A stretch of 63,561 nucleotides of DNA, taken from contig JAQWSQ010000217.1 in assembly GCA_029243145.1 (NCBI GenBank), forward strand, positions 1 to 63,561, read 5' to 3'. A model generated the notes under the pieces. It was not told where the DNA came from, made no database searches, and was given only the letters and a program-made list of their open reading frames with translations. The translations under genes were made by a program, and so were the position numbers. Position 1 is the stretch's first letter; every line of letters begins with the position of its first letter. This DNA is from Planctomycetaceae bacterium (GTDB lineage: Bacteria; Planctomycetota; Planctomycetia; Planctomycetales; Planctomycetaceae). Shown here piece after piece: positions 1 through 63,561 of the stretch.

Positions 1-2
1 CC

Positions 3-2087
3 AACGGAGACGACACCGCCAGCCTCGACGAAACCAACGCGGGTTTGATGACCACGGGAACACTCACCGTCGATGACCTCGATACCACCGACACCGTCGA
101 CGCCACCCGTACGCTGGTCGTCACGGGAACGTCCGACCGCAGCAATCCCTCCGCACCGACCGACGCCGAACTGTTGGCCATGCTGACGCTTACACCGGCC
201 GACATCTTGGACGCCACCGAAAACACAGACACGCTGGGTTGGACGTTCGACAGCGACGGCGTAACGTTTGACTATCTCTCCGAAGGACAAACGCTGATCC
301 TCACCTACACGGTGACGGTCACCGACAGTCAAGGGGCCACCGACACCGAGACGGTCACCATCACCATCACGGGGACCAACGATACGCCGGTTCTCATCAT
401 CACCGACCTCAATATTATCAGAAATGCAACTGCTCGGGATCTTCATAACGCTATGTCAGATGGTCCAGACATCCCCGATTTTTCCGGGATTGATCTTACA
501 CAGCCAATTGATCTCTCCGCACTTCCACAATTATCGATTGTGGAAGGTGAAAATATTCAACTGTCATTTACCATTCAGGATCCTGACGATGCCGATTCGG
601 TGGGTGCGGATTTATTTTTAGTCACGAGAAGTGCCTACAACGAAGCGATGATGAATAATGAGCGGCTGAGTGCTGATGACCCGCGTGTGGTCTTCCTTGA
701 TTCCGAACAAACACTTTCGAAATCAGACCAGCTCTTTGAAGGAAATTTTTCTGCCAAAATCATCGAGGATTTCCCACCGGGAACTTCTGTGGATGAATTG
801 ATCTTCGTCTTGCAGTTTGAAGACATTCTCGAAGCACGCGTCGAGGAAGCCATCACTGAGGATGAATTCACGTCGATAGATCCGGCGTACCAATTGTTCA
901 ACTATACGCCGATTATTTTTAATCCAAGTACCATCAGTCCTGGCGATTTGCCTGCAGAGCTGCAGGGCTTACCGAACATCACACGGATTGATTTCAAACT
1001 GGTGGGTGGCGAGTTTGTTGCACAGGTCGAGGGATTCGTTTTAGAGACAGGAAGTCCACAAACCGATCCACTCACCGGTAAGTTAATTAACGACGCTAAC
1101 AATGAAATTCTGGTCGATGGTCTGACAATTGTACCAGGGACGCCCATCGACTTACTGACAACCACGGTTGATAGTGACGGACAGATCCTAACTGGGAATG
1201 CCACGATTGGACGATTTTATAATGTGACCATCACAGTGCCCGTTTCTTCCGACTTAATCAGCTTGTCCGGCACGACACTCCGGGCGACGTTTAGCGTCGA
1301 AGACAACGATGATGGAGAATCTTCGATCTCTGATATTCTGGTCAGCTTTCCAGCTCTCGTCATTACGCAACCGGTGATTATCGAGGATGAAGTGGTCGCT
1401 GATCCGGTCTTCGAGGAAGTGCGTACGACTGTGGCGCAGGCATTGACTGTTGTTAAACGCTTTGTGCCCCCCCAAATACCATTGAGTAACAAAGTCGAAG
1501 CAGACTCATACGAGGTTCTTGTACGCATCGTGATCGATGATGGGGTAATCGGAGAGAATAGCGAGCCGTTGTATCAATACATCGATCTGTTTGCATCTGA
1601 AAGTGATCAAACAGATGCAGGAGAACAGACTTTTGACCAAGCTCGAAACCGACTGGAACAGTTTCTGGATCGAATTTCCGAGCTTCCCGACAATCGCTAT
1701 CAAATTATTTTGAGACAAAATCGAGGGGATCTGAATGTCTCCGAGACAATCATTCTCGACGTGATCGTCCAAGACGGTCAAATCATCGAAATGCAGGAAC
1801 TAGAAGGACCGATTGAAAACGATCCTGAGAACTTGTCCGAGACAATCCTACCAAATGTTGATGCCACCTCAACTACTGAGAATGCCCTTCAAAACGAGCC
1901 GACAGAACAGATTTCAGCAGCCGGGGTCATTTCTGTCTCTTCGTTGGCTGTCCTCGAGTTTACGAATCGAAAAAAACAAACCGCGTCAAATCAATCCCGT
2001 GCTTTGAAAAACCAATCAGCCCGATGGACTGACCGAAAAAAGAGTTCACTGTGGGCAACACTTTACCGAAATGGTTTCCAGCAATAA
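3..2087 (+). CDS. VCBS-repeat surface/adhesin-like protein, 3' part
   Basis: The reading frame is open at the left edge, so the gene starts outside the window and only its C-terminal 694 residues are seen. The first about 130 residues form a VCBS/cadherin-like repeat: an acidic start, then TVTVTDSQGATDTETVTITI and the closing GTNDTPV that usually joins one repeat to the next. The rest (about 560 residues) is acidic, rich in beta-forming residues, and not recognised. Near the end a short hydrophobic stretch (AAGVISVSSLAVLEF) is followed by a basic tail of about 35 residues. Repeats of this kind occur in large secreted or cell-surface proteins that bind calcium or neighbouring cells; that role is inferred. 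Codons of the VCBS part end almost always in G or C, unlike the following part. Confidence 0.75.
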   Translation, partial: NGDDTASLDETNAGLMTTGTLTVDDLDTTDTVDATRTLVVTGTSDRSNPSAPTDAELLAMLTLTPADILDATENTDTLGWTFDSDGVTFDYLSEGQTLILTYTVTVTDSQGATDTETVTITITGTNDTPVLIITDLNIIRNATARDLHNAMSDGPDIPDFSGIDLTQPIDLSALPQLSIVEGENIQLSFTIQDPDDADSVGADLFLVTRSAYNEAMMNNERLSADDPRVVFLDSEQTLSKSDQLFEGNFSAKIIEDFPPGTSVDELIFVLQFEDILEARVEEAITEDEFTSIDPAYQLFNYTPIIFNPSTISPGDLPAELQGLPNITRIDFKLVGGEFVAQVEGFVLETGSPQTDPLTGKLINDANNEILVDGLTIVPGTPIDLLTTTVDSDGQILTGNATIGRFYNVTITVPVSSDLISLSGTTLRATFSVEDNDDGESSISDILVSFPALVITQPVIIEDEVVADPVFEEVRTTVAQALTVVKRFVPPQIPLSNKVEADSYEVLVRIVIDDGVIGENSEPLYQYIDLFASESDQTDAGEQTFDQARNRLEQFLDRISELPDNRYQIILRQNRGDLNVSETIILDVIVQDGQIIEMQELEGPIENDPENLSETILPNVDATSTTENALQNEPTEQISAAGVISVSSLAVLEFTNRKKQTASNQSRALKNQSARWTDRKKSSLWATLYRNGFQQ

Positions 2088-2215
2088 TGTTCGACATATT
2101 TCTGTATCATGAATTTGAAACTCCCCAACGCCGCTCCCCTCAGGCAACCTGATTGACACTGTTTTTCCCAAGAGCCTCGCATCACGCCGAGAACTCTTCG
2201 AACCGAGGTTTGATA

Positions 2216-5200
2216 ATGTTGACATGTCCGTATTGTAATCTGGAACTCTCCGCAGAGAATGTGCAAGAAGGACAATGCCCTAAATGTCAGGGATCACTCT
2301 CGCTTCCAGAAGCAGATGCGAATTCGGAGACGATCTCCGATAGTCTTCCAGATATCACCAAATCTGAGGATACGCAGGCGCAGGCCAAAACAAACCCCCA
2401 TGATGAACCGACGATTGCCGACATTGATCCTCGAAAATTATCCGAGTTAATGAATGACTCCGAGGACACTCTTATCGATGTTTCTTTGGAGAACGAAGAT
2501 TCCTCGGAATCAGGTTCGCAGAAGGGGCCGCAGGGGCTCGAAAAAACATTACAGTCAGATATGTTCGACGACTTGGCGGAAGATAAAAACATCGAACAGA
2601 CCATTGCTCCGCGTGATGTCACACAAAACGATATCAAAGGCAGTAACGCTCAATTGCAAACGATGATCGACGATTCAGCCGACTTCTCATCGACTTTAGA
2701 TTGGGACCCCGATGGCACGCCTCCCGGCTCAAAAAGTTCTCTGGTAGTAAAATTCCGCGCAGTGGGAGAATTTGATGAATCGCAGATTGATGGTAACGAC
2801 TATCAAATGATCGACGTGCTGGGTAAAGGCGGCGTGGGCGTTGTCTATTCGGCAAAACAAACTTCGATTGACCGGAATGTCGCATTGAAAATGCTACATC
2901 CCAAAATGTCGAAGAATCAGGATCATCGGAGTAAGTTTCTGATTGAAGCGGTCGTGATTGGCGACTTGAATCATCCGCAGATCGTACCGATTTACGATTT
3001 GGGAAAAAACAAAAACAACGACCTCTTCTATACCATGAAGCAGGTCGAAGGAACTCCCTGGTCGGATGTGGTCGATGAACTCTCCTTGGAAGAGAACCTC
3101 GAGGTCCTCGTCAAAATCTGTAACGCTATTGCTTTTGCGCATTTCAAAGGTGTGATTCATCGGGATTTGAAACCCGATAATGTGATGTTGGGGGATTTTG
3201 GTGAAGTCCTCGTGATGGACTGGGGCTTGGCCCTCGTGACGAAAAAGTCTGAAAAGTATAACACCATTCTGAGCTCTCCCGGTCTCGGGGGAACACCCGC
3301 CTACATGGCACCCGAAATGGTGACGGGGCCGATCAGTCTAATTACGGATTCCAGTGACATCTATCTTTTGGGTGCGATGCTGTATCGAGTTCTTGTGGGT
3401 CAAGCGCCGCATGCCGGAAAAAATGTCACACAGTGTGTGAAATCGGCTGCCCATAACAAAATTCAAGAAACGGAAATGCGTGGGGAACTCATCGACATCG
3501 CCATGAAGGCGATGGCCACAAAACCCGAAGATCGATTTGCAACGGCGATCGAGTTTCGGGATGCATTGAAAAATTATGAAGCGCATGCCGAAAGCTTACA
3601 ACTCACAACACAGGCTGAGGAAAACCTGACCACGGCAACAGAAACCGGCGATTATGGTGTTTTTGCGCGTTCTGTGTTTGGATTTGAAGAGTCTGTTGCT
3701 CTTTGGACCGACAATCACGCAGCGATCGACGGGCAAGTTCGCGCCCGTGAGGCTTATGCGGAGTCTGCACTCACAAACGGTGATTTTGAGTTGGGACTCT
3801 CGCTACTCGACCAAGAGGAAACGAGCCACCTTCCGTTAGTGCAAAGGCTACGTGAGGGACAACACGAACGTGATTCGCGCCAACGTCAACTAGCCAGATC
3901 CAAAACGGTCTTTCGTTGGGCTTCGTTATCCTTTGTTTTATTGCTGTCGTGCGCGTGCCTCATGATCTACGTGAAAATGAAAGCAGCCGAAGCCGCCACG
4001 CGCAAAGAAGCCATCGCCAAACGAGAAGCGCTGAACGCCACTCAAGAAGCATTGGATGCCACTCAAGAAGCTTTAGACGCAAATAAAGAAGCGAAGCGTG
4101 CGAATAAATTATTGTTCGGCACCAACATTAAGTTGGCCGATGAAAAAGAGAAATTCCGAGTGGCAACAATTAAAGCGGAAAAGTCCGAGAAAATCGCCAA
4201 ACAGAATCGGGCTCTCGCCGAAGAAAATCGCAAACGAGCAGAGGCCCAGTCTTATCTCGCGCAGATTGCATTAGCTGCCAAAAAAATTGAGGAAAATCGA
4301 TTCGAAGAAGCCCGCGAAACTCTGAGCGTTTATCAAGATTCCCCGTTGGTTGGCTGGGAATGGGGCTATCTCTGGGACTTCTGTAATCTTTCTGAAGCAA
4401 ATCTCAAACTGAACTCGATCCTCCAGGATGTCTCCTGTTCAAATGATGGCAAAATCTTTGCAGTCGCCGGAGACAAAGGACTGCTCCAACTTTGGAAAAC
4501 CGAGACGTTCCGAACTCAACAAAACCCTATTCCTCTCTGGGAAAAACCTCAACAACCCGGCGAAGTGAAATCCATCACCACGGTCGAGTTTTCACCGGAT
4601 CACAAACTTTTGGCAACCGGTGATAGCCGAGGTGGCATTTCTTTGTTCATGATTTCGGAAGACGCAGATGTCGAACTCGCGCGAGAACTGCCTCGACCTT
4701 GGAATTCGCAAGCCCCCATCTCTAGCATCTGTTTCTCTTATCTGGCAGATCAGTCGCGGTGGTTGTTGGCGGCTTCCGAGAATGGCGAAGCCGCAATCTG
4801 GGACTTGGACACTGAAGCCTGGTTAAACTTTCCGAGAGGCTCCACGTTACGCGGTCATCGTCGAGAAATTCGCGAGATTGCTATCACTGCAGACCGAAGT
4901 TTCATTTTGACGGCGGGTGAAGATGACAAAATTCAAATTTGGTCGAATCAATCTCGCAATCCCTCCCAACCCGTTTCGACGGCAGCCGCTCCCGAACGAT
5001 CTTCGAATGTGGAACCGTATGAAATTTGGAAAACCGTCTATTGGATGCACGACGGAGCCGTTCTGTGTTTGGATACGATACTCGACGAGCAAGGTCATTT
5101 ATTGATTGTCAGCGGCGGACGTGATGGCAGCGTCCATCTTTGGAATCTCGACGAAGTCCCTTCCAACAATTTGACAAGCGTCCCACCGCGCACAACGCTC

Positions 5201-8194
5201 ATTCCTTCGACAAGTAACGCTGCCGTTCAAGAAGTTCGTTTCCTTCGTTCGCAAACGGGCGAAGCCGAAACATCCAAATTAGAGATCCTCGTGTGTGGAG
5301 ATGATCGCACTGTGCAGATATGGGACGTAAACCAAAACCAACTTTTCGCGGCCGAGGTCGATTCCCCCTCAGAACAAACCGACCGCAATAAAATCCCCGT
5401 GGCCAAATTGATCCAACGATTTCGAGGACACGGTGGACGAATCAATTCTTGTGTTTCTGTTCCGTCATCCCCTCTACAAAATGAAGTCGAATCACTGTTC
5501 CTCTCTGTCGGCGAAGACAATCGTGTGATGCTTTGGAATCAGGCTGAATATAATGAACGAGAAGTTTTTGAATGGGATGCTCAGGCTCAAATTCTGGACG
5601 CCACCTTTGATCACGATTCCGATCAAATTGCTTCCGTCTCCTCAAAAGGAACGCTCGTGATTACCGACTTGAAGTCGAATCTTAGCAGTGAAGTCAAATC
5701 GCACGCGTTAGCCTCCGAAGCACGTAAAGAAGGCCACGATTATCTCGCCAATCAGGGCGAGTTTATTTCCGTCTCACCCGAGCAACCCGAACGATGGTTC
5801 GTGACGGCAGGTACCGACGGCAAAGTCATCGTCTGGGATCTTGAGAGAGGAGTCTCGGTTCGAGAATATCCTGAGAGTGGTCGAACTTCGATCATCGCTC
5901 TTTCACCCGATCAAAGGCAAATCGTCACGGGAGGCCCCGGCAATCTCGCTTTGCTGGGCAATTTACCAAACATCATTTTTGAACCTGCTTCGTCAATCGT
6001 TGAAGAGTCTGAGGAAATGCTTCCGTTGTCTGGCCATAAGGACGTCGTGACTGCAGCCTGCTTCACACCCGATGGACGATGGATCCTCACCGCTGACAAA
6101 TTGGGAGGCTTACGAGTTTGGGTCAATCCCCTCAAGCAAGCTCACGAAAATCCTTCCGCGAGTGTCTTCTCCATGCCCGTGCATAGTGAGGAAGTCACCA
6201 GCATCCATGTCGTCGATGAAACTGTCATTACCACCAGCAAAGACTATTCGATCAAAATATGGAATTTTTCTGCAGACAGCGAGACCCACGCTATCAGTCT
6301 CAAAATGGAACGACGACTGAAAGGGACTGGCGAGGTGATCGAGTCGTCACTCTCTCCAAATGGTCAATACTTTGCCTGTGTCAGACAGTCCTATGAAAAA
6401 ACAGAATTGGAAAACGGTGACCCCGAGTCAGCCAAACAAATCAAAACCAATTCCGAAGTCACAGTTTACGACCTCGATTCTGATCCTCAAACTCAATGGA
6501 CATTCTCGAAAGCGAATCGTTCTATCTTAGCCGTTGATTTTTTCCACAATCAGAATTGGTTACTGCTGACCGAGAACCAAGGTGTTGTCTCTGTCTGGGA
6601 TTGGAAATCAGGGCAGGAAAACAAATTAAAGTTTGATACTGGCACAGAAAATTATTGCGCACGAATTGATGCCAGCGGGCAGCGAATTGTGACAACTGGT
6701 GGTCGGCGAGTGCAATTGTGGAAATTTGATTCAAAACAAAAAGTCGTTTCATCCAACAATAATTCGCTGGGTTCCAAACGACTACTCGGACCTCACTACG
6801 GTATCTCCAAAGTCTCGTTTGCACCCGACGACTCCCGGATCGCGACCGGCGACCGTAGCGGGAACGTCAAGTTATGGCAGCTCGGAACCGAGGGTGAGCA
6901 TTACACGCTACAGTATCGACTTCCCTTACAATCGAATCGAACAATTGTCGCGGCCCAGTTTCACCCACGATCTACAAATACCCTGTTAACCGCCTGGGAA
7001 GATTTGCTTGTCTTGTGGACCCATAATGGCGAAAAATGGGTTGAGCAGAAACGAAAGTCTCTGACACCCAGCGAGAGAATTTCGTATGTCCATTACTCTC
7101 CCTCGGGAAATCAACTGCTGGTGGGATGGCAAAACGGTACTTGCGAAATTTGGAATGCTGACAAACTGTCTCTGATGTCATCGATGCAGGGGCCGATCAG
7201 ACATTCACAACCGATCAATTGCGGAGTCTTTTCACAAGACGAACAATTGATCGTCACAGGGAGCGACGACAAAAACGCACGCGGAATTCTTTGGAAGCGA
7301 GATCAAGGTCAATGGAAGTCTGTCTCGAATATTATGGGGCATTCAGGAGGAATAACCGCTGCGGCATTCTCCCCAATTCATCAACTCAGGTTGTTGACCG
7401 GCAGCCGCGATGGCACCGCCAAACTCTGGGATATTTCTCGTTGGACGGCGCTGGGTGACAAACCCGTCGATCAAACATCGGCAAGCAATCTGACCATTGA
7501 AGAACTCCTCACTCTCAGCGGACATGTTGATGAAGTGACGGCGGTCGAGTTTGACCACACTGGACAATATCTGCTCACCGCAGCGCAAGATGGGAAAACA
7601 ATTCGCTGGTCATCCGCGCCCATCGACCCCACGATTATCTCGCACTTTGATTCACTCGATCTTAAACCCGGACAATCCACTGTCATCGGCCAAGCCTTTG
7701 AAATTCTAGATCCCGTCTCTCCCGCCTTACATGGGGGCGTGCTTTCTCTTTCCATCGATCAGATTTTCGATGCGACTGATTCCGACAAAGGAACGTCTCC
7801 TTTGTCTTTCGAACTGAACGGCAAGCTCGCTCTGCTTGAGAAAACGGCAGATGGGAAACAAACTGAGGTCTACATCCGATCCCGCGATTCGGACACTCTG
7901 CATCAAAAAATAGGCACAATTGACCAGACATTTGAAAATCCAAAGAATCTGGGAACGTCATTCGATTTGCAAATCGAAGCCGGCGCAACACCCCGACAGC
8001 TCATGGTGTTTCTCCATGAAATAAGCTGTACGTCACCCAATCTGGAAAATCTAATTTCGACACTCGAGTATAAGGCTAAGTTGACTGTCACACTTCCTGA
8101 AAATCAGGACGACAAAATACTCGAATCTGTCGTCACATTCAGGGTAATTTCCCCAAAAGACGAGGGTCAAACGGTCTCCACTGAAGACGAATAA
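2216..8194 (+). CDS. Membrane Ser/Thr protein kinase with WD40 repeats
   Basis: A 1992-residue signalling protein. Domains in order: a CxxC...CxxC zinc ribbon (CPYC, CPKC, residues 3-22); an acidic linker; a protein kinase domain (about 195-450) with glycine loop GKGGVGVVYSAK, VALKML lysine, HRDLKPDN catalytic loop and APE; one membrane helix (about 566-586); an Ala/Glu/Lys coiled coil (590-690); a long array of WD40 repeats (about 735-1800, many ending in WD or W-x-x); and a C-terminal beta-rich domain. The magnesium loop reads DWG instead of DFG, a variant common in planctomycete kinases, so activity is still likely. The kinase is cytosolic and the WD40 array lies beyond the membrane helix, a topology suited to sensing, by inference. 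The ATG at 2216 is preferred over an upstream TTG (2153) because a GAGG motif precedes it and the zinc ribbon begins directly after it. Confidence 0.93.
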   Translation: MLTCPYCNLELSAENVQEGQCPKCQGSLSLPEADANSETISDSLPDITKSEDTQAQAKTNPHDEPTIADIDPRKLSELMNDSEDTLIDVSLENEDSSESGSQKGPQGLEKTLQSDMFDDLAEDKNIEQTIAPRDVTQNDIKGSNAQLQTMIDDSADFSSTLDWDPDGTPPGSKSSLVVKFRAVGEFDESQIDGNDYQMIDVLGKGGVGVVYSAKQTSIDRNVALKMLHPKMSKNQDHRSKFLIEAVVIGDLNHPQIVPIYDLGKNKNNDLFYTMKQVEGTPWSDVVDELSLEENLEVLVKICNAIAFAHFKGVIHRDLKPDNVMLGDFGEVLVMDWGLALVTKKSEKYNTILSSPGLGGTPAYMAPEMVTGPISLITDSSDIYLLGAMLYRVLVGQAPHAGKNVTQCVKSAAHNKIQETEMRGELIDIAMKAMATKPEDRFATAIEFRDALKNYEAHAESLQLTTQAEENLTTATETGDYGVFARSVFGFEESVALWTDNHAAIDGQVRAREAYAESALTNGDFELGLSLLDQEETSHLPLVQRLREGQHERDSRQRQLARSKTVFRWASLSFVLLLSCACLMIYVKMKAAEAATRKEAIAKREALNATQEALDATQEALDANKEAKRANKLLFGTNIKLADEKEKFRVATIKAEKSEKIAKQNRALAEENRKRAEAQSYLAQIALAAKKIEENRFEEARETLSVYQDSPLVGWEWGYLWDFCNLSEANLKLNSILQDVSCSNDGKIFAVAGDKGLLQLWKTETFRTQQNPIPLWEKPQQPGEVKSITTVEFSPDHKLLATGDSRGGISLFMISEDADVELARELPRPWNSQAPISSICFSYLADQSRWLLAASENGEAAIWDLDTEAWLNFPRGSTLRGHRREIREIAITADRSFILTAGEDDKIQIWSNQSRNPSQPVSTAAAPERSSNVEPYEIWKTVYWMHDGAVLCLDTILDEQGHLLIVSGGRDGSVHLWNLDEVPSNNLTSVPPRTTLIPSTSNAAVQEVRFLRSQTGEAETSKLEILVCGDDRTVQIWDVNQNQLFAAEVDSPSEQTDRNKIPVAKLIQRFRGHGGRINSCVSVPSSPLQNEVESLFLSVGEDNRVMLWNQAEYNEREVFEWDAQAQILDATFDHDSDQIASVSSKGTLVITDLKSNLSSEVKSHALASEARKEGHDYLANQGEFISVSPEQPERWFVTAGTDGKVIVWDLERGVSVREYPESGRTSIIALSPDQRQIVTGGPGNLALLGNLPNIIFEPASSIVEESEEMLPLSGHKDVVTAACFTPDGRWILTADKLGGLRVWVNPLKQAHENPSASVFSMPVHSEEVTSIHVVDETVITTSKDYSIKIWNFSADSETHAISLKMERRLKGTGEVIESSLSPNGQYFACVRQSYEKTELENGDPESAKQIKTNSEVTVYDLDSDPQTQWTFSKANRSILAVDFFHNQNWLLLTENQGVVSVWDWKSGQENKLKFDTGTENYCARIDASGQRIVTTGGRRVQLWKFDSKQKVVSSNNNSLGSKRLLGPHYGISKVSFAPDDSRIATGDRSGNVKLWQLGTEGEHYTLQYRLPLQSNRTIVAAQFHPRSTNTLLTAWEDLLVLWTHNGEKWVEQKRKSLTPSERISYVHYSPSGNQLLVGWQNGTCEIWNADKLSLMSSMQGPIRHSQPINCGVFSQDEQLIVTGSDDKNARGILWKRDQGQWKSVSNIMGHSGGITAAAFSPIHQLRLLTGSRDGTAKLWDISRWTALGDKPVDQTSASNLTIEELLTLSGHVDEVTAVEFDHTGQYLLTAAQDGKTIRWSSAPIDPTIISHFDSLDLKPGQSTVIGQAFEILDPVSPALHGGVLSLSIDQIFDATDSDKGTSPLSFELNGKLALLEKTADGKQTEVYIRSRDSDTLHQKIGTIDQTFENPKNLGTSFDLQIEAGATPRQLMVFLHEISCTSPNLENLISTLEYKAKLTVTLPENQDDKILESVVTFRVISPKDEGQTVSTEDE

Positions 8195-8227
8195 TCAGCC
8201 TCTTGATCATTGCGTCCCATAAGTCAT

Positions 8228-10189
8228 CTAATTCTTCACCGGAGATACGAAGGTCCACTCACGCACAACCGCGTTTTTACTCGATTTAAGACGGATCGAT
8301 GAAATCTGAATTTCTCCCACTCCCTGTCCCGGATCGAGTCGGACAGCCAAGACCGGGTGAGCCGTGGTGAAGGAAATTTTGTAGGTATGTATTTTATTGT
8401 CGTGGGTGATGTCGAACAACTGGCTACGGTCGCGAATAAATGGTGGAGACACTCCCTGCTCTTGCCAGAATAATTGACCGCGTCCAGACGCCGTTGAAGA
8501 CATCGTTACCTCAAGAATATAATCACCCGCGGGAACAGTTTTTTTGAGAGGTGTGCTCAAATGCGGGTCGTTGCTTCGACTGGTCACCACAAGTTGCCCC
8601 TGCTTGATTTTCAGATCTGCATTGCGAGGAGACCAACCACCGACCGGTTTGACTTTGATTGTTTGTTTGGGTTTATTTCGATCTGCGGGAACACCAATTC
8701 GTTCGGGATGGAACTGTGCCGGATCAAAATTGAGATTTTCCAGCGGGACGACGGCGTCTGTTTCTTGCAAATGTTGTTCGATCAACGCATCCAATTGCTG
8801 AATGAGAGCCGGGTTGTCTTCCGCCAGGTTCTTCTGTTCTCCGATATCGTCTTTAAGGTTATATAATTTGTAGTCGTGCGACGTCTCCCCTTTTTTATGC
8901 GGCCCACCATGAAACACCCGAATCAGTTTCCAGTCACCCCGATGGACAGAAACCGAGGGAGGTAACCAGTCAGGCACCGGTGGGTTATGAGGAAAATAAG
9001 TGAAGATGGCCTCACGCTTGATCGAGCCGCCTTTCAACGTAGGAACGAGACTGACACCATCAAATATTTGCTCTGTTTTTGGTGATAACTTCAAAACATC
9101 AAGCAGTGTCGGATAGAAATCAACACTTTGGATCAGAGTCTCGTTGCGTGAACCCGGTTTCACGATCTTCGGCCAAACCACGACACATGGCCCGCGAACA
9201 CCCCCTTCAAACATCGTCGCCTTTCCTCCTTTCAGCGGTCGATTGCTGGTCGGCGTGGTCCCGTCAACTTCGTTGTACATATTCCCGCCATTATCCGAAG
9301 CAAATACAACAATCGTTTTGTCGGCAATTTTGAGTCGGTCGAGAGTATCGAGCAACGTGCCGACGGCATCATCCATACTTTCGATCATGGCTGCGTAAGT
9401 GGGGCTGCGTTGTGCATCTTGCGGATCGACCTTATTCCGATAATCGTCAATCAGTTCTTTCTTGGCATCAAATGGTGCATGGACGCTGAACATCCAATAA
9501 TTGAGAAAGAACGGTTCGTCTTTGTGCTGTTCCATCCAGGCGACCGCTTCGTCGGCCATGCGGTCTTCAATATGTTGATCGGGAACGCCGGGGTCGTGAT
9601 CGAAGTCCTTGAACTTCCACGGAGCCACATAACTTCCCGCTGGGCCCGGACCGGCATGATGAGGAACATCCACATCAAACCCATGTTCTAACGGAGAAAA
9701 AGGTTCTGGGCCGAGATGCCATTTCCCGAAATGTCCCGTCGCATAACCGGCCGACTTCAACGACTTTGGTAATGTCTGATAACTGGTCTTCAATCGTGAA
9801 ACGGAGTCTGTCCCCACCTGTTTCAATCCAGGATTTGCGGTCTTCTTCACCGTCGGCGTGAGCAATACCAACGGAGTATGACAATTGGGGGCTGTGATCC
9901 CATGACGTGCCGGAGATAACCCGGTCAACACACTGGCTCTTGTCGGAGAACAAAGTGGGCTCGACGAATAGGCTCGTGTGAACGTCATACCCCTTTGGGC
10001 AAGTCGCTCGATGTTAGGGGTCTGGTAGAAGCTTGAGGTGCCATAGAGAGTCGTATCCGACCAGCCGAGATCATCGGCGAGAATAAAGACCACGTTCAGT
10101 TTCTCGTCTGCCATTTCGGCACTGTATCCGAAAGACGGAGAATAGGTTGCCACCAAAAACAATACACACGCCGTGAGCAGCTTAGTCAT
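8228..10189 (-). CDS. Secreted sulfatase (arylsulfatase family), C80 type
   Basis: Type I sulfatase of 653 residues that would hydrolyse sulfate esters, probably on polysaccharides outside the cytoplasm. A signal peptide (about residues 1-24) is followed by the metal-binding [10 protein letters not shown] and the signature [11 protein letters not shown], whose Cys80 must be oxidised to formylglycine by a maturase not in this window. ASDNGG and GKWHLG motifs are also present. The last about 130 residues form an extra beta-sandwich domain beyond the catalytic core. ATG at 10189 is chosen because AGGA lies eight bases upstream; another in-frame ATG at 10207 has no ribosome site. It converges with the kinase gene. 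The substrate cannot be told from sequence. Confidence 0.93.
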
Positions 10190-10274
10190 CTCAGATTTCC
10201 TAATCATCTTGTCTTGTTGACTTCAGTTTCTTCGATGTGTGCCACTTTGTCGAGTTCACTCTTTTGAGGTGTGC

Positions 10275-10291
10275 CACTGGCTTTGCCAGTG
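10275..10291. repeat. REP-like palindrome CACTGGC-TTT-GCCAGTG
   Basis: Perfect 7-bp arms with a 3-nt loop, lying about 12 bases beyond the stop of the small gene on the minus strand and 80 bp upstream of the sulfatase start. It belongs with the similar CACTGGT/ACCAGTG palindrome at 18344-18367; both are flanked by GTGCCAC or its complement. It could end or stabilise the small gene's transcript, but there is no T-run. Confidence 0.6.
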
Positions 10292-10302
10292 CCTGTCTGC
10301 TA

Positions 10303-10671
10303 TCAGCCGTTGTTTGTCGAACAGTCAGTGGTGTCAGCATAACCAAAGATACGGAGGGCACCAGCGTCATTCGGATCATCTGTGTCGAAGATACGTTGTG
10401 TGGGAATGCCAAGAGAGTGCAACCAATCAACTAGCTCATCGCAAACTTGCGATTCAGCGACCAGCAACTCCAAATATTTAATGTGACGATGCGGAACAGT
10501 CAGATGATCTGGAAACTCGGTAAAGAAACGACGCATTGGATCAGATTGCTGGGTGATACCAACACATCGGTAATAGAGGTTGCGACCGTACAATTCCATG
10601 ACACGGTCAACAACCTGCTTCCAGAGGCTATCGTCGGCCAGTAGAATGAATCCCTTCCTTGCAATGTTCAT
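10303..10671 (-). CDS. Hypothetical protein, 122 aa
   Basis: Not recognised. It has mixed composition like a folded globular protein (two Trp, several Tyr and Phe), no signal peptide and no membrane helix. It starts MNIARKGFILLADDSLWK, has a His-rich spot (PHRHIK) near the middle and an acidic DTDDPND segment, which argues for a real coding region rather than a chance frame. No clear ribosome site precedes the ATG. It lies between the sulfatase and the DUF368 gene on the same strand, with a palindrome just after the stop. Function unknown. Confidence 0.5.
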   Translation of the reverse strand: MNIARKGFILLADDSLWKQVVDRVMELYGRNLYYRCVGITQQSDPMRRFFTEFPDHLTVPHRHIKYLELLVAESQVCDELVDWLHSLGIPTQRIFDTDDPNDAGALRIFGYADTTDCSTNNG

Positions 10672-10824
10672 CTATATTTGAGTCGGGAAAAGTCATTCTG
10701 ATTGTTATTTCGATTCATTGGTTGGACTCAATAAGCACGACGAAATCGTAACCCAACAGATTTGTTCAAAATCAACCTTCATGTTGAGTTATGTTGCGCA
10801 AACCCACTCCACACCATCAATCTC

Positions 10825-11796
10825 CTACCCTTCGGTAACTGCATTTTCATTTGGCTCAGCATGCGTTGCGTGTTCGTGACCGTGGGTCACTCTGTCGAGA
10901 ATCATCACCGCGACAAAAGCAATCACCGCCAAACCCACAGCGAACCATACCTCTGACGACCATTCCGTCGGCCAAGTATTGATGAACTGTTTCAGTTTCA
11001 ATTGTTCGACATCGGGAGTGAGATCGATTTTGAACGGCCAGATCTTGCGGAGCGAGCCAATCATCAAACCACACAACACCGCCAGCATTTGTGTCTCGTG
11101 GCGTTCTAATAACCACTTCAGCAATTTGCTGAAACCGATCAGGCCACACAAACACCCCACACTAAAGACGGTCAACGACAGGAACAGATCAATGCTCCAA
11201 TCGAATTTGAGGAACTGTTTGATCATGCCCGTGATATCGGTGTACTTACCGAGAATCAACAAAATAAATGCGCCACTGATGCCGGGAAGAATCATGGCAC
11301 AGATGGCAATCAAGCCAGAAAGAAATAGATACCATTTGGCTTCGGGAGGGCTGGTCAAAAGAGGTAACCCCACAACCAGATAAGCAATAACGGCACCGAT
11401 CACCGCCAGGATGAATTCCTGAAATGTCCACTTGGGGATCATCCGGGCCACGATGACCGACGAAGCCGCGATCAATCCAAAAAAGACAGCCGCAGTGGGC
11501 TGAGCATGATCACGCAACAGATAATGCATCACTGATGCGAGACTTCCGATTCCCACAACAACACCAACGCCGAGAAAGAGCAAAAAGCGAAAATCAATGT
11601 ATTCTGCTGCCATCTTCCAGCGTTTTTTCTTCAGCATCAAGAGTAGAGTGAGATCGAATCGGCTGATTGACGATACCAGACGCTGATAAATATTTAGGAT
11701 CAAGGCCATCGTCCCGCCTGAGACGCCGGGGATGATATCGGCCCCTCCCATCAGGAAACCTCGTCCGATTTGTTTGGCATCATCTCGGGTAAACAC
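10825..11796 (-). CDS. DUF368 (PopT-like) polyprenyl-phosphate transporter
   Basis: Polytopic inner-membrane protein of 323 residues. DUF368 members include PopT, which recycles undecaprenyl phosphate across the membrane for cell-wall and glycan synthesis; the same role is inferred here. The sequence shows the two family motifs, DIIPGVSGGTMALIL near the N-terminus and MILPGISGAFILLILGKY in the second half, in an inverted-repeat layout of about eight hydrophobic segments, and a His-rich cytosolic tail. The frame is open much further upstream, overlapping the divergent gene, but GTG at 11796 has AGAGG five bases before it and gives the usual family length, so it is chosen. Confidence 0.85.
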   Translation of the reverse strand: MFTRDDAKQIGRGFLMGGADIIPGVSGGTMALILNIYQRLVSSISRFDLTLLLMLKKKRWKMAAEYIDFRFLLFLGVGVVVGIGSLASVMHYLLRDHAQPTAAVFFGLIAASSVIVARMIPKWTFQEFILAVIGAVIAYLVVGLPLLTSPPEAKWYLFLSGLIAICAMILPGISGAFILLILGKYTDITGMIKQFLKFDWSIDLFLSLTVFSVGCLCGLIGFSKLLKWLLERHETQMLAVLCGLMIGSLRKIWPFKIDLTPDVEQLKLKQFINTWPTEWSSEVWFAVGLAVIAFVAVMILDRVTHGHEHATHAEPNENAVTEG

Positions 11797-11937
11797 GGTA
11801 GCCTCTGCGGAAATGTCTTCAGGAATTGCTTGAGTTCTCTCCGCCGACTTGGCAGAGTGACATATCTTATCCGTTCTCACTGCAATTGCGTACCATTGAG
11901 GCCGTAGAACTCGGTCATACAGACAGGAATCGAAACT

Positions 11938-12411
11938 ATGAAGGGTCCAGGAATCCGTTACGACATCGATATTCGTCGCGTCTGGGAATGCCCAGCATGC
12001 GGAAATCGTATGAAATTCCTGGGAGATACCACCGCGAGTCGCTGTTCTTGCGACGCCCATGAATGGATGCGGTTGATTATCGAAAGGACTGATCGGGAGT
12101 TTCCTATCCGGGAACAAATTGTCATTCCCGAAGAAGAACCCGTTGAAGCAGAAGTGAAACCCGTCGAAGAAACACCTGAATCAGCCGTCATCACGGAAAT
12201 ACCCCCGCCAGAAACCGTTTCCGAATCGGCTGCTCCCGAAGTTGCTCCCACCGAAGCCGAAATAGTCTCTGAGAACGTCGCCGACACTGACCAATCGCCG
12301 GATAAATCTGAGCAACCCAAGCCGCTGCCCGCGAAGCCGCAACCACCCAAGCCAACGTCTTCTTCATCAGAGGAAGACAATGCGTTCGGTGAAAATGTCT
12401 TTGACGATTAA
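11938..12411 (+). CDS. Zinc-ribbon protein with acidic Pro-rich tail
   Basis: A 157-residue protein of unknown role. Residues 15-45 hold CPACG and CSC with DAHEW, resembling a small zinc ribbon. From about residue 60 on it is a low-complexity acidic, Pro/Glu/Ser-rich tail (for example PLPAKPQPPKP), likely disordered, ending in a Phe-containing acidic peptide. It is divergent from the DUF368 gene and converges on clpC across a strong hairpin. No catalytic motif is seen. It could be a protein-interaction or regulatory factor, but this is a guess. Confidence 0.65.
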   Translation: MKGPGIRYDIDIRRVWECPACGNRMKFLGDTTASRCSCDAHEWMRLIIERTDREFPIREQIVIPEEEPVEAEVKPVEETPESAVITEIPPPETVSESAAPEVAPTEAEIVSENVADTDQSPDKSEQPKPLPAKPQPPKPTSSSSEEDNAFGENVFDD

Positions 12412-12423
12412 TACGTCTTCCAT

Positions 12424-12465
12424 AATTCACACCCCGTCCAGAGAAATCTGGACGGGGTGTGAATT
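12424..12465. terminator. Bidirectional hairpin between convergent genes
   Basis: Perfect 19-bp inverted repeat (arms 12424-12442 and 12447-12465) around a GAAA tetraloop, GC-rich in the middle and AT-rich at the base. It sits between the end of the zinc-ribbon gene and the end of clpC, so it is well placed to stop transcription from both sides. There is no long T-run. Confidence 0.8.
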
Positions 12466-12485
12466 ATTCTGATCAGCAATACGAT

Positions 12486-15020
<2,535 letters not shown>

Positions 15021-15547
15021 CAATAATCTCCTTTTAGGCCCAGTGAACGGCAAAATACCGCACCCTGACGTGTATGACCAACATTCTAGGCAATTGGCGG
15101 AAAAATTTCCTGCCCAGTTGTGGTTTTCTCACAGGCTTATTCGGTTTCTGAGGGTAATTTTTCTCTTGGACATCCCTTTCGCGAGTACCCAGATACAGAT
15201 AACTCGTCCGTAATCTGAGATCGAACGTGATGTCAGATATCTCTCATCGAAACAGATACGGCAACTCTTATGCCGAATCGAGAATGCGAGATTGCCCCAG
15301 ATGGCCCAAAAGAGACTTAATTCCAGCCTTTTCTAATCCGCACGCCATGATTTAACACAAATTATGATCTTAGTCTGTGTAACTGATTGTTGTAATTCCC
15401 ACGACACCACCTCCATTTTTACAAGTTCCTCACCTTGAATTTCGCAAGTCGAAGTTCTCCAATGTGTTGAGGAAAGACGATGCGCCAAAGTGTCGTCGGA
15501 AATCATACCTAATCGATTCAAACCGGCCTCGTCAGGATATTTTTACC
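15021..15547. other. Divergent intergenic region clpC / thiE fusion
   Basis: About 0.5 kb with no credible gene. It must hold the promoters of both divergent genes. No CIRCE-like or CtsR-like repeat was seen. An alternative TTG start for the thiE fusion lies at 15464. Confidence 0.5.
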
Positions 15548-17092
15548 GTGTACGACTCGCTGACCGCAGCCGTCTCCCGAATTCTCGACTCGGCAGCCAA
15601 TCTGGCAGGATTTCGCGAACAGACCACCATCGAACCTGTCGGTTTGCTGTGGGCGCTGATTCACGATGAATCCCGAGGCAGCGAGATCCTGAATAACGCC
15701 GTGATCACCGCGAACGCCTTTCATGTCTACTTTCCCGATTATCCCCAGGAACTCCCCGCAGATTGCCCGCCACCAATCGCCCAACCCAAGCTGATGCTCT
15801 CCACCAATAGCGAATCAATTTTTGATGCCGCGAGCCGCGCCGCCGGTGATGCCGGGCGACATATCGAGACGGGCAGCGAACATTTGTTGTACGGCTTGTT
15901 GAGGGTTCCGTCTGAAGCGCGACAGTTTTTGAATGAACGAGGACTCACCTCCTCTCAACTGGAAACCGAACTCGCTCTGCATTCGGGCTTTGAAACTGAA
16001 TCCATCGTTGTTGAAGAGAAATTGACTCTCGATGGACCAACCCCCGGACAACAAACCGATGTCTGGCGAATTCTCGATGCCGCCGCGAACCGTTGTTCGG
16101 AAGGGATCCGCGTCGTCGAAGATGTTGTTCGCTTTCGTGAAAACGATCCAACCGGCACAAAGCTCCTCAAAGAATGGCGTCACGAGTTTGCCGCTTTGAC
16201 CAAACTCATGCCGGTACGTTCGAGACTCACGACGCGCGACACTACCGGCGATGTTGGCACGTCCATCTCGACGCACGCCGAGCAACAACGAACATCGTTC
16301 ACAGACCTGCTCACGGCCAACTTCAAACGTGCCGCCGAAGCACTCCGCACAATTGAAGAGACCGGCAAACTCCTCGGACCGACACATCGGGAGATCCCCA
16401 AGCAGGCAGAAGCGTTGCGTTATCGTGTTTACACGTTGGAAAAAACGATCATCCGCACGTTGTCGGTCTCGCCTCAATTGGCCGAGGCACGATTGTATCT
16501 GCTCGTGACTGAATCACTTTGCAATACGTCACTGAAACAAGTCATCGAAGAGTCGCTCGTCAACGGCGTCGACATCCTTCAACTTCGCGAAAAAACGCTC
16601 GACTCGAAAGCGTTCCTCGACCTGGCAAAGTGGACTCGTCAGAAAACCCGCGAAGCCGGCGTGCTCCTCATCATCAACGACCGACCCGATATTGCCGTCC
16701 TCTCAGACGCGGACGGCGTCCATCTCGGCCAAGACGACATCTCCATCGCCGAAGCACGACGCATCCTCGGCCCCGACAAACTGGTTGGCCGTTCGACGCA
16801 TTCTATCGAACAAGCACAAACAGCCGTCATTGAAGGAGCCGACTATCTCGGCGTTGGCCCGGTCTTCCCCAGCGGGACGAAAGAATTCGATGAACATGTC
16901 GGGCTCGATTATGTCCGACAAGCGGTGGAAGAGATCGGCATTCCGTGGTTCGCCATCGGCGGCATCAACGAAAACAACGTGAAAAAAGTAATCGACGCGG
17001 GCGCGAACGGCGTTGCCGTGTGTGGAACGATTTGCGGATCACTCGAACCGGGCTTCGCGACGAGCCGGATGAATCAGTTCGTAAAGGGATAA
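15548..17092 (+). CDS. thiE: Clp_N - ThiD2 - ThiE fusion (thiamine-phosphate synthase)
   Basis: Three-part protein of 514 residues. Residues 1-150 resemble the double Clp_N domain of ClpC (TIEPVGLLWALI, then HIETGSEHLLYGLL). Residues about 171-305 match the helical ThiD2-type domain found before ThiE in several phyla (ILDAAANRCSEGIRVVEDVV). Residues about 310-514 are a complete ThiE barrel: DILQLREK, LIINDRPDIA, GVHLGQDD, VGRSTHS, GVGPVFPSGTK and FAIGGINENN. ThiE joins HMP pyrophosphate and thiazole phosphate to give thiamine phosphate. GTG 15548 is preferred because the protein then starts MYDSL like ClpC MYERF; AGGA lies ten bases upstream. A TTG at 15464 would add 28 residues. The Clp_N part is unusual for a thiamine enzyme. 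Confidence 0.9.
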   Translation: MYDSLTAAVSRILDSAANLAGFREQTTIEPVGLLWALIHDESRGSEILNNAVITANAFHVYFPDYPQELPADCPPPIAQPKLMLSTNSESIFDAASRAAGDAGRHIETGSEHLLYGLLRVPSEARQFLNERGLTSSQLETELALHSGFETESIVVEEKLTLDGPTPGQQTDVWRILDAAANRCSEGIRVVEDVVRFRENDPTGTKLLKEWRHEFAALTKLMPVRSRLTTRDTTGDVGTSISTHAEQQRTSFTDLLTANFKRAAEALRTIEETGKLLGPTHREIPKQAEALRYRVYTLEKTIIRTLSVSPQLAEARLYLLVTESLCNTSLKQVIEESLVNGVDILQLREKTLDSKAFLDLAKWTRQKTREAGVLLIINDRPDIAVLSDADGVHLGQDDISIAEARRILGPDKLVGRSTHSIEQAQTAVIEGADYLGVGPVFPSGTKEFDEHVGLDYVRQAVEEIGIPWFAIGGINENNVKKVIDAGANGVAVCGTICGSLEPGFATSRMNQFVKG

Positions 17093-17102
17093 CGCCGGGT
17101 GC

Positions 17103-17126
17103 CATGTCCTCGCTTGCGTGGACATG
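17103..17126. repeat. REP-like palindrome CATGTCC-loop-GGACATG
   Basis: Perfect 7-bp arms around the 10-nt loop TCGCTTGCGT, 10 bases after the thiE stop and preceded by GGGTGC. The loop is the exact reverse complement of the loop of the larger palindrome at 18096-18145. Confidence 0.65.
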
Positions 17127-17155
17127 TTGTTGGTATGAAGAATTCTCAATCCTCT

Positions 17156-17941
17156 TCAAATCCAGATGTCTTTGTTTCTGTGACGCCCGTTGATCAACTT
17201 GCGATAGATATGTTCGTCGCCTTCGATCACTCCCTCGCACTTCTCGACATCCATGAATGCGCTGGCGAGTTGTTCCGATTCGAGACGACTGGCGAGACTG
17301 CTGTGATCTCCCCCCGTTACCTGGCAATAAAGGGCGTGATCGAATTCTTCTTTGTCGTGTATCTCTCCATCATGAATATGGACGGTCGGAAAGTACAATC
17401 GACTGCGGTTGAGGGACGGAAATCGAAACGCCATCGGGTGGTAGGCATGCTCTGTCGTCTTGGCCTTCTCGTCGGTCTCGGCTTTCGCTATTGATGACAT
17501 TTTAAAAACCACGAAGCCATACTTTTTGTAAGCAGGAATCGCATCCCACGTATTTTCGGGTAAACGAAACCGTTCGTCGAGACGATCAAAATCGTTGATG
17601 GTCGGCACGTAGGACGCCTCAAACTGGCCCACTTTGACAATTGCAAGTTTCGGCTTTGTAGGAGGAGGACCACCAAACCCACCTCCTCCCCCCTTGCCGC
17701 GTAACTTTGTAATAAACCCCTTACTCATATCTTTGAAAAAATCGGGGTACTTCTCCAGATTGATGAACGAAACCGCCTTCTCACCCGAGTTACGGGCGAC
17801 GGGGATCGGCAAGATCATGGCGATATCCTCCTGCGCTCCGACCTTCATGCTGTAAACCAGAATCTGCTCTCCCTTTTCGATGAAGCGAGCAAAAATGCTC
17901 GTGTCAGAAACGTATTCTACCCGAGGCATGATGCAGCACAT
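17156..17941 (-). CDS. Conserved-looking protein of unknown function, 261 aa
   Basis: Not recognised. Start ATG 17941 has a strong AAAGGAG six bases upstream, so the gene is very likely real. There is no signal peptide. The N-terminal half contains AAQ-like MILPIPVAR and a Gly-rich flexible stretch (GKGGGGGFGGPPP, about residues 83-95); the C-terminal half has a His- and acid-rich segment (TVHIHDGEIHDKEEFDHALY) that could bind metal, by inference only. It faces convergently onto the thiE fusion. Its upstream side is the gene-free repeat island. Confidence 0.7.
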   Translation of the reverse strand: MCCIMPRVEYVSDTSIFARFIEKGEQILVYSMKVGAQEDIAMILPIPVARNSGEKAVSFINLEKYPDFFKDMSKGFITKLRGKGGGGGFGGPPPTKPKLAIVKVGQFEASYVPTINDFDRLDERFRLPENTWDAIPAYKKYGFVVFKMSSIAKAETDEKAKTTEHAYHPMAFRFPSLNRSRLYFPTVHIHDGEIHDKEEFDHALYCQVTGGDHSSLASRLESEQLASAFMDVEKCEGVIEGDEHIYRKLINGRHRNKDIWI

Positions 17942-18095
17942 GAAGAACTCCTTTGGTCACTGAGTCGGAGTGAGGAATCACTTCATGATGCAAAGAAAAA
18001 ACAGGTTCACGTCAAGAGGAGTCTCAAGAACGCTCTCTCGGACAACGGCCGGGTGGCTATTTCCTCGCTGGCGGGGACACGTGGCTCACGTATTT

Positions 18096-18145
18096 GTGGA
18101 TTCAATCACATGCTCACGCAAGCGAGAGCATGTGATTGAATCCAC
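18096..18145. repeat. Long perfect palindrome, 20-bp arms
   Basis: Arms 18096-18115 and 18126-18145 pair without mismatch around the 10-nt loop ACGCAAGCGA. The inner seven bases of the arms (CATGCTC/GAGCATG) are the same as in the hairpins at 18542-18572 and 37983-38013. Confidence 0.85.
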
Positions 18146-18410
18146 ACAGCATGATTGTTGGGTTACGGCTCGCTTCGCTCGACTAAATCAACCTACAATT
18201 CTGTGTTCGACTTCTTCCAGTACGATGGTGAATGTTGATCGCAAGCATCCCACGTGCTTGCGCACGAGGGCTATGATCCTCCTGCCTTCATCTTATCAAA
18301 TCTCTTCCTCTGCGTCTTCGCGCCTCTGCGTGAGTCTTTTTCACACTGGTGGACAAGCCGACCAGTGCCACCCAATAACAGTATGAAGCTCTTTGCGTTG
18401 CTTCGCGTCT

Positions 18411-18872
18411 CGACGGCTTTGCGTCAAATAATGATCTTGCCGATCATGCCGTACCAGAGTTAGCGTTCGTGGTTCGCCGACAGGCGACTCGATCTTTGGC
18501 AATTTAAACGTCATGACAACCGGTTTATGAGAGTTGGGTGCCATGCTCTGACCGCAACGCGGGGTGAGCATGCGCACTGGCGTATCAAAAACGAATCGCG
18601 TGTTGAAGAATGACGACCGCTGCAACGTGAGAAAGGAGGCGATCTCGCGTGACGTGGAAGGTACGTCTGTATAAATTGCCCTACTCACTCTCATAATGAA
18701 GATCGACACAAACCGCTGAGAGACAACACCTTACTCAAGGGTATGGAAGATTTGGAATCAAGATTCGGCAACATTTGGTTCAAGATTTGGTCAACATTCG
18801 GTCAACATTCGGTCAAGGTGTGTCCCCAAATTTCCGAATCTTGACATCTTGAAACGGCTGTTGAGTGTTCAG
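18411..18872 (-). repeat. Dispersed repeat, copy A (0.46 kb)
   Basis: The reverse complement of this stretch aligns over its whole length with 37694-38156, with substitutions scattered along it. Both copies run from CTGAACACTCAACAGCCG, through tandem 11-mers and the CATGCTC hairpin, to TTTGACGCAAAGCCGT. Copy A has an open frame through the second half. Confidence 0.85.
18747..18816. repeat. Tandem array of degenerate 11-mers
   Basis: About six head-to-tail units of a 10-13 bp motif near TCAACATTCGG. The matching place in copy B (37752-37809) has about five units, so the array has changed copy number. Confidence 0.7.
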
Positions 18873-19109
18873 AAAAGATCGGGGCAAATAGCCGGGTGCC
18901 ATCTCTTCGCAGGCATCAACAGGTGAATATCGAGTCCGATGTTTTTATGAAGGGCGTCGCCCGTTCAATGTTCACCCCGCCCGTAGCTGAACGAACCAGA
19001 GTTCAGAATCATCGACGATGCCGCCCGCAGTTCGTCTGAATTCTTGCGAATCCAGCTACGTTTTGGTCGCCTCTCGGACGCTGGTCGGGTTCCATGTCTT
19101 CGCTGTTGA

Positions 19110-20318
19110 TCACGCGGATTTACGCAACGGCAGTTGGTGCCAGTTGCCGGGGACTTCCCACGGCGGCAACGCGACGGGAGGTTTACCCCACGCGGCGAGT
19201 GATTGCTGTTCTTTGTTTGACCAGGTCGCATCGAAGGTCATCTTTGGCAGGATGGCTGCCGCGACCACGGGAGCCAAGACCAGTTTCGTGGGCCAGACCG
19301 TCAAGGTGTTGCCTTCCGATTTGATCGCGAACGATTCGGGACGTTTCCCGCCGCCAGTTTTCTGCTCGGCACGGTCGACACGGTAGGTTCCCCATTCGAG
19401 TCTGTCCTGATCCAATGCGGGTAGAACCTCGGCAAGTTCTTGTTGTGTATGTGCAATCAATTCATCGGCGGTCATCTCGACGCCCACTTCGGAAACCTGC
19501 CCACCGATCTGCCAGAGAATTTGTCCCCGAATATCACGATCACTGGTGATTGTCACTCGGGTTTTTGATCCATCGATACAATGACCGTTAAACTCCGGCA
19601 GGTTGCCGCGCACCATCACCATGTGTAGTGGCCGCAGTTGCATGGCAGAAGCCGACAAGCCGACTTGTTCACGCAACGTCGCATTTCCTTTGCCGGCAGT
19701 GAGGATCACTCGGCTCGGCACAAGTTTTAACGACTCACCTTTTTCTGTTGACAACGTGATCTGTTCAATCTGCCCCGGTTTTCCTGTTTGAAACTCGCAA
19801 CCTGTCTGGGCGTTGTATTTCAAAATGACATCGCGATTTCGCTCATACAAATTGGAAATCAACGAGGGTGGCGACATTACCTGCTCTTCCAGCTTTGCGA
19901 CGGTCCCTGGACACCCTTTGAGAACGGGTGGAACATCGTTCGCAGCAATATTTTCAGGCGCGACTCGCAAGCCGACCTTGGCACCGATCATACCGAGACG
20001 AGAGGTGAATGATTGAGTCCGCCAGAGATAGCAATAGTTCGACCGAATCGTCGTGTCTGACAAATCAGGCTCTGATTGACCCGCGAAGCACTCTCGCCAG
20101 ACGAGAGGCATTTCACTGATATTGGCAGCCGACTTCGTCAACATTCCCGAAAGTGTATATTTCAATCCCCCGTGGATGATTCCTTGCGAGGCCACTGTTT
20201 GCCCGCTACCCAAGGCGCGATTTTCGAGAAGCACGACAGAATAACCGCCACGTCGTAGCTCATCGAGTAACCAGAGGCCGGCGATTCCTCCGCCGAAGAT
20301 GACGGCATCACATCGCAT
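19110..20318 (-). CDS. FAD-dependent oxidoreductase (DAO family)
   Basis: Flavoprotein of 402 residues. It opens with the dinucleotide-binding AVIFGGGIAGLWLLDEL and LLENRALGSGQTVASQGIIHGG, typical of the D-amino-acid oxidase / glycerol-3-phosphate dehydrogenase superfamily, and has a second ILTAGKGN motif in the middle. The substrate is unknown. ATG 20318 follows AAGGA at seven bases; the open frame upstream reaches into the ABC permease gene and is not used. It is the last gene of the minus-strand efflux operon, 74 bp after the permease, so it may be co-transcribed. No signal peptide is evident, so it is probably cytosolic. Confidence 0.85.
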   Translation of the reverse strand: MRCDAVIFGGGIAGLWLLDELRRGGYSVVLLENRALGSGQTVASQGIIHGGLKYTLSGMLTKSAANISEMPLVWRECFAGQSEPDLSDTTIRSNYCYLWRTQSFTSRLGMIGAKVGLRVAPENIAANDVPPVLKGCPGTVAKLEEQVMSPPSLISNLYERNRDVILKYNAQTGCEFQTGKPGQIEQITLSTEKGESLKLVPSRVILTAGKGNATLREQVGLSASAMQLRPLHMVMVRGNLPEFNGHCIDGSKTRVTITSDRDIRGQILWQIGGQVSEVGVEMTADELIAHTQQELAEVLPALDQDRLEWGTYRVDRAEQKTGGGKRPESFAIKSEGNTLTVWPTKLVLAPVVAAAILPKMTFDATWSNKEQQSLAAWGKPPVALPPWEVPGNWHQLPLRKSA

Positions 20319-20392
20319 CAGAACGTCCTTTTTCCGAAGATAATTTGAGATCGGAAGTGTAGAGGACGGGCAGAGAAGTGAAAAGGGGAAAG

Positions 20393-21760
20393 TTATTCGT
20401 GCCGGAGGGCTTCGATGGGATCGAGGCGAGCGGCTGACATTGCGGGATAAACCCCAAAAATGATCCCGATCCCCACCGAAATCCCGAAGGCGAGGCCGAG
20501 CGTCCAAGGTTGAACATCGGGAGTCAAATCGGCAAACATGTTGTTAAACCCGGCGTCGACTTCGACCGTCTTCGAGGAAATTTTATTGTAGACCCACTGC
20601 GTGCCCGAGAAGATCTGAGGCGTCAGCCAACCCAACAACATTCCGATGGCACCGCCAACACCCGAAAGGACAATCGTTTCGACCAGAAACTGCTCAATGA
20701 TGTCTCGCTGTCGCGCTCCCAATGCCCGACGGACACCAATCTCTCGCGTTCGTTCAGTCACCGTTGCCAGCATGATGTTCATGATGCCGATGCCACCGAC
20801 AACCAACGAGATGGCGGCAATTGATCCCAGGACCAAATTAAAGATCAACTGAATCTGTTTCGCTTGCTCCAATAACTCCATCGGTACGATAATGGACCAG
20901 TCCTTCTTTCCTTTATGATTGATCTCCATCGTTTCTCGGACGACTTCCGAAATCGGAATCACCAAATCCTCGGCCTTCTTATCCTCGGTGCCACTGATCT
21001 GCAATGTGATCTGATGCAACTGGATCGATTCGGCACTGAAAGAACCTTGCTTCCGCTGGATGTTGTCGTCTCCCATCCGCACCTGCATGGTTTTTAATGG
21101 GATATAAATATCCTTGTTGTAATCCTGACCCGACAATGAGCCTCCAATGGCGGCGGTCGCACCACGTGTGCGTGTGATTCCGCGAATCTCGTAATACTCG
21201 CCATTGATCTGGACCGACTTACCGATGGGATCTTCGCCGGGGAAAAGCGTCTCGGCTACTTGTGCGGCAACCACGGCAATGGTGTCAATTTTGACCTGAT
21301 CGTGTTCGGTAATGAATCGCCCATCGCGCAGGTTCAGGTTATTGGTTTCAAAGTATCCCGAAGTGCAGCCGACCACACGGCAGTTCATTTCCCGATGGCG
21401 ATATCGTACAGGGGCGGAAACTTCTCGAATGGGGATACTGCGTTCGATACCCGAAATGTTCTCTTTCGAGAGGAGCTTCAAATCTTCTCGTAATAAACCG
21501 TATCGAAGAATAAAGGAATTACTGCTCGCCGTCGTGCTGGAAGCTTGTTCGGGGGGTTTTACACTCCGAACGATGATGTTGGTCGCACCCAGTTCGAGCA
21601 CTTGATCTTGTGCCTGTTTCGAGGCTCCTTCCCCAATGGCCAACATCGCGATCACAGAAAACACTCCGAACACAATACCAAGCATCGTCAAAGACGATCT
21701 CAGCTTATGCAGAAGCAGGCTTTTTACGGCCAGATTGATTGTGCGAAGTAAACGGAACAT
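20393..21760 (-). CDS. MacB-like ABC transporter permease
   Basis: Permease of 455 residues with the MacB/FtsX layout: one N-terminal membrane helix (about 22-44), a large periplasmic domain (45-310), and three C-terminal helices around [20 protein letters not shown] and the final DPIEALRHE, the family's usual C-terminal motif. The ATPase is a separate protein encoded just upstream. It would form the inner-membrane part of a tripartite pump together with the adaptor and the TolC-like protein. The cargo is unknown; MacB relatives move macrolides, peptides or lipoproteins. Confidence 0.92.
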
Positions 21761-21800
21761 AAATCTTGATCAAGGTGATGAAATTAGTCGAAAAAACATC

Positions 21801-22517
21801 TCAGCCGCGGAACAGACCATCGCCGGCAACTTGGCCGTCTTTCATATGAATCTGGCGCTTGGCGAGTTTGGCGACGTTATCTTCGTGAGTAACCATGATA
21901 ATCGTTCGCCCTTCGGCATTGAGATCGAGCAGAATTTGCATAATCTCTTCTTCGGTTTTTGAATCGAGGTTTCCTGTCGGTTCGTCGGCAAGAATAATTT
22001 CAGGATTGTTGACGAGTGCCCGCGCGATGGCCACACGCTGTTGTTGCCCCCCGGAAAGTTGGAACGGCTTATGATCGAAACGCCCATCGAGCCCTACTAA
22101 TTTGGCGAGATGTTCACAGCGATCACGGTCTTCGCTGTCGATGGGCTGACGTGAATCGCGATAATGTAAAGGCACTTCAATGTTTTCGAGGACTGTGTAT
22201 TGTGGGATCAGATTGTAAGACTGAAAAATGAAGCCGATCAATCGATTGCGGATATCAGACAGATCGTTGTCCGTCATTTTGGAAACATCGAATCCGCCAA
22301 GAATGTATTGCCCACCCGTGGGACGATCGAGTGCTCCCAACAAATTAAGAAGTGTGCTTTTACCACTCCCCGACGATCCCATGATCGCGACAAAGTCTCC
22401 TTTGGGAAAATCCAGATTCACGCCACGCAAAGCATGCACGACAATCTCGCCCAAGTAATAATGCTTGTGGAGTTCGATCACACGGGCTGCAAATTGGGTC
22501 TCAACTGCCTGAGTCAT
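21801..22517 (-). CDS. MacB/LolD-type ABC transporter ATP-binding protein
   Basis: ATPase of 238 residues for the adjacent permease. Walker A is GSSGSGKST (47-55), the Q loop is [10 protein letters not shown], the signature [15 protein letters not shown] and Walker [14 protein letters not shown], with the switch histidine in MVTHE. Its start overlaps the stop of the adaptor gene by four bases (ATGA-type overlap), so translation is probably coupled. Located 40 bp before the permease. Confidence 0.95.
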
Positions 22518-24607
22518 TCAGCAGCCCCCTGGGCGGCACTCGATGGAGAAGATACTACTGAAACTTTTTGCGCCGCTTGCAGAAATTCCGATTTTGAAAC
22601 CTTGCCATCAGCATTGCTATCGAATTTGGAAAGATTGGTTTTCATTTGTTCCGAGATTTCATCGCCAGACAGAACTCCGTCTCCATTGGTGTCTCGACGG
22701 GTGAAGATTGCCGACGGGTCGAAACCATCTGAGCTTTTTTCAGAATCGGTCTTGGCAACAGGCTGATTCGGTTTAGTTTTTTGAGCGGTCTCTTCGGGCT
22801 TTTCAGAGGGTTTGGGTTTTCTGCTGGATGGTTTTTTCGGATTGAGTTCGGCGTATTTTGCTTCCAGTTTGGCGATCTCTTCGGAGAAGTGTGTTCGCGG
22901 GTTGGTAATCACTTGCTCCCCTTCTTCAAGACCGCCTTCCACGACAAACTTCACATCGTTAGATCGTCCCAGTTTAATTTCTCGTGGTTCCGGGCCTGCT
23001 TCGGTCAAGACCCAAGCGTAATAAGCTTTACCAACATCAATAGCCGCTTGAACCGGCATCTGCAATAATTTCACAGGCGATTCTTCGACGACAATCTCAA
23101 TGTTTGCAGACATCCCCGGTTTCAACTGACTCAACATCGGACCAGTTTCTTGAATTTTGACGACCGCTTCATATTGCTTCAAATCGTAATTCGGCCAGCT
23201 TCCGGGAAGCGGAACAGAGGAGACAGAATCGAGAGTTCCTTGAAAATCATAGCCGGGGATAGCGTTGATCCGAATGGTGACAGGCAGACCGATTTTCACA
23301 TCACTGATTTTTGACTCGTGAATTTTGGCATCGACCTTCATGGCCGACATGTCGGGCAGATTGATCAATTTTTGGCGCTCACGAACCGTCATCCCTTCTT
23401 CAACAACAGTCGGCTCACTACGACGTGATGCATCCATTGCATAAACGACCTGTCCCGCTTGTGGTGCAATCAACTTACAAGCCCTGATCTGCTGGCGAAG
23501 TTGATCGAGTTTGGCGCGCTGAACATCGTAGGTCAGACTTCGCGAAGAAACTTCCGCACGGTATTGGGCCAGTGCGGCTTCCCCCGCAAGTTTCACTCGC
23601 TTGAGCTGGTTCTTTGATTCCTTTTCCATTGCCAAGAGTTCGGCAATGGTTCGTTCCTTGGTGAATTTTTGCAGAACAACCAATTCTTTTTCTTTCACCT
23701 TCAAATCCAGCTCGGCCTTCAACATGGCGAGTCGGTCAGCTTCCACATCATCTTGGGTTTTGTAACCTTTGCGTTCGACGCGCTTAGTGAACTCGTATTG
23801 TTTTTGGCGACGAGTTAACTCTTCCTTAGCTTGCTGAATCTCACCTTCAATCTTCTCCTCTTGCTGGACATATTCGCCTTCCTGGTATTTTTTTAAATCG
23901 AGGTCGGCTAGTTTTTCATCCAGTTTGGCGGCCGCCATATCGCTTTCATTCTGAGCTATTTGAATCTCGACATTCTTGATTCCCTTTTCCAAGTCGGCGT
24001 CCGCTTGCGTCACTGCAATCTGTTGTTGTTTTTCCTGATCGACCAATGATGCCGAATCGAGTTCGCAAACCAGATCACCAATCAGAATATCGCCGTTCTT
24101 GACAACATCTCCGACCTCCACGATCACTTCCGACAGGTCCAACATCGTATAGTCATGTGGAACTTCACGCAGCAAGGTTTTCTTTTCGACAAGTTCGCCC
24201 GTCTCTTCATCTTTGGTCTCTTCAATTTGATATTCGTTGATGATGATTGTCGGAGTACCCGAAGAGACATTTTTGATCGCGGCTACTTCCGCACGAACAT
24301 CGTCATCTTCAGAGACTTCAGCCTTTAGCGGTTCGAAGACCATCTTGCCGGCAGACACAATGGAAATGATCGTCGTTGTGCCTTCGACATTGCTTGAGAG
24401 TGTCGAATTGCGACTACTATCGACCGTTCCGGGAGCTTCGACCGTGATACGGAATGTCGCAATCTCAACCGGCTTGGTCGCATACTGAGAAAGATCGAGC
24501 TCTTCGGGAAAGAACTTCTGAGAGAGTTCCTCATCTTGAAGCACATAGATGCCGCCGATTCCTCCAATGGAGAACACCAATGCCAAAATCAATTTCAGCG
24601 GAGTCAT
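22514..24607 (-). CDS. MacA-like efflux adaptor with C-terminal EF-hands
   Basis: Periplasmic adaptor (HlyD/MacA family) of 697 residues, much longer than usual (about 370-400). One N-terminal membrane anchor (residues 4-22), a lipoyl-type domain, a long coiled-coil hairpin rich in Lys/Glu (about 190-370), then beta-barrel segments (VTIRINAIPGYDFQGTLDSV). Unusually, the C-terminus carries two EF-hand loops, DTNGDGVLSGDE (about 637) and DSNADGKVSKSE (about 661), joined by a Lys/Pro/Glu-rich linker. ATG 24607 is chosen because the ATG at 24733 would overlap the TolC gene by 83 bp. The calcium loops suggest regulation or assembly by calcium, by inference. Confidence 0.88.
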   Translation of the reverse strand: MTPLKLILALVFSIGGIGGIYVLQDEELSQKFFPEELDLSQYATKPVEIATFRITVEAPGTVDSSRNSTLSSNVEGTTTIISIVSAGKMVFEPLKAEVSEDDDVRAEVAAIKNVSSGTPTIIINEYQIEETKDEETGELVEKKTLLREVPHDYTMLDLSEVIVEVGDVVKNGDILIGDLVCELDSASLVDQEKQQQIAVTQADADLEKGIKNVEIQIAQNESDMAAAKLDEKLADLDLKKYQEGEYVQQEEKIEGEIQQAKEELTRRQKQYEFTKRVERKGYKTQDDVEADRLAMLKAELDLKVKEKELVVLQKFTKERTIAELLAMEKESKNQLKRVKLAGEAALAQYRAEVSSRSLTYDVQRAKLDQLRQQIRACKLIAPQAGQVVYAMDASRRSEPTVVEEGMTVRERQKLINLPDMSAMKVDAKIHESKISDVKIGLPVTIRINAIPGYDFQGTLDSVSSVPLPGSWPNYDLKQYEAVVKIQETGPMLSQLKPGMSANIEIVVEESPVKLLQMPVQAAIDVGKAYYAWVLTEAGPEPREIKLGRSNDVKFVVEGGLEEGEQVITNPRTHFSEEIAKLEAKYAELNPKKPSSRKPKPSEKPEETAQKTKPNQPVAKTDSEKSSDGFDPSAIFTRRDTNGDGVLSGDEISEQMKTNLSKFDSNADGKVSKSEFLQAAQKVSVVSSPSSAAQGAAE

Positions 24608-24650
24608 CCCGCGACGATTGCTGTGTGAACGTCTAAGCTTCGCGCCACTG

Positions 24651-27479
24651 TTAGCGGACGACGGGTAACTTCCAAGCGGAGGATTCGATCGGAACTTCGA
24701 GAGGCGGGATAGGATGGGACGTCTTCTGAGCATTGCGGAGTTCCTCGATGTCCGTCGTGCGTGGACGAATTACGATCTGGGAGGATGTACGGCCGGGAAG
24801 TCCTTTTCTCGGCGGGGTTTCTGTCAATTTAAGGCTAGTCGAATGAGGCATCGCCTCGGGGAATTCGGCAGGTCCGGCTTGAGCCGGCAAAGGTGGCAAT
24901 ATTTGTTGGGCCTCTTCCTTCGCTTCTGATCGGTCAGGCAAGGGAAGAGACTCGATACTCCTGATGGAATTTACGTCAAAATCGGGAAACGGTTGGGGCA
25001 CTGTTCTGTTTGGTGCGGTTTTCGGGACATTTTGAGAAGGCTTCGCCAAGAATTGATAATAGCGATCTTCCCACACCCCTCCATCATTGACCTTCATTAT
25101 ACCCATATCTCGGTAAATGTTGATACGATTATTTTCGTATTGGACCCAGATACCGATGAAGTTGTCTTGTGCGGAAAGCACAGAATTCAACGCATTTAAC
25201 AGGTTACGACCCCGAAGTCCCGATCCCCCAGCAGCTCCAGGGTCGTTGGCATCTTCGATGGCGGCGTCCAGTTCAAAGGCGGCAACACGAATTTGGCGAC
25301 GAGCCGTTTCAAAGTTCTGCTTGAGAATTTGAATCTGCCGCCACTCATTTCGGACATCTTGTTTGACGGCATCTTCCGCCGCCATGTACTCGCGTCGGGC
25401 ACGTTGATACGCGATTTGCGAGGCGCGATAATTGTTTCTTTCCTGCAGTTGGTCGAGTGGTGTATCAAATTCCAATCCCGCTCGAAAGCTGCTGGCGGAA
25501 CCTTGGAAGTCGAGAGGATTATTACTCCCATTGGAAGTATTCACATCCCCTTCCACGCGAATGTTCAAAGCCCCTTCCAGCTCGTTGGCGGCAATTTCGA
25601 CAGCACGTCGTCGATCATTCAATATGGCTCGGCTATTCTTCAGATCGAGACGATTTTCTAGTGCCAGTTGTGTCGTCTCTTCAAGAGACAAATCGAACGG
25701 TTCCAATAGAACGGCTTCCACGCGTTGATGAACTTGCACCACCTGTAAAGCTTTCACCTGATCGTTCAAAACCTGTTGGACTTTCGAACCCAATTGATAG
25801 ACTTTTTGTTTTTGCTCTCTCGTTAGGTCACCCTGTGCGAGAAGATTTTCAATCTTCTTCAACGCGCCTAACGAAGTGGCGATTTTGTTAGGTTTCTCAG
25901 ATTCCTCGGAATCGACCAACAACATATCTTTCAGAATTGTTTTGGCATCGTTGAGCGCTCGACGGTCGTTTTCAATATTCTGTTGGAATGTTGTTCGTTC
26001 GTCGTCACTACTCTTAGCCAATCGCTTTTCGGCAACTTCTTCGATTTTCCGGAAATCGTCTTCGACTCCTCTCACAACAACTTTGATCACATCGTCGTAA
26101 AGATTTTTCAGTTTTTGATAAGTCTGTTCATATTCCACAAATGGAAGTTCTGTGCGGTCGCCGAGCGGATTGTCACCGGGAGGAGCCAAGTGTCCCCAGT
26201 ATTCACCTTTAAAAAGGTAAACCCGATTTTCCATAGCGATCAGCGCCGGGTCAATCAGTTGGAAGCGGTCTAATGGCTGTGTATCAATTGAAAACTTCAT
26301 ATCGGGCGGAAGGCCGAGTGAAATTTTGAACCCATCGTAAGAATCCTGTAATGAAATTTCCGATTCCCTCAACCTGTTCTCGGAACGGGCCAGCGATGAA
26401 GCAAGTTGCAGAATGTCGAGACTTTTTGCTTCCTGACCTTCTTCGAGATCTTGTGAACGTAAAACAATCAATGCTTCCAGTTGGCGTTCCAGCCGCACAA
26501 TGTTAGAGCGCTGGTTATCAATTTGCTGAATCTGTAGCAGTAGCCCTAAATATCCACCGCGACCCGTCACATCACTGAAGAACTCTTTACGGAAACGGGC
26601 TAAATCACGGACCGAATAAAGTAACTGTCGCTCGCTGAGTGTCAGTCCTTCCAACCCCACTTTCCGACCGGCGTTTCGCATGAGCGGTTGCACGATCGAA
26701 TAGGAAATGGCGCTGGCTGAGGATGCAGAGCCTCCTGAAAAGACCCACAATGTATTGTTGGTTAATTCGAGTGCCCATTGAGCACCGGAAGGAAGGACTT
26801 GTGAGATCCCTAACCCCGATGTAAAGCCGACCGAATTGCGACCGTCGGGAATGGATTCCCCATTGATGTCGAGAATCGGTGTGCTGCCGCTAGACCCCGG
26901 CGACCGTAAATATCGAACATCAAACGCGAATCGTTCCTGGCTCACATCGAGAGCTTGCAAATAAACGTTCTCGATTTCCGTCTGATAATCACGGTTGTGA
27001 ATGTAAGAGAGTTCAATCAAATCACCCAAATTCAAATCGACCAGCCCCGCTTCTTGCGAGACCACCCCTTCCGAGGATGTTTGTAATATGGGTGAGTTAT
27101 CTTCGCTGTTCTTGGCAACCAGATTATCGAGCCAATGAGGATTCTCGACACTAAAAGCTCGCCCAAGTTTGTGCCAGTTTTTGTAGCCCTTCCAACCACC
27201 CACTTCATACAACAGTTCGTTGGCCGCTGCATCATCGGGGGGGAGTGGCTCGTGATCGGGATCGAACGGATCAAAGAAGCGACTCCGTGGATCGGGCGTG
27301 ATATCCATTCGAGGAGCCCACCACGCCGGGTTGTTCATTTTCTCGGCAATCAACTCGTACGAATCGTGATCTGCCTGTTCTCTCCAAAATTTTCGCGAAC
27401 ACCCCGAAAGCACCGTCATCATCAGCGCTGCGATGAGCAGGCCGGCGGCAATTCTGGATGAATGGTGAGAAATTTTCAT
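24651..27479 (-). CDS. TolC-family outer-membrane lipoprotein, oversized
   Basis: Outer-membrane channel protein of 942 residues; ordinary TolC relatives have about 450-500. It begins with a lipoprotein signal peptide ending in LSGC (Cys27). The central and C-terminal regions show the repeated amphipathic helices of the OEP family, for example near LALENRLDLKNSRAILNDRR and EYMAAEDAVKQDVRNEW. An extra coiled-coil-rich insert (about 440-580) lies between the two OEP halves, and a Pro-rich tail follows. It would provide the outer-membrane exit duct for the downstream adaptor and ABC pair. ATG 27479 is chosen at the signal peptide; a TTG 15 codons earlier is weaker. Confidence 0.88.
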   Translation of the reverse strand: MKISHHSSRIAAGLLIAALMMTVLSGCSRKFWREQADHDSYELIAEKMNNPAWWAPRMDITPDPRSRFFDPFDPDHEPLPPDDAAANELLYEVGGWKGYKNWHKLGRAFSVENPHWLDNLVAKNSEDNSPILQTSSEGVVSQEAGLVDLNLGDLIELSYIHNRDYQTEIENVYLQALDVSQERFAFDVRYLRSPGSSGSTPILDINGESIPDGRNSVGFTSGLGISQVLPSGAQWALELTNNTLWVFSGGSASSASAISYSIVQPLMRNAGRKVGLEGLTLSERQLLYSVRDLARFRKEFFSDVTGRGGYLGLLLQIQQIDNQRSNIVRLERQLEALIVLRSQDLEEGQEAKSLDILQLASSLARSENRLRESEISLQDSYDGFKISLGLPPDMKFSIDTQPLDRFQLIDPALIAMENRVYLFKGEYWGHLAPPGDNPLGDRTELPFVEYEQTYQKLKNLYDDVIKVVVRGVEDDFRKIEEVAEKRLAKSSDDERTTFQQNIENDRRALNDAKTILKDMLLVDSEESEKPNKIATSLGALKKIENLLAQGDLTREQKQKVYQLGSKVQQVLNDQVKALQVVQVHQRVEAVLLEPFDLSLEETTQLALENRLDLKNSRAILNDRRRAVEIAANELEGALNIRVEGDVNTSNGSNNPLDFQGSASSFRAGLEFDTPLDQLQERNNYRASQIAYQRARREYMAAEDAVKQDVRNEWRQIQILKQNFETARRQIRVAAFELDAAIEDANDPGAAGGSGLRGRNLLNALNSVLSAQDNFIGIWVQYENNRINIYRDMGIMKVNDGGVWEDRYYQFLAKPSQNVPKTAPNRTVPQPFPDFDVNSIRSIESLPLPDRSEAKEEAQQILPPLPAQAGPAEFPEAMPHSTSLKLTETPPRKGLPGRTSSQIVIRPRTTDIEELRNAQKTSHPIPPLEVPIESSAWKLPVVR

Positions 27480-27585
27480 TGGTGACGATTCAACGAAAGG
27501 AAGACCGGCGGGCGAGGCTCTCAATTGTTAGGGAGAGAGAGGCTCGGGAGATTATTTTGCATACGAGATGCCATCGGAATATCGG

Positions 27586-28236
27586 TTAGCGAATTTCGGG
27601 TGACTTCTGAGAGACGTGGGAACCAGATTGCGACAGATGCGGAGCTTTCAATCCATGGCCGGCTTCTGTCGGAATTCCAGTCGATGACTTCGCTTCGATT
27701 TGCGACATCAATTGATCCAGCATGACGCTCAATGACGTTCGTTGCTCGGGACCAAAATTTTTCATCATCTGTTCGAGTCGTTGAGTATGGCACTCTTCAA
27801 TCTGGTTTAGAATCTTCTGACCATGTTCGGTCAAAATAAGAACTCGTTTGCGGCGATCAATTTTTGATCGCAGTCGATAAATCAGATTATCGGAACGCAT
27901 CCGTTCCACCAAAGTGCTGATACTCGATTCCGATTGCTCAAGTGCATCGGCAAGATCTGTTTGAGAGCATCCATTAGGAGACTTCTCCAAGACCATCTTA
28001 ATCACGGTGTACCGAATTTCGTTCAATCCGAAACTTTGGAAGTGATCCGACAGACGACTTTTTAAGAGTTGGGCGGCTCGTTGAATCTGGTCGATCAACT
28101 CTCCCGCTGGAATCGAATCATGCTCTGAAGATGAACCGGAGTCCGAGGAAATCTCCTGAGAACGATCGAATCCGAGCGGATGAGAAGGTTGATCGGCCCT
28201 CCAATACTGACCTGAAGGGGAATCGTTGCCCGCCAT
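27586..28236 (-). CDS. MarR-family transcriptional regulator
   Basis: DNA-binding regulator of 216 residues. A Ser/Asp-rich extension of about 45 residues precedes a winged-helix domain: GLNEIRYTVIKMVLEKSP, CSQTDLADALEQSESSISTL as recognition helix, and the wing RSKIDRRKRVLILTEHG with the family's conserved D-x-R. A Ser/His-rich tail follows. AAAGG lies upstream of ATG 28236. As the first gene of the efflux operon it probably controls that operon and perhaps the divergent sulfatase; MarR proteins usually repress efflux genes until a ligand binds. Confidence 0.93.
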   Translation of the reverse strand: MAGNDSPSGQYWRADQPSHPLGFDRSQEISSDSGSSSEHDSIPAGELIDQIQRAAQLLKSRLSDHFQSFGLNEIRYTVIKMVLEKSPNGCSQTDLADALEQSESSISTLVERMRSDNLIYRLRSKIDRRKRVLILTEHGQKILNQIEECHTQRLEQMMKNFGPEQRTSLSVMLDQLMSQIEAKSSTGIPTEAGHGLKAPHLSQSGSHVSQKSPEIR

Positions 28237-28558
28237 GAACTTGCCTTTCTGACCGTGCAGCCATCACGAAGAGAGATCCCTAGCGCGAATCTCTCGACAA
28301 TTTGCTGCTCTGCATGTCTGTTTGGTTTCAAGACGTTTCAAACTGAATTGTCTCGGTAGAGAGTTCATCGGCTCAATATGCTCCGCGCCTGAAGCAATTT
28401 CTTCATAATCTAATGGTCATGGCCAAAATGATTAGCGCAGTAGTGGAATCGGAAATATTCCTGAAAATTGAGGCTGGATTCGGCAACACGATTCTCTCTA
28501 AACTCAAGGGACATAATTGGTAACCGCCCGAAACATGGTTCTTCAGAGGATGACCTGA
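28237..28558. other. Divergent intergenic region marR / sulfatase
   Basis: About 320 bp with no gene. It should hold the promoters of the efflux operon and of the sulfatase. It contains a directly repeated GTTTCAA (near 28326-28341) and an imperfect 26-bp palindrome at 28410-28435. Confidence 0.5.
28410..28435. promoter_or_regulatory. Possible operator, imperfect palindrome
   Basis: Outer arms CTAAT/ATTAG with core TGGCCA; 9 of 13 base pairs match. It lies between the MarR-type regulator gene and the divergent sulfatase, a usual place for a MarR site. The assignment is speculative. Confidence 0.3.
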
Positions 28559-29950
28559 ATGCTCGCTCGCACACTTTTGATCGCCGCCGTTTTTGTCATT
28601 TTCACAAATCTTTCGCAGGCTGCCGATTTACGTCCCAACATTGTGATCATCTTCGCCGACGATCTCGGCTATGGAGATCTTTCGTGTTATGGGCACCCAA
28701 CCATCAAAACCCCACACCTTGATCGCATGGCCGATGAGGGGATTCGGTTCACACAATTCTACGTGGCGGCCAGTGTTTGCACACCGAGTCGTGCGGGACT
28801 GATGACGGGCCGATACCCAATCCGCAGCGGCATGTGCAGCGACAAACGACGGGTTCTCTTTCCCAATTCGGGAGGTGGAATGCCAGAGTCGGAAGTCACT
28901 CTTCCAGAAGCCCTGAAAGAAAAAGGGTATGCCACGGCGTGTATCGGTAAATGGCATTTGGGGCATCTTCCTCAATTTTTGCCCACCAGCCACGGTTTCG
29001 ACTCCTACTTCGGAATTCCGTATTCCAACGATATGGACCGCGTTTCCGGTGCTCCCAAAGGACGCGATTCATTCTGGGATCCAAAAGTCGAATATTGGAA
29101 CGTCCCATTACTGAAAAACCAGAAAGTCATCGAGCAACCCGCCGTACAAACCACCATCACTAAACGTTACGGCGAGCAAGCCGTCAAGTTTATTGAAGAC
29201 AATAAAGACAAGCCGTTCTTTTTGTATCTCCCCCACAATCTGCCCCATGTTCCCCTCTTCCGCTCGAAAGAATTCGAGGGGCATAGCGAACGCGGGTTGT
29301 ATGGAGATGTCATCGAAGAGATCGATCATACAGTCGGTCAGGTTCTAGAGACTCTCCGTAAACACGACCTCGCTGAAAACACGTTCGTCTTCTTTACGAG
29401 TGACAATGGTCCCTGGTTACCGTTCAAAACGCATGGTGGATCGGCGGGATTGTTGAGAGAAGGCAAAGGAACAACTTGGGAAGGTGGCATGAGAGAACCC
29501 GGCATTGGTTGGTGGCCGGGGACGATTCCTGCCGGTCAAGTGACCACAGAACTCGCCTCAACACTCGATTTGTATGCCACCTGCTTGTTGATGGCGGGAG
29601 CCGAACTTCCCACAGATCGTGTCGTAGATGGCGTTGATATTCGTCCTGCATTGATGGGAACCGGCCCCTCACCAAGAGACTCGCTCATCTACTATCGAGG
29701 CGAACAAATCTACGCCGTTCGGCAAGGTCCGTGGAAAGCCCACTTCATCACAGAAGGTGCCTATGGAGGACAGAAACGAGTCGAGCATGACACACCCGAA
29801 CTCTATCATCTACTGCACGACCCGTCGGAGAAGTACAACATTGCCGCCGACCATCCTGAAGTGATCAAACAGCTCCGCAAACTGGCCGCAGAGCACAATC
29901 AGACGGTCAAACCGGTCGTCAATCAGTTAGAGATCCCACTGGGTGAGTGA
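28559..29950 (+). CDS. Secreted sulfatase, C74 type
   Basis: Type I sulfatase of 463 residues with signal peptide (1-21, ending SQAAD). IIFADDLGYGD provides metal ligands; the signature is CTPSRAGLMTGRYP with Cys74 as the formylglycine precursor, followed by IGKWHLGH and TSDNGPW. It has the compact size of arylsulfatase A / N-acetylgalactosamine-sulfatase relatives. AGAGGA lies about ten bases before the ATG. It converges on the DAHP synthase with a two-base gap. Substrate unknown. Confidence 0.94.
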   Translation: MLARTLLIAAVFVIFTNLSQAADLRPNIVIIFADDLGYGDLSCYGHPTIKTPHLDRMADEGIRFTQFYVAASVCTPSRAGLMTGRYPIRSGMCSDKRRVLFPNSGGGMPESEVTLPEALKEKGYATACIGKWHLGHLPQFLPTSHGFDSYFGIPYSNDMDRVSGAPKGRDSFWDPKVEYWNVPLLKNQKVIEQPAVQTTITKRYGEQAVKFIEDNKDKPFFLYLPHNLPHVPLFRSKEFEGHSERGLYGDVIEEIDHTVGQVLETLRKHDLAENTFVFFTSDNGPWLPFKTHGGSAGLLREGKGTTWEGGMREPGIGWWPGTIPAGQVTTELASTLDLYATCLLMAGAELPTDRVVDGVDIRPALMGTGPSPRDSLIYYRGEQIYAVRQGPWKAHFITEGAYGGQKRVEHDTPELYHLLHDPSEKYNIAADHPEVIKQLRKLAAEHNQTVKPVVNQLEIPLGE

Positions 29951-29952
29951 AT

Positions 29953-31023
29953 TCAAGCACCAGCGGGAGTCGGTACGGCTGCTTCTAAACGCTGATAGGC
30001 ATCGCGGATCAGTTGTTCGGTTTCGTCCCAACCGATGCAACCATCGGTGATTGAGACGCCGTGTTCGAGCCCTTCGGCTCCGCCGTTCAATTTCTGATTT
30101 CCAGGGTTCAGATTACTTTCCAGCATTAAGCCGATGATGTCTTTGTTGCCGGCAATGCGCTGATCGATGACATCGTTCCAGACAACACTCTGTTGCGTGT
30201 AATCTTTGTTGGAGTTGGCGTGCGAGCAATCAACCATGAAGCGGGGCGAGAGACCTTCCGAGTCGAGAGTTTCGCGGGCCGTCGCCAAATGTTGGGGAGA
30301 ATAATTCGGTCCATCGTAACCGCCTCGCAAAATGAGGTGTCCCCAAGGATTACCCGCCGTGTTGACGATGCAGGTATGGCCTTCGGAATCGATCCCTAAA
30401 AAGCTGTGCTGTGTTTTCGAAGCGTGCATCGCATTCGTGGCAACATCAAGGCTGCCGTCTGTTCCGTTCTTGTAACCGACTGGCATCGACAAACCACTCG
30501 CCATCTGGCGGTGAGTGGGGGATTCGGTGGTTCGAGCACCGATCGAGGCAAGTGTAATCAGGTCGGCAATATATTGGGGCGTGATGGGTTCCAGCATCTC
30601 TGTGGCAGCCGGCAATCCCATCTCGTTGATGTCTGTGAGAATATCGCGGGCAATTTCCAGTCCCTTCGAGATATCGAAGGTATCGTTGAGATGGGGATCG
30701 TTAATCAATCCCTTCCACCCGACGGTCGTGCGCGGTTTCTCAAAATAGACACGCATCACAATTTTCAGCCGACCTTTCACCTGATCGGCCAGTTCGCTGA
30801 GTTGCTTCGCATATTCTACCGCTGAGGTTTTCAGATGAATCGAGCACGGGCCGACAACGACAATCAACCGCTCGTCTTCGCCGGAGAGAATATTTTTGAT
30901 CTCCTCACGACTGTTAATCACTGTGTTGACAGCGGTTTCAGTCACTTCTCGCCGCGACTTGAGTTCGTTGGGGGAAATCAGCGGAACGGTACTGAGGACG
31001 TTAATATCTTGTGTAGGCTGCAT
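29953..31023 (-). CDS. 3-deoxy-7-phosphoheptulonate synthase, class I
   Basis: Enzyme of 356 residues that condenses phosphoenolpyruvate and erythrose 4-phosphate, the first step of the shikimate pathway. The AroF/G/H-type signature GPCSIH, MRVYFEKPRTTVGWKG, ARTTESPTHRQMASG and DCSHANSNKD are all present. Length matches the family (about 350). Which feedback type (Phe, Tyr or Trp) it is cannot be judged here, so no letter is given. It is divergent from pyc. Confidence 0.96.
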   Translation of the reverse strand: MQPTQDINVLSTVPLISPNELKSRREVTETAVNTVINSREEIKNILSGEDERLIVVVGPCSIHLKTSAVEYAKQLSELADQVKGRLKIVMRVYFEKPRTTVGWKGLINDPHLNDTFDISKGLEIARDILTDINEMGLPAATEMLEPITPQYIADLITLASIGARTTESPTHRQMASGLSMPVGYKNGTDGSLDVATNAMHASKTQHSFLGIDSEGHTCIVNTAGNPWGHLILRGGYDGPNYSPQHLATARETLDSEGLSPRFMVDCSHANSNKDYTQQSVVWNDVIDQRIAGNKDIIGLMLESNLNPGNQKLNGGAEGLEHGVSITDGCIGWDETEQLIRDAYQRLEAAVPTPAGA

Positions 31024-31281
31024 TTGAGAATCAAATTCTGGGCGACGTACGAAGCGGCGCGATGAGATCGGTCAAGTTAGAGAGAGACATTCTATCTTGC
31101 CAACGCGCATCCAGCAAACCACTGCGATCCTCTGTTTCATACAAGAAGTGATTTGCAGATCTGCCGGGCGTTCGAGTATCTTATTCGTAATGATTGTTGC
31201 ATTCTGAATCTTCAACTCGCTCTCGATCTGATTCCTGCGCAAGTAGTCTGATTGAAACGCCTTACATCGATAAAATAACTC

Positions 31282-34200
31282 ATGAAACCGATCAAAAAAC
31301 TACTGGTTGCCAATCGCAGCGAGATTGCCATTCGCGTCTTTCGCACTGCTACAGAACTCGGTATCCGCACGGTCGCCGTCTATGCCCATGAAGACCGCTA
31401 TGCCCTGCATCGGTTCAAAGCCGATGAAGCTTATCAAATCGGAGTGCCGGGAGAGCCGATCAAATCGTATCTCAATATTCCCGCTTTGATGCAAATTTGT
31501 CGGGATCACGGCGTCGATGCCATCCATCCCGGCTATGGCTTCATGTCCGAAAATCCTGAGTTGGCAAAAGCATGTGCAGAAAATGACATCACGTTCGTTG
31601 GCCCGACATTAGAGACGTTGCAACAACTGGGTGACAAAACTTCTGCACGTAAGATCGCCAAGGCAGCCAATGTTCCCGTTCTCAGCGGAACGGATGAGGC
31701 GATTGCCGATGTTTCTTCGGGACGCAAATACGCCAATGACCTCGGCTATCCAATCATTCTCAAAGCCGCTCATGGAGGCGGTGGTCGCGGAATGCGTGTG
31801 GTTCGCAGCGAAGATGAATTTGATTCGTCGTTTGAGGAGGCGACTCGCGAAGCTCTGTCAGCGTTTGGTAGTGGCGATGTCTTTGTTGAAAAGTTCATCG
31901 AAAACGCACGACATATTGAAGTCCAACTGCTCGGCGATACTCACGGCAATTTGGTCCACCTATGGGAGCGAGATTGCTCAGTTCAACGTCGTCATCAAAA
32001 AGTGGTTGAAATTGCTCCGGCACCGAATCTTAAACTCGAAGTGAGACAAGCACTCTGCGATGCGGCCATCTCCATCGGTCGACAAGTCAATTATCGGAAC
32101 GCTGGGACGGTTGAATTCCTGGTTGACGCAGATACAAATGAGTTCTTCTTCATTGAAGTGAATCCACGAATTCAGGTCGAACACACCGTCACCGAAGAAG
32201 TGACCGGCGTCGATGTGGTTAAATCACAAATCATGGTTGCTCAGGGGATGGAACTTTCCCACGAAGATCTCGGGCTCGGCGATCAGGAGACGATCAAAAC
32301 CAACGGGTTTGCGATGCAATGCCGCATCACCACCGAAGATCCCGCCAACAACTTTATGCCCGATTATGGTCGTGTGATGCACTATCGGTCAGCGGGCGGA
32401 GCCGGTGTGCGTCTCGATGCCGGTTCCGCATTTTCGGGAGCCGTCGTCAATCCGTACTACGACTCCATGCTGGTAAAATTGACGGTACGGGGTCGTCGTT
32501 TTTCGGATGCCATTCAACGATCAAAACGCTGTTTGCTCGAGTTCCGGATTCGCGGTGTCAAAACTAACATTCCGTTTTTGTTGCAGGTACTCGATCATCC
32601 CACCTTCATTGACGGGAAATGCACAACGCGGTTTATCGACAAGACACCCGCGTTGTTTGATTTGCCGGTCCGAAAAAATCGAGCCACCAAAATGCTCACC
32701 TTCTTGGGTGATGTCATTGTGAATGGCAATGAATTGGTCAAAGACCGTGCGGTTTCATCGCGCCGCGAACCCGCACCACTACCAGCCTACGACCCTCTCG
32801 CTCCCTTACCTAAAGGGACACGCGACAAACTGAAAGAACTCGGTCCCGAAAAATTCTCACAATGGGTGAGAGATCAAAAACGACTCTTCATCACCGATAC
32901 GACGTTTCGCGACGCACATCAATCATTGCATGCCACTCGATTCAGAACCCACGACCTGCTCAATATCTCGGAAGCCTACGCACGACTCGCTCCCGACTTG
33001 TTCTCTTTAGAGATGTGGGGCGGTGCGACCTTTGATACCTCCATGCGTTTCCTCAAAGAAGACCCTTGGCAACGACTGGCGCTCATCCGTGAAAAGGTTC
33101 CCAACATTTTGTTACAGATGTTGCTACGAGCTTCGAACGCCGTCGGCTACACCAACTATCCCGATAACGTCGTGCGAGCATTTGTCAAAGAAACCGCCGA
33201 CGCGGGCCTCGATGTGTTCCGTGTCTTCGACGCGCTCAACTGGATCCCCAACATGAAGGTGGCGATGGATGCCGTCCTCGAAACAGGAGCCATTTGCGAA
33301 GCGTCCATCTGTTACACGGGCGACATCATCAATCCAAAAAGAACGAAATATGATCTGAAATATTATGTCAATCTTGCCAAAGAGCTCGAAAACATGGGTG
33401 CTCACATTCTGGCCATCAAAGACATGGCAGGATTGTGTAAGCCGGATGCCGCCCACCTGTTGATCAAAACGCTCAAACAGGAAATCGGCATTCCGATTCA
33501 CTTCCACACACACGATACGGGCGGTATTCAAGCCGCCTCGATCCTCAAGGGAGCCGAAGTCGATCTCGATATCGCCGATGCGGCAATGGCACCCATGTCG
33601 GGAAACACATCGCAACCGAATCTCAACACCATGATGGCCTGTCTCGACTTCACGGATCGCAAAACGGGGCTCGACCAAAGTTCATTGGACGAGATTGCGG
33701 AATACTGGCGCTGCACGCGTGAGTTTTACACTCCGTTTGAAACCAGTGTCTTACCGTCAACCTCCGATCTCTATAATCACGAAATGCCGGGCGGTCAATA
33801 CACGAACCTGTTTGCACAAGCGCAGGCGTTGGGCTTGGCTGACCGCTGGTCGCAAGTCTGCAAAGTTTATGCTGACTGCAATCAGTTACTGGGCGATATC
33901 GTCAAAGTGACCCCGACTTCAAAAGCGGTTGGTGATTTGGCACTCTTCCTGGTCGCCAATGACATGTCGACCGACGATGTTCTCGACGAATCCAAAGAAA
34001 TCGCCTTCCCCGAATCGGTCATCGATCTGGTGGGTGGCATGATGGGACAACCACCGGGAGGATTCCCGGAAAAGGTCATCAAACGCATTGTTCGTGATCG
34101 CGAACCCATCACAAACCGACCAGGTGAATCGCTTCCCGCAGCCGACTTTGCCGCCGCCGGAGTGGAAGTCAAAAAGTTCATGCAACGCGAACCGACCCGT

Positions 34201-34725
34201 CGCGAAATTGTGACTTATTTACTGTATCCCAAAGTCTATGAAGATTTCGTCACCCACTACAAAACCTACGGCAACGTCAGTGGTATCCCCACCCCCTACT
34301 TCTTCTTCGGTCAACAACCGGGAGAAGAATTCGCTGTCGATATTGAAGAAGGAAAAACACTGATCGTCAAATTCTTGACAGTCAGCGAAGGTCATGCCGA
34401 CGGACACCGTACCGTCTTCTTCGAACTTAATGGACAACCGCGAGATGCGTCTGTGGTTGATAAATCGCTGGAGCCAGACTCGCTGGCGCGCGTGAAAGCT
34501 GACATGGACAATCCCGATCACATCGGATCGACCATGCCCGGCATGGTCGTGATGGTGGCCGTTCAACCGGGTGACAAAATCACCAAGGGACAAAAACTTC
34601 TGACTCTCGAAGCAATGAAAATGGAAACCACCATCAACGCCGAACGTGACGCGACCGTGGTGAAAGTTCATGTCGCTCCTGGGTTACAAGTGGAAACTGG
34701 TGACTTGATGATCGAGTTGGAATAG
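31282..34725 (+). CDS. pyc: Pyruvate carboxylase
   Basis: Biotin enzyme of 1147 residues, a single-chain pyruvate carboxylase that makes oxaloacetate for the TCA cycle. Biotin carboxylase and ATP-grasp come first (1-450, with HGGGGRGMRVV and EVNPRIQVEHTVTEE), then the carboxyltransferase barrel (from about 535, DTTFRDAHQSLHATR; metal-binding HFHTHDTGG) and the biotin carrier at the end, EAMKMETT, with Lys about 1112 as attachment site. Its length is that of the classical alpha4 enzyme. The biotin ligase gene follows after a few bases. Confidence 0.98.
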   Translation: MKPIKKLLVANRSEIAIRVFRTATELGIRTVAVYAHEDRYALHRFKADEAYQIGVPGEPIKSYLNIPALMQICRDHGVDAIHPGYGFMSENPELAKACAENDITFVGPTLETLQQLGDKTSARKIAKAANVPVLSGTDEAIADVSSGRKYANDLGYPIILKAAHGGGGRGMRVVRSEDEFDSSFEEATREALSAFGSGDVFVEKFIENARHIEVQLLGDTHGNLVHLWERDCSVQRRHQKVVEIAPAPNLKLEVRQALCDAAISIGRQVNYRNAGTVEFLVDADTNEFFFIEVNPRIQVEHTVTEEVTGVDVVKSQIMVAQGMELSHEDLGLGDQETIKTNGFAMQCRITTEDPANNFMPDYGRVMHYRSAGGAGVRLDAGSAFSGAVVNPYYDSMLVKLTVRGRRFSDAIQRSKRCLLEFRIRGVKTNIPFLLQVLDHPTFIDGKCTTRFIDKTPALFDLPVRKNRATKMLTFLGDVIVNGNELVKDRAVSSRREPAPLPAYDPLAPLPKGTRDKLKELGPEKFSQWVRDQKRLFITDTTFRDAHQSLHATRFRTHDLLNISEAYARLAPDLFSLEMWGGATFDTSMRFLKEDPWQRLALIREKVPNILLQMLLRASNAVGYTNYPDNVVRAFVKETADAGLDVFRVFDALNWIPNMKVAMDAVLETGAICEASICYTGDIINPKRTKYDLKYYVNLAKELENMGAHILAIKDMAGLCKPDAAHLLIKTLKQEIGIPIHFHTHDTGGIQAASILKGAEVDLDIADAAMAPMSGNTSQPNLNTMMACLDFTDRKTGLDQSSLDEIAEYWRCTREFYTPFETSVLPSTSDLYNHEMPGGQYTNLFAQAQALGLADRWSQVCKVYADCNQLLGDIVKVTPTSKAVGDLALFLVANDMSTDDVLDESKEIAFPESVIDLVGGMMGQPPGGFPEKVIKRIVRDREPITNRPGESLPAADFAAAGVEVKKFMQREPTRREIVTYLLYPKVYEDFVTHYKTYGNVSGIPTPYFFFGQQPGEEFAVDIEEGKTLIVKFLTVSEGHADGHRTVFFELNGQPRDASVVDKSLEPDSLARVKADMDNPDHIGSTMPGMVVMVAVQPGDKITKGQKLLTLEAMKMETTINAERDATVVKVHVAPGLQVETGDLMIELE

Positions 34726-34730
34726 AATTG

Positions 34731-35528
34731 GTGCCGGAGAAAAAACCGCTGACATCCGTCGATCTGCAAAGCCTCATTAAAGAGACTTTTCTGAGGGACA
34801 TTCTACACTTTGACGAAACCGATTCGACGAACACTCAATCACTCGCACTGCTGTCCACCGGACAATCCATCGAGACGCCGCATCTCGTTTATGCCGAAAC
34901 ACAAACCGGTGGACGCGGTCGTGGCGGGAACAGTTGGTGGTCGCAGCCGGGAAGTCTGACGTTCTCGGTCATTGTCGATATGTCTGAACTCGGCCTGATT
35001 CCCAATCAACAACCACAACTGTCATTGCTCACCGGCTTGGCAATCCTCAAAACGGGCCAAAGTCTACTTCCTCGTGCCGACTTCGCCGTCAAATGGCCCA
35101 ACGATGTGTATCTCGCAGGTCGTAAGCTGGCGGGGATTTTGACCGAAATCCCGCCTCAATCAAACCAGCATGCAGTCATCGGTGTTGGCTTGAATGTGAA
35201 CAACGCATTCCAACATGCTCCCGAAGCACTTCAGCAGACCGGCATCTCGCTTGCCGATCTTTCAGGACAGACTCATTCGCGAAGAGACCTCTTGAAAACA
35301 TTTCTTCAGCATCTCGATGAATTGTTTCAGGCGTTGTCACGCGGTGAAGCCGTCTTGAAAAACTGGCCCGAGTTTTGTTTGCTCACAGGAAAAAACGTCA
35401 CAATTCAGGCGGGACCAAACGAAATCTGTGGCATTTGCCGAGGCATTGATGATACGGGTGCCTTATTATTGGAAACGGATCGTGGAATCGAGCGAATGAT
35501 GGGTGGTATCGTCGCGAACTGGTCCTAA
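34731..35528 (+). CDS. birA: Biotin-protein ligase (BirA, no DNA-binding domain)
   Basis: Enzyme of 265 residues that attaches biotin to carrier proteins through biotinyl-AMP. It has the catalytic GGRGRGGNSWWS loop, KWPNDVYLAGRKLAGIL and GVGLNVNN, and a short SH3-like C-terminal part. There is no winged-helix N-terminus, so it is the enzyme-only class and not a bio-operon repressor. No ATG is available at the front: GTG 34731 or the TTG just before it (34728) starts it, five bases or fewer after the pyc stop. Its closest substrate is probably the pyc product; the AccB carrier is not in the window. Confidence 0.93.
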   Translation: MPEKKPLTSVDLQSLIKETFLRDILHFDETDSTNTQSLALLSTGQSIETPHLVYAETQTGGRGRGGNSWWSQPGSLTFSVIVDMSELGLIPNQQPQLSLLTGLAILKTGQSLLPRADFAVKWPNDVYLAGRKLAGILTEIPPQSNQHAVIGVGLNVNNAFQHAPEALQQTGISLADLSGQTHSRRDLLKTFLQHLDELFQALSRGEAVLKNWPEFCLLTGKNVTIQAGPNEICGICRGIDDTGALLLETDRGIERMMGGIVANWS

Positions 35529-35557
35529 TCACAAGTGAAATTCTAGGAAGAAGACCG

Positions 35558-36565
35558 ATGCAACGCTGTGCTATGATATGTGTCTTATTGGCATTCTGGA
35601 ACACAACCATGACTGATGCTGGCTCACCGATTGTCATCGCCCATCGCGGCGCGTCGGGTTATCTCCCCGAACATTCGTTAGAGGCAAAAGCCTTGGCGTA
35701 CGGACAAGGAGCCAACTTCATCGAACAGGATGTCGTGCTCTCCAAAGACGGCATCCCGGTCGTACTTCACGACATTCATGTCGATACGGTCACAGATGTC
35801 GCCGCGGTTTTCCCTCAACGAAAGCGAGAGGATGGCCGTTACTATGCCATCGATTTCACCCTCGCAGAATTGAAACAACTGCACCTCAATGAACGCATCA
35901 ATCTGAAAACTGGCAAGCGAGTTTTCCCAGATCGATTCCCGGCGGGTCAATCATCCTTCCGCATCCCCACATTGGCCGAAGAAATCGAACTCATTCAGGG
36001 ACTCAACGCGAGCACCGGTGGAACAGTCGGCATCTATCCCGAAATTAAGCAACCCGCTTGGCACAAACAGCAAGGCCAAGACATCACACCCATTGTATTG
36101 CAGGTTCTGAAGACACACGGCTATACCGATGCGAACGATGCGATCTACTTACAATGCTTCGACCCCACCGAGACTCGACGCATCCGTGAAGAACTCGGCT
36201 GTCAATTGAAATTGGTTCAATTGATCGGTAGCAACAGTTGGAATGAAGCCGGCGTTGATTACGACGCGATGCGAACTGCTGAGGGGATCAAGGCGATTGC
36301 CCAGTATGCGGATGCCATCGGCCCGTGGATGCCACACATTGTCACAGGTCGCGACTCCGACGGCAAACCGGTCATCACCGATCTCGTCAAACGGGCTCAC
36401 GATGAGGGACTGGTTGTCCACCCTTATACATTCCGCAAAGATGAGCTGCCGAAATACACAAAGAGCTTTGACGATGCGATGATGATCTTCTGCGAAGACG
36501 CCAAGATCGACGGCCTGTTCACCGACTTCCCCGATCTGGCCGTCAAGTTTTTGCAACAGAACTAA
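35558..36565 (+). CDS. glpQ: Glycerophosphodiester phosphodiesterase, GlpQ-like
   Basis: Secreted enzyme of 335 residues that cleaves glycerophosphodiesters to glycerol 3-phosphate and an alcohol. A signal peptide (about 1-21) precedes IAHRGASGYLPEHSLEA with the catalytic His, then EQDVVLSKDGIPVVLHD (metal ligands) and the second motif YPEIKQP. Length suits periplasmic GlpQ. AGGAAGAAG lies upstream of the ATG. The 3' end overlaps by a few bases the end of the convergent FtsQ-like gene. Confidence 0.93.
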   Translation: MQRCAMICVLLAFWNTTMTDAGSPIVIAHRGASGYLPEHSLEAKALAYGQGANFIEQDVVLSKDGIPVVLHDIHVDTVTDVAAVFPQRKREDGRYYAIDFTLAELKQLHLNERINLKTGKRVFPDRFPAGQSSFRIPTLAEEIELIQGLNASTGGTVGIYPEIKQPAWHKQQGQDITPIVLQVLKTHGYTDANDAIYLQCFDPTETRRIREELGCQLKLVQLIGSNSWNEAGVDYDAMRTAEGIKAIAQYADAIGPWMPHIVTGRDSDGKPVITDLVKRAHDEGLVVHPYTFRKDELPKYTKSFDDAMMIFCEDAKIDGLFTDFPDLAVKFLQQN

Positions 36566-37512
36566 AGATTCTCTTTGAGCAAGTTGGCATCACGAGCGGC
36601 GGGAATCTGTTTGCGGGAAATCTGTTGCCAATGACGAATATCGATTTCATAAGGACCGGCAGGAGCATCGAAGCTGCCGTAATCGGCCAGGTAAGTTTTT
36701 AGCCGATCCATCTTCTGGTCCACCGAGAGTTCCTTGTCGTGTTGCACGCCGGGAGCACGTCCCCACAAAATGGTTGATCCCGTCGTTGTCATCAAGGTGA
36801 ACTCCACATCGGACAACTTGATGTCGCTCGTCGTACGCGGCGGGACAACAACTGCCTTCAAGTTGAGTCCCTGCCATTCCGTTCGCAAGACCGCCGCAAC
36901 ACGGGCCGCACCTTGCACAAGCGAATCGTTCCAGACTTCCCCTTGAACAGACGGTGGCGACGACCGGACACCGGTCATCGTCAGATAGTCGGAAGTCGCC
37001 GAGAGCGAGAAGTCTTCCTTCGGCAACAGAACTCCCCACGCGTCAACCGGGTACATCCCGGTTCGTTTCTCAATCATGGCAACCGGGCGACGGTATTCGA
37101 GAGTCACCAGCAAACGTGCCGGGAAAGAAGCTTTCCGCACTTCTTTCACCTCGGCGACCCACGGATGTTGGGCGAAAAATTTGGCGACTTCAATGGTCAG
37201 GTTTTCATCGAGTAGCGACATCTCGGCGGGAAAGCCGACACGTTCGATGGCATCGTCCACAAACTCATGAGGCACCCAGTGCGGTGGCTCATTGATCACA
37301 ATTTGGCCAGCCGTCAAACGGTATTCGGGTTGCTGAGTCAAATCGGGCAAATGGGCTTTCACGATGGGCCATAGGATCGCCGCGCAGACAATCATCGCAG
37401 CCATCATCAACGGCTTTGGTCGAAAGACAGCGCGTAACATCCGCTGCCAACGAGGTCGGTCGTCGCTGGTCTTTTCCGTTGGATCGTCTTGTTCGTCAGG
37501 TTTCTCATCCAT
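36562..37512 (-). CDS. FtsQ/POTRA-like membrane protein
   Basis: Bitopic protein of 316 residues. A charged cytosolic tail (MDEKPDEQDDPTEK) and one membrane helix (about 33-52) are followed by a POTRA-like segment: AKFFAQHPWVAEVKEVRKAS and LLVTLEYRRPVAMIE, similar to the FtsQ/DivIB POTRA domain, then a beta-rich domain as in the FtsQ C-terminus. FtsQ links FtsZ-based division to septal wall synthesis; planctomycetes generally lack FtsZ, so a different role is possible. The open frame extends 63 codons upstream, but ATG 37512 gives the best N-terminus. No other division gene is nearby. Assignment is by layout and motif and is moderate. Confidence 0.6.
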   Translation of the reverse strand: MDEKPDEQDDPTEKTSDDRPRWQRMLRAVFRPKPLMMAAMIVCAAILWPIVKAHLPDLTQQPEYRLTAGQIVINEPPHWVPHEFVDDAIERVGFPAEMSLLDENLTIEVAKFFAQHPWVAEVKEVRKASFPARLLVTLEYRRPVAMIEKRTGMYPVDAWGVLLPKEDFSLSATSDYLTMTGVRSSPPSVQGEVWNDSLVQGAARVAAVLRTEWQGLNLKAVVVPPRTTSDIKLSDVEFTLMTTTGSTILWGRAPGVQHDKELSVDQKMDRLKTYLADYGSFDAPAGPYEIDIRHWQQISRKQIPAARDANLLKENL

Positions 37513-37693
37513 ACTTCTATTATCGCCTGTGGAATGAAGTTGCGGGGGAGCCAATCGACTCAGGTCGATGTTGAGTCTCATTTTCCGGGAACAACAACGG
37601 TTACAGAAAGTTGACGAGACGTTCGGGTTATGCCGACTGCGAAAGCTTTGAGAGACAGGGGTATCCATTGAGTCGCCAGCACAGCGAGATTTC

Positions 37694-38156
37694 CTGAACA
37701 CTCAACAGCCGATTCAAGATGTCAAGATTCGGAGATTCGGGGACACACTTCGACCGAATCTTGACCAAATGTTGAATCAAATCTTCCCGAATCTTGATTC
37801 CAAATCTTGTGTACTCTTGAGCAAGTTGTTGGCGTTCATCGGTTTGCGCCAATGACCTCATTTTGAGAAGATCCCACTTTTTGTGAAGACGCATTTTCCA
37901 CGCCACGCGAAATCGCCTACTTTCTCACGTTGCAGCAGTCGTCATTCTTCAACACGCTATTTGTTTTTGAGCCGCCAATGCGCATGCTCACCCCGCGTTG
38001 CGGTGAGAGCATGGCACCCGTCTCTTATAAACCGGTTCTGATGACGTTCTAATTGCCAAAGATCGAGACGCCGACAGGCGAACTCCGAACGCTAACTCCG
38101 GTACGAACGAATTGGCAAGAGCAGTTTGAAGGTTCAGCTTTTTGACGCAAAGCCGT
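37694..38156 (+). repeat. Dispersed repeat, copy B (0.46 kb)
   Basis: Inverted relative to copy A (18411-18872). It contains about five 11-mer units (37752-37809), then a hairpin (37983-38013: CATGCTCACC pairing with GGTGAGAGCATG with a two-base bulge). The frame that is open in copy A is broken by TAA here. It ends directly before the RAYT remnant. Confidence 0.85.
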
Positions 38157-38158
38157 AG

Positions 38159-38557
38159 CCGAACTGGGACGACCCTCTAGAGGAATCAATTCTGGAAACA
38201 TGCCAATCATTGAATCTCTCATTGTGGGCCTATGTTTTTATGCCGAATCATGTTCACCTCATCATCCATCCACACTCTGCCGAGTACCAGATGCCGGAAT
38301 TTCTCAAACGAATCAAGCAACAGCGTGGCCAAAAGACGGAGTACCATTTCTGGCAACGAGGTGGAGGGTATGATCGAAATATCACGGAAGGTGAAACATT
38401 GATGAAAATGATGGACGACATCCATTTGAATCCTGTTCGAAGTGGTCACGTTGAACAGGCCCGAGATTGGAAGTGGTCGAGTGCCGGTTGGTATGAGGGA
38501 GAAACACTCAATACGCTCCCGGTTGATCCGATTCCACCGGAGTGGTTGATGTCTTGA
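38159..38557 (+). pseudogene. RAYT/IS200-type (Y1) transposase remnant
   Basis: The frame has no start codon in its proper place: it begins after an in-frame TAG at 38156 with DDPLEESILETCQSLNLSLW and continues into AYVFMPNHVHLII, whose H-x-H pair is the HUH metal site of the REP-associated tyrosine transposase family. DIHLNPVRSGHV, typical of the RAYT C-terminal half, follows at about residue 75 of the downstream part. A TTG at 38210 could start a 115-residue product, but the N-terminal half seen in complete RAYTs (about 150-200 aa) is missing. Palindromes flank it on both sides (37983-38013 and 38569-38598). Confidence 0.8.
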
Positions 38558-38568
38558 GACTGGACCCT

Positions 38569-38598
38569 CGGGGGCTTCTGCTTCGCAGAGCGCCCCCG
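38569..38598. repeat. Hairpin CGGGGGC...GCCCCCG downstream of RAYT remnant
   Basis: Outer arms 38569-38575 and 38592-38598 pair perfectly; inside, TCTGC pairs with GCAGA around TTC. It lies 12 bases beyond the RAYT stop and 45 bases beyond the lysS stop of the opposite strand, so it may be a REP element, a lysS terminator, or both. Confidence 0.65.
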
Positions 38599-38642
38599 CC
38601 ACCCGAATCTCGTCACCCCCCGAAAAAACAAGTTGCACTTGC

Positions 38643-40133
38643 TCACTCTTCCGGCCTTAACAGCGGGAAAAAGATGATGTCGCGGATGCTTTGCGAGTTG
38701 GTCAGCAACATCACCAGACGGTCGATGCCGATACCGAGTCCGCCGGCAGGAGGCATGCCGACTTTAAGTGCTTTGATGAAATCGTGATCCATCTTGGCCA
38801 TCGAATCTTCTTCGTCCATGCCGACGAGTTGCGTCTTGAACAACTCTTCCTGCAAGCGGGGATCGTTCAATTCTGTGTACGCATTGGCAAGTTCCATCCC
38901 TTTAACGAACAATTCAAATCGCTCGGCAATCGCAGGGTCATCTTGTTTCCGCTTGGTCAAAGGACAAATACTGGCGGGATAATCAATCACGAAGACCGGA
39001 CCTTCGAGATGGTCTTCAACGGTCGCTTCGAACACTTCGTTCACGATCACGTCCGGGTGCATCTCTTCGGAATCCATCCGCTTGATGAAGTCTTCCCCAA
39101 TGACACCCGTTTTCGCAAGTTCGAGAGCCTTTGCTTTGACGGCGTCAGCATCAGACATCTCACAGCCCGCATGTTCTAGGAACAGATCACCATATTTTTT
39201 GCGTGGCCAAGGCGCCGTGAAATCGATTTCACTCTCATCCCAAGGCAAGATCATCGAGTCGCTGAAGCTCTTAATGGCGTTGCAGACAATGGCTTCGGTC
39301 AAATCCATCATCGACTCGTAGTTGCCGTAAGCTTGATAGATTTCAATCATCGTGAATTCAGGATTGTGAGTCGTATCGATGCCTTCATTCCGAAAGACGC
39401 GTCCGATTTCATAAACTCGCTCAATCCCACCCACCATAAGTCGTTTGAGATGCAACTCCAGCGCGATGCGCAGATAGAGTTCCATATCGAGTGCATTGTG
39501 ATGAGTGATGAAAGGCTTGGCCGCTGCACCTCCGGCAATGCTATGCAAGACGGGTGTTTCCACTTCCGTAAACTTTTCGTCGCGAAGTGTTTGCCGGACC
39601 GAATCGATAATTTTCGACCGGTTGAGCATTTTGTCGAGGACACCTTCATTATAAATCAGGTCGATGTACCGCTGACGCAGAAGCATTTCGGTATCTTTAG
39701 CCCCGTGGAACTTCTCGGGCGGCTGAGCGAGCGACTTACACAAAATCGTCAACGTCTCGACGAAGATCGAGACTTCTCCCGTATTCGTTCGCTTCATCTT
39801 GCCGTCGATACCGATCAAGTCACCCAAGTCGAGTTGACGCATCAGCTCGACCTGCTCGTCGGGGAGATCACCCCGAGAGAACAATAGCTGGATGTCACCG
39901 GTGGCGTCTTTGATATTGAAGAACCACAATTTGCCCGCTTTCCGCCGAAGCATGATCCGACCAGTCACACGAACGGCGGGGCCTGCGGTTCCCGATTCTT
40001 CAGGACAGAGATCTCGAATTTCGTCGATGGGAGAGTAGTCGTCAAACCGCTGACCGTAGGGATCGTGTCCCAGCTCGACAATTTTTTCGAGCTTGACTAG
40101 GCGGTCTTTTTCAAAACGATCGGGCTTCGACAT
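38643..40133 (-). CDS. lysS: Lysyl-tRNA synthetase, class II
   Basis: Enzyme of 496 residues that charges tRNA-Lys. The N-terminal OB-fold anticodon-binding domain (about 55-150, [20 protein letters not shown]) is followed by the class II catalytic core: motif 1 near [10 protein letters not shown], motif 2 [18 protein letters not shown] and motif 3 [13 protein letters not shown]. Length matches bacterial LysS (about 500). It stands alone on the minus strand. Confidence 0.98.
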
Positions 40134-40388
40134 CGGGAATCTTCTTTGTTGATGAATGTGCTATCGAATAGACAAGTCACAGATATTCAAGGATCGGGGC
40201 CAAATCTTCAACTCTGCGGACCTCGTAAACCGTGACCTCTCTGAGAGATCAGATAAAATGCTTATCGTAACGGAAAAAATCAGCTTTTCTCTGTTTGAGC
40301 CCCCTTGTGAGCCACCCCGAAAAACTCCATACTAAGTAATTCACACGATTTACATCCCACCTACGCGATCCCACCAGAAAGGTCTTCC

Positions 40389-41147
40389 ATGCGTATTTTG
40401 TTCTTGTCAGTTTTCTGTCTCCTGCTCTCAGCGGGAATTTCGTCCGCTCAAAACGAAAAACCGGCCAAAGAGAATTCAGCCGCCAAAAAGCCTGAAACGG
40501 CTGAAAAAGAATCTCCTTTCAAGACATTGAAAGATCGTTCAAGTTACGGCATCGGTCAAAATCTGGCCGCACAAATCAAATTCAACGATCAACTCGACCT
40601 CAATTTTGAACTTGTGATCGAAGGATTCTCAGATGCTCTTCGAGATAAAGAGCCCAAAATGTCTGAACGCCAGATCCAGGACACAATGCTCGAATTGCAA
40701 CAGCTGTTACGTGCTGCCGCTGAAGAGAAGCAAAAAATGCAATTCGCAGAAGCCATCAAGGCCGGCAAAGAGTTCCTCGTCAAGAACGGCAAGCGAAAAG
40801 GTGTCAAAACGACCAAAAGCGGCTTGCAGTACGAAGTACTCAAAAAGGGTGCGGGCAAAGTCAGCCCCAAGCCGACCGATCAAGTGACGACTCATTATCA
40901 TGGAACTCTACTCGATGGAACGGTTTTCGATAGTTCCGTTGATCGAGGAGAACCGATTGATTTTGGTGTAGGTGGAGTCATCAAAGGCTGGACCGAAGCA
41001 TTGCAACTCATGACTGTCGGCGATAAGTATAAACTCTTCGTCCCCTCTGATCTTGCTTATGGCGCTCGCGGAGCGGGAGAGAAAATTGGTCCTCATACCA
41101 CACTGATTTTCGAAGTGGAACTGATTGCCATCAACGGCAAAAAGTAA
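40389..41147 (+). CDS. FKBP-type peptidyl-prolyl isomerase, exported
   Basis: Protein of 252 residues. Signal peptide (1-20, AGISSA-Q), a Lys/Glu-rich segment, an alpha-helical dimerisation domain of the FkpA/Mip kind (about 45-130), and a C-terminal FKBP domain with HYHGTLLDGTVFDSS, GGVIKGWTEALQLM and PSDLAYGARGAG. Helps folding of exported proteins in the periplasm. AAAGG precedes the ATG. A good terminator follows the gene. Confidence 0.95.
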   Translation: MRILFLSVFCLLLSAGISSAQNEKPAKENSAAKKPETAEKESPFKTLKDRSSYGIGQNLAAQIKFNDQLDLNFELVIEGFSDALRDKEPKMSERQIQDTMLELQQLLRAAAEEKQKMQFAEAIKAGKEFLVKNGKRKGVKTTKSGLQYEVLKKGAGKVSPKPTDQVTTHYHGTLLDGTVFDSSVDRGEPIDFGVGGVIKGWTEALQLMTVGDKYKLFVPSDLAYGARGAGEKIGPHTTLIFEVELIAINGKK

Positions 41148-41174
41148 TTGCATCGATGAAAACTTGAATTTCTC

Positions 41175-41211
41175 ACGGGAGAGAGCGAACACCATCGCCT
41201 CTCCCGTTTTT
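41175..41211 (+). terminator. Rho-independent terminator of the FKBP gene
   Basis: Stem ACGGGAGA / TCTCCCGT with a second pairing GCGA/TCGC inside, followed by TTTTT. It begins 28 bases after the stop codon. Confidence 0.85.
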
Positions 41212-41325
41212 CGTGCGCGGGAACTCAGAAAACAATAATTTACACTTTTTCCGGGAATCCCGAGGACTGGCGCGATATACCGGAACTCACGACTGACTCT
41301 CCTGATTCACAGAGGAAACAAAATC

Positions 41326-42255
41326 ATGAAATATTCCGTTCTCACTCTCGCATGCTTGACCGTCTTCATCGGTTCTCAGATCAATGCGGTCAGTGCTCAA
41401 GACAAGACCTCTCCTCCACCGAAAAATATTCTACGGATCATTGCCTTTGGAGCACATCCTGACGACGCCGAGTTTCAGATAGGTGGCTGTGCCATTAAAT
41501 GGGCCAAACTGGGACACAAAGTCAAATTCGTCTCGTCCACGAACGGTGATATCGGCCACTGGAACATGGCGGGAGGTCCACTCGCGAAACGACGGACGGC
41601 AGAAGTGAAAGAAGCCGCCAAGCGTATGGGGATCGAAGTCGAAGTGCTCGACATTCACGACGGCGAACTGGTTCAGAATCTGGAGAATCGAAAGACCTTC
41701 GCCCGGCTGATTCGAGAGTGGAATGCCGACATTGTTTTTGGACATCGCCCCAACGATTATCACCCCGACCATCGTAACGTCGGACTATTAGTGCGAGATG
41801 CGGCGTTCATGGTTCGAGTGCCATTCTATGTTCCCGATACCGAACCGATCAAACACAATCCCGTCTTCATGTACTTCCCCGATAACTTTACTCGGCCTTA
41901 CCCGTTTCAAGCCGACATTGCGATCTCGGTTGATGATGTGTTCGATCAAAAGCTGCACGCACTTGATGCGTTGGAATCGCAAGTGTATGAAGGCGGCGCC
42001 CTTGGTTCTCCCGAGACACTGATTCAAAGATCAGCCGACAACCCTGAAGCCCGCAAACTCTATTTGCGCAAAGCGTGGGATCGTCGACAAGGTGGACTCG
42101 CCAATCGATTTCGCGACCAATTGGTCGAGTGGTACGGTGAAAAGGATGGCAAAGCGGTCAAGTATTCTGAAGCCTTCGAAGTCTGCGAGTACGGCAAGAA
42201 ACCCAGTAAAGCAGAACTGAAAAAGTTGTTCCCGTTTTTCAGCACGACGGAATAA
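41326..42255 (+). CDS. PIG-L (LmbE-like) deacetylase, exported
   Basis: Zinc-dependent N-acetyl-sugar deacetylase family, 309 residues with signal peptide (1-24). The zinc site shows as GAHPDDAEF near residue 42 and YHPDHRNVG (His-Pro-Asp-His) near 146. Members act on N-acetylglucosamine conjugates; the substrate here is unknown, but export suggests an envelope or external sugar. GAGGAAAC precedes the ATG. Confidence 0.9.
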
Positions 42256-42358
42256 CAGTCTCCTAACAGCTAATTCGCAGACAGCCACCGTCTGGTCGCG
42301 CAGATGCAATCATTTTTTCGTATCATATTCGGGACACCAAGCTAGCTTAAGGTTCTAC

Positions 42359-43312
42359 ATGTTATCCATCGTCGTCCCGTTGTTGAATGAGTCGGAATCT
42401 CTGCCTCAATTATTGAGTGAGATCCTGTCCGTCAAACAGCAGAAACATATTGATTTAGAAATCATTTTCGTTGATGACGGTTCGTCGGACGACTCCTGGA
42501 AACTGATTGAAGAGTTCAGCCGGGAACACAGTTTTGTCTCGGGCATTCGTTTCCGGAGAAACTTTGGAAAAGCCTCGGCGTTGACTGCCGGAATGCGAAC
42601 CGCTCAAGGCGATGTCATCATGATGATGGATGCCGACTTGCAGGATGATCCCGCCGAGATCCCCAACTTTCTCGCAAAGCTCGACGAGGGGTTTGATGTG
42701 GTCAACGGTTGGAAAGAACGCCGTCTCGATCCTTGGCACAAAGTCTACCCGAGCAAAGTGTTCAACTGGATGATAGGAAAGCTAACGGGCCTGCATTTGC
42801 ACGATCACAATTGTGGTTTGAAGCTTTTTCGCAAAGAGGTTGCCGACGAACTGAACATTTACGGCGAGCTTCACCGGTTTATTGCCGTGCTCGCCTTTTC
42901 GCGCGGCTTCAAAGTCACAGAAGTTCCCGTCCATCATCGCTCTCGCGAACACGGACATTCCAAGTATGGTATCCGACGATTTCTGCGAGGGTTTCTGGAT
43001 CTCTTTACGGTCAAGTTTCTGATTGGTTATGGGCAACGGCCCAGCCATATGCTGGGTGCCGTCGGACTGTTCTTCTTTGGCTTAGGCTCGTTGGGACTCT
43101 CTTGGTTAATGCTGGCCTGGATATTGATGAACGTCGTGGGTGTCATGGAAGTCGCACCGATTGGTGATCGTCCTTTGCTGGCGTACTCAATTGCCTCCAC
43201 ACTTTTGGGCGCTCAAGCCATCTCGCTGGGGTTTATTTCTGAACTGATTGTGGCCAACACATTGAGAGGCGAAGCGACCTACAGCATTTCAGAATCGACC
43301 ATTGACGACTGA
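42359..43312 (+). CDS. Family 2 glycosyltransferase, polyprenyl-phosphate sugar type
   Basis: Membrane glycosyltransferase of 317 residues like GtrB, ArnC and dolichol-phosphate mannose synthase. The GT-A domain (1-220) shows [26 protein letters not shown] and MDADLQDDP with metal-binding acids, and [13 protein letters not shown]; two membrane helices close the protein. It would transfer a sugar from its nucleotide to undecaprenyl phosphate. No flippase partner is next to it; the DUF368 gene of this window also handles such lipids but lies 30 kb away. Confidence 0.92.
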
Positions 43313-43614
43313 TAATGGACCAATGAATTGAAAAACCACACCTTGCAACATGGTGTGAACTCGCGGCATACTAGAGTCATGTATCTCGTTTTCCGAGGGA
43401 TATTTTAGTAATCTGCGATTTGGAAACTTCGATCCGTATTCAAGATTTAGCCAACCTGCATGCCACCCTCTCCTCCTCTGGAGGAGAGGGAATACTGGAA
43501 CGTCTACTCAATAAATTACTCCAAAGAATTTACGAACAGCCACATAAAATCTCATACTTTTGAGACTCCACACTAGACCCAATAAAAACCCGACCAACAC
43601 CACATGAGGCTCCC
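43313..43614. other. Intergenic region with hairpins
   Basis: About 300 bp without a gene. A weak CACACC/GGTGTG hairpin lies near 43341-43363, right after the glycosyltransferase, and a perfect hairpin lies at 43466-43490. The rest is AT-rich and may hold the sulfatase promoter. Confidence 0.5.
43466..43490. repeat. Perfect hairpin CCCTCTCCTCC-TCT-GGAGGAGAGGG
   Basis: Eleven-bp arms with a 3-nt loop, no T-run. It resembles the compact palindromes found elsewhere in this window's intergenic DNA. Confidence 0.7.
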
Positions 43615-45084
43615 ATGTCTTTCCGCATCATTTTACTTGCCTGTTGTTCTCTATTTCCCCTCTGTTCGCTTCAAGCCGAGGAAAAGCCTGCCCGTAATGT
43701 TGTGCTAATTGTCGCTGACGACATGGGTTTTCAGATTGGTTGTTATGGCAACAAAGTCATCCAGACTCCCAATATGGACAAGCTCGCCGCAGAAGGAACC
43801 AAGTTTACGCATGCCTATTGCACCACGGCCAGTTGTTCGGCGAGTCGCTCGGTATTAATGACGGGATTGCACAATCATACCACCGGGCATTACGGCCATG
43901 CACACAGCTACAATCATTTCAGCACGTTTGAAAGTGTCAAATCGTTACCGGTGATGATGAACGAAGCCGGCTATCGTACTTGCTCGATTGGTAAATACCA
44001 TTTGGCTCCAGAATACACTTATCATTTTGAGGATTATCGTAACCAAGGCGTTCAAGGAAACCGTAACTCGGCCGTGATGGCCGATAACGCTAAGGAGTGG
44101 ATTGCCGAAGCTCCCGAGAAGCCATTCTTCTTGTACTGGTGTTCTTCCGACCCGCATCGCGGAGGAGGACCGGGAGGTTTTTCTAACTTTAACGCAGACG
44201 CTGAACATTACCCCGGAATCGAGCAAGTGCTTTACAAAGCGGACGACATCACGCCACCCGGTTGGTTACCACAAACAGTGGAAACACAAACGGAATTGGC
44301 TGAATACTATCAAGCCATTAACCGCTTCGATCAGGGAGTCGGCAAGTTAGTCCAACATTTGAAAGATCTGGGAGTCTACGACAACACTCTAATCATGGTG
44401 ACCAGCGACAATGGCCCGCCGTTCCCCGGTGCGAAAACCTGCCTCTATAATCCGGGCATGAATTTGCCACTCATCGTTCGTTCTCCCGACCAAGAGAAAA
44501 CAGGAGTCACCACCAACGCGAAGGTCAATTGGACCGACATGGTGCCGACAATTCTCGACTACTGCCAAGTCACTCCCAAACCTGTTCCCGCGATCAAGCG
44601 AGGAGAGAATCGAGGGGCCCCGAATTTTTCTGGAAAAACTCAGCCAGCCAAGTTTCATGGCAAGTCATTCTTGCCAGCGTTGGAGCAAGAGAAACCCGAA
44701 GGATTTGATGCTGTCTTTGCATCACATACCTTCCATGAGATCACCATGTATTACCCGATGCGGGTTTATATCAAGGGCGAATACAAGCTCATTTTCAACA
44801 TCGCCCATCAACTCCCTTACCCATTCGCTTCGGACTTATACGCGTCTCCGACTTGGCAGAGTGTGCTCAATAACGGCGGTGAGATGTTTGGTAAACGCCC
44901 CGTCTATGACTATCTACATCGTCCACGATTTGAGTTGTACAACATCACCGACGACTATCTGGAGTTGAATAACCTGGCCACCGATCTCGATCACCAAAAA
45001 CTTTTGAACAAAATGCAGGAAGAACTGCAAGCCTTCCAGAAGAAGACGAAAGACCCGTGGGAACTCAAGTGGACCTATGAGTGA
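43615..45084 (+). CDS. Secreted sulfatase, CSASR variant
   Basis: Sulfatase of 489 residues with signal peptide (1-20). [12 protein letters not shown] binds metal; the signature is [11 protein letters not shown], so the usual C-x-P-x-R motif has Ala in place of Pro. Formylglycine-generating enzymes accept C-x-[PA]-x-R, so Cys74 can still be converted. The layout ([23 protein letters not shown]) is closest to sulfamidase (heparan N-sulfatase) relatives. It converges on the NfeD gene with a ten-base gap. Confidence 0.92.
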
Positions 45085-45094
45085 GAAGCTCGCC

Positions 45095-47413
45095 CTACGA
45101 GACCTCACGGACTTTGATTTTCTGGCCGCTCACTTCGATCACTTCTACCGTGGCACCAGGATCAATCATCGTTCCTTGCGAGACCACATCGAGAACCTGA
45201 CCGGCGATCTTCGCTTTGCCATAAGGTTTGAGTAGCGTGACGGCTTCACCTTGTTCTCCCATGAGACCAGCAAATGCTCCATCGTGATATGAATCTGGCT
45301 TCAACCGAGGGATATCGGGATCATCGTTTGTGTCATGAATGGTCGGCGCATGAATCATGGATCGAACAAACGGTAAGCGCGGTATGAGATTCGACATGAA
45401 GACCGCAAAGACGACCACCGTCACACCGGCACCGAATAATGTCCTCAAGGTCTTCATCACGTTGTTCACATTGCCGGGGTCGAGTCCGCTGAAGGTTTGG
45501 CTGGCCATTACCAATCCGGTGATCACCAATCCGGTTCCCGCAATCCCCATCACTCCCAACCCCGGAATGACGAAGACTTCAATCATGATGCAGATGATTC
45601 CAAGCGTGAATAGCATCACTTCCAACCAACCCGCCGCTCCACTCAAAAATCGAGACCAAAAGAACAGAACAAAACAGAGTGCTGAAAGAATTCCAAAGAA
45701 TCCCGTAGGTAGATTCAGTTCCAGGTAGAAGAACCCCATCGCGGCCACGACGAGTAAGAACATGGCTCCCCGTGTATTGAGAACTCCGATCAGCCAGTCA
45801 TTCCAAGTGACCTTCATCTGGAGAACATTGTCGTCGAGAGGGATGCCGACTCTCTGTTTGAAATCTTCAATGGAATCGACGGGGGATTCCGCAATCATCA
45901 GGGATGCCGCACGTTGACCATCGAGCGTCAAAAACGATCCTTCCTGAGTTCCTTCTACCATCTCCTGTTTGATCCATTGATTTCCGGGCTGTTCAATTTC
46001 ATTTTCAGAGGCGTACCAAACTCGCCCTGTCTCGGAATCGATGACGCGATACACAGGTAAATTGCGATCCACCATCGACATCATCAACGCGGGTGGACGG
46101 CCTTTTTTTTGTGCCAGTGAACTGACAATCTCACGCAGCATCGACACAATTTTCTCGTCGGCGTGTTGGAACTGTCCACCTTCCCGCATTTCAATCGGAC
46201 CGATGTCTCCTATGAATGCATCGGGATGCAAGTAGATTTCATCGCAGCCGAACGCGATCAACCCTCCACCGCTAATTGCTTCTTGAGGCACATAGGCAAT
46301 GGTACGAATTCCTTCATCGGTCAGGTTTGCCAGCTTCTCAGCCAGATTATGACTCGGCCCCAGCATCCCCCCCGGAGAGGTAATTTCGATGACTAGAGTA
46401 TCGGCTCCCTGAGCGATGGCCCGGTCAATCTGACGTGTCAGGTGAAATTCGGTTCCCCAATCAATGGGGCCTTCTAATTTCACGAGCCGAGCGATCGACT
46501 CTCCCCCTTGCTCATTTTGCTCTGGCTCAAGCAAAGCTTCACGCGGCAATCCGTATCGTGTCTGAATACCATTTCGCGAGACTTCCGTTTGAGAGATCAG
46601 CATCCCGAGTTGCTTCATACGGCGACCGGAGAAGCTCCCCACTGCTCCCGCAGGTTTGACTTCATTCACGGTGGGGACCATCACGCCATCATCCTGCAAT
46701 TTTCGAATTTCACTGGAACTCAAAAAACGGACTTCACGGGATTCCTCCGCGCCTTGCCCCACGATGATGGTGGCCTGCTGTAAGTTGGCAGCCGGATTCA
46801 TCATCGCTTCGACGATCGAATCGTTGACGAGGGGATTGCGTCCTCGACTGATGAGCTGACGAACTTGCTCGCGTTTCTCTGTCGAGATGGCTTTCCCGCG
46901 ACCAATATTCCCCACTTCAGCATCGGGAGCGATGACAATTTCCTGAGCCGACAAAGCAAGTATCGCATTGTGACCCGTGACGGATTCCGGCAACCATGCA
47001 ACGACCGTCACATCGGAAATATCTTGACCGGTCAAAAAATCAGCCAATCCGTAAACCTGATGAAACTGACTGGCTCCATCGGGTATTTGGAGTACTAGAA
47101 ACATGGGGCGTTGTTCTCGTCGCGCTTGATCCTGAAGCTTCAGTGCCCAGCGCGACACCAACGCGTAATCTTCTCCGTCAATCGGGCTCGTAAGTGTTAG
47201 AAACTGACCATCGGGACCGGGAGCCTTCCCCACTTGAGCCGAGAGCCCGTCTCCGGCCACGATCAACGACACACAGAGGGTAAAGCCGAGTAATATTTGT
47301 GAATTTTTCGAGCCAATCATGTTGAACACCAGATCATTGGAGGAAGAAAGGCGACTGACAAATGAAGTAAGCCCACAAAGAGGCGAAGATTGAAAGGTCA
47401 TTTGCTGCGACAT
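45095..47413 (-). CDS. NfeD-family membrane serine protease, two ClpP-like domains
   Basis: Membrane protein of 772 residues. A signal peptide (MIGSKNSQILLGFT, from residue 32) is followed by a first ClpP/crotonase-like domain (about 60-220), a second one (about 310-480; IEITSPGGMLGPSHNLAEKL, AISGGGLIAFGCDEIYLHPD with the nucleophile Ser), several C-terminal membrane helices (about 555-670) and the small NfeD OB-fold. Homologues cleave membrane-bound stomatin-type proteins. In the first domain the same place reads SVTGHNAILALSAQEIVIAPD with Thr instead of Ser. Start 47413 is kept for its strong AAAGGGG; ATG 47320 would start at the signal peptide. Confidence 0.87.
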   Translation of the reverse strand: MSQQMTFQSSPLCGLTSFVSRLSSSNDLVFNMIGSKNSQILLGFTLCVSLIVAGDGLSAQVGKAPGPDGQFLTLTSPIDGEDYALVSRWALKLQDQARREQRPMFLVLQIPDGASQFHQVYGLADFLTGQDISDVTVVAWLPESVTGHNAILALSAQEIVIAPDAEVGNIGRGKAISTEKREQVRQLISRGRNPLVNDSIVEAMMNPAANLQQATIIVGQGAEESREVRFLSSSEIRKLQDDGVMVPTVNEVKPAGAVGSFSGRRMKQLGMLISQTEVSRNGIQTRYGLPREALLEPEQNEQGGESIARLVKLEGPIDWGTEFHLTRQIDRAIAQGADTLVIEITSPGGMLGPSHNLAEKLANLTDEGIRTIAYVPQEAISGGGLIAFGCDEIYLHPDAFIGDIGPIEMREGGQFQHADEKIVSMLREIVSSLAQKKGRPPALMMSMVDRNLPVYRVIDSETGRVWYASENEIEQPGNQWIKQEMVEGTQEGSFLTLDGQRAASLMIAESPVDSIEDFKQRVGIPLDDNVLQMKVTWNDWLIGVLNTRGAMFLLVVAAMGFFYLELNLPTGFFGILSALCFVLFFWSRFLSGAAGWLEVMLFTLGIICIMIEVFVIPGLGVMGIAGTGLVITGLVMASQTFSGLDPGNVNNVMKTLRTLFGAGVTVVVFAVFMSNLIPRLPFVRSMIHAPTIHDTNDDPDIPRLKPDSYHDGAFAGLMGEQGEAVTLLKPYGKAKIAGQVLDVVSQGTMIDPGATVEVIEVSGQKIKVREVS

Positions 47414-47736
47414 CTGTCCCCTTTAACGTAATATAATTCCCCACGGATCACGACAAAATGTTCCTCTGAAATGCGGAAACCGCAGGCCCAAAGTCCAGTT
47501 ATCGCCAAAGATTATGGACACGCAGCGACATCTTAATCTTTCAATCCTTGCCCCACGAATCGTAGCCCGCTATCGTAGTAAGTAAGGAAATTCTAACGAG
47601 TTTTCGCCTTCACACTGCCTTTAGCGGTCTGCTGAAAAATGTATTCGTAGCAGAATTCAGTTTTTCAACGGGCTGGTAGGTAGTCCCTCCCAAGAGTTAC
47701 CGAATTCCACAACTTCTATCATACCAAGAGAAACCC
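47414..47736. other. Divergent intergenic region nfeD / PQQ-propeller gene
   Basis: About 320 bp with no gene. It contains GGTCTGCTGAAAAA and, 40 bp on, TTTTTCAACGGGCTGG, an imperfect inverted pair resembling insertion-sequence or MITE ends, near 47628-47686. Promoters of both genes are expected here. Confidence 0.4.
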
Positions 47737-50268
47737 ATGAACGGACGCCGACTTTTTACGTGGGCATTATTGACCTGCCTGGTCCTGCCTATGACTGTTT
47801 CTGCTCAACCTTGGACGGCCGACCCCATGGATTGGCCCTTCTGGCGTGGTCCCGAACAGAACGGAATCTCGCGTGAAAAGAACCTTTCCGATTCGATCAA
47901 CCCGAAGAGCGATTCTCTCAAATGGGCGAAACCCGAACTCGGATCACGGTCGACCCCCATTGTGATGAATGGCAAACTTTATGTCATTAAGAACAAAAAC
48001 CAGGGAACCGATCTCGAAATTGAACAAGTCATTTGTGCCGATGCGGAAACCGGCGATATTCTGTGGCAAAACGACTTCAATGTTTTCCTGTCGGATGTTC
48101 CGAACACGCGCGTCGGTTGGTCATCAGTCACTGGAGACCCCTCCACCGGCAATGTCTTTGCTTTGGGAGTGTGTGGTTTATTTCGCTGCATCGACAGTGA
48201 CGGAAAAACGCTGTGGGAGCATTCGCTCTCAGAAGAGTACGGTCTGCTCTCCACTTATGGTGGACGCACCAATTTCCCCATCGTTCACGAAGACATGGTG
48301 ATCATCAGTGCGATCATCATCGGTTGGGGAGAGATGGCAAAACCGGCACACCGATTTATTGCCTTCGACAAACGCAACGGTCAACCGGTCTGGTTCGAAG
48401 GAACAAGACCGCTTCCCTACGACACAACCTACAGTACGCCGATCATCACGCGACTCAACGGCCAGACGGCTATGGTTTTTGGATCGGGTGACGGCGGCGT
48501 TCACGCCTTGCAGCTCAGAACCGGAAAAAAGATCTGGACTTACAATGTCTCTAAGCGAGGCATTAACACGACGCCTGTCATCGCCGACAACGGTGTTGTC
48601 GTCTGCGGACACAGCGAAGAAAACATCGACTCCACCACGATTGGTGCCCTGTTTGCCCTCAATGGTAACAAGACGGGCGATATCACCAAATCTGGCGAAC
48701 TCTGGCGTAAACAAGGCTGGACCGTCGGCAAAACCGCTCCGCTGATTGTGGATGGCCGCGTCTACTCGGTCGGTGACTACGGTAATTTCCGAGTCAACGA
48801 TCTCGAAACCGGCCAAGAAATCTACTCGATGAAAATCGGCACGCAAGGGCGCAGCAGCCCTTTGTATGCTGATGGAAAAATCTACATCTGCGAAGCCAAT
48901 GGTCGCGGGTTTGTCTTGAAGCCAACGGCTGATGGCATGGAAGAGTTGGAACGCTTCCGACTTCGTAGAGAAGAAGTCTTGGGATCACCCATCGTTTCTC
49001 ACGGAAAAATCTATGTCCCAACCACTCAAAATATGTACTGTTTTGAAAAGCCTGACTCCGAACCGAGTGTTGACCCCAGTCCAGAACCTCCTCCCGAAGT
49101 GGATGACCGCAAAGAGGGACCCGCACAACTTCAATTGGTTCCGGTGGAAGCTCTTCTCAGGCCCAATCAAAAGCAACCTTTTGTGGTTCGTCTGTATTCC
49201 AAAAACGGACTTTACATCAAGTCGGTCCCTTCCTCGGAAGTGGAATTCAAGCTGGATGGTCCCGGTACGATCTCACCCGATGGACGCTTTGTCTCGGATG
49301 GTGAAACGCCGCATGCGGCCACGATTGTCACTGCCACCTATGGTGAACTCACGAACTCAGCTCGAGTTCGAGTCGTTCCCGATCTCCCCTGGAATGTCGA
49401 TTTTACGCGCGGCAATGTTCCCGTCAGTTGGGTGGGTATTCGCTACCGCAATGTGCATATCGATTATGACTTCTACACCAAGTTACAAAAAGAAAACGAT
49501 GATGCAGCCCAGCTCTATCTCTATCTGCAATCCGATATGGTCAACAGCGGCAAAGATGCCGTGGCTTACGACAACGGCAGTCCTCGTCAAACCTTAAACA
49601 GCTTGTACATTTTTCGAGGAATTGACGACAAGGTCACGAACATTGACGATGCCAAGAAGTTTCTTAATCCGGGACTCGACAAACTCGTTGAAGAAAAATT
49701 TCTCGCAGAGTATGAATGGAAAACCGAACCCGGCAAAGGTGTTGTCTTCACGGCAAAACGCGGTGAGCGGGAAGATTCCGGCAACATTGTGATGATGAAA
49801 ATCACCACTATTCCCAAAGGAACTCGTAGCCAAGGCTGGATGGGGCACACCGATTTCGATAACTACACCACCCAAGCGGATGTGTTGGGAGCCACCAAGG
49901 ATGGCAAAATGCCCGACATCGGCGTAATCGCGCAGCGATATCGCTTGGAAATGCTGGGCGCCAGTCAGGAGTTGAAACTTTACTCGTGGATTGCCCACGA
50001 AGAGAAGTTCATTAAAAAGCCGTTCGAGTGGAAACCAGAAGTCTGGTACACCATCAAGTTGTCAGCCAGCCATGCCGAGAAAGATGGCCAATCTGTGGCC
50101 ACTCTGAAAGGCAAAATTTGGCCGCGTGACGAAGAGGAACCCAAAGAATGGACGATAACCTGGGAAGATGCCCCCGCCAATAAAATTGGTTCACCCGGCT
50201 TGTTTGGGAATGCCAAGGATGCAGAAATCTTCTACGACAACATCGTCGTCACACCGAACGCAAATTAA
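47737..50268 (+). CDS. Secreted PQQ-like beta-propeller protein with Ig-like domain
   Basis: Exported protein of 843 residues. Signal peptide 1-24 (VSAQ), then an eight-bladed-type PQQ-like propeller (about 30-440) with repeats such as WPFWRGPEQNGIS, GDILWQNDF and GKIYICEANG, a Pro/Asp linker (about 447-460), an Ig-like domain (about 470-545) and a C-terminal beta-sandwich (about 545-843). No catalytic PQQ-dehydrogenase motif is evident, so it is probably a scaffold or binding protein. It is followed by a shorter paralogue after 62 bp. Confidence 0.85.
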   Translation: MNGRRLFTWALLTCLVLPMTVSAQPWTADPMDWPFWRGPEQNGISREKNLSDSINPKSDSLKWAKPELGSRSTPIVMNGKLYVIKNKNQGTDLEIEQVICADAETGDILWQNDFNVFLSDVPNTRVGWSSVTGDPSTGNVFALGVCGLFRCIDSDGKTLWEHSLSEEYGLLSTYGGRTNFPIVHEDMVIISAIIIGWGEMAKPAHRFIAFDKRNGQPVWFEGTRPLPYDTTYSTPIITRLNGQTAMVFGSGDGGVHALQLRTGKKIWTYNVSKRGINTTPVIADNGVVVCGHSEENIDSTTIGALFALNGNKTGDITKSGELWRKQGWTVGKTAPLIVDGRVYSVGDYGNFRVNDLETGQEIYSMKIGTQGRSSPLYADGKIYICEANGRGFVLKPTADGMEELERFRLRREEVLGSPIVSHGKIYVPTTQNMYCFEKPDSEPSVDPSPEPPPEVDDRKEGPAQLQLVPVEALLRPNQKQPFVVRLYSKNGLYIKSVPSSEVEFKLDGPGTISPDGRFVSDGETPHAATIVTATYGELTNSARVRVVPDLPWNVDFTRGNVPVSWVGIRYRNVHIDYDFYTKLQKENDDAAQLYLYLQSDMVNSGKDAVAYDNGSPRQTLNSLYIFRGIDDKVTNIDDAKKFLNPGLDKLVEEKFLAEYEWKTEPGKGVVFTAKRGEREDSGNIVMMKITTIPKGTRSQGWMGHTDFDNYTTQADVLGATKDGKMPDIGVIAQRYRLEMLGASQELKLYSWIAHEEKFIKKPFEWKPEVWYTIKLSASHAEKDGQSVATLKGKIWPRDEEEPKEWTITWEDAPANKIGSPGLFGNAKDAEIFYDNIVVTPNAN

Positions 50269-50330
50269 CAAAAGATCGACATCAGGATGTCATCTCGATC
50301 TCACTATTTCACATAAGAGGAAGCCACAGG

Positions 50331-52064
50331 ATGAATCGCAAATCTGTTTTTCAAAGTGCTTCAATCGCATTGACCTCAATGATCTGCCTGTCGGCAATGA
50401 TTAACGCGGAGGATCAAGAGAGTCCCAGCAAAACAACGACACAAGCCACTGCCGTCAAAGCCGAGTTCAACCCGGTAGAAGCGGCATTGGCTGACATCGC
50501 CACACTCAAGGTAAAAAAAACGGACTGGCCTCAATGGGGAGGCTCCAAATATAAAAACAACACCCCTCCCGGCACCAACATCCCAATCGATTGGGACGTC
50601 AACGAAGGAACCAACATTAAATGGAAGATTGGTATTGGCTCTCAATCTTACGGCAACCCGATTGTTGCCAACGGTAAAGTTTATCTGGGAACCAATAATG
50701 GTGCGGGACTCGTGAAACGCTTCCCCAACAACACCGACTTGGGATGCCTGGTCGCAATCGATGAAAAAGACGGAACGTTTCTCTGGCAACACTCAAACCC
50801 GAAACTTCCCACGGGGCGAGTCCATGACTGGCCGTTGCAAGGGATTTGTTGTTCTCCATATGTCGATGGAGACCGGTTGTGGTATGTGACCAGTCGCGGT
50901 GAAGTGGCATGTCTGGATACCAAAGGATTTTCCGATGGCGAAAATAACGGCCCTTACAAAGCAGAACCGAATGAGAATACGGACGAAGCCGATGTGATCT
51001 GGCTGTATGATATGATGGGGGAACTCGGCGTTTCCCAACATAACATGTGCAGTTGCTCGGTCACTTGCCTGGGCGACATCATGTTCGTTAACACCTCCAA
51101 CGGCCTCGACGAATCCCACATCAATCTTCCCGCCCCGAACGCTCCAAGCTTCATGGCGATGAATCGTGATACAGGCAAAGTCTTGTGGACGGATAAATCT
51201 CCCGCGACCAACATCCTGCATGGTCAATGGTCCTCGCCGACGTTCGCCGAAATCGGTGGAATCTCGCAGGTGATCTTTGGCGGTGGAGACGGTTGGGTTT
51301 ATAGCTTTGCTCCCGAAGGTGACAAAAAAGGGAACAGCAAACTGTTATGGAAATTCGACTGTAACCCCAAAGACTCAAAATGGGTTCTGGGGGGAAGTGG
51401 AACTCGAAACAACATCATTGCGACTCCTGTTGTCTACGATAACCTCCTCTACGTGGCGGTCGGTCAAGACCCGGAACACGGCGAAGGTATCGGCAATATG
51501 TGGTGCTTGAATCCCGCAGGTGCGGAAGGAGATGTCAGCCCGACAATCGTGGTCGACAAAGCCGGAGATCCTGTTCCACATCGCAGACTTCAAGCGCTCG
51601 ATTCCGATGACGGCGAAAAAGAAGTCGCAAACGAAAAAACGATTGTCGTTTGGCACTTCGATTCCATTGATGCCAACAATGATGGCGAAATCGATTACGA
51701 AGAAGAAATGCACCGAGCATGTGGAACTGCGACCATCAAAGATGGATTACTCTACATCGCCGACTTCAGTGGAATTGTGTATTGCCTCGATGCCAAGGCT
51801 TCGGACGAAAACAAAAATCCAACACTCTATTGGACGTACGATATGTTTTCACCTGCTTGGGGTTCACCTCTGGTCGTCGATGGAAAAGTTTACATCGGAG
51901 ACGAAGATGGTGACCTCAGTATTTTCGAGCACAGCAAAAAGATGAAACAGATCAATGAAATCTACATGGAAGAGAGCATCAAAAGCACACCCATTGTGGC
52001 CAACAATGTTCTCTACATCATGACCCTCAACACCCTCTATGCCATCACCCCCGATGGAAAATAG
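50331..52064 (+). CDS. Secreted PQQ-like beta-propeller protein with EF-hand
   Basis: Exported protein of 577 residues. Signal peptide 1-25, then a PQQ-like propeller with WPQWGGSKYKNNTPPGTNIP, DEKDGTFLWQHSN and GGGDGWVYSF blades. A single EF-hand loop, DANNDGEIDYEE (about residue 451), lies between blades. The propeller is related to the preceding gene, and the two are probably co-transcribed. The role is unknown; the family occurs in many copies in planctomycetes. Confidence 0.85.
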   Translation: MNRKSVFQSASIALTSMICLSAMINAEDQESPSKTTTQATAVKAEFNPVEAALADIATLKVKKTDWPQWGGSKYKNNTPPGTNIPIDWDVNEGTNIKWKIGIGSQSYGNPIVANGKVYLGTNNGAGLVKRFPNNTDLGCLVAIDEKDGTFLWQHSNPKLPTGRVHDWPLQGICCSPYVDGDRLWYVTSRGEVACLDTKGFSDGENNGPYKAEPNENTDEADVIWLYDMMGELGVSQHNMCSCSVTCLGDIMFVNTSNGLDESHINLPAPNAPSFMAMNRDTGKVLWTDKSPATNILHGQWSSPTFAEIGGISQVIFGGGDGWVYSFAPEGDKKGNSKLLWKFDCNPKDSKWVLGGSGTRNNIIATPVVYDNLLYVAVGQDPEHGEGIGNMWCLNPAGAEGDVSPTIVVDKAGDPVPHRRLQALDSDDGEKEVANEKTIVVWHFDSIDANNDGEIDYEEEMHRACGTATIKDGLLYIADFSGIVYCLDAKASDENKNPTLYWTYDMFSPAWGSPLVVDGKVYIGDEDGDLSIFEHSKKMKQINEIYMEESIKSTPIVANNVLYIMTLNTLYAITPDGK

Positions 52065-52465
52065 GAATCGTTGATTTCATTCAATACCTCACGGAGGGCT
52101 TCCCGGAAGCCCTCCGTTTTTGCTGCGCTGGAGGAAACAGACTCAGCGTATCCCCTTCTAGAATAACAGCTTACAACATCGCCCCATTACCAACCCCCTT
52201 CCGACTAGACGCACCCTCGTGTTTGGGTCAAAATATGAGTCCAGTTGCGGAGGGTTCATCGCCAACCTTTCTCAAATTGTGTTATTCACCACCAGAGAGA
52301 CTTTATATCGCTTTCAATTCGCTGCGACTCAGCATTCTCTCTTAGCACACGTTGCTAATTTCTCTTGGCCAAGTGGCCTCCAGCTCTTCATCACGACTTT
52401 GAGACTGAAGTACATCCACCCCAATCGCACCAAGCCATTTTTCAAAAGAAACAAGTTTTCATTTT
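52065..52465. other. Intergenic region before rpe
   Basis: About 400 bp. The first 60 bases hold the PQQ terminator; the rest has no gene that can be supported and probably contains the rpe promoter. Confidence 0.5.
52091..52121 (+). terminator. Rho-independent terminator of the PQQ-propeller pair
   Basis: Arms ACGGAGGGCTT and AAGCCCTCCGT around CCCGG, followed by TTTTT, 27 bases after the stop. Confidence 0.93.
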
Positions 52466-53179
52466 ATGAGCCGATTGTCCACTCTCGAAAAACTCTCCAC
52501 GAAGAGCCCCGTCATCGCCCCGTCGATGCTCAAATGCAACTTCAGCAATCTGTCTGAAGAAGTTGCCGCTTTGGATGCAGCCGGTTCGAACGTATTGCAT
52601 TGGGATGTGATGGACGGACATTTTGTCCCAAATTTGTCTTACGGCCCCATGGTCTTTGCTGGCTTACGAGAACAAACCGATCAAATTTTTGATGCCCATT
52701 TGATGATTTCAAACCCGGAAGACTATCTCGATACTTATCTCACAGCGGGTTGCGATTGTATTACCATTCATATCGAGGCGGTTCCCGATCCAAGACAACT
52801 CCTCACCAAAATCCGATCTGCTAATTGTGTGGCGGGTTTGTCGCTCAATCCTGGAACTGAACTTGAAGTGATTGAGCCCTTCCTCTCGCTGTGCGATCTT
52901 GTCCTTGTGATGAGCGTTGAGCCAGGATTTGGCGGACAGACTTTCCAACCGGAAGCCGTCCAGCGTATCGGTCGCCTCAGAGAGATCGCCTCTCCTGAAA
53001 CAATTATTTCGGTTGATGGCGGGATCGGTCCAGAAACAATCGGAGATTGTTCAGCAGCGGGAGCGAGTCTGTTTGTCGCGGGAAGTTCTATTTTTAACAC
53101 CGACAATTATGCGGAAGCGATTGCCCAGATGCGATCGCTTGCCGAGGATCGTCGGCTTTTCGAGTCCTCTCAGGAGTGA
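52466..53179 (+). CDS. rpe: Ribulose-phosphate 3-epimerase
   Basis: Enzyme of 237 residues of the pentose-phosphate pathway, interconverting ribulose 5-phosphate and xylulose 5-phosphate. APSMLKCNF, HWDVMDGHFVPN, DAHLMISNPEDYL, MSVEPGFGGQTF and VDGGIGPET match the family's metal and phosphate sites. Usual length is about 220; an N-terminal extension of about 15 residues is present. The next gene starts 11 bases after the stop. Confidence 0.97.
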   Translation: MSRLSTLEKLSTKSPVIAPSMLKCNFSNLSEEVAALDAAGSNVLHWDVMDGHFVPNLSYGPMVFAGLREQTDQIFDAHLMISNPEDYLDTYLTAGCDCITIHIEAVPDPRQLLTKIRSANCVAGLSLNPGTELEVIEPFLSLCDLVLVMSVEPGFGGQTFQPEAVQRIGRLREIASPETIISVDGGIGPETIGDCSAAGASLFVAGSSIFNTDNYAEAIAQMRSLAEDRRLFESSQE

Positions 53180-53190
53180 CCAACGGCCTT

Positions 53191-53790
53191 ATGTTTTCAC
53201 TGACTTTGATCCGACCAGGATCCACAGAATTCGATGAGCAACACCGTATTCAGGGAGCACTCGACTTACCGCTCTCCTCTGAAGGCGAGCATGAAATCGA
53301 TGCAGCTATCGAATCGCTTCAAGAACGCGGAATCCAAGTGATTTATACCTCACCTAACGAACCTGCACTGTCTACCGCACAACGGATTGGGAAAGCACTT
53401 TCGATTCGAGTGAAGGAACTGGAAGGACTTTCCAACTGTAACTTGGGTCTCTGGCAAGGTTTGACCATCGAAGAAATCAAACGCAAGTACCCCAAAGTCT
53501 ACAAACAGTGGAAAGAATCTCCCGACCGCGTCAAGCCACCTCAAGGCGAAGACGAAGTAGATGCTCTGTCACGAGCCATGAAAGCACTGGCAAAACCTTT
53601 GAAACGTGCCATCCCGTTTGGTGTGGTCGTTTGCGAACCCTTAGCCACGTTTCTCGCCTGTTCGCTCAAGCAATGTAAACATGCATTACCCAACACATTC
53701 TGCGAGAAAGAACGAGCCCCTCTGATCGAACAACTCGACCTCGAGTCTTCAGATGGAGAATACAAAGTCATCATGACAGGTTCCCGTTGA
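53191..53790 (+). CDS. Histidine-phosphatase homologue lacking catalytic histidines
   Basis: 199 residues with the phosphoglycerate-mutase/histidine-phosphatase layout. The motif normally reading RHG is RPG (residues 8-10 in MFSLTLIRPG), and the second catalytic His motif is replaced by VVVCEP. GLWQGLTIEEIKRKYP and the PQGEDEVDALSRAM segment, matching the family's PGGES-like region, are retained, and the YTSPNEPALSTAQRI segment has lost the usual Arg. It is therefore probably a non-catalytic member acting by binding. ATG 53191 lies 11 bases after rpe; a GTG at 53176 overlaps the rpe stop. It sits between rpe and accD. Confidence 0.82.
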   Translation: MFSLTLIRPGSTEFDEQHRIQGALDLPLSSEGEHEIDAAIESLQERGIQVIYTSPNEPALSTAQRIGKALSIRVKELEGLSNCNLGLWQGLTIEEIKRKYPKVYKQWKESPDRVKPPQGEDEVDALSRAMKALAKPLKRAIPFGVVVCEPLATFLACSLKQCKHALPNTFCEKERAPLIEQLDLESSDGEYKVIMTGSR

Positions 53791-53852
53791 CGCCAAACCT
53801 CAGATTCATCAAAATCTGACACTCACATCGTCCACAAATCACAACTACCGGC

Positions 53853-54707
53853 ATGAGTACCGCAAACCAGGCAAAATCCTCAATGGCATCAACTTCTCAC
53901 TCTGCGAACAAACGCGGCGTTCCCGAGGGATTATGGATCCGCTGTAACGGTTGCGAGGCAACTGTCTATAAAAAACAGGTCGAGCAACATCTGGGAATTT
54001 GTCCAGAATGTGGGCATCACTTTATCATTACTGCTCAGGAACGCATTCGTCAGTTACTCGACGAAGACAGTTTCGAAGAATGGTTCACTGGACTTCGTCC
54101 CTGTGACCCACTCGAATTTGTGGATAAAAAAGCCTACAAAGATCGCCTCGTTGACGAGCAAAAACGAACAGGGATGACCGAAGCCTGTGTCGCGGGCCGA
54201 GGCTATATGCGTGGTCGTCCACTCGTGATTGCACTCACCGATTCCTCTTTCATCATGGGGAGCATGGGGTCGGTTGTCGGTGAAAAATTGACTCGCTCCA
54301 TCGAGCATGCCACCGAACAAAAACTGCCGTTGGTGATTGTTTCTGGCTCAGGTGGTGGCGCCCGCATGCATGAAGGAATTTTGTCACTGATGCAGATGGG
54401 AAAAGTTTCTGCGGCCTTGGCGCGATATCGTGATGCGGGAGGTTTCTACATCTCGGTGCTCACCAATCCCACGATGGGAGGAGTGGCTGCCAGTTTTGCC
54501 TCATTGGGCGATATTGTTCTTGCCGAGCCAAAAGCACTGATCGGGTTTGCCGGTCCTCGTGTGATCAAAGCAGCGATCAAGCTTGAACTTCCCGACGATT
54601 TTCAAACCAGCGAATTTCTTTTGGAGCACGGCTTTGTTGATCGAGTCGTCGGCCGACCAGAATTACGCCTGGAAATTGCTCGCCTGATCGATTACTGCGT
54701 CCGCTGA
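53853..54707 (+). CDS. accD: Acetyl-CoA carboxylase carboxyltransferase subunit beta
   Basis: Subunit of 284 residues that with AccA transfers the carboxyl group to acetyl-CoA, the first step of fatty-acid synthesis. A zinc ribbon at residues 31-53 (Cys31, Cys34, Cys50, Cys53) precedes the crotonase-like carboxyltransferase domain with [14 protein letters not shown] and [13 protein letters not shown] Ser/Asn/Lys-rich extension of about 25 residues leads it. accA and the biotin carrier are not in the window. Confidence 0.97.
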
Positions 54708-54873
54708 ATTCAATGTTTTTCAAGCCCAGAGCGTTGATCGACATCTTTGATGGACTGCCTATCTTTCTGAATTGCCTGTAGTGACCTACTCAATGTGTCG
54801 TTATGATGAAGAACGGTATTAGTGATTCTATTCCCCGACGACTTCAATCGATTCTCGGAGGGCAAAGCGTTCC

Positions 54874-55776
54874 ATGCTCCAGTTTCTCAAATCTCTCTTC
54901 GATAAGAATCCGCGCATTCAGAAAGTCGATCTCACAAAACGCTTCGAGCTCATCGGACGCGTCGGTCAAGGAAGTATGTCCAAGGTATGGAGAGCGCGCG
55001 ACTCGATGACGGGCCGCATGGTCGCACTGAAAATCCTCGATAAAGAAAAAACGGATAAACTCAATAATCGGTTCAAAGGTCTCAACAAACCGACCGAAAG
55101 TGAAATCGCAACCTCATTGAATCACCCCAACATTGTAAAGACGATTGAAACCGGATTTACGCTCGAAAAAGAAGAGTTTCTGGTGATGGAGTTTGTAGAG
55201 GGGTCCAGCCTCAGTTTTTTCATAGAGACTCAAAATGAGACGATGCAACAACACCGCCTCAATTTCATGATCGAGCTTGGTGATGCGATTGAACACTTCC
55301 ATTCTCAAAAATGGATTCATCGCGACATCTGTCCTCGTAATGTGTTGGTCAGTACCGACAACCACATCAAGTTGATTGATTTTGGATTAGCAGTCCCCAA
55401 CACACCCGATTTCCAGCAACCGGGAAACCGCACCGGCACCGCCAATTATATGGCACCAGAACTGATTAAACGCAAAAAGACAGACGAACGCATCGACATC
55501 TTTTCTTACGCTGTCACCTGCTATGAAATGTGGTGCAAGAAATCACCTTGGCCTGAAGGCAACAGTCTGGAAGCCGTCGTTCAGCATATCAACAACCCTC
55601 CCGACCCCATGTCTGCTCATTACCCGGAAATTGATCCGACGCTTGAAAACTTCATCATGAAGGGACTTGCTCGGGATCCCGGTGATCGATGGTCAAATAT
55701 TCGACAAATGACAGATCGGCTGCGAGAGATCGCCCCAGACATCTCCAACATCAAACCCTCTCCTCGACCCGACTGA
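54874..55776 (+). CDS. Small cytosolic protein kinase with HRDICPRN loop
   Basis: Kinase of 300 residues consisting of the catalytic domain alone. GQGSMSKVWRA is the glycine loop, Lys53 in VALKIL binds ATP, LIDFGLA is the DFG motif and MAPE closes the activation segment. The catalytic loop reads HRDICPRN: the Lys after HRD-x found in Ser/Thr kinases is Cys, and the Arg two places before the loop end resembles Tyr-type loops (HRDLAARN). Asp and Asn needed for catalysis are kept. GGAGG lies 13 bases before the ATG. No membrane helix or sensor domain. Confidence 0.9.
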   Translation: MLQFLKSLFDKNPRIQKVDLTKRFELIGRVGQGSMSKVWRARDSMTGRMVALKILDKEKTDKLNNRFKGLNKPTESEIATSLNHPNIVKTIETGFTLEKEEFLVMEFVEGSSLSFFIETQNETMQQHRLNFMIELGDAIEHFHSQKWIHRDICPRNVLVSTDNHIKLIDFGLAVPNTPDFQQPGNRTGTANYMAPELIKRKKTDERIDIFSYAVTCYEMWCKKSPWPEGNSLEAVVQHINNPPDPMSAHYPEIDPTLENFIMKGLARDPGDRWSNIRQMTDRLREIAPDISNIKPSPRPD

Positions 55777-55903
55777 TTTTCCTATCTCAGAGCCAATTAT
55801 CGCATTCCTGTTCGGGACCACTCGATTTCTCACCCCGGATCCGTCAGACTGTCCAGACGACATCAAATGGATGTGATTGTTTGTCTTAACCGCTAAATCT
55901 CCC

Positions 55904-57895
55904 ATGCCTGCTCTCGATCTTTCTACTCTCAATCCTCCCCAGCGAGATGCCGTCACGACACAGCATGGCCCGCTACTCGTTTTGGCGGGTGCCGGAACTG
56001 GAAAAACTCGTGTGATCACTTTTCGGATCGCCGAATTGATTCGTCGAGGCGTCTCTCCCGAACGCATTCTCTCGGTCACTTTTACGAACAAAGCCGCCAA
56101 AGAAATGCTGGAGCGAGCCACCCACCTGCTCGGCAATAAAGGGGCTCGAAAAAAACCGGTCATCAGCACCTTTCATTCCTTGTGCGTGAGGATTCTCCGA
56201 GAAGAAATTGAGACGCTAGGATACCCGAGTCGTTTTGCGATTTATGATCGCGGCGATCAGGAATCGGCAGCACGTACGGCGCTCCGCGAAGTTCGCGTGG
56301 CCGATAAGGCCATGAGACCTCCCGATTTATTGAACGTCATCAGCAAGTGGAAAATGGCCGGCATCCCACCAGAACGTGCCGCAGACTTTGTTGAGAACGA
56401 TCAAGAGTTTTTGGCGGCGGTCGCTTATCGAAAGTATCAAAAAAATCTGAGGTCGTCGGGAGCGGTCGATTTTGATGATTTACTTCTGCTGACCGATCAT
56501 CTTTTCCAAACAAATCCTGAGGTCTTAAAAAGACAACAACAGAAATTTGATTACGTGCAGGTCGATGAGTACCAGGATACAAATGGGGTCCAATTCCGAT
56601 TGGTAGAAGCTCTCGTCGCTCCCCATAAAAATCTTTGCGTGGTCGGTGACGACGATCAATCCATTTATGGATGGCGGGGTGCCGAGGTCGAACACATTCT
56701 CGGTTTCGACCGTCATTTCCCCGGCGCGAAAGTTGTCCGACTGGAAAACAATTACCGTTGCACCGATCAAATTCTCGATCTGGCCAACCGTCTCGTCAAA
56801 CATAATGTCGGGCGATATGACAAGACTCTGATCGCGCATAAAAGTTCAGAACACCCGGTTCGATTCGCGGAATTTGAATCTGAGGTCGAAGAAGCCGAAA
56901 AACTGGTCGCTGAGATCAAGTACCTGATCGAAGAGAAGAACTTCCCCGCGTCGTCAATTGCCATCCTCTTTCGCACCAACGAACAACCCCGTGTGTTCGA
57001 AACAGAACTGCGGCGAATGGATATTCCCTACGTCCTCGTTGGCAGTCAATCATTTTTCGACAAAAAAGAAGTCCGAGATTTGATGGCCTACTTGAAGGCC
57101 CTCGCGTTTCCTCAAGATGACATTTCGCTCATGCGAATCATCAACACTCCCACACGAGGAATCGGTGCATCAACGGTCGAAAAAATCTCCACCCGTGCGG
57201 TCCAACAAGGCAGCCACTTCTTTGAAGCGGTGGACACCTCGCTCAAAGCGGGAGACATCAGCCAGAAAGCAGCCGACTCTGTCAGAAGTTTTCAAAGGCT
57301 ACTCGAAACATTTCGAGGACGTACGCAATCAGAAGTTCATCGTCTGTCCGACCTCGTTCACGAACTCATCAAAACCATCGACTACGATTCTGAAATTTGT
57401 CGGCAGTACAAAGACGAAGCACAACAAATCGCTCGTAAAGAAGTTCTCGAAGGACTTGTCTCTTCAGTCAGTGATTACGTGCAACAAGCTGAGAAGCCAT
57501 CATTGTACGAGTTTATTGAAAACTCAGCCCTCGGCGCTCGTGATGACGAGTCCAACAAAGAGGACCTACTCTCTGGCCAGGGAGTGAAACTGATGACTCT
57601 GCATTCCGCCAAAGGTCTTGAGTTTCCTTGGGTCTACCTGGTCGGTCTCGAAGAAGGCTATCTCCCTCATCGACGCAGTGTCGAAGATGGCAGTCGAAAA
57701 GCCATCGAAGAAGAACGCCGACTGGCCTACGTCGGCATCACACGAGCCAAAGATTATCTGACCATTTCTCGTGCAGGAACTCGGAAGAAGTGGGGCAAGA
57801 AACGGCTCTCGCTTCCTTCTCGCTTCTTGCATGAAATGAAGGGCGAGACGGCACCTCCCGAAGTGGCGGCAGCCATCGCGTTTGCCGAAGATTAA
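55904..57895 (+). CDS. UvrD/PcrA-family DNA helicase
   Basis: Superfamily 1A helicase of 663 residues acting in nucleotide-excision or mismatch repair. Motifs: LNPPQRDAVTTQHG (Q motif), GAGTGKT Walker A, DEYQDTN, DDDQSIYGWRGA, NYRCTDQI, LMTLHSAKGLEFPWV and VGITRAKDYL, spread over domains 1A-2B as in PcrA. Length is a little shorter than E. coli UvrD (720). ATG 55904 is used; TTG 55877 would add 9 residues. It converges on purH. Confidence 0.96.
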   Translation: MPALDLSTLNPPQRDAVTTQHGPLLVLAGAGTGKTRVITFRIAELIRRGVSPERILSVTFTNKAAKEMLERATHLLGNKGARKKPVISTFHSLCVRILREEIETLGYPSRFAIYDRGDQESAARTALREVRVADKAMRPPDLLNVISKWKMAGIPPERAADFVENDQEFLAAVAYRKYQKNLRSSGAVDFDDLLLLTDHLFQTNPEVLKRQQQKFDYVQVDEYQDTNGVQFRLVEALVAPHKNLCVVGDDDQSIYGWRGAEVEHILGFDRHFPGAKVVRLENNYRCTDQILDLANRLVKHNVGRYDKTLIAHKSSEHPVRFAEFESEVEEAEKLVAEIKYLIEEKNFPASSIAILFRTNEQPRVFETELRRMDIPYVLVGSQSFFDKKEVRDLMAYLKALAFPQDDISLMRIINTPTRGIGASTVEKISTRAVQQGSHFFEAVDTSLKAGDISQKAADSVRSFQRLLETFRGRTQSEVHRLSDLVHELIKTIDYDSEICRQYKDEAQQIARKEVLEGLVSSVSDYVQQAEKPSLYEFIENSALGARDDESNKEDLLSGQGVKLMTLHSAKGLEFPWVYLVGLEEGYLPHRRSVEDGSRKAIEEERRLAYVGITRAKDYLTISRAGTRKKWGKKRLSLPSRFLHEMKGETAPPEVAAAIAFAED

Positions 57896-57922
57896 GCCGC
57901 AGTCGGAGAATAACTGCTTCAA

Positions 57923-59494
57923 TCAATGCTTGAAGTGACGACATCCGGTGAAGATCATTGCCATCCCGTGTTCGTTGCAAGCTTGGATGACTTCCTCATC
58001 GTTGCGAGACCCACCCGGCTGGATGACGGCTTTGATCCCCGCCTTGGCCGCTTCATCCACTCCATCGCGAAACGGAAAGAACGCATCGGAGGCCACGACT
58101 CCACCCTGCGAACGATCACCCGATTTATAAGCGGCAATCATGGCAGAGTCGAGACGACTCATCTGCCCTGCCCCGACTCCCACGACCATGCCACCCTTCA
58201 CATACACGATGGCATTGGATTTGACATGCTTGCAGGCGGTCCAGCCGAAGGTCAGGTCGATCATCTCTTCTTCAGTCGGCTGTCGGTCGGTGACGACTTT
58301 CCAGTCAGCGGTTGATTCGGCTGCTTCATCCCGATCTTGAACCAACAAACCACCGGTGACTCTCCGGTAATCGAAACTTGGCGTCCGCCCTTCGGTCATG
58401 CTGGGACATTTCACCAGCCGCACATTGTTCTTCCACTTTGGTTTGGTGGTGAGTGCTTCAACGGCATCGGCATCAAAATCAGGGGCGATGATCGCTTCGA
58501 TGAATCGCCCCGGCTCGCACATCTGGTCTGCCGTCGCCAAGTCGAGTGTGCGATTCAAACCGATGATCGAACCGAACGCACTCACAGGATCACCTTCATA
58601 CGCTTTGCCAAACGCTTCGGAAAGTGATCCACCGATGGCGAGTCCGCAGGGATTATTATGTTTGAGGACGGCGGCTGCCGGTTGCTCGAAATCACTGGCA
58701 ATCACAAGTGCCGCATCGAGATCGAGCAGGTTGTTGTAAGAGAGTTCTTTGCCGTGCAACTGTTCCGCAGAAGCCAATGTTCCCGCAGCGGGATTCAGTT
58801 CAGTATAGAATGCGGCCGACTGATGAGGGTTTTCGCCATATCGTAACGACATCCGTTTCTCGACGGTGATCCCCAAGGTTTCGGGAAACGCTTCCGTCGG
58901 CTGAGTCACTTTGTGTAGATAATCGCTGATTGCCCTGTCGTAACGGGCCGTCATTTCAAAGGCAGCCGCTGCTAACTCTCGTCTTTGCGACTCATCCATG
59001 CTGCCGTTCTTCATCGAATCCAAAACCGATTCATATTGAGACGGCTTTGTGACGATGGCCACATACTTATGATTCTTGGCCGTCGATCGGACCATACTGG
59101 GGCCACCAATATCAATCTGCTCAATCGCCTCGGGAATGCTGACTCCCTCTTTCGCAATCGTTTGCTCGAACGGATACAGGTTACAGACCACAATCTGAAA
59201 CGGGACAATTCCGTGCTCGGCAATCGCCTCAGCATCTGCTGACAAATCGGGTCGCCCTAAAATCGCACCATGAACTTTCGGATGTAAAGTTTTCACGCGG
59301 CCATCCATAATTTCGGGGAAGCCTGTGTACTCCGAAATATCCATGACGGGAATTCCCGCATCGGCCAACATTCGTCTCGTCCCTCCGGTCGAGATGATCT
59401 CGAAGCCCAGATCAACCAAACCCTTCACGAATGGCTCAAGTCCAGATTTATCACTAACACTCACAAGTGCTCGTTTCGGGGAGGGATCCGTCAT
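57923..59494 (-). CDS. purH: Bifunctional AICAR transformylase / IMP cyclohydrolase
   Basis: Enzyme of 523 residues making the last two steps of IMP synthesis. The N-terminal MGS-like domain (1-145; [41 protein letters not shown]) is the cyclohydrolase; the rest is the AICAR transformylase ([25 protein letters not shown]). ATG 59494 has AGG eight bases upstream; ATG 59509 is possible. Two copies of a 14-bp direct repeat lie 24-55 bp upstream, next to the tsf terminator. Confidence 0.97.
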
Positions 59495-59517
59495 GGCATC
59501 AACCTGCATCAATCTTT

Positions 59518-59549
59518 AAGGTTCAAATGGGTTTGAAGGTTCAAATGGG
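59518..59549. repeat. Tandem 14-bp direct repeat upstream of purH
   Basis: AAGGTTCAAATGGG occurs at 59518-59531 and 59536-59549, exact, at an 18-bp spacing. It may be a regulatory site of purH or a recent tandem duplication. Confidence 0.8.
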
Positions 59550-59556
59550 AAAGACT

Positions 59557-59596
59557 CAAAAAGAAACGGACATCGGCGAGTTGGCCGATGTCCGTT
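59557..59596 (-). terminator. Rho-independent terminator of tsf
   Basis: In the minus direction: 13-bp stem AACGGACATCGGC / GCCGATGTCCGTT with a 6-nt loop, followed by TTTCTTTTT. It starts 27 bases beyond the tsf stop and separates tsf from purH. Confidence 0.92.
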
Positions 59597-59623
59597 GGAA
59601 AATCAATTTCGGCATCGCTGCAA

Positions 59624-60466
59624 TTATCCGCCAATCACCCAGCGAACGTAACTGCTCGCCGTGAGACCTTTTTCTGCCAATGCCTGCTTGACAGATTTGC
59701 TGTCGTCTTTGGCGAAGGGTTGGAAGATCAACACTTTGGCTTCTTCGGCGTACCATTTCTTCATTTGGCCATCAACGATTTTCTCGATGATGTTTTCCGG
59801 CTTGCCGCTCGCTTTGGCTTCTTCAGTCAATCGATCACGTTCTGCGTTCACGGTCGCTTCGTCGAGGTCTTCGACGTTAGAAGCGGCTGGGTCCAACGCA
59901 GCAATGTGCATTCCGACATCTCGCAAGAGATCGAGATCGGCAGAATCACCTTTGGCCGCAAACAACACGCCGGTCTTACCATCGTGGTGGATGTAACCAT
60001 TCACAGTGCCCTGACCATCCATGACGGCAAGTCGCGAGAGAATAATTTTCTCACGAATCTTGTTGACCATTTCTTCGTAGATCTCTTTGAGCGGTTTGTC
60101 CTGCCCTTCAGCAGTTTGAGCGAGAAGTTCTTCGGGAGTCGCCGCACCGGGACCGTTCAGCAATTGTCCCGCACAAAGATCGCAAAAACCTAGGAAGTCT
60201 TCGCTCCGAGAAACCGGTTCCGATTCGCATTGCATCTCGATCATCACGGCTTTGGAATTATCATCGTTAAACTTCACGACGATACGTCCCTCGGTCGTCG
60301 TGTTATCAGCTCGCTTAAGCATCACCTTGCCGACTTGTTCACGTAGGATCGAAACGGCTTTGTCCTGATCGCCTTCAGCTTTGACGAGTGCTTTTTTACA
60401 ATCCATCATCGGCAAGTCCGTGAGATCACGCAGCGCCTTCACGGCTGCAGCGGTGACTTCTGCCAT
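59624..60466 (-). CDS. tsf: Translation elongation factor Ts
   Basis: Exchange factor of 280 residues that releases GDP from EF-Tu. The N-terminal UBA-like part carries [16 protein letters not shown], and the core shows [17 protein letters not shown] and [18 protein letters not shown] precedes ATG 60466 by eight bases. It lies 184 bp after rpsB in the classic rpsB-tsf order. Confidence 0.98.
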
Positions 60467-60650
60467 GGTCTTTTCTCCTCAAGTTTGACAAAAACGGGCT
60501 CCCACCGGAGCCTATCAGTTGAACGAATCGCAAGACCGTCGTTCGCGACGATCGTCGGTATCAGATATCAGACCGCCTCAAGACATCGAGGGTTCACCAT
60601 CAGTAAACCCTCTGAATCTCAGAGGCGTCATTCTTATTAACCGTTATTAT

Positions 60651-61445
60651 TTACCTAGACGGGATCGGTTTCAGATCGTCGTCGCCGCCGGGAGCTTGTG
60701 GCTGTTTTTTCTGTGGCAACTTGGCTTGACCGAGGGATACGCCAGCACTCAGATGAGCCAGCACCAAACGGATGGAACGGATGCTGTCGTCGTTGCCGGG
60801 AATCGGCAAATCGACATCATCAGGATCCGAATCGGTATCGATCAAGGAAACAACTTTAATGCCCAGCTTGTGAGCTTCCCGAACCGCATTTTTCTCTTTA
60901 CGAGGATCGATGACGACCAATGCTTCTGGCATCCGGTTGAGTGTCCGAATTCCGTTCAGGTTCCGAAAGATTTTGCGTTTTTCACGCAATAGCGTCGATT
61001 GCATCTTTTTGGAAAATTTGTCCAGAGCGCCACTTTCTTCCATGGCTTCCAGTTCTTCCAGTCGTTTGAGGCGTTGACGAACGGTGCGGAAGTTGGTCAA
61101 TGTCCCACCCAGCCAACGTTCGTTGACATAAGGCATTCCGCAAGCTTCAGCGGCTTCCTGAACCGGTTTGGCGGCTTGTCGCTTTGTGCCGGCAAACAGG
61201 ATCAAAGACCCTTGAGAAGCGACTTTTTCGAGATATTTGCGAGCTCGCAGTAATCCGCGAACTGTCTCTTTGATATCGATGATATGGATATCATTGCGGC
61301 GACCGTAGATGTAAGGTCGCATCTTGGGATTCCATCGAGCCGCTTTGTGGCCGAAATGGACGCCGGCATCAAGAATGTCTTTAATGACAATCTTGCCGGT
61401 CTCAATTTTTTCTGGTGCTGGTGTTTCAGCCGCGTCAGTCGACAT
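60651..61445 (-). CDS. rpsB: 30S ribosomal protein S2
   Basis: Ribosomal protein of 264 residues. [53 protein letters not shown] and [15 protein letters not shown] are the family's motifs. An acidic N-terminal extension ([12 protein letters not shown]) and a Lys/Pro/Gln tail are slightly longer than in E. coli (241). AGGAGAGAG precedes the ATG. Confidence 0.98.
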
Positions 61446-61714
61446 AAACTCTCTCCTGATAAAGCCTTAAGGACTACCTTGAAACAGGACAATCGGGCTA
61501 AATCGAAATAAATCGTAAACGGCATCCCGATGCTCGAAACCATTTCGATGTCAACTCGGGATACGCGAACAAGTATAGTAACGTGTGAAGAGAAACCCGT
61601 CAATTCAGCGGAACTGAGTGACCAACCCGTAGAACGATTCCTGCTTTGCAAACCGACCGAGTCAGGCTAAATTCAAAATTGAGAGACTCATCCACAGCTA
61701 TACAGAGAATGATC

Positions 61715-62350
61715 ATGAATCGAAGACCACGACACGGCTATCTATTCACACATTGGTTGGTACTTCCGGCACTGATTCTGACAGGCTGTGGGTCTCAACC
61801 GTCGAATGAGGAAAAAATCCTGCCTCCCATTCAGACAGCCGCCTCTCAAAACAGACCTAAAGTCAGAACCAACACCAGCAGTCAGGTTTCGACATCGCCC
61901 CAGGCGGTCGACATTGAGGGAGTCACATTCACAATTCCCGCTGGCTGGAAACGAGCCGACTTAATGCCAGCACAAGCGGGAATCATCGCGGCTCGCTATC
62001 TCATCCCGGTGGACGGTGGCGAATTGCAACTGACATTTACCAAAGTGAGAGGTGGTATTGAGGCAAACTTTGCACGTTGGACACAGCAGATGGAACTAGA
62101 CACCGATCCGATTGAGGATCGTATTACGTTGTCAGAGGGTGACGCCTTCTGGATCGACTTGCGCGGAACCTATCGGGCTGGTGGAACCGGCTTCTCCAGT
62201 CCCGACCCGGAGTCTAATATTCGCATGCTGGGTGTCGGAATTCCCATCGGTAACGAAGAGTTATACTTGAAGTTGTTGGGGCCGACTGATCAAGTCGCTC
62301 AAATTGCGGATGACATCCGCAAACTGGTGAAGTCGGCAGACCTGCCGTGA
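61715..62350 (+). CDS. Hypothetical lipoprotein, 211 aa
   Basis: Exported protein with a lipobox: a basic start (NRRPRHG), hydrophobic run, then LILTGC, the lipid-attached Cys near residue 27. After a Ser/Thr-rich spacer comes a single folded domain with FTIPAGWKRADLMP and LTFTKVRGGIEANFARWTQQ, a pattern of many planctomycete envelope proteins; function unknown. ATG 61715 and 61709 are both possible. Divergent from rpsB, 270 bp away. Confidence 0.8.
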   Translation: MNRRPRHGYLFTHWLVLPALILTGCGSQPSNEEKILPPIQTAASQNRPKVRTNTSSQVSTSPQAVDIEGVTFTIPAGWKRADLMPAQAGIIAARYLIPVDGGELQLTFTKVRGGIEANFARWTQQMELDTDPIEDRITLSEGDAFWIDLRGTYRAGGTGFSSPDPESNIRMLGVGIPIGNEELYLKLLGPTDQVAQIADDIRKLVKSADLP

Positions 62351-62416
62351 GTTTGATTTCCTGACCGCCAGCTCTTCACCTTTTTCTTATTCACAATAAA
62401 ATGATCCTACGAAATT

Positions 62417-63561
62417 TTGCCAGAGCAACAAAAAAACCTGTTTGGTGAAGGCTTCGACGAGCCCGAGCCTTGGGAATTGGCGGCAGAAGAAGATCGCTGG
62501 GGCGCGGAAGTTGCGCTCAACGTCCCCATCGATCAGGTTTTCACTTACGTCGTCCCCGACCCACTCCGCGACAAACTCCATCCCGGACAACGCGTCAAAG
62601 TTCCCTTCGGTCGGGGTGGGCGAACGATGACCGGATTTTGTGTTCGAGTCGGTCCGGTCGGGAAAGTCACACGAAAGCTGAAAGAAGTTTCCGAAGTCAT
62701 CGACCGCGAGCCACTCATCAACCAGCACATGCTCGACCTGACCGAGTGGATCGGCAAACGGTATCTTTCCGGGTGGGGACAAGTTCTCGAATCGGTGATT
62801 CCCGCTGGCGTCAAAAAGTTGGCCGGAACGCGAGAGGTCAAACTCTATCAAGTTGCAGAAGGAGTGGACGCTGACGACTCGCGACTCACAAAAAAACAAG
62901 CCGGTACCGTGACAGCTTTACTCTATGCCGGTCGGCCCATGCAGGGAGATGAACTCGCCGACGCTGCCAATTGTGGAACCTCGCCTATCAAAACATTAGA
63001 GAAGAAAGGACTGCTTGTCACTCATAGCGAGCGACAGTCGGCATTCGAAGCCGACATCGGTCATGTCCAAAAAGAAGAAGACCTCCAGTTGCATGCAGAG
63101 CAACAAAATGCTCACAATCGGATTCTACATTCAGTACGCAATGGAGAGCACGAAACGATTCTCTTACACGGCGTCACCGGTAGCGGCAAAACGGAAGTTT
63201 ACATTCAGGCGATTCGCGAAGTGGTCAGTTATGGGCGGCAGGCCATTGTATTAGTCCCGGAAATCAGTCTCACGCCGCAAACTATTCGTCGTTTTCGGAG
63301 CCGCTTCGATTCAGTCGCCGTCCTGCATTCACACCTGACCGACAGCGAACGCCATTATCATTGGAAGCGGATCGCCAGTGGAGAAGTCCAGGTGATCGTG
63401 GGAGCACGCAGCGCGATTTTTGCACCGGCACCACGCTTGGGACTCGTCATTATCGACGAAGAACACGAAACGTCCTTCAAACAAGAAACAACTCCCCGCT
63501 ATCACGCCCGAGAAGTGGCTCGCAAGCGCTGCCAGATGTTGCGTGTGCCTCTCATCTTGGG
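62417..63561 (+). CDS. priA: Primosomal protein N' (PriA helicase), 5' part
   Basis: Replication-restart helicase, cut by the window's right edge after 381 codons. The 3'-DNA-binding domain (about 33-110; ALNVPIDQVFTYVVPD, VKVPFGRGGR) leads, then the helicase domain with Walker A GVTGSGKTE, VLVPEISLTPQT and the DEEH box IIDEEHETSFKQ. The frame opens after a TGA at 62402 and has no ATG before the domain: TTG 62417 gives MPEQQKNLFGEGFDEPEP, a plausible acidic start like those of related PriA proteins. The zinc-binding part lies beyond the window. Confidence 0.93.
   Translation, partial: MPEQQKNLFGEGFDEPEPWELAAEEDRWGAEVALNVPIDQVFTYVVPDPLRDKLHPGQRVKVPFGRGGRTMTGFCVRVGPVGKVTRKLKEVSEVIDREPLINQHMLDLTEWIGKRYLSGWGQVLESVIPAGVKKLAGTREVKLYQVAEGVDADDSRLTKKQAGTVTALLYAGRPMQGDELADAANCGTSPIKTLEKKGLLVTHSERQSAFEADIGHVQKEEDLQLHAEQQNAHNRILHSVRNGEHETILLHGVTGSGKTEVYIQAIREVVSYGRQAIVLVPEISLTPQTIRRFRSRFDSVAVLHSHLTDSERHYHWKRIASGEVQVIVGARSAIFAPAPRLGLVIIDEEHETSFKQETTPRYHAREVARKRCQMLRVPLIL

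What the first reader, a model, noticed from the sequence alone, without database searches (positions are those of the whole stretch)
15548..17092. Clp_N domain fused to a thiamine synthase beside clpC
The first 150 residues repeat the two-part Clp_N pattern of the neighbouring ClpC ([10 protein letters not shown]-like motif) and are joined to ThiD2 and ThiE. A Clp_N domain normally binds substrates or adaptors of the ClpC unfoldase, so the enzyme could compete for, or be delivered to, ClpC. The divergent arrangement suggests that the N-domain came from a clpC duplication.
Basis: partly seen in the sequence, partly recalled or inferred. Interest (0 to 1): 0.7.

Follow-up and report, generated by a model that had tools for sequence, protein, structure and literature searches.

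The report
Chaperone docking domain on thiamine enzyme
In one class of Planctomycetes the only enzyme that joins the two halves of vitamin B1 carries, at its front end, a domain normally seen on Clp chaperones; the fusion is old, kept by selection and widespread, but what the domain binds is unknown.

Summary
Window 15548-17092(+) encodes 514 residues: a Clp_N-type double repeat (residues 1 to about 145), ThiD2 (174-300) and ThiE (316-495). Pfam finds Clp_N in the window protein and in 27 of the 29 aligned family members. Profile-profile matches to ClpC-N and ClpB-N span 139-142 columns. The N-domain is under purifying selection (dN/dS about 0.07-0.10), and a same-genus relative has a stop seven codons before the GTG start. 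The fusion occurs in 47 of 55 class-level genomes with a readable locus. It was not seen outside the class, where ThiD2-ThiE stands alone. It is the host genome's only ThiE and only ThiD2/ThiD.

The N-domain resembles ClpB-N more than ClpC-N (37 of 40 by profile; shared indel in 38 of 40), and the best tree does not place it within ClpC, although formal tests cannot reject a ClpC origin. The clpC neighbour is conserved in only 20 of 55 genomes, including ones without the N-domain. One relative lost ThiD2, has an ordinary ThiD, and kept Clp_N fused directly to ThiE.

Best reading: a non-catalytic docking module on ThiE, partner unknown; ClpC delivery is one candidate. Both structure predictions were poor and do not count.

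The parts
15548..17092 (+). Clp_N-ThiD2-ThiE fusion gene (514 aa, GTG start, stop included)
   Evidence: start supported
15548..15772 (+). Clp_N repeat 1 (approx. residues 1-75; LTxxxxRxL...EPxxLLxALxxDESR)
   Evidence: hhalign; alignment; conservation table
15791..15991 (+). Clp_N repeat 2 (approx. residues 82-148; GSEHLLYGL...L..RGL), the stretch Pfam scores best
   Evidence: (residues 109-142)
16067..16447 (+). ThiD2 (HMP-P kinase) domain, residues 174-300
   Evidence: PF17792, 127.9 bits; conserved columns
16493..17032 (+). ThiE (TMP-TENI, thiamine phosphate synthase) domain, residues 316-495
   Evidence: PF02581, 211.9 bits; own-genome hit
15021..15547 (.). intergenic region shared with divergent clpC; about 15430-15547 conserved in same-genus relatives; no Rfam match at gathering threshold, no CIRCE element
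12486..15020 (-). clpC (Clp_N x2, two AAA modules, UVR), divergent neighbour; start as in L037

Best explanation
The gene encodes the cell's thiamine-phosphate synthase (ThiD2 phosphorylates HMP-P, ThiE joins HMP-PP to thiazole phosphate) carrying an N-terminal Clp_N double-repeat domain acquired once, on the stem of this planctomycete class, and later lost in several lineages. SHOWN by computation: domain identity, purifying selection, phylogenetic spread, retention on ThiE where ThiD2 is missing in one family, and being the sole ThiE/ThiD2 of the genome. INFERRED: the N-domain is a non-catalytic docking module that binds a polypeptide (a partner enzyme, or a peptide segment of a client) through the two-repeat helical face that ClpB/ClpC N-domains use, and so places or regulates the ThiE step. 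Which partner it binds is open; ClpC or its tagging pathway (McsB is present) is one candidate among others.
For: Clp_N in the window protein and 27 of 29 family members; full-length profile match to Clp N-domains; dN/dS of the N-domain close to that of the enzyme part; 47 of 55 genomes with a readable locus keep it, and the catalytic-domain tree is consistent with one gain plus about five losses (6 changes, N-minus outgroups). Residues corresponding to ClpB T7 and E109, proposed to contact substrate (PMC6546751), are largely kept: T/S in 97% and E in 72%. Two residues mark the fusion family: R11 (97%) and E41 (90%), which suggests a specialised surface. In G041 ThiD2 is absent, a stand-alone ThiD exists, and Clp_N is joined straight to ThiE, so the domain goes with ThiE. 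Published precedent for Clp_N outside AAA+ unfoldases: ClpC2 binds a ligand with it (PMC10030653), and rare vWA proteins carry ClpN repeats (PMC7159879).
Against: No binding partner is known and no structure could be predicted with confidence (pLDDT 38 and 45). The domain has been lost about five times with the enzyme intact, so it is not needed for catalysis. It diverges fast (about 25% mean column identity across the class), so no binding surface is strongly fixed apart from a few residues.
Confidence: 0.5

Rival explanations
1. The N-domain is a ClpC or McsB hook: it recruits ClpC (or competes with ClpC's own N-domain for adaptors or phospho-arginine clients), so that the thiamine synthase level follows proteolytic state.
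For: Divergent clpC beside the gene in 20 of 55 genomes; McsB is present in the genome; a glutamate at the position of the repeat-2 phospho-arginine-site glutamate of ClpC-N (site position from general knowledge) is kept in 72%.
Against: The linkage is independent of the N-domain (5 of 8 without it are linked, 15 of 47 with it). The N-domain is closer to ClpB-N in 37 of 40. The repeat-1 glutamate is lost. A Clp_N domain usually binds clients or adaptors, not the Clp ring itself (general knowledge).
Confidence: 0.2
2. The N-domain is a structural or oligomerisation module that stabilises the enzyme, with no partner protein.
For: Single-copy fusion under purifying selection, kept on ThiE where ThiD2 is missing.
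Against: The ThiD2-ThiE enzyme exists without it in the other classes of the phylum examined and in lineages that lost it; Clp N-domains are usually flexibly tethered binding domains (general knowledge).
Confidence: 0.2
3. Origin rival (compatible with any function): the domain descends from the neighbouring clpC by duplication.
For: Clp_N homology; adjacency; a relative (L037) carries a fresh Clp_N-only copy of ClpC repeats between clpC and the fusion; AU tests do not reject a grouping with ClpC (p 0.16-0.28).
Against: ClpB-like repeat-2 loop (22 residues in 38 of 40 fusions and 23 of 24 ClpB, 23 residues in 12 of 12 ClpC); ClpB-like P-x-H motif in repeat 1; better ClpB profile scores; the best tree places the fusion outside both.
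Confidence: 0.15
4. The domain is a decaying relic with no current role.
For: Several independent losses; high divergence.
Against: dN/dS about 0.1 in the window's genus; a nearly fixed R11 and E41 across the class.
Confidence: 0.08

Closest known systems
Bifunctional ThiD2-ThiE enzyme (NCBIfam NF002727/PRK02615, thiamine phosphate synthase; PF17792 + PF02581)
   Same: Residues 167-510 match at 364 bits (cut-off 335); same domain order, with ThiE motifs QLREK, NDRPD, DGVHLGQ and TK conserved
   Different: About 165 extra N-terminal residues forming a Clp_N double repeat
N-terminal domain of ClpB/ClpC (PF02861 Clp_N)
   Same: Two tandem repeats; full-length profile alignment; T7- and E109-type positions largely kept
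   Different: No AAA+ modules; repeat-1 EPxxLL instead of GTEH; fusion-specific R11 and E41; fused to an enzyme
Mycobacterial ClpC2 (PMC10030653)
   Same: Clp_N module in a protein without AAA+ modules
   Different: ClpC2 is a DNA-binding autorepressor that sequesters cyclomarin; no metabolic enzyme attached
vWA proteins with ClpN repeats in FtsH ternary conflict systems (PMC7159879)
   Same: Clp_N repeats reused outside unfoldases
   Different: Conflict-system vWA partners, not cofactor synthesis

Membership tests
ThiD2-ThiE thiamine phosphate synthase (PRK02615) | ThiD2 followed by ThiE, model score above the curated cut-off | tested here: met
   364 bits against cut-off 335; PF17792 and PF02581
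ThiD2-ThiE thiamine phosphate synthase (PRK02615) | Catalytic motifs of ThiE present | tested here: met
   Q345, R347, K349, N377, D378, S416, T444, K445, G471-G472 invariant in A3; their roles are from general knowledge
ThiD2-ThiE thiamine phosphate synthase (PRK02615) | Makes TMP from HMP-P and thiazole phosphate | not testable with these tools
   only ThiE and only ThiD2/ThiD found in the genome; ThiC present
Clp_N domain (PF02861) | Sequence profile match over the gathering score | tested here: met
   29.8 bits against 20.7; 27 of 29 family members match at E <= 0.01
Clp_N domain (PF02861) | Two tandem repeats as in ClpB/ClpC | tested here: met
   hhalign over 139-142 columns
Clp_N domain (PF02861) | Clp_N fold | tested here: inconclusive
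   AF2 pLDDT 38 and 45; Foldseek's top five hits are Clp N-domains but E >= 0.7 and the alignment held ClpC rows
Clp/Hsp100 unfoldase | AAA+ modules | tested here: not met
   none found by Pfam

The most novel reading that the evidence does not exclude
A class-wide, ancient coupling of vitamin B1 synthesis to protein quality control: the Clp_N domain on ThiE senses or binds the same polypeptide signals as Clp chaperones and regulates TMP synthesis or the enzyme's own turnover accordingly.
Probability: 0.2. Interest if true: 0.8.

Novelty: new variant of a known kind. Interest (0 to 1): 0.5.

Why it matters
Clp N-domains are known almost only on unfoldases, where they receive clients. A conserved, selected copy on a cofactor enzyme throughout a bacterial class implies a use of the domain that I found no description of, and it offers a natural experiment: sister lineages with and without it, and one with ThiE alone. 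It could show what a Clp_N domain does without its motor.

Tried and rejected
Full-length AF2 model from a three-row alignment (pLDDT 38) and N-domain model with ClpC rows added (pLDDT 45): too poor to use; Foldseek on the latter lists Clp N-domains first but at E >= 0.7. Rows from genome-search loci were not used for folding because the tool admits only the window and certain loci. A later start that skips the N-domain: rejected (collinear homologues, selection). TPP riboswitch or other Rfam leader: none at gathering threshold; the only permissive hit is whalefall-1 at E 4.4. CIRCE element: none. A clpC neighbour as a precondition of the fusion: rejected. The PF08543 hit in the own genome is a PfkB-like kinase, not ThiD, judged by reading its sequence. 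Literature searches for this fusion found nothing, in open-licence papers only. One slip: row L009 of alignment A2 was cut at the wrong end, so A2 was used only for its consensus and rough identity; later sets were cut by alignment in scripts.

Full report
WHAT IS THERE. Window 15548-17092 on the + strand encodes 514 residues. Pfam-A assigns Clp_N (29.8 bits, cut-off 20.7; best stretch residues 109-142, the first repeat weaker), ThiD2 (174-300) and TMP-TENI/ThiE (316-495). NCBIfam assigns residues 167-510 to the bifunctional thiamine phosphate synthase PRK02615. Single-sequence search against the PDB gives ClpC N-domains only at E of 0.005 and worse, so the window sequence alone is weak evidence. 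The family is stronger: 27 of the 29 aligned members match Clp_N on their own, one relative's N-domain matches the window's own ClpC-N at E 8e-9 over about 145 residues (L031), and hhalign of 40 fusion N-domains gives 98.6% (ClpC-N) and 99.4% (ClpB-N) over both repeats.

START AND SELECTION. The frame is open 55 codons upstream of the GTG, but same-genus relative L008/L037 (80% identical) has a stop seven codons before the homologous GTG. dN and dS for residues 1-165 are 0.011/0.153 against L007 and 0.156/1.60 against L008; the ratios, 0.07 and 0.10, are like those of ThiD2 and ThiE. The domain is therefore translated and under purifying selection. dS values above 1 are rough.

SPREAD. Of 59 genomes searched (the window's relatives), 56 hold the enzyme. 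Among 55 loci read in detail (own genome included), 47 carry the N-domain and 8 lack it (L020, L025, L033, L035, L058, L059, L060, L062), by N-terminal length and by a profile of the fusion N-domain. In 392 genomes drawn from the phylum, every listed match that reaches into the N-domain belongs to the window's class; listed matches from other classes begin at profile position 143 or later (the list was cut, so weaker matches were not seen). Sixteen loci from other classes, read in full, have no Clp_N. A ThiD2-ThiE tree of 80 proteins needs six changes of N-domain state; with N-minus outgroups this fits one gain and about five losses (a quick tree with many weak branches).

ORIGIN OF THE N-DOMAIN. 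Profiles of ClpB-N score higher than ClpC-N in 37 of 40 fusion N-domains; the ClpC profile is narrow, which could bias this. Two characters agree with ClpB: a 22-residue spacing in repeat 2 (38 of 40 fusions, 23 of 24 ClpB, 0 of 12 ClpC) and a proline two residues before the histidine of repeat 1 (60% of fusions, 79% of ClpB, 0% of ClpC). The tree puts the fusion N-domains together (one change in 99% of bootstrap trees) outside both ClpB and ClpC, with weak support. AU tests reject neither a ClpC nor a ClpB grouping. Conclusion: probably one origin, ClpB-like in character, with ClpC descent not favoured and not excluded.

NEIGHBOURHOOD. clpC is divergent and adjacent (gap about 527 bp). In the 55 loci, 20 have a divergent clpC upstream: 15 of 47 with the N-domain and 5 of 8 without (some loci hold only about 1.5 kb of flank or end at a contig edge, so these are lower bounds on linkage). 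None of the 16 loci outside the class shows it. The neighbourhood and the N-domain are thus separable.

GENOMIC CONTEXT. The fusion is the only TMP-TENI protein found in the genome. The single Phos_pyr_kin match is a PfkB-like kinase, so ThiD2 here is probably the only HMP-P kinase. ThiC is present, as is an arginine-kinase-type McsB. The assembly is 97.6% complete, so an absent gene could be in the missing part.

A NATURAL DOMAIN DELETION. In G041 (locus L063) the protein is Clp_N followed directly by ThiE (40.8 and 186.5 bits). ThiD2 was not found in that genome, while a full-length stand-alone ThiD is present (277.8 bits), and clpC is still divergent upstream. The N-domain therefore stayed with ThiE.

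MECHANISM. Shown: identity, selection, spread, retention on ThiE. Inferred: a docking role. Positions equivalent to ClpB T7 and E109, which have been proposed to contact substrate (PMC6546751), are largely kept, while R11 and E41 are characteristic of the fusion family. That pattern suits a binding surface re-specialised for a new partner. Delivery to ClpC is possible but has no direct support.

KNOWN BACKGROUND. ThiD2 phosphorylates HMP-P but not HMP or toxic analogues (PMC12345177). Clp_N outside unfoldases is known in mycobacterial ClpC2 (PMC10030653) and in rare vWA proteins (PMC7159879). Searches of open-licence papers found no report of the thiamine fusion; subscription papers and domain-architecture databases were not available, so it may already be listed there.

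LIMITS. No confident structure; taxon names of most genomes are hidden; the class and family labels are the tool's group codes. That the group is a class of Planctomycetota rests on the titles of L036 and L037 and the tool's kinship labels.

Noticed in passing
L037:4924-5760 (-): A 278-residue protein of three Clp_N stretches, a near copy of ClpC repeat 1 plus diverged repeats, lies between clpC and the fusion in the same-genus genome G001 but not in the window.
   Followed up: partly
L063:4366-5490 (+): Clp_N fused directly to ThiE without ThiD2; that genome has a stand-alone ThiD instead.
   Followed up: yes
L116 (G048:C314, about 58.3-59.7 kb): A 472-residue frame with three double Clp_N modules next to a clpC gene.
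   Followed up: partly
window 15430-15547: The leader upstream of the fusion is conserved in same-genus relatives although an in-frame stop in L037 makes it non-coding; no Rfam family matches above threshold.
   Followed up: partly
window 12486-15053: The ORF finder's TTG start for clpC is probably too early; the relative's ATG (MYERFTD) corresponds to about 15020.
   Followed up: yes
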